A stretch of DNA of 23,555 nt, taken from positions 1 through 23,555 of the IMG/VR virus record IMGVR_UViG_3300044619_001162; one strand, written 5' to 3'. The notes under the pieces were generated by a model, which did no database searches, was not told the origin of the DNA, and was given only the letters and a program-made list of their open reading frames with translations. Below, one piece after another: positions 1-23,555 of this stretch. A program made the translations under genes and the position numbers. Position 1 is the stretch's first letter, and each line of letters opens with the position of its first letter. The stretch is from a virus.

Positions 1-1082
1 TTAATAATATCTCCACCATCATATACAGTACCTGCCATCATAGTAGTATACTGTCTATATGCAAGAGATGGCATATTTACGTTCCAATCATGGTTCTTAG
101 TAGCATCATAGTATGTACCATCATTCTGATAACCACCTGTAATATATCCACCAGATCTGATAGGATACACAGCTTCCAAAGCTTCCATTTGCTCTTCTGT
201 CATCAGATAACCATAGCGATCAATAACATCAGATACAGTAAACATATCAATCTTACCTACCCAGTTACCTTGGGATATATATCTTGCATCTGGAGATTTA
301 TGGTAGAATGTTAATGGCGGGTTCCATAGTTCTACATCATAATCATCTTCCATCATACGGAAATGCCAGAACTCTCTGTCAGTAATCAGCATATCTCTAA
401 AACCTCTCTCTTCAAGTTCATCCATTCTGAATCTTTCAACATCTACTTTATGTTGATGAGAAGCCCACTGTTCAATCATTCCTCTATAGCTTTTCTTAAA
501 AAACTGTTCTATTTCAGGAAGTGATTTTATAGTATCTGGTTGTAATTGTTTGTTTGCCTCTTCAGAATTTGGATCTAATCCTTGTTCTAACAAGGCTGCC
601 ATAATCTTAGACTGAGCATCTGCCATTAATGTATCCTCAACCATTTTTCTTTTCTGCTCCATCATCTCATTATATGAGAACTCATCAATTGCAGTATAAG
701 TAAGTTTAGTTGCTCTTTTAGCAAATTCAGCTACTAGAACATTAATAACATTTGGGATAATGGGGTAGAACTTTAACTCTAATGCAGAAGCATCTTCCTT
801 TGTCAATATCTCTACTATATCTCTATACTCATTATCTTCTTCAATTAGATAATCTGATTTATCTATAATACCTTTTGCAAGTTTATAATTCTTCATTAAC
901 CTGCGGGCATTTCTACGGATCTGCTTAAGCCCGTTCCATTCTAACCAGTCAAGATTCCATGCTGCCCATTCTTCATCTTTATCTTTTTTAGATAAAAATT
1001 GTAATGGTTGGGTAATACTACCCATTCTATTATGTTGTGCTTTGGCACCTTTCTTTAACTGTAATGCGTTGTATATTTGCAT
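1..1082 (-). CDS. Portal protein, N-terminal part (cut by window edge)
   Basis: The frame opens with MQIYNALQLKKGAKAQHNRMG at 1082 and stays open for 360 codons to base 1; the TAA at bases 3-1 is out of frame, so the gene continues beyond the window. The protein is hydrophilic and helix-rich, with a basic stretch NGLKQIRRNARRLMKNYKLA around residues 49-68 and a long acidic/basic helical region before residue 200. I assign it as the portal, the dodecameric ring through which DNA enters the capsid, mainly because it follows TerL directly (5-nt gap) and looks like crAss-like portals, which are usually about twice this length. The position next to TerL is seen; the identity is inferred from context and general resemblance. 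Confidence 0.72.
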   Translation of the reverse strand, partial: MQIYNALQLKKGAKAQHNRMGSITQPLQFLSKKDKDEEWAAWNLDWLEWNGLKQIRRNARRLMKNYKLAKGIIDKSDYLIEEDNEYRDIVEILTKEDASALELKFYPIIPNVINVLVAEFAKRATKLTYTAIDEFSYNEMMEQKRKMVEDTLMADAQSKIMAALLEQGLDPNSEEANKQLQPDTIKSLPEIEQFFKKSYRGMIEQWASHQHKVDVERFRMDELEERGFRDMLITDREFWHFRMMEDDYDVELWNPPLTFYHKSPDARYISQGNWVGKIDMFTVSDVIDRYGYLMTEEQMEALEAVYPIRSGGYITGGYQNDGTYYDATKNHDWNVNMPSLAYRQYTTMMAGTVYDGGDII

Positions 1083-1087
1083 AGTTG

Positions 1088-3292
1088 TTATTTAAAATGT
1101 TTAAAGGGTGAGCGTTTAACACTATCTCCACCTCTATAAACTGATTTACCCATGTGTCTAAATGGACTCTTATTTAATTTAAACAAATTTTCTGACTTTT
1201 GCAAGTTTTTAGCAGCATCATCCATAATAACAGTCTTTAAATATCCACGGTTTGACTGCTGAATTCTCATGAATGCAACTAATGCTGCAAAAGAAACTAA
1301 CCTATCCACATTGACTCCGTCTGCATATGCTCTCATTTCTTTGAGCAACATTGGATCCGGAATCCTTTCTATGCCATATTTAGTTCTTACTATTGTACCA
1401 TCTGGTTTAGTTTCCTGATCTATTTCTTCTTTAGTAAATTCTATGGCATAACTGAGCAGATGTGCTTTAAATAATGTACCGGTATTTTTCCAACCATATT
1501 CCTGAAAGACATTTGCATTTGCTCCTAAATCTTTTAGGAACATGATCTGACTTTTTGGTACCAGATACTTTTGTTTTTTTCTAGATATGATATACTGGAT
1601 AAATAGTGATATGTTGTTTTCTATTAATGTCCATGCATTATACCATTCCATAATAAGTTCTAATCTCTGATGGGTTTTGTTTATATCATCAAATCTGCCA
1701 CACCAGGCTGCTACTATTTTAGCTGGCTCTATGTATGTTTCTGTTTCTGTACCTGATACTTTAGTTACTTCTACTGGAGCTTTCATTACGTATATAGAAC
1801 ATAGTGATTCTGAAGTAGTTGTCTTACCTTCACCCACGGGGTCAATAGAAGCATAGTACTGACCAAATGCTGGATCTTTTACTGGTCTTTCCCATACGAC
1901 AAGACATCCTATTTTATCTTCAGTTTTCTTATCAATTGGAAAATCTTTTATTGGTCCCTTACTAGTAGGTATAACTTTAGGTTTACCATTTTCATCAGTC
2001 ATTATATCTAAGAACTCATAGCCATATTCTTTGTCTTCTATTCTTCTTTCTTGTGCAGTAAGTAAATGCACAGGAAACACAGATACTGTTCTATGGGCAA
2101 ATGCTTCTTCAATATTTCTGGGATGCTGCGATATCCTAAGCTGGTACTTCTCTGGATCTAGTTCTTTTTTCCACTGTTCAAATTGAGCATCTAATGCTTT
2201 TAATGCTTCTTCTACAAGTGAATTACCGTACTTATCAATATAAGGTGGCATTGACCATTGCTCAGGAATAAACAAACCTGACATACCAACAGTACCTTTT
2301 GAATCTATAAGATTAGTAGTAACTGCATATACATCATTATCATGAGGTTTTATGATCATCTGTCTTAATGGTTCACACTGAGATAAATCACCTACTGATC
2401 CTGCAGCAATAAACATCCCCGTAGTAATAAGTCCTGATCTCATGGCAGGACGCATATACTCAAATGTCTGATCCATCTTAGGAGCAATCCCGGCCTCCTC
2501 ATGAAAGAAGTATTTAACCGGACCCCCTACACCATTTGTTGGATCTTTCTCAAATGACATACCTTGTATAGTACCTTTAAGACCAACTTCTGTTTTTCTG
2601 TCTCCTTTTCTTACCTCAATTTTCTGTTGCCACATCATTACTTTCTGTGGATTCATAGGACGGTACCATGCTGTGTGTTGATTTAAGAAAGCTGCATATT
2701 CTTCTAAGAATTTCCAGGAACCCTTTTCATTAATATAATCTTTAAGACTAGCTCCAATTTTTAATGTAACACCAGGTTCAAACCATTGCTGATTTATTAG
2801 CTTAGCCATATGATAATATGATGAAGCTATCTGTCTTTTCTTAAGTACTGCAGAATGTTTATAGTTTAGTTCTGCTAATAACTCATACAGAGCCATATGA
2901 TACTGAGCATCCCGGATATCAGCAAAACCAAACTGTTGTATCTCTTTATTAAAGATAGGCAGAAAGTTAAGCCACATATAATACTCCCGCGCAAGAAACC
3001 AAGTTTTTTCTTTATGTTTGATTAACAAGCCTTTTCTACACTTTGCTTTTTGATCATCCCAGTATGCAATAAAATCTTTAGACTTAAATGGTGCCATGCA
3101 GTATACACCTTGTAGATTAAATCTTTTGGATTCAGATATAAATAACTCTCCAGAAACTTCATCAAATTCATACTCACCTGGTTCTTTGAATAGGTCAAAT
3201 ATATAACTTGTAAACTCTTCACGGTTTACAAAAGATGTGGTAGTCCATGTACCATTATCCCAAGTTGGTATGTCTTCAAATATCTGACTCAT
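1088..3292 (-). CDS. terL: Terminase large subunit (DNA packaging motor)
   Basis: A 734-aa protein with an N-terminal ATPase and a C-terminal RNase H-fold nuclease. The Walker A region is deviant (KKRQIASSYY, residues 151-160), as in many phage terminases; Walker B is VKYFFHEEAG (259-268) with catalytic Glu; a coupling motif AAGSVGD follows at 296-302. Nuclease acidic residues are D484 in YYASIDP, E558 in LIENN and D663 in NVDRLVSF. The length of about 730 aa fits crAss-like TerL. It cleaves concatemeric DNA and pumps it through the portal encoded just downstream. The start overlaps the upstream stop by one base (TAATG). A basic tail (residues 705-734) may contact DNA or portal. The order TerL then portal supports a Crassvirales-type packaging module. 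Confidence 0.93.
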   Translation of the reverse strand: MSQIFEDIPTWDNGTWTTTSFVNREEFTSYIFDLFKEPGEYEFDEVSGELFISESKRFNLQGVYCMAPFKSKDFIAYWDDQKAKCRKGLLIKHKEKTWFLAREYYMWLNFLPIFNKEIQQFGFADIRDAQYHMALYELLAELNYKHSAVLKKRQIASSYYHMAKLINQQWFEPGVTLKIGASLKDYINEKGSWKFLEEYAAFLNQHTAWYRPMNPQKVMMWQQKIEVRKGDRKTEVGLKGTIQGMSFEKDPTNGVGGPVKYFFHEEAGIAPKMDQTFEYMRPAMRSGLITTGMFIAAGSVGDLSQCEPLRQMIIKPHDNDVYAVTTNLIDSKGTVGMSGLFIPEQWSMPPYIDKYGNSLVEEALKALDAQFEQWKKELDPEKYQLRISQHPRNIEEAFAHRTVSVFPVHLLTAQERRIEDKEYGYEFLDIMTDENGKPKVIPTSKGPIKDFPIDKKTEDKIGCLVVWERPVKDPAFGQYYASIDPVGEGKTTTSESLCSIYVMKAPVEVTKVSGTETETYIEPAKIVAAWCGRFDDINKTHQRLELIMEWYNAWTLIENNISLFIQYIISRKKQKYLVPKSQIMFLKDLGANANVFQEYGWKNTGTLFKAHLLSYAIEFTKEEIDQETKPDGTIVRTKYGIERIPDPMLLKEMRAYADGVNVDRLVSFAALVAFMRIQQSNRGYLKTVIMDDAAKNLQKSENLFKLNKSPFRHMGKSVYRGGDSVKRSPFKHFK

Positions 3293-3807
3293 TATGAATC
3301 ATATGCTAAGCCTTGTCCTCCGCGCACTTTGCTAGATTGTTCCTCTTGTAAGTCTTTATAAACTCCTTTAAATGAGGCTCTTATCTGGTCAAAATTTTTC
3401 GCGGCTGCTACAAGTGAATTAATATTTCCATCTCTTCCTGCTGTAATTGTTGTAGTTTCCATATATCTAGCTAATCTGTCTAACATAGATGCCATACCTT
3501 TATATGCTCTAGATGTAGGAGTTTCATACATTCTTTCACAAAATCTTAGTGCTGCAAATACAGTTTCATCTTCTGTTGAGAACTCACCCTGAATCTCTCT
3601 CATTATGATCATTTCTTTTTCAGCTTCTGGAGTATGAAAGAATGGATTCATATCAGGATTGGGACATGTCATATAGAATAAGTACTGGTATATCTTTAGA
3701 TAATCATCAGGATGCTCATCCATGACATCCTTGAGAGCTTTTAAAGTATAACAATGCTCTGTTGGTATAACAGTATTGTTTTGTACATCAAATAGTTTTA
3801 TAAGCAT
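3292..3807 (-). CDS. Conserved packaging-module protein of unknown function
   Basis: 171 aa beginning MLIKLFDVQNN. The frame could start 33 nt earlier at 3840, but that would overlap the upstream nuclease gene, while 3807 lies one base after its stop (TAA at 3811-3809), so I chose the shorter form. The protein is mostly helical, with the acidic segment VMDEHPDDYLKIYQYLFYMTCP near the N-terminus and LRFCERMYETPTSRAYKGMASMLDRLARYMETT-type helices in the middle. It lies directly upstream of TerL with one-base overlap, the classical place for a small terminase subunit, but I see no helix-turn-helix and cannot claim that role. The function is unknown. Confidence 0.8.
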   Translation of the reverse strand: MLIKLFDVQNNTVIPTEHCYTLKALKDVMDEHPDDYLKIYQYLFYMTCPNPDMNPFFHTPEAEKEMIIMREIQGEFSTEDETVFAALRFCERMYETPTSRAYKGMASMLDRLARYMETTTITAGRDGNINSLVAAAKNFDQIRASFKGVYKDLQEEQSSKVRGGQGLAYDS

Positions 3808-3808
3808 G

Positions 3809-4639
3809 TTACTTCTTTTTAATTTTATCTTTATTCTCACGCAGGTAATGCATGATGGCTAATACTTCATCAACCAAGTAAGGTACTGGAATTGGTATAA
3901 CTTCTTTTAGGATAGGTTCACCATTCTCATCTAACTTGGATATTGGATAACCCCAGTTATCTTCCCGTTCAACTTCAAAAGTAATATGATGTATATAAAT
4001 ATTACCGGGCCTCAGTTTAGGATTATGCTTCAGTATAATATACATATAAATACTGAGTTGTAGTGCATAGTGATAAAAGTTACAGTCATCCAGGTTATCT
4101 ACTGGAAAAGCCATCTTTTCAGATTGACCTTCCCAGTTTACATAAGATTCTTTTTTAATTTCTTTATTAGTTTTATAGTCAATTATATTTACTTTACCAT
4201 TGACTACTTCCACTAAATCTGATTGTCCACAGATACCAACTGATCTAAGATATACCATATGTTCTGGATACACGCCTGGTTCTAATTTTTGAGAAGGAGC
4301 AATTTTAACTCCATCTTTTATTTCTACAGGAGAAAATATAGGAACAGTAACACCTTCTCTTTCAATTGATGCTAAAGAACATAAGTCAGCTTCTCTTTGA
4401 TTATGATACCAAGTACCTAACATAAGAGATCTGTCAGACTCATTGATCCAAATTTGTTGAATAACTTCAGGATCTACACCAGACCATTTAGACTTTTTAG
4501 ATTTAGATACTTTCTCAGCTACTTTCTTTGCATCAAAAGGTTTCTTAAAATGGGAAACAAGTGTTGTTACACTTACCCAGTCAATAGCTTCTCCATCTAT
4601 ACTGGTGTAACTATGATTATCTGCATTAAACTTTATCAT
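3809..4639 (-). CDS. PD-(D/E)XK nuclease (RecB/Cas4-like fold)
   Basis: 276 aa. Motifs in order are those of RecB/Cas4-type nucleases: GTWYH with H79, then GQSDLVEV with D141, then IIDYKTNK with D154 and K156, then QLSIYMY with Q194. Together these form the metal-binding and catalytic site (H, D, D-x-K, Q). Such a nuclease is a regular member of the crAss-like packaging neighbourhood, where it may process DNA ends or recombination intermediates; the exact role is not established. It overlaps no neighbour: the 110-aa gene ends 3 nt upstream and the next gene begins 1 nt downstream, implying one operon with TerL. The family assignment is strong and the role is inferred. Confidence 0.88.
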   Translation of the reverse strand: MIKFNADNHSYTSIDGEAIDWVSVTTLVSHFKKPFDAKKVAEKVSKSKKSKWSGVDPEVIQQIWINESDRSLMLGTWYHNQREADLCSLASIEREGVTVPIFSPVEIKDGVKIAPSQKLEPGVYPEHMVYLRSVGICGQSDLVEVVNGKVNIIDYKTNKEIKKESYVNWEGQSEKMAFPVDNLDDCNFYHYALQLSIYMYIILKHNPKLRPGNIYIHHITFEVEREDNWGYPISKLDENGEPILKEVIPIPVPYLVDEVLAIMHYLRENKDKIKKK

Positions 4640-4642
4640 CTT

Positions 4643-4975
4643 TTAAGCATTTTCTATAATAGTATTAGCCAATGTTCTAGATGCTTCATCTTCAGATATC
4701 AACATCTTCCTGATATTAGTTACTTCTTCCTGTGTAAACTTACCCTCTATAGAAAGTATCTTTAGTCTTAGAAACTTGTTCTCTGTTTCCAGTTTAGTAA
4801 TTCTATCTTCTATAGCTTTTAAAGGATGTACCCATGGATCTTCCAGAACTGTGTTCATTCTGGTAAAAATTCCATCTGATGTAGTGGTTACAGTTTGTCC
4901 AGGAATTGTATTAATAACTTTAGTAGGGTCATTAATTAACATTCCATCAGGATATTTATTTGGATCCATATACAT
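4643..4975 (-). CDS. Small coiled-coil protein, unknown function
   Basis: 110 aa. The first 50 residues (MYMDPNKYPDG…TIPGQTVTTTSDGIFTRMNTVLEDP) are non-helical and proline/threonine-rich. Residues about 52-85 form a heptad-like coiled coil (IEDRITKLETENKFLRLKIL) followed by an amphipathic helix to the end. The start may be Met1 or Met3, six nucleotides apart. It sits inside the packaging operon between a cysteine-rich protein and the nuclease, with 3-4 nt spacing on each side, so it is surely co-expressed. An oligomeric structural or scaffolding role would fit the coiled coil but is not shown. Confidence 0.75.
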   Translation of the reverse strand: MYMDPNKYPDGMLINDPTKVINTIPGQTVTTTSDGIFTRMNTVLEDPWVHPLKAIEDRITKLETENKFLRLKILSIEGKFTQEEVTNIRKMLISEDEASRTLANTIIENA

Positions 4976-4979
4976 AATA

Positions 4980-5288
4980 TTAATCTTTAAGGTTTTCTAA
5001 TTGTTCTTCTTCATCTTCTGTAGCTATTGCATCCCATTTACCTAATGGACATTCTGAAGAAAGTGACCGGGTCTTAAATGCCAATGAACATCCACACTCA
5101 GCACAACAAGGCTGGGTTTTCTTTACAGCACACTGTTTACCTTTGGTATCCAAATGTTCACAATCATCACATATGTCATGTCTCATGCGCGCGATATCTT
5201 CTACAAACTCATCTCTAATAATTGAGTTCTTAATTCCTTCTAGGATTCCTTTTCTATTCTCCCAGATTGTCTTTAGTACTGCTCTCAT
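4980..5288 (-). CDS. Zinc-ribbon-like cysteine-rich small protein
   Basis: 102 aa with an N-terminal basic helix and a compact cysteine cluster: ICDDCEHL, then GKQCAV, then QPCCAECGCSL, then KTRSLSSECPLGKW. The spacing (CxxC, C, CCxxCxC, C) fits one or two zinc sites. Small proteins ending in a CP-x-GKW signature after a KTR segment recur in Bacteroidota and marine phages; I know no established function. The C-terminus is acidic (EDEEEQLENL). Its 5' end overlaps the IHF-like gene upstream by 35 nt, an unusually long overlap; the next internal Met would remove 34 residues, so I keep the full frame. Zinc binding is inferred from the cysteines. Confidence 0.78.
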   Translation of the reverse strand: MRAVLKTIWENRKGILEGIKNSIIRDEFVEDIARMRHDICDDCEHLDTKGKQCAVKKTQPCCAECGCSLAFKTRSLSSECPLGKWDAIATEDEEEQLENLKD

Positions 5289-5643
5289 CTTTAAGTTTTT
5301 TAAATTCTGTTTTTCTAATTTCTTCTAAGCTTATTTTATGTTCAAGTTCAATAAGAAGATTTAGCTTTTCTTCCACCTTTACTTTCTTTGAATAGGCACC
5401 AAAAGTAGAGGTATCATGATTTTCTAAAAGCTCTGTTGACTTCTTAATTGATCTTCTTACCCAAGTAGGTTTAACATTAAAATGTCCTAAACCTTCTACA
5501 TTTATTCTAGGATGACTAAGATTAGATAAGCAACTTCTAACATTTTTATAAAGGTATTCTACAAAATCTTCTACTAGAGCTTCATCTATATGAAGATCTT
5601 CTGCTACTTGTTTATAGAGTTTAGTTGCTTTCTTCGGTGTCAT
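5254..5643 (-). CDS. IHF/HU-like DNA-binding protein
   Basis: 129 aa. Residues 1-70 follow the HU/IHF fold: an N-terminal helical part (YKQVAEDLHIDEALVEDFVEYLYKNVRSCLSNL is helical throughout), then the β segment HPRINVEGLGHFNVKPTWVRRSIKK, which matches the VxLxGFGxFxVxxR arm of HU/IHF with basic residues at the arm. The C-terminal 50 residues are a charged helical extension absent from host HU. Crassvirales genomes carry IHF-like genes near packaging genes, which supports the call. It could bend DNA for packaging or replication. It overlaps the upstream gene by 23 nt and the zinc-ribbon gene by 35 nt, so translation is probably coupled. Confidence 0.82.
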   Translation of the reverse strand: MTPKKATKLYKQVAEDLHIDEALVEDFVEYLYKNVRSCLSNLSHPRINVEGLGHFNVKPTWVRRSIKKSTELLENHDTSTFGAYSKKVKVEEKLNLLIELEHKISLEEIRKTEFKKLKDESSTKDNLGE

Positions 5644-6001
5644 ATCCTAAAAATTTATAGTCTAATAACACTGTTCCTTCTGTTTGTATTTTAAGATTTG
5701 GATTAAGTTTAATAATTTTCTTATTCTTGCTATCTTTAATAACTAATCCATTTTTCTCAGCTTTATTAATACAATTCCTTACTGTTTGTGGTGATTTAAA
5801 AATCCACTCTTCTTCTGCAGATGCATCATAACAAAAACTAGTAAGTTCAATTGGCTCATTAAAACTAAGTAATGTCAAACAGTTTAAGTCAGATTCACTC
5901 ACTGCTATATGGTTGATATAGCAATGAGTTAAAATCTGAAATTTAACTACATCCCATTTGGGCATTTTTACTTTCTTCTGTACTTGATTAACAAGTGCCA
6001 T
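5621..6001 (-). CDS. Putative winged-helix protein
   Basis: 126 aa. The segment FKSPQTVRNCINKAEKNGLVIKDSKNKKIIKLNPNL (about residues 68-103) reads as a recognition helix followed by a β-hairpin wing (strand, basic turn, strand), as in winged-helix DNA-binding domains. The N-terminus is basic (VQKKVKMPKWDVVKFQ) and the middle has a hydrophobic helix with several cysteines. It ends with YKFLGYDTEESN. It sits between the IHF-like gene and a coiled-coil gene in the packaging operon, so a DNA-recognition role, even that of a small terminase, is conceivable but not demonstrated. The fold call comes from sequence pattern only. Confidence 0.7.
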   Translation of the reverse strand: MALVNQVQKKVKMPKWDVVKFQILTHCYINHIAVSESDLNCLTLLSFNEPIELTSFCYDASAEEEWIFKSPQTVRNCINKAEKNGLVIKDSKNKKIIKLNPNLKIQTEGTVLLDYKFLGYDTEESN

Positions 6002-6003
6002 GA

Positions 6004-6279
6004 TTAATTCTTTTTAAGCTTTCTTTCTGGTGCCCGTTGATCTTCTTGTTCTAATTCCTCTTCTGAATCTGGACCTTGAGATTGCGCCATCATGACTGCA
6101 AACTGATACTGAAAGTTAGCTCTTTTAAATCTTGCTTCTTCAATATCTGTAAGAAGTTTTTCATACTTAAGCTGAGATTCTAAATAAGGAACTGATTCCT
6201 CATAGAATTTTTTCATTTCTTCTTTTCTTGCCATCAATTCTTCATGTGACAGCTCTTGTTCTTGGTGTTGGTTTTCCAT
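6004..6279 (-). CDS. Small acidic coiled-coil protein, first gene of the packaging operon
   Basis: 91 aa and highly charged. It is almost wholly predicted helix: ELSHEELMARKEEMKKFYEE and then ESQLKYEKLLTDIEEARFKRANFQYQFAVMMAQ, followed by an acidic then basic tail (EEELEQEDQRAPERKLKKN). No domain is recognised. It begins about 22 nt downstream of a TATATTTG promoter box and stops 3 nt before the winged-helix gene, so it is the first cistron of the packaging unit. Proteins of this type are often virion head or scaffold components, but there is no direct evidence here. Confidence 0.72.
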   Translation of the reverse strand: MENQHQEQELSHEELMARKEEMKKFYEESVPYLESQLKYEKLLTDIEEARFKRANFQYQFAVMMAQSQGPDSEEELEQEDQRAPERKLKKN

Positions 6280-6300
6280 GATATATTATTTAAGTTTAGA

Positions 6301-6308
6301 CAAATATA
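6301..6308 (-). promoter_or_regulatory. Bacteroidota-type -7 promoter box (TATATTTG)
   Basis: On the minus strand the box reads TATATTTG, matching TAnnTTTG. It lies 22 nt before the start of the 91-aa gene and just downstream of the terminator at 6339-6371, as expected for the promoter of the packaging operon. No clear -33 TTG element is seen. Confidence 0.5.
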
Positions 6309-6338
6309 CAATAAAAGTTTAAACTGAAATAGTTTAAA

Positions 6339-6371
6339 ATAAAAAATCCAGGCATAGAACATACCTGGATT
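6339..6371 (-). terminator. Rho-independent terminator after the lysis/accessory unit
   Basis: Perfect 8-bp stem AATCCAGG / CCTGGATT (6345-6352 with 6364-6371), 11-nt loop, followed on the minus strand by a run of six U. It lies 20 nt after the stop of the 93-aa gene and before the packaging promoter. Confidence 0.85.
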
Positions 6372-6391
6372 ATACAAACTATAGTAGTATT

Positions 6392-6673
6392 TTATTCTTT
6401 ACTTTTCATTTTTTTATAGGCACCATAACCTAATCCTCCAAGAGCTCCAGCTACAACAGTACCAAGAACACTACCTTTTTTTTCAACTGATTTACCTACA
6501 GATTTAAAAGCTTTTTTACAAGCTTTTTTAAATTTATCACCAGGTCCGCATTGTTCAGTAGCCCCTCCTACTTCATAGCTTTTCATTGATCTAATCATAG
6601 GTTTAGCACCTCCTTTTTGCATTGACTTACAGAATACTGTAGCATCTGTAACTCCTTTTAATCCATTTTTCAT
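6392..6673 (-). CDS. Small basic protein with glycine-zipper hydrophobic segment
   Basis: 93 aa. The middle is strongly basic (KFKKACKKAFKSVGKSVEKK) and is followed by VLGTVVAGALGGLGYGAYKK, a glycine-rich hydrophobic stretch with GxxxG spacing that could insert in or disturb a membrane. Three cysteines occur in the N-terminal two thirds. The basic plus glycine-zipper design resembles small virion-ejected or lysis-accessory proteins, but I recognise no family. It is the last gene before a strong terminator in the unit that starts with the lysis cassette. Confidence 0.7.
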   Translation of the reverse strand: MKNGLKGVTDATVFCKSMQKGGAKPMIRSMKSYEVGGATEQCGPGDKFKKACKKAFKSVGKSVEKKGSVLGTVVAGALGGLGYGAYKKMKSKE

Positions 6674-6675
6674 AA

Positions 6676-6834
6676 TTATCTATTTTTAAGTGTAAAATTT
6701 AATATAGTCACTGAATAAAAGTTTCTAGTTGGATCTATTTCAAGAGACAAGAAATCTACTACAGATATTCTTAATCTAATTGTTATTGTTTTCCAATTAG
6801 GTTTGTGACTTCTCCAACTATTTCTGAACTTCAT
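6676..6834 (-). CDS. Small protein of unknown function (52 aa)
   Basis: The frame opens at 6879, but the first 15 codons lie inside the upstream gene; the Met at 6834 gives MKFRNSWRSHKPNWKTITIR and only a 17-nt overlap, so I chose it. The protein alternates hydrophobic and polar residues (RLRISVVDFLSLEID, FYSVTILNFTL), suggesting a β-hairpin or small β-sheet. It stops 3 nt before the following gene. The tight spacing on both sides argues for a real cistron; the function is unknown. Confidence 0.55.
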   Translation of the reverse strand: MKFRNSWRSHKPNWKTITIRLRISVVDFLSLEIDPTRNFYSVTILNFTLKNR

Positions 6835-7126
6835 TTTTATTAAACTTTTTAGTAAATCTTTTTGCAATAAAATTACCAAATCTTTTTAATAAGCTGTTTT
6901 GAGCTTCTACTTTAACTTCAGTACCTTCTTCTGTTTTTTTTACATTAACATCAAGTTTTTTACTGTCTAGTTTAAACTCCTTATTAGAATCATCAGCATG
7001 TAGCTCAACATCTACTTTTTCAGTATCTATTACTACATCAACTTTATTGTCTTCTTTCTTTACTTTGACATGAGCTTTCTTTGTCTTTACTTCAGCTTCA
7101 AAGTCTTTAATTTTTTTCTTTGCCAT
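6818..7126 (-). CDS. Highly charged repetitive β-type protein
   Basis: 102 aa from MAKKKIKDFEAEV; an upstream Met at 7138 would overlap the endolysin gene, whereas 7126 lies one base after its stop. About 45% of residues are K, E or D. A repeated unit of roughly 12-14 residues with a V-D-V or V-x-V core is visible: HVKVKKEDNKVDVVID, KVDVELHADDS, KLDVNVKKTEE, EVKVEAQN. It ends with a basic amphipathic helix (LLKRFGNFIAKRFTKKF). The alternating pattern suggests a β-solenoid or stacked β-hairpins with a cationic tail. No family is recognised. Confidence 0.7.
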   Translation of the reverse strand: MAKKKIKDFEAEVKTKKAHVKVKKEDNKVDVVIDTEKVDVELHADDSNKEFKLDSKKLDVNVKKTEEGTEVKVEAQNSLLKRFGNFIAKRFTKKFNKNEVQK

Positions 7127-7127
7127 T

Positions 7128-7646
7128 TTATTGTTCATTGGTTGTTATTACTCCTTTTGGTTCTAAATGTACCTTTCTTACATTTGCAGGCTGTGCCACC
7201 TTCCAAGCTGTTCTACGTGCTTGATTTAGTCTTGACTTAGCTATTCTAGATACACTAACTGAGTTGTTTTGATTACCTCCAAGTACATGATAATGAGTAT
7301 TATCCTCACCAACATAAATTCCTACGTGACCTCCACCATTTCTTTTAAAAGTCAATATATCACCTAGCATTGGCTCATCTACCTTGTTGCCATACTTATT
7401 CCAGTTCAATGCCCATAGCGGTCTTTCAACTACTTGTAGACCTTGAGCGTGACAGCAATAAGCTATGAACAGACCGCACCAAGGTATCTCATCATTGGTA
7501 TAAACATTCTTCAATCCTGTAGCTTCAGCCCATCCAAGAATAACAGGGTTATGTGTAGGCCCTACAAACTCCTTAACACCTAAATGCTTTACAGCTTCTA
7601 CTAATAACTTAGGAGATTTTTCTTCTTTTAACCAAGCATAACTCAT
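7128..7646 (-). CDS. Endolysin: TIGR02594-type NlpC/P60/CHAP-fold peptidase
   Basis: 172 aa. The pattern is that of the TIGR02594 family of papain-fold cell-wall peptidases: HLGVKEFVGPTHNPVI (21-36), then DEIPWCGLFIAYCC with catalytic C57, then PMLGDILTF (92-100), then GGGHVGIYVG with catalytic H107, then VLGGNQNNSVSV. It should cut peptide bonds in peptidoglycan. There is no signal peptide, so it needs the holin encoded just upstream (overlap ATGA at 7646-7643). A 25-residue tail after the catalytic domain is not recognised. Position and family together make this the lysis enzyme. Confidence 0.9.
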   Translation of the reverse strand: MSYAWLKEEKSPKLLVEAVKHLGVKEFVGPTHNPVILGWAEATGLKNVYTNDEIPWCGLFIAYCCHAQGLQVVERPLWALNWNKYGNKVDEPMLGDILTFKRNGGGHVGIYVGEDNTHYHVLGGNQNNSVSVSRIAKSRLNQARRTAWKVAQPANVRKVHLEPKGVITTNEQ

Positions 7647-7864
7647 TGCTGATCTGTATTAGGAGTGTCTACTGTTAGTTGTGATAAAGTTGCTGCTACT
7701 GTTCCAGCTGTTACTACATATGTTGCTGCTGTTACTACTGCTGCTGGTAATGCAATTGGGGCTGCAATAATTACACCTGCTACTGCTCCGGCAACTATTG
7801 CAATTCTTTGCACTTTTTTCCAAAACTTAGGAGTTGGTGCATTCCATCTTTTTACTAAACTCAT
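7643..7864 (-). CDS. Putative holin
   Basis: 73 aa with a basic N-terminus (MSLVKRWNAPTPKFWKKVQR) and a hydrophobic alanine/valine-rich region from about residue 20 to 63 that can form two transmembrane helices with a turn at ALPAAVV. The tail is short and polar (TVDTPNTDQQ). Size, topology and four-base overlaps with both the endolysin and the spanin-like gene are typical of a holin, which forms the lesion that lets endolysin reach the periplasm. The class is inferred from topology; similar short proteins occur in Bacteroidota phages. Confidence 0.78.
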   Translation of the reverse strand: MSLVKRWNAPTPKFWKKVQRIAIVAGAVAGVIIAAPIALPAAVVTAATYVVTAGTVAATLSQLTVDTPNTDQQ

Positions 7865-8160
7865 GATTTTATAATTAGTTGTTTTACGGCATCTGACAAT
7901 TCACTTACATTCTTTGCCAGATTTTTTATTTCTAATTGTGTAAGCTCTTGGATAGCTTGGTATTTTAATTCAGAACTTTGTTGTACTAGTTCTATTTTTC
8001 CTTTTAGTTTTCCTAATTCTTCAGCTCTTTTCTGATCTGTTTGCATTAAAAGTTCTATATCTTTTCTTGCATCTAAGTATGCGGTTCTTAAAAAGAATCC
8101 AAATATGGTTAATACTGTTCCCGCTATGAAAAGTATTAGTGTTAAAATCCAAGTTTCCAT
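7861..8160 (-). CDS. Membrane-anchored coiled-coil protein of the lysis cassette (spanin-like)
   Basis: 99 aa: one N-terminal transmembrane helix (residues 4-27, WILTLILFIAGTVLTIFGFFL) followed by a long charged coiled coil to the end (DARKDIELLMQTDQKRAEELGKLKGKIELVQQ). This is the layout of an inner-membrane spanin (Rz-like) or of a holin-associated protein. It is the first gene of the lysis cassette and overlaps the holin gene by four bases. I see no separate outer-membrane lipoprotein spanin nearby. The role is inferred from architecture and location. Confidence 0.72.
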   Translation of the reverse strand: METWILTLILFIAGTVLTIFGFFLRTAYLDARKDIELLMQTDQKRAEELGKLKGKIELVQQSSELKYQAIQELTQLEIKNLAKNVSELSDAVKQLIIKS

Positions 8161-8184
8161 TTGTTAAAAGTAATAAATATATAT

Positions 8185-8200
8185 TATAATATACTAAAAA
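8185..8200 (-). promoter_or_regulatory. Putative late promoter of the lysis unit
   Basis: The minus strand reads TTTTTAGTATATTATA, almost identical to the motifs at 13129-13146 and 15672-15687. It ends 25 nt before the start codon of the lysis cassette's first gene. Confidence 0.6.
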
Positions 8201-8232
8201 TAAATGAAACTACAATAAGTTACTAGGTATTT

Positions 8233-8535
8233 TTACTTAGTATTTATAATCTCTAAAACTAATGCATCTATCAAAACTTGATTTAATTCAGAATAAGGTA
8301 CTTTAAAATAATCATCTGGATTATTGTTTACCCAATCAGCAAAGTTATTATTGTAAATTGCTATTCTTGTGTAGTCAGTTGTTGATTTATTGTTAGCAGG
8401 TTTATTTAAATAAACATTCTCAATTACTGCATCTAAAGATGGTAATGTAGAAGAATCAACTAAAATATTGTCAGTATCAGTAATTAACTGAGTTTGACCA
8501 TATCCAAAAATTAAAAGTGTATTATATTGTTCCAT
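8233..8535 (-). CDS. Unknown protein in the tail-fibre unit
   Basis: 100 aa, acidic, with β-like segments (NTLLIFGYGQTQLITDTDNILVDSS) and a helical C-terminus (YSELNQVLIDALVLEII). It overlaps the stop of the preceding fibre gene by one base (TAATG) and is the last gene of that unit. Small proteins following a fibre gene are often fibre chaperones or caps; this one is not recognised. A weak 7-bp hairpin (8221-8227 with 8236-8242) covers its stop codon, without a clear U run. Confidence 0.7.
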   Translation of the reverse strand: MEQYNTLLIFGYGQTQLITDTDNILVDSSTLPSLDAVIENVYLNKPANNKSTTDYTRIAIYNNNFADWVNNNPDDYFKVPYSELNQVLIDALVLEIINTK

Positions 8536-9833
8536 TATGCGTAAATTACTTCTGTTGTTTCTATATTACCTACCCATTGAATATTGGTAGCAGCTGCTCC
8601 TTGAATTTGTATTCTTAATCCACCAGAACCTGTATCTGCCGCAAGTGTTGGTGTTCCCCAAGCAGGTGTGTTTTGAACAAGTGTTACATTTGAAATTAAT
8701 AAACTTGTTGTTCCAGCACTTGCACCTCTAGTAATTAAACCATCAATATCCCATGCCGCTGTATTTGAAGATCCAGATTGTTTTGCAATAATAGTTCCTT
8801 TAAATCTAAAAGAACTATTGTTAGCTAAAATAATTTGATTTGCTGTAGATGCACCTGTTCCATCAATAGTAAAATTAGTAATAGTATCTGTAGAAGTTCG
8901 CATTCTAAATAAGAATGTTGACTTTTGAGAATCTCCTACAACACCTAAATAATTAGCAAAAGAGTTTCTAGCTAATACACTATTAACATTTGCTCCTGTT
9001 CCTAAAGCAATTGAACCTGTAGAATTTGCAGTACAAGATGCTCCACCAGCTATTGAATATGCACCAGTTGCTGCATTACTTGCTCCTCCAATAACACTTG
9101 AATAATCATTTGAAGCTGTATTTCCTAAACCTCCTCCTACTGTAGTATAGTTACCATTAGATCCATTTCCAAACCCACCCAATAGTGAAGAAGCATAAGC
9201 AGTTGCACTATTAGAAGCTCCACCAGCTACAATACATCTACCTCCTGCTGTATTATTTGCACCGCCTGCAACTGTCGCAAAATCTGATGTTGCTGAATTT
9301 TGATTACCACCTCCAACTCTTGATTGAGAACCAGAAGCAGTATTTTGATAACCACCACCTACTGATGATTGAGGGCCTGAAGCAGTATTATAATACCCTC
9401 CTGAAATTACAGATTGCGCACCTGAAGCAACAGCAGCATTAGTTAATCTTACTTGTTGTAAATCAACTGCATTAGCACCTCTTTTATTACCTCCTGTAAC
9501 TGCTCCATCAGGGATGTCAGCTATGATAGCACCATTTCCTTTAGGTATAATTGCAAAGTCAGCATCAGTAGTTGCACTTACTGATGTTAAACTATCAACA
9601 GGTGTAGTTGCATTTGGGGCTGTTGTGTTTTGTGCTTCTGTGAAATACGTTAATCCACTTACTGAAAAGACTTCTAATATAGTTCCTGATGCATTTTTAT
9701 AATGCACTAACTTATCTGTCTTATCATAAAAATAAGTACTGTTAGCTACAGATGCCCAGTCAGCAGAAGTATCGGTTACTACTGTGTAGTTAATAGCACC
9801 TGCCATTGTTGTTGTTACTGCTGTTACTGCCAT
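8535..9833 (-). CDS. Tail fibre with YadA-head-like repeats
   Basis: 432 aa. Residues 125-290 contain at least ten copies of a roughly 14-residue unit with core GGGxxNtASgxxSsV (for example SVGGGYQNTASGSQS, TVGGGLGNTASNDYS), the signature of the left-handed β-roll of trimeric YadA/Hia-type adhesin heads. The first 110 residues look like an attachment module. The C-terminal 130 residues contain TNFTIDGTG, SFRFKGTIIAKQ and AWDIDGLITRGA, a β-sandwich-like tip also common in marine phage fibres. It is probably a trimeric receptor-binding or side fibre. The repeats make this locus prone to recombination. Confidence 0.85.
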   Translation of the reverse strand: MAVTAVTTTMAGAINYTVVTDTSADWASVANSTYFYDKTDKLVHYKNASGTILEVFSVSGLTYFTEAQNTTAPNATTPVDSLTSVSATTDADFAIIPKGNGAIIADIPDGAVTGGNKRGANAVDLQQVRLTNAAVASGAQSVISGGYYNTASGPQSSVGGGYQNTASGSQSRVGGGNQNSATSDFATVAGGANNTAGGRCIVAGGASNSATAYASSLLGGFGNGSNGNYTTVGGGLGNTASNDYSSVIGGASNAATGAYSIAGGASCTANSTGSIALGTGANVNSVLARNSFANYLGVVGDSQKSTFLFRMRTSTDTITNFTIDGTGASTANQIILANNSSFRFKGTIIAKQSGSSNTAAWDIDGLITRGASAGTTSLLISNVTLVQNTPAWGTPTLAADTGSGGLRIQIQGAAATNIQWVGNIETTEVIYA

Positions 9834-9835
9834 GA

Positions 9836-10012
9836 CTATTTAGATTTTATCATTGTTACAAATGCATCCCAAATAGCTTTTTCTTCTTCTGATAGTTCAG
9901 AATAAATTACTTCTACTTGTCTTTCTGGCATATATTGATTGCCATATTGTGCAAATGCTCTTGGAAATGGAGACATTGCTTCTTGAACTACTATTTGTTG
10001 TAAATTATCCAT
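9836..10012 (-). CDS. Small protein between fibre genes (58 aa)
   Basis: A 58-aa frame, MDNLQQIVVQEAMSPFPRAF through to WDAFVTMIKSK, ending in TAG. It fills almost exactly the gap between the two fibre genes (2 nt and 6 nt spacing). It looks like a soluble mostly helical polypeptide, with the segment VEVIYSELSEEEKAIWDAFV forming a likely helix pair. It parallels the 53-aa gene at 13199-13360, which also sits beside an adhesin gene. Function unknown; a role in fibre assembly is only a guess. Confidence 0.72.
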   Translation of the reverse strand: MDNLQQIVVQEAMSPFPRAFAQYGNQYMPERQVEVIYSELSEEEKAIWDAFVTMIKSK

Positions 10013-10018
10013 AATTAT

Positions 10019-11353
10019 TTATATTAAAATGTTACCTTGGTTATCTTGTGTATTTGTTATACCCTGTGTAATATTAGCATTAACAGGTGTTGTTGATCCT
10101 TCAAAAGTTGATCCTGCATATTTTATTGTATATGCACTTGTAGCATTAATGCAATTAGCAGATGCATTAATAACTTTAAATACATTGTTTTCTAATTTTA
10201 AATTATTTGATGCTGCTCTAAAAGCATGACCTGCCGCATTATTATATGAACTTTCTACTGTGCAATTTTGCATATTACAATTATATACAGCAGCTCCACC
10301 AGCTGATAAAGCACTGCAATTAACTAAATTAGCTGTTCCTGTTGCACTATATGCCGCTATATTAACACTAGATGAAAAAACACAATTTCTAAATACATTA
10401 GCTGTATCACTGTACATAGCTATAGAACCAGAACTTGCAAATACACAATTAGAAAAACTATACATATTTACATAAGTTGTGTAGCTTGCCGCACAGAAAA
10501 AATAACTATTAACACCACTACACTCACTTGAAATACAAGGTGTATTACCTCTCGCAATAAAAGTACACCCATTAAATGAAGAATATGTAATTAATCCCCC
10601 TGCTGATGGAGAAGAATCACTTTCAATAAAAGTATCATAAAAAGTCATAGCAAAACCCAAAGTAGTTGAGCTTGTGGTTGCTCTTACATTAAAGTTATAT
10701 ATCCATAATGAGCCATCAAATGTATTAGTTGATGAACCAATAACTCCAGTAGTATTAATAACAAGATTAGCATTATAAAACTTTCTTAAAACACCTACAC
10801 CTGCTGATGTATATAATACACCTCCTCCAGATGATGAATTTAATGTAATCCATGTGCCATCTAAATAAAACACTTGTGTTGCCGAACCAGCTGTACCTCC
10901 AGTATATATTACATATCCACCAGTATTATTAGATCTTGTAATATTTATATTAAATATTCTGAATGTTCCACCTGCTGCCCCTGTATTAAATGTATTAGAT
11001 GAGCCTGCTTGAGTATGGTTATATGTATGACCATTACCTTGAATAGTTACACCATCTTTTAAAGTAACTGTAACAGCTCCTGTCTCAGTAACATCAGCAA
11101 ATAATTCTACAGTTTGTCCAGCAACAGCAGCAGCCATTGCTAAAGTTAACGTAGCATAGTAAGTATAAACTCCACTAGCATTTGAAATTCCCCAAACACC
11201 TGATGATCCTGTTACATTTACAGTGACATTATTACCTACAGCTGTAGCTGCAACACCTGTTCCTGTAAAATTAATTTGTGATACATCAGATGTAAGAGTA
11301 GATCCTTCATCTAAAACTTTAATTGATTTTCCTATATTAATTCCTGTACTCAT
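10019..11353 (-). CDS. Tail spike/adhesin with right-handed β-helix
   Basis: 444 aa. The N-terminus (SIKVLDEGSTLTSDVSQINF, then GTGVAATAVGNNVTVNV) is a virion-attachment motif found in many phage fibre proteins. Residues about 75-430 are rich in N, S, T, G and hydrophobic β-strands (GVTIQGNGHTYNHTQAG, FRIFNINITRSNN, SFNGCTFIARGNTP, NVFRNCVFSSSVNI), the pattern of a parallel β-helix as in pectate-lyase-like spikes. No catalytic residues can be identified by eye, so it may bind rather than degrade a glycan. It belongs to the fibre unit led by the promoter near 13130. Confidence 0.82.
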   Translation of the reverse strand: MSTGINIGKSIKVLDEGSTLTSDVSQINFTGTGVAATAVGNNVTVNVTGSSGVWGISNASGVYTYYATLTLAMAAAVAGQTVELFADVTETGAVTVTLKDGVTIQGNGHTYNHTQAGSSNTFNTGAAGGTFRIFNINITRSNNTGGYVIYTGGTAGSATQVFYLDGTWITLNSSSGGGVLYTSAGVGVLRKFYNANLVINTTGVIGSSTNTFDGSLWIYNFNVRATTSSTTLGFAMTFYDTFIESDSSPSAGGLITYSSFNGCTFIARGNTPCISSECSGVNSYFFCAASYTTYVNMYSFSNCVFASSGSIAMYSDTANVFRNCVFSSSVNIAAYSATGTANLVNCSALSAGGAAVYNCNMQNCTVESSYNNAAGHAFRAASNNLKLENNVFKVINASANCINATSAYTIKYAGSTFEGSTTPVNANITQGITNTQDNQGNILI

Positions 11354-11382
11354 TTTTAATATGTTTTATATAGTATAAATGT

Positions 11383-12633
11383 TTATCTACTTATTTCTTC
11401 CCAGTCTATTGATACATAAGAACCTAAAGTTCCACCAGTTACATCAATAGCCATTTCAACTACTAATTCAAAAGGTGTACTTGTAAAAGAGTTTCTTTCC
11501 AATTGAGTAGCAAATAAAGCTTCTTTTAATATGTTAATACTTGGAGAACCTTGATTAGAGGAATTAACATATCCTTGAGCCAAAACTCTACCTCCGGATG
11601 TTGTAGTTCCTGTAAGATTGTATTCTACAGATGAATCTACACTTGCTGGATTCCAAGCTCCACCCGTTATTGTAGCTCCATTTACAATTCTCCATGCATA
11701 GTTTTTACCGTTACCTAATCCTAATATGGAGATTGCTGTAACTATAACTATAGAATCTAATGTAGTAGCTTTAAGTCTAATTCCCGCAGCTGGATAATAA
11801 GTTCCTGCCACAGCAAATGTAATAGGAGTGGTAATAGGTGTCCCAATAGCTAACTGTGCACCTCTTAACTCATATCCACCTTCAGATATTGCAGTAGAAC
11901 AAACTTGCTTTAAAGTACTTGGACTGGCTGTTACTCCTGTATTAGTTATCTCATATCTTAAAGGTAATGAAGCTGTAGTAATGTAAGTTGATGTAATTAA
12001 GTTAGCATGATTAAATCTGTGACAAACTATAAAGTTACCGTCTATTACAAAACCTATTCTTACAGTTCCTTCTCCTAACCACTCAATATCCATAAATAGA
12101 ATTTGAGCTTTAGTTATATCAAGTGTTATACCTGAAGGTCCGTTACCATCTAATGTATCTGCATTCCAAGAACTTTGATTAACAACAGTTTCAGAAACAA
12201 CACCCGTTACTAAACTTCTTTCTACAAAACTTAAAGTAGAGTCATTGAGTTGAATATATATTCCATTTTCTGTACCAAAATAACCTACTCTTTGTCTTAG
12301 ATTATTTTGAGCCGGTGCCATTACAAATGTATTCATTACAAGTAATGACTTTCCTGGTTGATATGAGAACACTTTAAATGTTTCTCTAAGAACCTGTGAT
12401 CCACTTGTTGTATTAATATTTAGGTTTACTAATCCTTCATTTGGACTAAAAACTGCTGCTCCACCACTTGCTGTAGAAGTAGCCCAAAGCCCATTATCTT
12501 TGTACCTATGTGAAGAATCAAATAATGTTAATGGTTGTGCTACTCTTAATCTACCAAAGGCATCCGCTAGCATAGGTGTATCACCCAGCAATGAAAAACT
12601 AGAAATTCCAGAGGTAGATATTATAGTACTCAC
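11383..12633 (-). CDS. Phage structural/fibre protein (FGRLRV-LFDSSHRY type)
   Basis: 416 aa. The segment ADAFGRLRVAQPLTLFDSSHRY followed by DNGLW (residues about 23-50) is a recurring N-terminal signature in structural proteins of Bacteroidota and marine phages. The remainder is β-rich, with hydrophobic strands such as KSLLVMNTFVMAP, ILFMDIEWLGEGTVRIGFVIDGNFIV and PFELVVEMAIDVTGGTLG. It seems to be a β-sandwich baseplate or fibre component. It overlaps the upstream gene by one base. Precise position in the virion is unknown. Confidence 0.75.
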   Translation of the reverse strand: MSTIISTSGISSFSLLGDTPMLADAFGRLRVAQPLTLFDSSHRYKDNGLWATSTASGGAAVFSPNEGLVNLNINTTSGSQVLRETFKVFSYQPGKSLLVMNTFVMAPAQNNLRQRVGYFGTENGIYIQLNDSTLSFVERSLVTGVVSETVVNQSSWNADTLDGNGPSGITLDITKAQILFMDIEWLGEGTVRIGFVIDGNFIVCHRFNHANLITSTYITTASLPLRYEITNTGVTASPSTLKQVCSTAISEGGYELRGAQLAIGTPITTPITFAVAGTYYPAAGIRLKATTLDSIVIVTAISILGLGNGKNYAWRIVNGATITGGAWNPASVDSSVEYNLTGTTTSGGRVLAQGYVNSSNQGSPSINILKEALFATQLERNSFTSTPFELVVEMAIDVTGGTLGSYVSIDWEEISR

Positions 12634-13109
12634 TAGACAAGTGTTATGATTATTAATTCTGCTCCTGCAGTTGTTGTATCATAAGATACTCCTCCTAATG
12701 TATTATTAAGAGCTCCTGCATCAAAGTTTAATGTTTCACCTGGCTTTAGAGTTATTCCACCTACAGTAGCATTAGCAGTACCAACACTAGCAAATGAAAC
12801 TGAAAATATTCCAGCAGCTACAGTACCAGATGTTCCAGAAGGTCTTAAAAAAGTTGGAGTTCTTTCTACTCCGGTGCCGCCTACAACAGTAACTTGACTA
12901 TTTGTTAAATGTACATTTAGTGAGTCTATACCACTATCATTAGTAGTACTTAATGCTGTACCATCTGCACAAATTGATACTGAATCTTCTACACAAGTTA
13001 ATGGAGCTGAGGTAGCATCAGCTATTGCTTGCAATCCTTGAAGCATTTTAAGTTGCCACGGAAAATTATTTCCCTTATTACCGTAGTCTTTTAAATTTCC
13101 TATTGACAT
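12633..13109 (-). CDS. Small tail/fibre structural protein
   Basis: 158 aa, first gene of the fibre unit. The N-terminus is helical (NNFPWQLKMLQGLQAIADAT) and the C-terminal half is a β-domain (GIFSVSFASVGTANATVGGITLKPGETLNFDAG), ending in hydrophobic IIITLV. Similar proteins are common next to fibre genes in Bacteroidota phages and are usually annotated only as structural. It starts 20 nt after the putative late promoter. Confidence 0.68.
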   Translation of the reverse strand: MSIGNLKDYGNKGNNFPWQLKMLQGLQAIADATSAPLTCVEDSVSICADGTALSTTNDSGIDSLNVHLTNSQVTVVGGTGVERTPTFLRPSGTSGTVAAGIFSVSFASVGTANATVGGITLKPGETLNFDAGALNNTLGGVSYDTTTAGAELIIITLV

Positions 13110-13128
13110 AATATACAGAGTTTATATA

Positions 13129-13146
13129 TTAATATACTAAAAAAAA
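13129..13146 (-). promoter_or_regulatory. Putative late promoter of the fibre unit
   Basis: The minus strand reads TTTTTTTTAGTATATTAA, the second of three near-identical motifs (8185, 13129, 15672). It lies 20 nt before the ATG of the 158-aa gene and just downstream of the terminator at 13156-13183. Confidence 0.6.
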
Positions 13147-13155
13147 TTGATATAA

Positions 13156-13183
13156 ACAAAAAACCCTGGGTATTTCCAGGGCT
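13156..13183 (-). terminator. Rho-independent terminator after the MDILN adhesin unit
   Basis: Stem CCCTGG / CCAGGG (13164-13169 with 13176-13181), six-nt loop, followed on the minus strand by TTTTTTGTTT. It lies 15 nt after the stop of the 53-aa gene. Confidence 0.82.
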
Positions 13184-13198
13184 CCTTCTTTCTAGATA

Positions 13199-13360
13199 TT
13201 AATCTTCTTTACCTTGTTCAGTAATTTGCTGAGGCTGATGTGGAAACAATACTGCTAATGCTTGTATTACATATGCCGCATCCTGCAGTGAATAGGCTCC
13301 ATTTTTAAACCCTTTGTCTATTGCTTGGTTTAAAATTTCAATTGCTTGTTGTTGATTCAT
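13199..13360 (-). CDS. Small protein at the end of the adhesin unit (53 aa)
   Basis: MNQQQAIEILNQAIDKGFKN continues through AYSLQDAAYVIQALAVLFP to a TAA stop. It is mostly helical, with two amphipathic helices and a polar tail (HQPQQITEQGKED). It is 10 nt downstream of the C-type-lectin-like adhesin gene and 15 nt before the terminator. The helical pattern and position fit a small oligomeric partner, but no function is recognised. Confidence 0.75.
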   Translation of the reverse strand: MNQQQAIEILNQAIDKGFKNGAYSLQDAAYVIQALAVLFPHQPQQITEQGKED

Positions 13361-13370
13361 ATTATTTATT

Positions 13371-14171
13371 TTATATGCTAAATCTTCTTACTGCGCGGAC
13401 ATATCTAGATGTTCCTTTACCTCCCATACTTACATCACTAACACTATTACCACTTAAAGTAGCAAACCAATAACTAGAATTTGAATCAATTTCAGTACTA
13501 GTAGCATAGTTTGCGCCAAATACTAAATTTTGACCACCTGCTTGTTCTAATCCTCTAGACACACTAAATTGATTATACCAAATAGTTGTCATTTCATATG
13601 CTGCTGGAAGATACCAATCTGATTTACCACCACTAACAAGATTATTGCATAATACAGCTGCTGTTCCTGATGTTATACCCGAACCAGCACCAGCTGCTAT
13701 AAGATTTGTTGTATTAGTTGATCCATCCCAAGTACTTTCAACATTTGAAATATTGATATTTGAACTAGCCCATTGAGCACTTGTTGATAAATCTGTAGTA
13801 TTAACTACTAAATAATTTTGTATAGTTCCCGCTGTTGGTGGACCTCCTGCAGTTGTAGATAACCATCTATGAAATATTACACCTCCTTCAGTTGGAACAT
13901 ATTCTCCTATTTCATAAGTATACTCACCACTTGCTATTGCCACTAAAGGATTTGCAGGAGTTCCATTTCCTGTAATAGTTACATTATCTACAGAAACAGT
14001 TTGCAAACCACCAACTTGACTAGCAAAGTTTGATGCTATAATACCTACAGTAGTGTACTTATCATCTCTAGTTTCAGTTCTAACTCCCACGGGAATTAGA
14101 GCATCATCTGGTACAGATGTTACTATTCTTCTCTTACTAGCTATCCAGCTTATAAAATTTAAAATATCCAT
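13371..14171 (-). CDS. Adhesin with MDILN anchor and DUF1566/C-type-lectin-like domain
   Basis: 266 aa. Residues 1-54 (MDILNFISWIASKRR, RDDKYTTVGIIASNFASQVG) form the anchor shared with the two genes upstream. Residues about 88-266 match the DUF1566/Lcl C-terminal type: EYVPTEGGVIF, then SDWYLPAAYEMTTIW (184-198), then SSYWFATLS (232-240), then SRYVRAVRRF (255-264). This is a C-type-lectin-like fold used for receptor binding. Members of this fold are the usual variable proteins of diversity-generating retroelements and the last 45 codons are rich in S, N and Y, but no reverse transcriptase is present in this window. Confidence 0.82.
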   Translation of the reverse strand: MDILNFISWIASKRRIVTSVPDDALIPVGVRTETRDDKYTTVGIIASNFASQVGGLQTVSVDNVTITGNGTPANPLVAIASGEYTYEIGEYVPTEGGVIFHRWLSTTAGGPPTAGTIQNYLVVNTTDLSTSAQWASSNINISNVESTWDGSTNTTNLIAAGAGSGITSGTAAVLCNNLVSGGKSDWYLPAAYEMTTIWYNQFSVSRGLEQAGGQNLVFGANYATSTEIDSNSSYWFATLSGNSVSDVSMGGKGTSRYVRAVRRFSI

Positions 14172-14173
14172 GA

Positions 14174-14725
14174 TTAATTTATTGTGTATAATTCATAATA
14201 AACATACAAAGCTCCATCCCAGTTATTAACCCCAGCTAATGCAGGGTTAGCATTGTAAAGATTAAATTGTACTCCGGCTGTAAGTCCTGTAGAGATTAAA
14301 TATGGAATAGCATTATCAGTTATAGTATTTTTATAATATACAGAATACTGCACATATATATTATCTCTGTTAGCTATTGTAAGATCTAGATCTGGATTAT
14401 CAATAAAAAAAGATACTGAACTACCATAAGCTGGAGTAGGAGTTAAAGGAATAGATGATCCCATACCTAGGATATCAATAATACCACGGGTAGTGTTTAC
14501 TGTTACAGTACTAGCACTAGTAATATCTAACTCATAGTGTTTGGTATTAGCTGTGCATCCAGACTGCGTTGCATCAGCAAGAGTCATTGCATAAGTCTGA
14601 TACTGATCATCTCTTTTATTAAATCCAACATTAGCACCTAATGCTATGATATCTGTATCAGCATCATTTGCTTTTGTCTTAATAAGTTGCTGTTTCTTTA
14701 AGTACAACCAGTTTAAAATATCCAT
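14174..14725 (-). CDS. Adhesin/structural protein with MDILN anchor
   Basis: 183 aa. It starts MDILNWLYLKKQQLIKTKA and contains KRDDQYQTYAMTLADATQSG at residues 36-56, matching the anchor of its neighbours. The C-terminal 120 residues are β-rich (HYELDITSASTVTVNTTRGII, SVSFFIDNPDLDLTIAN, NIYVQYSVYYKNTI), probably a β-sandwich head domain. The spacing to both neighbours is 2-3 nt. It is likely a minor virion protein in the same assembly as the other MDILN proteins. Confidence 0.72.
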   Translation of the reverse strand: MDILNWLYLKKQQLIKTKANDADTDIIALGANVGFNKRDDQYQTYAMTLADATQSGCTANTKHYELDITSASTVTVNTTRGIIDILGMGSSIPLTPTPAYGSSVSFFIDNPDLDLTIANRDNIYVQYSVYYKNTITDNAIPYLISTGLTAGVQFNLYNANPALAGVNNWDGALYVYYELYTIN

Positions 14726-14728
14726 ATC

Positions 14729-15646
14729 TTAAAATTGTTCTAATAATACTCTATCTATAAATGCAGAATCAGAAGAGTTACTTAATTCAACTGCAAATAT
14801 TAAATATAAATTTGTTGAATTATTAATAGTAAATGCAGATCTAGTTGAATTAGTATTTCCTAAATCATTTGAAGCTTGTTGGGTAGAATTAAAAATATAA
14901 CCTGTTGTATTTGTTTTTTGTATAGTTCTTACATTATTCAGATAACTTCCAATACCTGTTATAGGTGTTGGTTGACCAGCACCAGTAGCAATAAGTGTTG
15001 CTCCAGCAATTGTATTTGAAGTATTAATATATACTCTTGTTGTAACAGTACTAATACCAGTTGATCTATAAACACCCCAGTTTAATCTTAATACTCCACT
15101 TGATAATAATGTATTAGCTGGAATAAAGAAAGATTGTGATGCTGTTGGTAAAGTTGTACCTGTAACTGCTAGTCCTAATAATGTACTTGAAAATACTTTA
15201 GAACTTCCTCCTGCGGGTCCCTGAGGTCCTTGTGGGCCTTGAGGTCCTGTAGCACCTTGTGATGCAAGTAATGCCCAGTTAGTAGGATCAGTTGATGGAT
15301 TAGATCCTGAAGGTCCCACATTATTAATACAAAACCAAGAAGCTCCACCAAAACCTACAGCATCATCAACTACATATACTCCAGAAGGAGACCATGCACC
15401 TTGCCAGTTTAATCCTGCTGGACCTACCGGACCTGGTACACCTTGAGGACCAATTGGACCTTGAGGACCTGCTGGTGCATAAGGACCAACTTGTGCAGCA
15501 AAATCATCTACTGAAATTGCACCTGTTAGCCATTGATCATCTCTTTTAGGATCTTTAACAGCAGCAGGTAATAATGTTTGAGAAGGATTCACTGTGGTAA
15601 ATTTTCTACCACCTCTGATCCAAGAAATAAAATTAAGAATATCCAT
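14729..15646 (-). CDS. Adhesin with MDILN anchor, collagen-like repeats and CBM5/12-like module
   Basis: 305 aa. The order is: anchor (1-54, with KRDDQWLTGAISVDDFAAQVG); collagen-like G-x-y repeats (about 60-78, GPQGPIGPQGVPGPVGPAG); a small module WQGAWSPSGVYVVDDAVGFG to NWALLA (81-128) resembling the chitin/carbohydrate-binding CBM5/12 family; a second collagen stretch (131-147); and a β-rich C-terminal domain (150-305). Collagen repeats trimerise and act as a stalk, so this should be a trimeric fibre presenting binding domains. It is the first gene of the unit and starts 26 nt after a putative late promoter. Confidence 0.82.
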   Translation of the reverse strand: MDILNFISWIRGGRKFTTVNPSQTLLPAAVKDPKRDDQWLTGAISVDDFAAQVGPYAPAGPQGPIGPQGVPGPVGPAGLNWQGAWSPSGVYVVDDAVGFGGASWFCINNVGPSGSNPSTDPTNWALLASQGATGPQGPQGPQGPAGGSSKVFSSTLLGLAVTGTTLPTASQSFFIPANTLLSSGVLRLNWGVYRSTGISTVTTRVYINTSNTIAGATLIATGAGQPTPITGIGSYLNNVRTIQKTNTTGYIFNSTQQASNDLGNTNSTRSAFTINNSTNLYLIFAVELSNSSDSAFIDRVLLEQF

Positions 15647-15671
15647 GATTATAAAATTTTAATAAATATAC

Positions 15672-15687
15672 TATAATATACTAAAAA
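15672..15687 (-). promoter_or_regulatory. Putative late promoter of the MDILN adhesin unit
   Basis: The minus strand reads TTTTTAGTATATTATA, identical over 16 bases to the motif at 8185-8200, and lies 26 nt before the start codon. It is directly downstream of the terminator at 15696-15729. Confidence 0.62.
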
Positions 15688-15695
15688 TTTCTGAA

Positions 15696-15729
15696 TAAAA
15701 AAAATCCCCGGAGATATTTCCAGGGATTT
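15696..15729 (-). terminator. Rho-independent terminator after the GroES/DUF3310 unit
   Basis: Stem AAATCCCCGG / CCAGGGATTT (15702-15711 with 15720-15729) with one internal mismatch and an 8-nt loop, followed on the minus strand by a U run. It ends the unit that runs from 17240 to 15776. Confidence 0.85.
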
Positions 15730-15731
15730 AT

Positions 15732-15783
15732 TATTCTAGCAAGGCACGAAAATTTGTCAGATATGAGGAGAAAAGCTAGAATA
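15732..15783. repeat. Perfect 9-bp inverted repeat in the 3' untranslated region
   Basis: TATTCTAGC (15732-15740) pairs with GCTAGAATA (15775-15783) across 34 nt. It overlaps the stop of the 65-aa gene and immediately precedes the terminator, so the transcript would end in two successive hairpins. Confidence 0.6.
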
Positions 15784-15973
15784 AAACACTACCTAATAAA
15801 ATAGATAAGAGTATAATCATTCCAATTATCAAGTTGGCTATCTGTCTACCAACTGGATCATCTTCATAATAGTTCTGCATTCTGTTTAGTATAGGCTTAC
15901 TAAATACATTAACTAGATACCATAGTACAACTATGAATCCCAGTAACACAAGTAGACCTAATACTTTAAACAT
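15776..15973 (-). CDS. Small two-helix membrane protein
   Basis: 65 aa with two hydrophobic helices, residues 3-23 (KVLGLLVLLGFIVVLWYLVNV) and 47-65 (LIIGMIILLSILLGSVLF), joined by a polar stretch (PILNRMQNYYEDDPVGRQ). The start is fixed by a TATATTTG box that ends only 4 nt before the ATG, so it may be transcribed as a leaderless message besides read-through from upstream. Such proteins may act in superinfection exclusion or membrane remodelling; none of this is shown. Confidence 0.7.
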   Translation of the reverse strand: MFKVLGLLVLLGFIVVLWYLVNVFSKPILNRMQNYYEDDPVGRQIANLIIGMIILLSILLGSVLF

Positions 15974-15977
15974 TTGG

Positions 15978-15985
15978 CAAATATA
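15978..15985 (-). promoter_or_regulatory. TATATTTG box before the 65-aa membrane protein gene
   Basis: Matches TAnnTTTG on the minus strand and ends 4 nt from the ATG at 15973, which would place the start point at or near the start codon. It is inside the GroES/DUF3310 unit, so would act as an internal promoter. Confidence 0.4.
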
Positions 15986-15995
15986 AAAATAATTT

Positions 15996-16334
15996 TTATT
16001 TATCCAAACTATCTATTCTTTTCTGCAGATATACTACAGCTTTTTGTAGATCTTCTTTGTACTTAGCTGGGTCTTTCTTGCCTGCTCGGGCAACATATTT
16101 AATAACATTGCCCAAGTAAAAGTCTTTATCTAGACCCCATTCTTCAAGAACCCGGAATACTTCATATAGATTATCTTTACCACCATAATATTCTGGTCTT
16201 GGTCCAGATTCTATCTTAACTATTCTATTTGTAATATCTTTGGGATATCCACTAATATCAGAAAATCTATCAGTAATTCCACTTGCCATGTAGGTATATG
16301 GAGAAGCTGGAACATCTTTCTTTTCATTGCTCAT
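15996..16334 (-). CDS. DUF3310 family protein (phage nucleotide-kinase-like)
   Basis: 112 aa. Residues about 46-110 match DUF3310: RPEYYGGKDNLYEVFRVLEEW, then FYLGNVIKYVARAGKKD, then YKEDLQKAVVYLQKRID. The GNVIKYVARAGKK segment is the most conserved part of the family, which is widespread in phages and sometimes labelled nucleotide kinase without biochemical proof. The N-terminal 45 residues are an extra, variable part. It lies 2 nt downstream of the GroES-like gene and starts with MSNEKKDVP. Confidence 0.85.
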   Translation of the reverse strand: MSNEKKDVPASPYTYMASGITDRFSDISGYPKDITNRIVKIESGPRPEYYGGKDNLYEVFRVLEEWGLDKDFYLGNVIKYVARAGKKDPAKYKEDLQKAVVYLQKRIDSLDK

Positions 16335-16336
16335 GA

Positions 16337-16630
16337 TTACCAGATTATAATTACATCTCCTTCATTAAGTACAAGTTTGATATCACCATCAATATCAATT
16401 CTCTCAACTTGCTCCATGTTAAGAGCAGATGTGCGGACATAAACTTGATCTCCAACTTTTACTTCTTCTACTTTATCACCTACAGCATATACAGTAAGTT
16501 TATTCCAAAGCTTTACTGCTTCTTGCATTATAGCTTCTTCATCTTTTGCTGATAACTCAATAGATGACTTCTTTCTTTGCGGAACATCTAACAAGATTGT
16601 TCTACCTCTTAATAATTTAAATGCTGACAT
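16337..16630 (-). CDS. GroES-like co-chaperonin
   Basis: 97 aa. The pattern follows Cpn10/GroES: FKLLRGRTILLDVPQRKKSS at the start (matching K-P-L-G-D-R-V-L-v), a middle segment VGDKVEEVKVGDQVYVRTSALN where the family has VKVGDxVLF, and DGDIKLVLNEGDVIIIW at the end, matching the YLVMREDDILAVI strand. In place of the usual mobile loop is an acidic helical insert (SAKDEEAIMQEAVKLWN), so GroEL binding cannot be taken for granted. In T4-like phages a GroES substitute (Gp31) allows folding of the major capsid protein by host GroEL; a similar role here is a reasonable inference. Confidence 0.72.
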   Translation of the reverse strand: MSAFKLLRGRTILLDVPQRKKSSIELSAKDEEAIMQEAVKLWNKLTVYAVGDKVEEVKVGDQVYVRTSALNMEQVERIDIDGDIKLVLNEGDVIIIW

Positions 16631-16632
16631 AT

Positions 16633-16917
16633 TTAACTTTTAAATGTTATTACTTTTACTACTGACATTTGGGCATTAACTAATTCACCTACAGCATGGT
16701 CAAATAGCAAACTTTTTAGCGGAGACTTCTGTTCTTCACTATAAGCATCCTTTAAGATGTTTGCTACTTCAGCCATAAGTTGTTTTACTTTAGCTACCTT
16801 ATCATCATTAGATGGGTTAAATTCAATACCAACTAATAACTCTCCAAAAGAAAGAATTTTAGTTTCATTAATTACTCCACTTGCTGGAATGTCTACTGCT
16901 TTTTTATTTGTTTCCAT
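16633..16917 (-). CDS. Possible Acb2-like cyclic-nucleotide sponge (anti-CBASS)
   Basis: 94 aa. Residues 26-94 (GELLVGIEFNPSNDDKVAKVK, LMAEVANILKDAY, then AVGELVNAQMSVVKVITF) resemble the pattern I recall for the Acb2/Vs.4 family (DUF7681): FNPSgDpkV..iK.laAelid and a C-terminal helix ending in E-x-A-x-M-x-x-VK-x-xT. Acb2 proteins are about this size and form hexamers that bind cyclic di- and trinucleotides, blocking CBASS and Thoeris signalling. The first 20 residues are outside the match. The central arginine/leucine helix is only loosely conserved (SPLKSLLFDHAVGELV). The call is from memory of the family and needs a profile search. Confidence 0.5.
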   Translation of the reverse strand: METNKKAVDIPASGVINETKILSFGELLVGIEFNPSNDDKVAKVKQLMAEVANILKDAYSEEQKSPLKSLLFDHAVGELVNAQMSVVKVITFKS

Positions 16918-16934
16918 TATATTTAGTTTTAAAA

Positions 16935-17240
16935 TTACGCATCATACTTTTGCTTTATTATTGGTTTAACTTCTTTTTCTCCTTGAACAGGCACCCCTTC
17001 TAGAAGACTATACTTAATTCTTTCTAATAAACCTATCACAGCTAGATTATCATAAGCATCTTCTGCAACCCTTACTTCTATCCCGTCTTCTTTTTCTGTG
17101 ATAGATATTAATACTTTATCTGACATATTTAATAATTTACTTAATTCATCATAGAGCTCCCGGGCATACAAGTTATCCATGCCGGAATCTCTAACCTCCT
17201 CAGTCAACTTTTTCCACAACAGTTTTTGCTGCTGAGTCAT
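16935..17240 (-). CDS. Unknown protein, first gene of the unit
   Basis: 101 aa. It has a helical N-terminus (QQKLLWKKLTEEVRDSGMDN, ARELYDELSKLLN), a central β-strand segment (VLISITEKEDGIEVRVAED) and a helix with IGLLERIKYSLLEGVPV. This α/β pattern suggests a small globular domain that I cannot name. The gene starts 63 nt after a TATATTTG box, leaving an untranslated leader, and is followed by the Acb2-like gene 17 nt later. The role is unknown; its place beside an anti-defence candidate makes it worth testing as another accessory factor. Confidence 0.65.
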   Translation of the reverse strand: MTQQQKLLWKKLTEEVRDSGMDNLYARELYDELSKLLNMSDKVLISITEKEDGIEVRVAEDAYDNLAVIGLLERIKYSLLEGVPVQGEKEVKPIIKQKYDA

Positions 17241-17303
17241 TGAAAGTAAATTTTAGGATCAAAGAAGATCTGTAACAATTCATACTAAGGTTTGCTGGTG
17301 ACA

Positions 17304-17311
17304 CAAATATA
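17304..17311 (-). promoter_or_regulatory. TATATTTG promoter box of the GroES/DUF3310 unit
   Basis: Matches TAnnTTTG on the minus strand, 63 nt upstream of the ATG at 17240. It falls between the end of the second sulfotransferase gene and the next unit, where no obvious terminator was seen. Confidence 0.5.
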
Positions 17312-17315
17312 TAAA

Positions 17316-17966
17316 TTATTTTATTTCAAACTTATATCCAAAGTATTTTAATTCTTCTTTAAAATAAGTTTCAATTATATTTCTAGATTTAAAGCTATAA
17401 TAAGCAGAATAATGAGGTCTTTTATGCTTCATTTTATATGTTGGAATATCTAAGTCATAGAATGGTAAGTTTAGTTCTTTTATTAAACTAGATAGATCTT
17501 CTTCTAGATTTTCTTGTCTTATATAAAAGTCATGACTAAACTCTCCGTTGATACTCCAGATAGCTTTATTAGTTAATAAGTATTTAATTGTTTCCGGATC
17601 TTTTAAGAATTTCTCAAACATCTGTTTGTTTGCAGGCATAGGGTGTTGCCTACAATAATATGAAACAGCAATATCAAAAGGATTTCTTATGTTACATATT
17701 TTTTTATAATTGTTCCAAATATCATCTCCAATATCTCTTTTTAATTCAAGAGCTGGTTTGTGATTGTACCATTTATCATATATTTGAGTAACTCTATTTC
17801 CAATTATTCCATACTCACTTTCTTGTTCACTAACTTCATGAGTATGCTTATGTATTTTTTCTTGTTCATCTGATAAACAATATCTTTCTAAAAAAGCTTC
17901 AGTAGATGTACCAGAAACTTTTTTAGCTTTTAAAAAAATAAATTTGTACTTATGTGATACTAACAT
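17316..17966 (-). CDS. Sulfotransferase (PAPS-dependent), second of two
   Basis: 216 aa. The 5'-phosphosulfate-binding motif of the sulfotransferase fold is FIFLKAKKVSGTSTEAFL (residues 9-26) and the 3'-phosphate-binding motif is ICNIRNPFDIAVSYY (90-104), with R94 and S102 in the expected places. It should transfer sulfate from PAPS to a hydroxyl, most probably on a glycan, by analogy with the Sulfotransfer_2 type. It overlaps the first sulfotransferase by 17 nt. The two proteins are clearly different from each other outside the motifs, so they probably modify different positions or are an old duplication. Confidence 0.8.
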   Translation of the reverse strand: MLVSHKYKFIFLKAKKVSGTSTEAFLERYCLSDEQEKIHKHTHEVSEQESEYGIIGNRVTQIYDKWYNHKPALELKRDIGDDIWNNYKKICNIRNPFDIAVSYYCRQHPMPANKQMFEKFLKDPETIKYLLTNKAIWSINGEFSHDFYIRQENLEEDLSSLIKELNLPFYDLDIPTYKMKHKRPHYSAYYSFKSRNIIETYFKEELKYFGYKFEIK

Positions 17967-18630
17967 TTGTGTGATCTTTAAAATTTAAAATACCATTAGA
18001 CTCTTTTAATTTATTGTATAGCTCAATGTCTTCTTTAAAATATTCTTTTACTATGTCTAATTCCTTTTTTGAAAGATCATTCACAGTATATTTTTTTTCA
18101 CTGCTGTTTAAATAAATATCTAAGTTCAAATGTACATTAAATTTTAAGAACCAGTTTTTAATTAATTCTTTTTCTGTCATAAGAATTAAAGTTAAGTCAA
18201 TAGGAATAGGAGATATAAAAGAATCTACTTGAGTAAATTTTTTACTTGCAAGTGCATCAAAGTTTGAATAATGATTAGTTACAATCATGTTAACAAAATC
18301 AGTAGGAGATATATTTCTAAAATTGCAGATAGATATAAATCTTTCAATTGGTTCTCTAACTATTCCTATAAATTTTTTATACTTAAAATCATGTTCTTTT
18401 AAAATTCCCATTTTTAATGCATGTTCTAAAGAGAAATGATCTACAGATTTTTTTTGATTTATCCAGTATGGGAATACATATTTTAATTTTTTTCTATTTT
18501 CATTTTCCCATTCTTTATGAGTTTTTAAACCATAGTATTTTGTTTTATAAAATTCTGGTAGTCTGGAGTATATTGTAGTACCTAAATTTTTATAGGTGTG
18601 AATAAAAAAATATAAGGTGTCTATCATCAT
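17950..18630 (-). CDS. Sulfotransferase (PAPS-dependent), first of two
   Basis: 226 aa. FFIHTYKNLGTTIYSRL (residues 8-24) is the 5'-phosphosulfate loop with K14 and the GTT turn; FIGIVREPIERFISICNF (87-104) is the 3'-phosphate motif with R92 and S100. H65 in KSVDHFSLEHALKM is a candidate catalytic base. The gene is unusually AT-rich and lysine/asparagine-rich even for this window, hinting at recent acquisition. Met1 and Met2 are both possible starts (ATGATG), and the gene overlaps the glycosyltransferase by four bases. The substrate is unknown. Confidence 0.78.
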   Translation of the reverse strand: MMIDTLYFFIHTYKNLGTTIYSRLPEFYKTKYYGLKTHKEWENENRKKLKYVFPYWINQKKSVDHFSLEHALKMGILKEHDFKYKKFIGIVREPIERFISICNFRNISPTDFVNMIVTNHYSNFDALASKKFTQVDSFISPIPIDLTLILMTEKELIKNWFLKFNVHLNLDIYLNSSEKKYTVNDLSKKELDIVKEYFKEDIELYNKLKESNGILNFKDHTNVSIT

Positions 18631-19769
18631 AAAGAATTAAACAATTCATACCATTGCTGTGCTATATATTTCCAAGAGTATTTTTCTTGGTTAAACTTAG
18701 TATAACATAACTCAGCATGTTTATTATAAAGATCTTTATTGCCGTAAAGTAATTCTAATGCATTTACAGTATCTTCAATTGTTACCATTTTAGCTGTTGT
18801 AGATATCTGATCTAGAGTAAATGGTATCTTAGCTGGAATCAGAACCCCGCAATCTTGATATAACTCAGTCAAAGCAGAGTGATCTGGTACAATCTGTGGG
18901 GCTCCTGTAGCAGCATGTTCTGCATTTGGTAATCCAAAACCTTCTCCCAGTCCAGTGTTTATACCTACATCACATGCATTGTATAACTTATTAAGATCTT
19001 CAATGTTAAGATTTGGAGGCCCTGGCACTTTAGTACTTGACATTAATTTATCTTCAAAACCTAGTTCTTTTGCCATTCTATATGTATCAATATGACAATC
19101 TATAAGACCGCTATGCATGTATAGAAAAACATCCTTCTTATCTTTTGCAAATTTTTGAAATGCCCGGAGAGTTATGTCTAATCTTTTTCTTGGTTGGTTT
19201 CTGCCGGCATTTAAGACTATAAATGATTTCTGTAACTGAACCGGTTTAAATAATATTTTCTTTGCTTCTTTTCTATCAGCATGTGTTTTATAAAATATAT
19301 TATGATCTATACCGTGCTCAATAATTTGATATTTAATATCTGATCTTGCTTTGAGGGCTACATCTAATCCAAACTTATTATATACTACAGCTCTGTCAAC
19401 TTTATCTAAACAATCATACCATTTTGGATCATGATTCTCAGCATCTACAGGAAAGTATAATACAGTTTTTATTTTTGACTTTAAAGAATCAATCATTTTA
19501 TCTGCAATCCAAATATCATTTATGATAAATAAGATATCAATCTTTTCTTTCTTTATAATTTTATATGCTCTTTTAAGCCCGTATATATCATCTCCCATAG
19601 GAGTATTATATATTTTATACTTGTAACCATTTATTTTTGAAAAAGAATTGGTTGCATAAATAACAAAATCATATTTATCTTCAGGAAAATTAGTTAGAAT
19701 ATTTCTTACTACATTACCAAAACCTGTTGGTGCAGTTGGACTGTCCGCCCATATAAGAATTTTTTTCAT
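18627..19769 (-). CDS. GT-B glycosyltransferase (GT4-like)
   Basis: 380 aa from MKKILIWADSPTAPTGFGNV. The frame is open to 19790, but that Met lies inside the TATATTTG box (19788-19795), so translation must begin at 19769. An N-terminal Rossmann-type domain contains a GFG-N loop and DILFIINDIW; the C-terminal half has LNAGRNQPRKRLDITLRAFQ, DLNKLYNACDVGINTGLGEG and GFGLPNAEHAATGAPQIVP, the sugar-nucleotide site with the conserved Glu of GT4 enzymes. It is the first gene of a unit with two sulfotransferases, so the three may build one sulfated glycan on the virion or on host surface polymers. Confidence 0.88.
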   Translation of the reverse strand: MKKILIWADSPTAPTGFGNVVRNILTNFPEDKYDFVIYATNSFSKINGYKYKIYNTPMGDDIYGLKRAYKIIKKEKIDILFIINDIWIADKMIDSLKSKIKTVLYFPVDAENHDPKWYDCLDKVDRAVVYNKFGLDVALKARSDIKYQIIEHGIDHNIFYKTHADRKEAKKILFKPVQLQKSFIVLNAGRNQPRKRLDITLRAFQKFAKDKKDVFLYMHSGLIDCHIDTYRMAKELGFEDKLMSSTKVPGPPNLNIEDLNKLYNACDVGINTGLGEGFGLPNAEHAATGAPQIVPDHSALTELYQDCGVLIPAKIPFTLDQISTTAKMVTIEDTVNALELLYGNKDLYNKHAELCYTKFNQEKYSWKYIAQQWYELFNSL

Positions 19770-19787
19770 GCATATTTGTTGGTATGA

Positions 19788-19795
19788 CAAATATA
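19788..19795 (-). promoter_or_regulatory. TATATTTG promoter box of the glycan unit
   Basis: Matches TAnnTTTG on the minus strand and lies 19 nt before the chosen start of the glycosyltransferase gene; it decides that start because the longer frame would begin inside the box. It is downstream of the terminator at 19815-19844. Confidence 0.58.
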
Positions 19796-19814
19796 TAAAC
19801 TTTTTTAATTTAAA

Positions 19815-19844
19815 CTAAAAACCCCAGAAAAAATTCCCAGGGTT
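19815..19844 (-). terminator. Rho-independent terminator after the peptidase/ATE-like unit
   Basis: Stem AACCCCAG with CCCAGGGTT (19820-19827 with 19836-19844), G-U pairs included, followed on the minus strand by TTTTTAGTTT. A TATATTTG box at 19887-19894 lies just upstream, so a very short RNA may also arise here. Confidence 0.7.
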
Positions 19845-19898
19845 CTCAGTTAAATCAATCAATTAAAATTATGTTATGAACACATACAAATATACAAC

Positions 19899-20096
19899 TT
19901 ATTTTATATCTCTACCAAATGTTAAATTATTTTTTGCACGGATGTCTTTATGAGTAAACTGCCAGAACTCACCAGTAGATGTTATTATCACAGTATAGAT
20001 AGTATCAGTCTCATGCCCGTAGTCAGTAACAAGCCAGATGATCCCCGGACCTTTAGGTGTGTTTACCTCTACTCTATTGGTGGGTTCATACATCAT
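19899..20096 (-). CDS. Small β-rich protein, unknown function
   Basis: 65 aa. Met1 and Met2 are adjacent and the ATGATGTATGA sequence overlaps the stop of the ATE-like gene. The sequence is β-rich and compact: NRVEVNTPKGPGIIWLVTDYG, then TIYTVIITSTGEFWQFTHKDI. The pattern of strands around a P-G turn recalls SH3- or KOW-like small barrels, but no family is certain. It closes the unit with the ATE-like and peptidase genes before a terminator. Confidence 0.65.
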   Translation of the reverse strand: MMYEPTNRVEVNTPKGPGIIWLVTDYGHETDTIYTVIITSTGEFWQFTHKDIRAKNNLTFGRDIK

Positions 20097-20760
20097 ATCC
20101 TGTGATGTTTATATTTTCATCTCTTGTTACTAAAGCTTTGTAGAGATCAATATCAGTTGACCATTCTTTACCTGTCCAGAATTCAAACCCGGAATAGTTA
20201 GCTTTATACTCACAGCATTTCTCATATCCACCTAAGAGATACACATACTCACAGTTTAAAAGTTTTGCCGTTTCACATTCCATCATCTGAGCTATGGTAC
20301 CCAGAGAAAGTTTTGGATCTTGGTAATCCCATATAAACTGATATGCTACAAACTGTGTCTCAAACTGTCTGTACAAACTGATACCAACCAGGGTATCTGC
20401 CCAATATTCTATAACCTGACAATCTTTGAATGACTCTAATTTTATGTCTCTCTTAAAGTTGTGGTAATTACAGTACTTGTTATACAGCTCAGTATAAGCT
20501 TCTAGGTTAGCTTCAAGATTACCATTTTCAACTATGATTTTTTTGGATAGCTTCTTGGTAGTCTTGCTGGGTTTATAGTGAGCTAAGTTTATCCGGGTGC
20601 TGCGTTCATTATACCACTTGCCCTCCCATGGTATCCATCCTTGTAGTAATGCATCTGTGGAAGATTCATTAGGTTCAAGAATCCCGTATGCACAGTTGAT
20701 AATTAACTCCAAGTCACTTACTTTACCAAAGCCTTGGACATGATCAAAGTATACTTTCAT
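20086..20760 (-). CDS. Aminoacyl-tRNA-protein transferase-like (ATE/Bpt C-domain)
   Basis: 224 aa. The order of motifs follows bacterial Bpt and eukaryotic ATE1 transferases: STRINLAHYKPSKTTKKLSKK (residues 54-74, the conserved basic segment), EAYTELYNKYCNYH (87-100), LSLGTIAQMMECETAKLL (151-168) and the signature EYVYLLGGYEKCCEYKANYSGFEF (171-194), matching YVYLGYwI..C.KM.YKa.F.P.E, then GKEW. These enzymes attach Arg or Leu from aminoacyl-tRNA to N-termini. The N-terminal cysteine cluster of canonical ATE is absent; only C23 lies there, so the substrate may differ or activity may be lost. The four-base overlap with the peptidase gene suggests shared function. Confidence 0.75.
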   Translation of the reverse strand: MKVYFDHVQGFGKVSDLELIINCAYGILEPNESSTDALLQGWIPWEGKWYNERSTRINLAHYKPSKTTKKLSKKIIVENGNLEANLEAYTELYNKYCNYHNFKRDIKLESFKDCQVIEYWADTLVGISLYRQFETQFVAYQFIWDYQDPKLSLGTIAQMMECETAKLLNCEYVYLLGGYEKCCEYKANYSGFEFWTGKEWSTDIDLYKALVTRDENINITGYDV

Positions 20761-21200
20761 TTTTTAAAAAACCTTTTCTTTGGCTGCTCCTTCTTATCAA
20801 ATCCTAGTATATCAATAATCTTGTTAGCTTGCTCTTCAGCATAACTAATAATCTCTTCTTCTTTATCCTTGACATTCCAGTTATTAAGTAAGATACCCAT
20901 ATGCATAGTCTCATGCATAACTGCGGTAGCTTTTTCTGTTGGTGAATACTTCTTAAATGTACCTAGGTTAATAAACAGAAACGGGAGGTAAGGTTTTTTA
21001 CCAGTAAGCTTCTTATCATTGGGATCATAGTTAGTCCATCCATAAATATAAACCCCGTTGCCTACAGTCTTATCTACTTCTTCTGCCTGAGCATCTTTAC
21101 GGTTCAACCCGTGCATCTCCTCTACATCATAGTAGTCAAATATCTTGGTGGCATTTTCTCCGGCAAGCAGTACATACTTACCCATGTCATACTTTCTCAT
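20757..21200 (-). CDS. HExxH metallopeptidase-like protein
   Basis: 147 aa from MRKYDMGKYVLL. The open frame runs to 21218, but the TATATTTG box occupies 21206-21213, so the start at 21200, 5 nt downstream, is chosen. The zinc site AVMHETMHMGILL (residues 93-105) has the HExxH motif with H96, E97 and H100; E115 or E116 in KEEEIISYAEEQ is a likely third ligand as in gluzincins. Residues 45-82 look like a short β-domain. The tail is basic (KKEQPKKRFFKK). It is the first gene of a unit with an ATE-like protein. No specific family is recognised. Confidence 0.72.
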   Translation of the reverse strand: MRKYDMGKYVLLAGENATKIFDYYDVEEMHGLNRKDAQAEEVDKTVGNGVYIYGWTNYDPNDKKLTGKKPYLPFLFINLGTFKKYSPTEKATAVMHETMHMGILLNNWNVKDKEEEIISYAEEQANKIIDILGFDKKEQPKKRFFKK

Positions 21201-21205
21201 GTCTA

Positions 21206-21213
21206 CAAATATA
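21206..21213 (-). promoter_or_regulatory. TATATTTG promoter box of the peptidase unit
   Basis: Matches TAnnTTTG on the minus strand and ends 5 nt before the ATG at 21200, implying a leaderless or nearly leaderless message. It fixes the start of the peptidase gene. Confidence 0.5.
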
Positions 21214-21215
21214 TA

Positions 21216-21264
21216 CAAAAAAACCCAGACAGTATTTCTTGATCAGAGAAACTTATCTGGGGTT
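21216..21264 (-). terminator. Rho-independent terminator of the structured RNA
   Basis: Long hairpin on the minus strand: AACCCCAGA paired with TCTGGGTT (one bulge) plus an inner TTTCT / AGAAA stem around CTGATCA, followed by seven U. No coding gene lies within 380 nt upstream on this strand, so it must end a non-coding transcript. Confidence 0.82.
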
Positions 21265-21438
21265 GTTACTAGTTATACATGTTCTAATACCATGCTTTCC
21301 CAGTAACCAAAAAGTCCAGGTATAGTGAGCAGATCTTACGGTATGCTGTCTGGAACTTGGCCTATGTCTATCTCAACACAGGGGGGAACAACTTGTTCTG
21401 AGCGGGCATGATGACCAGAGGCCGAACAAGTACTGGGG
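21222..21438 (-). ncRNA. Structured non-coding RNA candidate (about 215 nt)
   Basis: Between the box at 21439-21446 and the terminator ending at 21222 the GC content is far above that of the neighbouring genes. Three helices are visible: P1 CCCAGTA/TACTGGG (21431-21437 with 21299-21305) closes the molecule; P2 CTTGTTC/GAACAAG (21392-21398 with 21424-21430) stacks directly on P1; P3 pairs GTCCAG (21314-21319) with CTGGAAC (21350-21356), with an inner AGCA/TGCT (21328-21331 with 21344-21347). The minus-strand frame inside is poor as a protein. It does not resemble any tRNA, tmRNA or 6S RNA that I recognise. Covariation is not yet tested. Confidence 0.6.
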
Positions 21439-21446
21439 CAAAGATA
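21439..21446 (-). promoter_or_regulatory. TATCTTTG promoter box of the structured RNA
   Basis: Matches TAnnTTTG on the minus strand; transcription would begin at about 21438-21434, exactly where helix P1 starts. No -33 element is clear. Confidence 0.5.
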
Positions 21447-21647
21447 CAAATTTTTCTATAGATGGTTTTGTTATATGTAATAGGTTGTGATGGGGCCTCC
21501 GCAAAAGCATCCCCCCCTAGCTGCAGCTGGGTGGTACCCCCCGTGTTGCTACAGGAACCAAACTGAAACAAGCTGTAGAAATAAACTTTTTTCTGCTGTG
21601 GAAAAAACACCGCTTGTAACTGTAGTAGAATTTTAAAACTTAAGACT
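21447..21647. other. Divergent non-coding region between the minus and plus halves
   Basis: No convincing gene. It holds GC-rich tracts unlike the rest of the window: GGGG (21492-21495), seven C (21511-21517), the 10-base palindrome AGCTGCAGCT (21519-21528), GGTACC (21533-21538) and six C (21537-21542). A 7-bp hairpin TTTTTTC/GAAAAAA (about 21586-21607) follows, then the motif CCGCTTGTAACT (21610-21621), 27 nt before the first plus-strand gene. It probably carries divergent promoters and may be the 5' part of a longer RNA. Confidence 0.5.
21610..21621 (+). promoter_or_regulatory. CCGCTTGTAACT leader motif, copy 1
   Basis: Twelve bases identical to the copy at 21847-21858 and close to those at 22348 and 22883. 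It lies 26 nt before the ATG at 21648 and just after a 7-bp hairpin. Function unknown: promoter or mRNA leader element. Confidence 0.5.
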
Positions 21648-21830
21648 ATGATTAAATCTATTCAGTATGTATCAATTGGTTTGATAATCACTATGTTTGT
21701 AGAAGGTATACTTACTTATGGAAGAGCATTTGATATCAGTAATTATGGCGCGTTTGCTTGGTTTGTCCAACTTGTAATAGTTACTGCAACTGTGACAACT
21801 GCATTAAGAATTAAAGAAGAGGGGAAGTAA
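21648..21830 (+). CDS. Small two-helix membrane protein (early half)
   Basis: 60 aa, first gene on the plus strand. Two hydrophobic helices are evident: residues 5-24 (IQYVSIGLIITMFVEGILTY) and 35-54 (AFAWFVQLVIVTATVTTALR), with a polar turn (GRAFDISNYG) and a charged C-terminus (IKEEGK). Both helices start close to lipid-facing aromatic residues, as in small phage inner-membrane proteins. Its stop codon lies inside the loop of the hairpin at 21821-21836. The function is unknown; early membrane proteins of phages often act in exclusion or host takeover. Confidence 0.75.
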   Translation: MIKSIQYVSIGLIITMFVEGILTYGRAFDISNYGAFAWFVQLVIVTATVTTALRIKEEGK

Positions 21831-21836
21831 TTCCCC
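21821..21836 (+). terminator. Hairpin over the stop codon of the first early gene
   Basis: Perfect stem GGGGAA / TTCCCC (21821-21826 with 21831-21836) with a 4-nt loop containing the TAA stop. The following AAATCTTTCT is only weakly U-rich, so this may be an attenuator or processing site instead of a true terminator. Confidence 0.5.
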
Positions 21837-21846
21837 AAATCTTTCT

Positions 21847-21858
21847 CCGCTTGTAACT
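21847..21858 (+). promoter_or_regulatory. CCGCTTGTAACT leader motif, copy 2
   Basis: Identical to copy 1. It begins 10 nt after the preceding hairpin and 31 nt before the ATG at 21890, repeating the hairpin-spacer-motif-gene order of the other early genes. Confidence 0.5.
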
Positions 21859-21889
21859 CTCATTACTATTAATCTAAAAACTGTATATT

Positions 21890-22117
21890 ATGAATGAAAC
21901 TGTTTTAGTTAAACTAACGGCTAACAATTGCAAAGTAAAATCCATTAGCCACAGAAACAATCTATTAGTAGATGTGATTGAAGGTGACTTCAGAAACTCT
22001 ATGATTATTATGCATAAAAAGTATTTTAATCAGATTGCTGCTCACGGAAGTGTTGAAGGTAGAATAAGACACACTGATGATGGGTTACTAATCTTTGAAG
22101 GATTTAGTTTCAGATAA
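21890..22117 (+). CDS. Small early protein, unknown function
   Basis: 75 aa, soluble and β-rich: MNETVLVKLTANNCKVKSIS, then LLVDVIEGDFRNSMIIMHKKY, then SVEGRIRHTDDGLLIFEGFSF. The strand-turn pattern suggests a small β-barrel or OB-like fold, but I cannot name a family. It has its own leader (motif CCGCTTGTAACT) and a terminator 5 nt after the stop. The codon usage agrees with the neighbouring early genes, so it is likely real. Confidence 0.72.
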   Translation: MNETVLVKLTANNCKVKSISHRNNLLVDVIEGDFRNSMIIMHKKYFNQIAAHGSVEGRIRHTDDGLLIFEGFSFR

Positions 22118-22121
22118 GAAT

Positions 22122-22148
22122 AAGGGGAGTAGTAATATTCCCCTTTTT
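22122..22148 (+). terminator. Rho-independent terminator
   Basis: Stem AAGGGGA / TCCCCTT (22122-22128 with 22139-22145), 10-nt loop, followed by a U run (total of five T). It ends the transcript of the 75-aa gene. Confidence 0.82.
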
Positions 22149-22191
22149 ATTTCACAACTTTAAACTATTATCAATTCTAAAACTAACAACT

Positions 22192-22260
22192 ATGGTAACA
22201 GCAATCATTTGGGGATTTGTATTCTTATTGTGTTATGTTAAATACCGCATAATGAGATAA
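22192..22260 (+). CDS. 22-aa membrane microprotein
   Basis: The frame reads MVTAIIWGFVFLLCYVKYRI then MR and stop. It is a single hydrophobic helix with a basic cytoplasmic end, flanked by two strong terminators (22122-22148 and 22266-22286), and the 43 nt before its ATG resemble the leader of the previous gene (ACTATTA…CTAAAACT). That organisation, one tiny gene per transcription unit, argues it is expressed. Single-helix microproteins may modulate host membrane complexes; no direct evidence exists here. Confidence 0.6.
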   Translation: MVTAIIWGFVFLLCYVKYRIMR

Positions 22261-22265
22261 TCAGT

Positions 22266-22286
22266 AAGGGGACATAGTCCCCTTTT
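22266..22286 (+). terminator. Rho-independent terminator after the microprotein
   Basis: Perfect 8-bp stem AAGGGGAC / GTCCCCTT (22266-22273 with 22277-22284) with triloop ATA, followed by TTTT. Confidence 0.85.
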
Positions 22287-22293
22287 AGATTTG
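22286..22293 (+). promoter_or_regulatory. TAGATTTG box, possible promoter of the OB-fold gene
   Basis: Matches TAnnTTTG on the plus strand and would start transcription near 22300, leaving a leader of about 105 nt that contains the 66-nt repeat and its hairpin. It overlaps the U run of the preceding terminator by one base. Confidence 0.42.
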
Positions 22294-22307
22294 AACCATA
22301 ATGCTTA

Positions 22308-22373
22308 GAACCATAGTGATTGTTGCTGCGCAACAGGCTTTTATTCTCCGCTTTTAACTGCAAGGGATTATTG
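22308..22373 (+). repeat. 66-nt leader repeat with covarying hairpin, copy 1
   Basis: From GAACCAT to ATTATTG, with the hairpin TGTTGC-TGC-GCAACA at 22321-22335 and CCGCTTTTAACT at 22348-22359. It lines up without gaps with 22843-22908. All eight middle stem bases differ between copies while pairing and the TGC loop are kept. It lies 33 nt before the ATG at 22407. Confidence 0.75.
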
Positions 22374-22406
22374 TTTTATTTATTAACTTTTTAAATTTTT
22401 AGCATT

Positions 22407-22790
22407 ATGGCAAAATTTGAATTTAAACCGGAAACAAACCCAAACACCGGTGAGAGAATGTTTGTAGCAACTATGCAAGGTAAACTTGTATCTATTGCTA
22501 CTAATCCACTAAACAATGCAAACGACAATGCATTTTACCCTGCAACAGTAGAGTATGAAAATGCAGAAGGTGTTAACACCAAGTCAGGTTGTTTAGTGTA
22601 TAAAAGCAATTATGATTATGGAATGTCTGTAGGAACAACCTACTTAGGCAAAGTAATTGTAATGCCAGGTAAAGCACCTTTACTTGTATTGTCTCACTTA
22701 GACCGTGCTAGTCAAGCTACTGTTGCTGACTTTGGGTTTGATTTGTCTCTATTGGAAACAACAGACTTTGACGCTGTTCCAAAGAAATAA
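22407..22790 (+). CDS. Conserved early protein, OB-fold/ssDNA-binding candidate
   Basis: 127 aa. The protein has an alternating β pattern that could form a five-strand OB-like barrel: MFVATMQGKLVSIATNP, then AFYPATVEYENAEG, then SGCLVYKSNYDYGMSVGTTY and LGKVIVMPGKAPLLVLSHL. Aromatic and basic residues (Y44, Y49, K60, Y65) could stack with single-stranded DNA. There is an acidic tail (SLLETTDFDAV) like those of SSB proteins, although it ends in KK. Crassvirales encode an SSB among early genes, which agrees with the location. It has a 110-nt leader holding the covarying hairpin and a strong terminator after it. The fold is inferred. Confidence 0.55.
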   Translation: MAKFEFKPETNPNTGERMFVATMQGKLVSIATNPLNNANDNAFYPATVEYENAEGVNTKSGCLVYKSNYDYGMSVGTTYLGKVIVMPGKAPLLVLSHLDRASQATVADFGFDLSLLETTDFDAVPKK

Positions 22791-22805
22791 CATTTCGGGG
22801 ATTAA

Positions 22806-22840
22806 CCTCACACAGATTGTGTGGGGTTTTTCCTTTTTAA
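22806..22840 (+). terminator. Rho-independent terminator after the OB-fold gene
   Basis: Nine-bp stem CCTCACACA / TGTGTGGGG (22806-22814 with 22818-22826, one G-U), triloop GAT, then TTTTTCCTTTTT. Confidence 0.88.
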
Positions 22841-22842
22841 TG

Positions 22843-22908
22843 GAACCATTGTGATTAAGCCTGCGGCTTAGGCTTGATTGCTCCGCTTTGAACTGTTAGG
22901 GAGTTGTG
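22843..22908 (+). repeat. 66-nt leader repeat with covarying hairpin, copy 2
   Basis: Second copy, GAACCAT to AGTTGTG, with the hairpin TAAGCC-TGC-GGCTTA at 22856-22870 and CCGCTTTGAACT at 22883-22894. It begins just after a terminator, so it heads a new transcript into the region beyond 22908. Confidence 0.75.
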
Positions 22909-22972
22909 CAGTAGATTAAACTACACGGTCATAGTAAGTCATAGTATGATATATTATTAGATTATACTATTA

Positions 22973-23083
22973 ATGCACACACACTTCATACTTGACGGTT
23001 ACTGTATTGGTAAAAATTATACAGAGATGTGTGAGAAACTAAGTGTGAGTGACAACCTTTCGGTCATATTAAAGGTATTGTAA
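22973..23083 (+). CDS. Doubtful short frame (36 aa)
   Basis: MHTHFILDGYCIGKNYTEMC and 16 more residues, ending at TAA. It lies 65 nt after the second leader repeat, and its composition is plausible for a small protein with a helix at the C-terminus. There is no family match, and the surrounding repeats make a non-coding role more likely. It is listed because the leader repeat in front of it otherwise precedes a gene. Confidence 0.25.
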   Translation: MHTHFILDGYCIGKNYTEMCEKLSVSDNLSVILKVL

Positions 23084-23166
23084 CAGCTGTAAAATTAGCA
23101 CATTCTTATTATTATATAATATAGCTAACACATACAGCAAGCACTACTCACACACATACCTACACT

Positions 23167-23212
23167 ACTAACACTATATCTATTACTCTTACTAGTTAGT
23201 ATTAGTGTTAGT
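23167..23212. repeat. Perfect 10-bp inverted repeat
   Basis: ACTAACACTA (23167-23176) is the exact reverse complement of TAGTGTTAGT (23203-23212), spacer 26 nt, within the pyrimidine-rich part of the non-coding region. Confidence 0.6.
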
Positions 23213-23555
23213 GTTTCACAGTAAAAGCTTCCGGGAAAGCTATATTTTCCGGTCATATATAGAAAAAGCAAAGGGATTTTAACAGAGTGTCTTTTATTCC
23301 CTTAACTGTCTAACTAACAGTATTCAAAGACGGGTCAGTAGTATAATTGGGATATAATTGTAGTGATTATATGGATATTATATGATAACTCCAACGGCTC
23401 TATTAGTATTAAGTCCTATTGTTTAGCATAGTTAACACAGCAGATAGGCATTACCTTTACTAAAATGCACACCATTTTGTTTAATAGTTATTACGTTCAC
23501 TGACTATTATTCTTTTCCTACTCAACCAGACAGGGCATTAGTGCTTGAAATAATG

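Follow-up and report, generated by a model that had tools for sequence, protein, structure and literature searches.

Phage sulfotransferases are already known, without an explained role. They have been reported as auxiliary metabolic genes in OM43 phage genomes (PMC10580990), where a Sulfotransfer_3 domain was described and its role called unclear, and from glacier ice (PMC8290583), and PHROG 3347 is a further example. The locus described here likewise places sulfotransferase genes in a phage genome, but its two genes are co-operonic with a glycosyltransferase (GT) and occupy a defined insertion site that holds other partners in relatives. The closest phage GT module is that of the unrelated Synechococcus cyanophage S-CBS4, in which a homologous GT (36% identity) is followed by a second sugar enzyme, a GT2-like protein (galactosyl transferase), and by a decorating enzyme, a methyltransferase, between the portal and head protease genes; our locus has sulfotransferases where S-CBS4 has the methyltransferase. 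Glycans occur on the capsid and tail tube proteins of mycobacteriophages (PMC12619734, citing Freeman et al. 2023), as is proposed for virion proteins here, although the hosts are unrelated and the section of that paper concerned makes no mention of sulfation. Among cellular enzymes, HS6ST3 (5t03) and HS2ST (4ndz) are among the best structural and profile matches: they share the PAPS sulfotransferase fold, the 5'-PSB and 3'-PB motifs and a His at the catalytic position with the phage enzymes, which are shorter (216 and 226 aa), soluble and ∼14-16% identical to them. What is new is the sulfotransferase operon with a GT, the insertion with an empty site, the variety of capping enzymes that relatives have at one site, and the presence of APS kinase genes near sulfotransferases in phages. 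With an empty-site sister, a GT partner and parallel methyltransferase cassettes at the site, the cassette gives phage sulfotransferases a testable setting.

The locus lies in an IMG/VR virus record, a 23,555-base fragment that was analysed over its whole length (the window) and in which almost all genes are on the minus strand. The window also encodes a portal protein (phrog_6547), a large terminase (TerL; phrog_6681), an exonuclease, a lysozyme-type protein and fibre/virion proteins, among them predicted fibre proteins at 8535-9833, 13371-14171 and 14729-15646. Relatives of its TerL are encoded in at least 587 viral stretches, the best 80 of which are 81-100% identical, and the longest of these contigs reach ∼115-125 kb. 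Because TerL is 24-26% identical to proteins of Flavobacterium and crAss-like phages and promoter-like TAnnTTTG boxes were seen in the window, a Bacteroidota host is likely, so the assignment to a Bacteroidota phage in the preliminary description is plausible, if short of proof. A virion structural protein encoded at 11383-12633 (minus strand; phrog_1645, E 3e-134) is 64% identical to proteins of T4-like cyanophages (S-RIM12 and others). Given a Bacteroidota-phage-type terminase beside this T4-like cyanophage-type protein, we regard the latter as a horizontally exchanged virion component.

The features of the cassette and its borders are as follows, in the order of transcription along the minus strand:

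19805 to 19850, minus strand: terminator hairpin closing the upstream unit (-19.5 kcal/mol, z -4.96)
19788 to 19795, minus strand: TATATTTG promoter-like box before GT, identified by its position
17332 to 19771, minus strand: inserted segment, missing in the nearest relative, with imperfect ∼49-bp direct repeats at its borders
18627 to 19769, minus strand: GT, family-4 (GT-B) glycosyltransferase of 380 aa (PF00534, phrog_2170, EX7E motif)
17950 to 18630, minus strand: ST2, predicted divergent Sulfotransfer_2-type PAPS sulfotransferase of 226 aa (PF03567, alignments, moderate model)
17316 to 17966, minus strand: ST1, predicted PAPS sulfotransferase of 216 aa (alignment, profile, fold model)
17304 to 17311, minus strand: second TATATTTG box, directly after ST1 and before the next gene (17240-16935)

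The ORF coordinates bear out the earlier account of a three-gene unit at 17316-19795 with 4- and 17-base overlaps: the ATGA at 18627-18630 holds both the GT stop and the ST2 start, and ST2 and ST1 share 17950-17966. The box said to lead the unit was also found, directly before GT and, read 5' to 3', after the terminator hairpin. As the TTG start listed at 19790 falls within this box, ATG 19769 was taken as the likely start of GT. The window contains nine copies of TATATTTG against 3.5 expected (three of 100 shuffles reach nine), and four of the seven minus-strand copies fall in the 150 nt before a minus-strand start; such zones make up 19% of the window. This modest enrichment is consistent with a promoter and falls short of proof. 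G+C content is 31% in GT, 23% in ST2, 26% in ST1 and 27% over the whole unit, compared with 34% in the rest of the window.

GT can be firmly assigned to the GT4 (GT-B) glycosyltransferases from its sequence. It exceeded the cut-off of Pfam PF00534 (Glycos_transf_1; 33.1 bits, cut-off 26.4), matched phrog_2170 with an E-value of 8e-52, and features the sequence EGFGLPNAE (E276 to E284), an instance of the EX7E motif of retaining GT4 enzymes. A scan with GT found 50-51% identity to the GTs of relatives. Its similarity to the GT4-conflict model was weak (22.9 bits, below the cut-off of 26). No membrane segment was predicted in GT, ST2 or ST1, and the make-up of a Gtr-type serotype-conversion module (membrane GT plus flippase, GtrA/GtrB/Gtr) was thus not found among the three proteins.

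ST1 scored 16.9 and 15.4 bits against Pfam Sulfotransfer_1 and Sulfotransfer_2, under the cut-off of 22. Because the Pfam model that fails on ST1 likewise fails on other ST1-family members in viral records, its class was decided by fold and motifs. In an alignment of 40 sequences, Lys16 of the 5'-PSB loop (KKVSGTST, residues 15-22) and His69 at the catalytic position are each kept in at least 90%, and the 3'-PB residues Arg94 and Ser102 (RxxxxxxxS) are invariant. A profile search matched HS6ST3 (5t03; E 2e-6) and aligned the conserved His with the HS6ST3 His that we take to be the catalytic base; single-sequence PDB searches with ST1 and with ST2 returned chance matches alone, so the profile was needed for ST1. 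The AlphaFold (AF2) model (pLDDT 84, pTM 0.81) gave 5t03_B, a heparan sulfate 6-O-sulfotransferase, as its best VIA match (Z 11.3, rmsd 3.7, 181 residues), sulfotransferase-fold entries in all 50 VIA matches listed, Z scores of ∼9 to SULT and TPST enzymes, and a best Foldseek E-value of 1.7e-3. The proposal of a PAPS-type enzyme therefore survives a structure prediction that could have lacked the fold, and ST1 is firmly placed among the PAPS-type sulfotransferases by fold and motifs.

ST2 appears to be a more divergent PAPS-type sulfotransferase, a prediction with good support. It exceeded the cut-off of PF03567 (Sulfotransfer_2; 25.2 bits, cut-off 22), and in alignments its Lys14, His65, Arg92 and Ser100 occupy the conserved motif positions. 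Its model is of moderate quality (pLDDT 65, pTM 0.67) and was biased toward the sulfotransferase fold by ST1 relatives in the alignment; sulfotransferases account for every VIA match listed (best Z 7.9), and the input alignment itself contained such sequences. The postulated combination of one GT-B enzyme and two PAPS-type sulfotransferases in one unit is thus upheld, firmly for GT and ST1 and with good support for ST2. An origin of ST1 and ST2 by tandem duplication was considered and is not favoured, their mutual identity being 17-19%.

ST1 relatives were found at 31 viral loci and, in a scan with ST1 alone as query, at 98 confirmed places in cellular genomes. A pattern scan for viral relatives of ST2 found none, and tblastn of ST1 and ST2 against 50,697 phage records gave no match. 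In a quick tree, from which no direction of transfer was read, ST1 sits on a long branch with weakly supported placement (83%) beside homologues from three viral contigs (L002, L004 and L006) and one Woesebacteria sequence. The sampled neighbourhoods of cellular homologues contain glycosyltransferases, other sulfotransferases, polysaccharide synthesis proteins and methyltransferases. In Oceanobacillus arenosus, the homologue adjoins another sulfotransferase, an ATP sulfurylase, a sulfate-type symporter and an APS kinase, which supports PAPS as the donor for the ST1 family.

Comparison with the nearest relative (L155) revealed an empty site, in which the segment 19771-17332 is missing. DNA identity in the two flanks is 97% and 95%, the two upstream genes show 99.6-100% identity, and L155 5788-5834 aligns with both edges of the insert. 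Compared with each other, the edges prove to be imperfect direct repeats, identical at 38 of 49 bases, that contain the promoter boxes. Recombination between promoter regions may thus add or remove units, a step that we infer from the repeats. Fifty-five relatives span the site: tblastn detected the sulfotransferases in none of them and a GT there in one (L190). PF03567 was likewise not found in 20 sister records, where the controls gave no match either, so the tblastn result carries more weight. The idea that sulfation is general in this lineage was rejected on these two results. With its own promoter box and terminator, its absence from close relatives and a G+C content of 27% against 34%, the cassette is an accessory insertion of the kind known as a phage moron. 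Promoter-containing repeats border accessory units at 19771-19820 and 17290-17340 of the window and at L190:6793-6819; they resemble mobile promoter cassettes and could mark other exchangeable units.

Other partners accompany the GT at the same site. In two relatives (L300 and L301), the GT and an FkbM-type methyltransferase (PF05050, 49 bits) are flanked by homologues of the genes that neighbour the cassette in the window. In L190 the GT is accompanied by a 210-aa protein weakly similar to GT25 and a 191-aa protein with a weak Methyltransf_23 match (26 bits, cut-off 27), followed by a promoter copy, while a further relative (L302) has the GT without an FkbM- or L190-type partner. Since sisters either are without the cassette or combine the same GT type with methyltransferases, the decorating enzymes appear to be exchangeable between cassettes, and in the simplest reading of these gene sets the GT type would lay down a sugar that the varying partner caps.

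The preliminary description had called for a search for the same triplet in other phages. Only L002, an unrelated phage, showed the GT-ST-ST order; the window phage's own lineage did not. In L002, a 755-aa double-GT protein is followed by two ST1-family sulfotransferases in a run that also encodes a methyltransferase, a GT2, a hexapeptide acyltransferase-type protein and a cytidylyltransferase, and the set is bounded by a terminase-like gene and a portal gene. GTs of the phrog_2170 type are present in 14 of 28 viral records with these sulfotransferase families, a count that includes near relatives; as the GT model also matches in all control genomes, the figure says nothing about association. 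Another viral contig (L013:3026-11069) encodes approximately seven sulfotransferase-family genes within 8 kb, together with a GT61 gene.

One phage contig (L031), which also encodes a baseplate wedge protein and a late sigma factor, carries two phrog_2170 GTs and, ∼7 kb from them, an epimerase, a cytidylyltransferase, an ST1 homologue, a GT25, a Sulfotransfer_4 protein and an APS kinase. The last is full length (L031:8282-8992, plus strand; PF01583, E 5e-51) with an N-terminal DUF2061 segment; tblastn of the ST1 homologue from this contig against the 50,697 phage records gave no match. A second full-length APS kinase (G003:C1:2488-2928) lies ∼2 kb from the ST1 homologue of L004/G003. APS kinases were counted only when matched end to end, which left G003 and G030 (L031) alone; partial APS_kinase matches in several viral contigs (profile positions ∼5-90) were not accepted. 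No APS kinase was found in the window or in nine long sister genomes, so the window phage would depend on PAPS from its host. The assertion that host PAPS is required thus holds for this phage and its nine sisters and not in general: because L031 encodes an APS kinase along with an ST1 homologue, some phages may supply their own PAPS. In phages that combine sulfotransferase homologues with an APS kinase, sulfation would seem important enough to be worth a supply of its donor. The APS-kinase phage also encodes, at L154:8568-9662 (minus strand), an adenylosuccinate-synthetase-like protein that matches phrog_1211 (E 1.5e-67; annotated 2-aminooxy adenylosuccinate synthetase), so its genome may contain diaminopurine (Z).

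It is quite probable that the cassette consists of a GT and sulfotransferases that decorate a glycan. We propose an accessory module that has a promoter of its own and sits, as an insertion, upstream of the tail-fibre genes in the genome of a large phage. Within the infected cell, the soluble GT would move a sugar from a host nucleotide-sugar onto an acceptor, and ST2 and ST1 would then sulfate the added sugar, probably at two positions, with host PAPS. The acceptor would most likely be a phage virion protein (tail fibre, capsid or appendage), and progeny would bear a charged, sulfated glycan. As a whole, this reading of a glycan-decorating moron that makes a sulfated sugar, virion target included, has a little under an even chance. 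Three points favour a virion acceptor: the proteins are soluble and have no membrane segments, the related sets in L002 and S-CBS4 lie among head genes, and the cassette has neither flippase nor polymerase. The lack of membrane segments agrees with an acceptor protein in the cytoplasm and disagrees with a Gtr-type flippase system. Against it, the window genes point to no acceptor, nucleotide-sugar gene or target signal, a location among structural genes is typical for morons of any function, and some glycan-modifying morons work on the host surface. The main rival accordingly has the GT and sulfotransferases modify a lipid-linked or finished host polysaccharide (capsule or O-antigen-like glycan), so that a receptor is lost (superinfection exclusion) or progeny are spared re-binding to cell debris. 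It draws on the wide spread of ST1 homologues in bacteria (98 cellular places) and on the other sulfotransferases and polysaccharide glycosyltransferases encoded near them, which are cell-surface glycan enzymes; sulfated capsules with biosynthetic gene clusters are described from marine bacteria (Vibrio sp. KMM 8419, PMC11641403; Cobetia marina, PMC11766843). The cassette, however, has no membrane GT, flippase or polymerase, and cassettes of the same GT type sit among head or packaging genes in L002 and S-CBS4. We consider the host surface, which the preliminary description had put forward beside the virion, rather unlikely as a target, and less likely than the virion.

The sulfotransferases might instead act independently of the GT, as auxiliary metabolic enzymes on host small molecules, lipids or tyrosines; a fold that spans SULT and TPST and the many viral contigs with an ST1 homologue and no PF00534 GT on the contig would be in keeping with this. 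The tightly overlapping operon with GT, the recurrence of GT-ST-ST in L002 and a structural similarity that is highest, albeit by a small Z margin, to sulfotransferases of glycans (heparan sulfate) make it improbable. DNA hypermodification, in which the GT would glycosylate a modified base and the sulfotransferases would sulfate the sugar and shield the genome from restriction, has a precedent in phage nucleotide modification systems based on glycosyltransferase/sulfotransferase, as stated in PMC10829341 (citing Iyer et al. 2013), and the weak GT4-conflict similarity of GT is in keeping with it. A Tet/JBP search of the window, itself a fragment, gave no match, but neither did the control, which makes this weak evidence; a thymidylate-synthase-family gene, of the type able to make hydroxymethyl bases, is present in only one of the nine long sister genomes; and the cassette is rare on a common backbone, with glycan-type methyltransferases as same-site partners. 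We judge this explanation very unlikely. Just as little credit is due to a recently acquired cassette that is silent or already decaying, above all in ST2, which would accord with the low G+C of ST2 and ST1, the long ST1 branch, the divergence of ST2 and the empty site in L155; three open frames with start/stop overlaps, motif residues kept in both sulfotransferases and the predicted promoter box and terminator speak against it.

A product of the glycan-decorating moron that sat on the virion would be the phage counterpart of sulfated glycoproteins and would affect adsorption as well as the recognition of virions in their surroundings. Taken further, sulfated virion glycans might be made by exchangeable cassettes, a tentative idea to which we give about one chance in three. 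A conserved GT would then be combined with interchangeable caps (two sulfotransferases, FkbM or other methyltransferases, acyltransferase-type proteins) that set the surface chemistry of the sugar, and some phages would contribute an APS kinase.

Two further genes in the window merit mention. A putative fibre protein at 13371-14171 (minus strand) has an Lcl_C-like C-terminus (31 bits, under the cut-off of 34.9). Legionella Lcl binds sulfated glycans, and a link between this protein and the sulfation cassette is speculative. At 20086-20760 (minus strand), a gene whose product has the C-terminal domain of arginyl-tRNA-protein transferases (ATE_C; E 9e-8, above the cut-off) encodes a possible phage aminoacyl-transferase or GNAT-type enzyme; this gene type occurs beside the insertion site in 64 viral loci.
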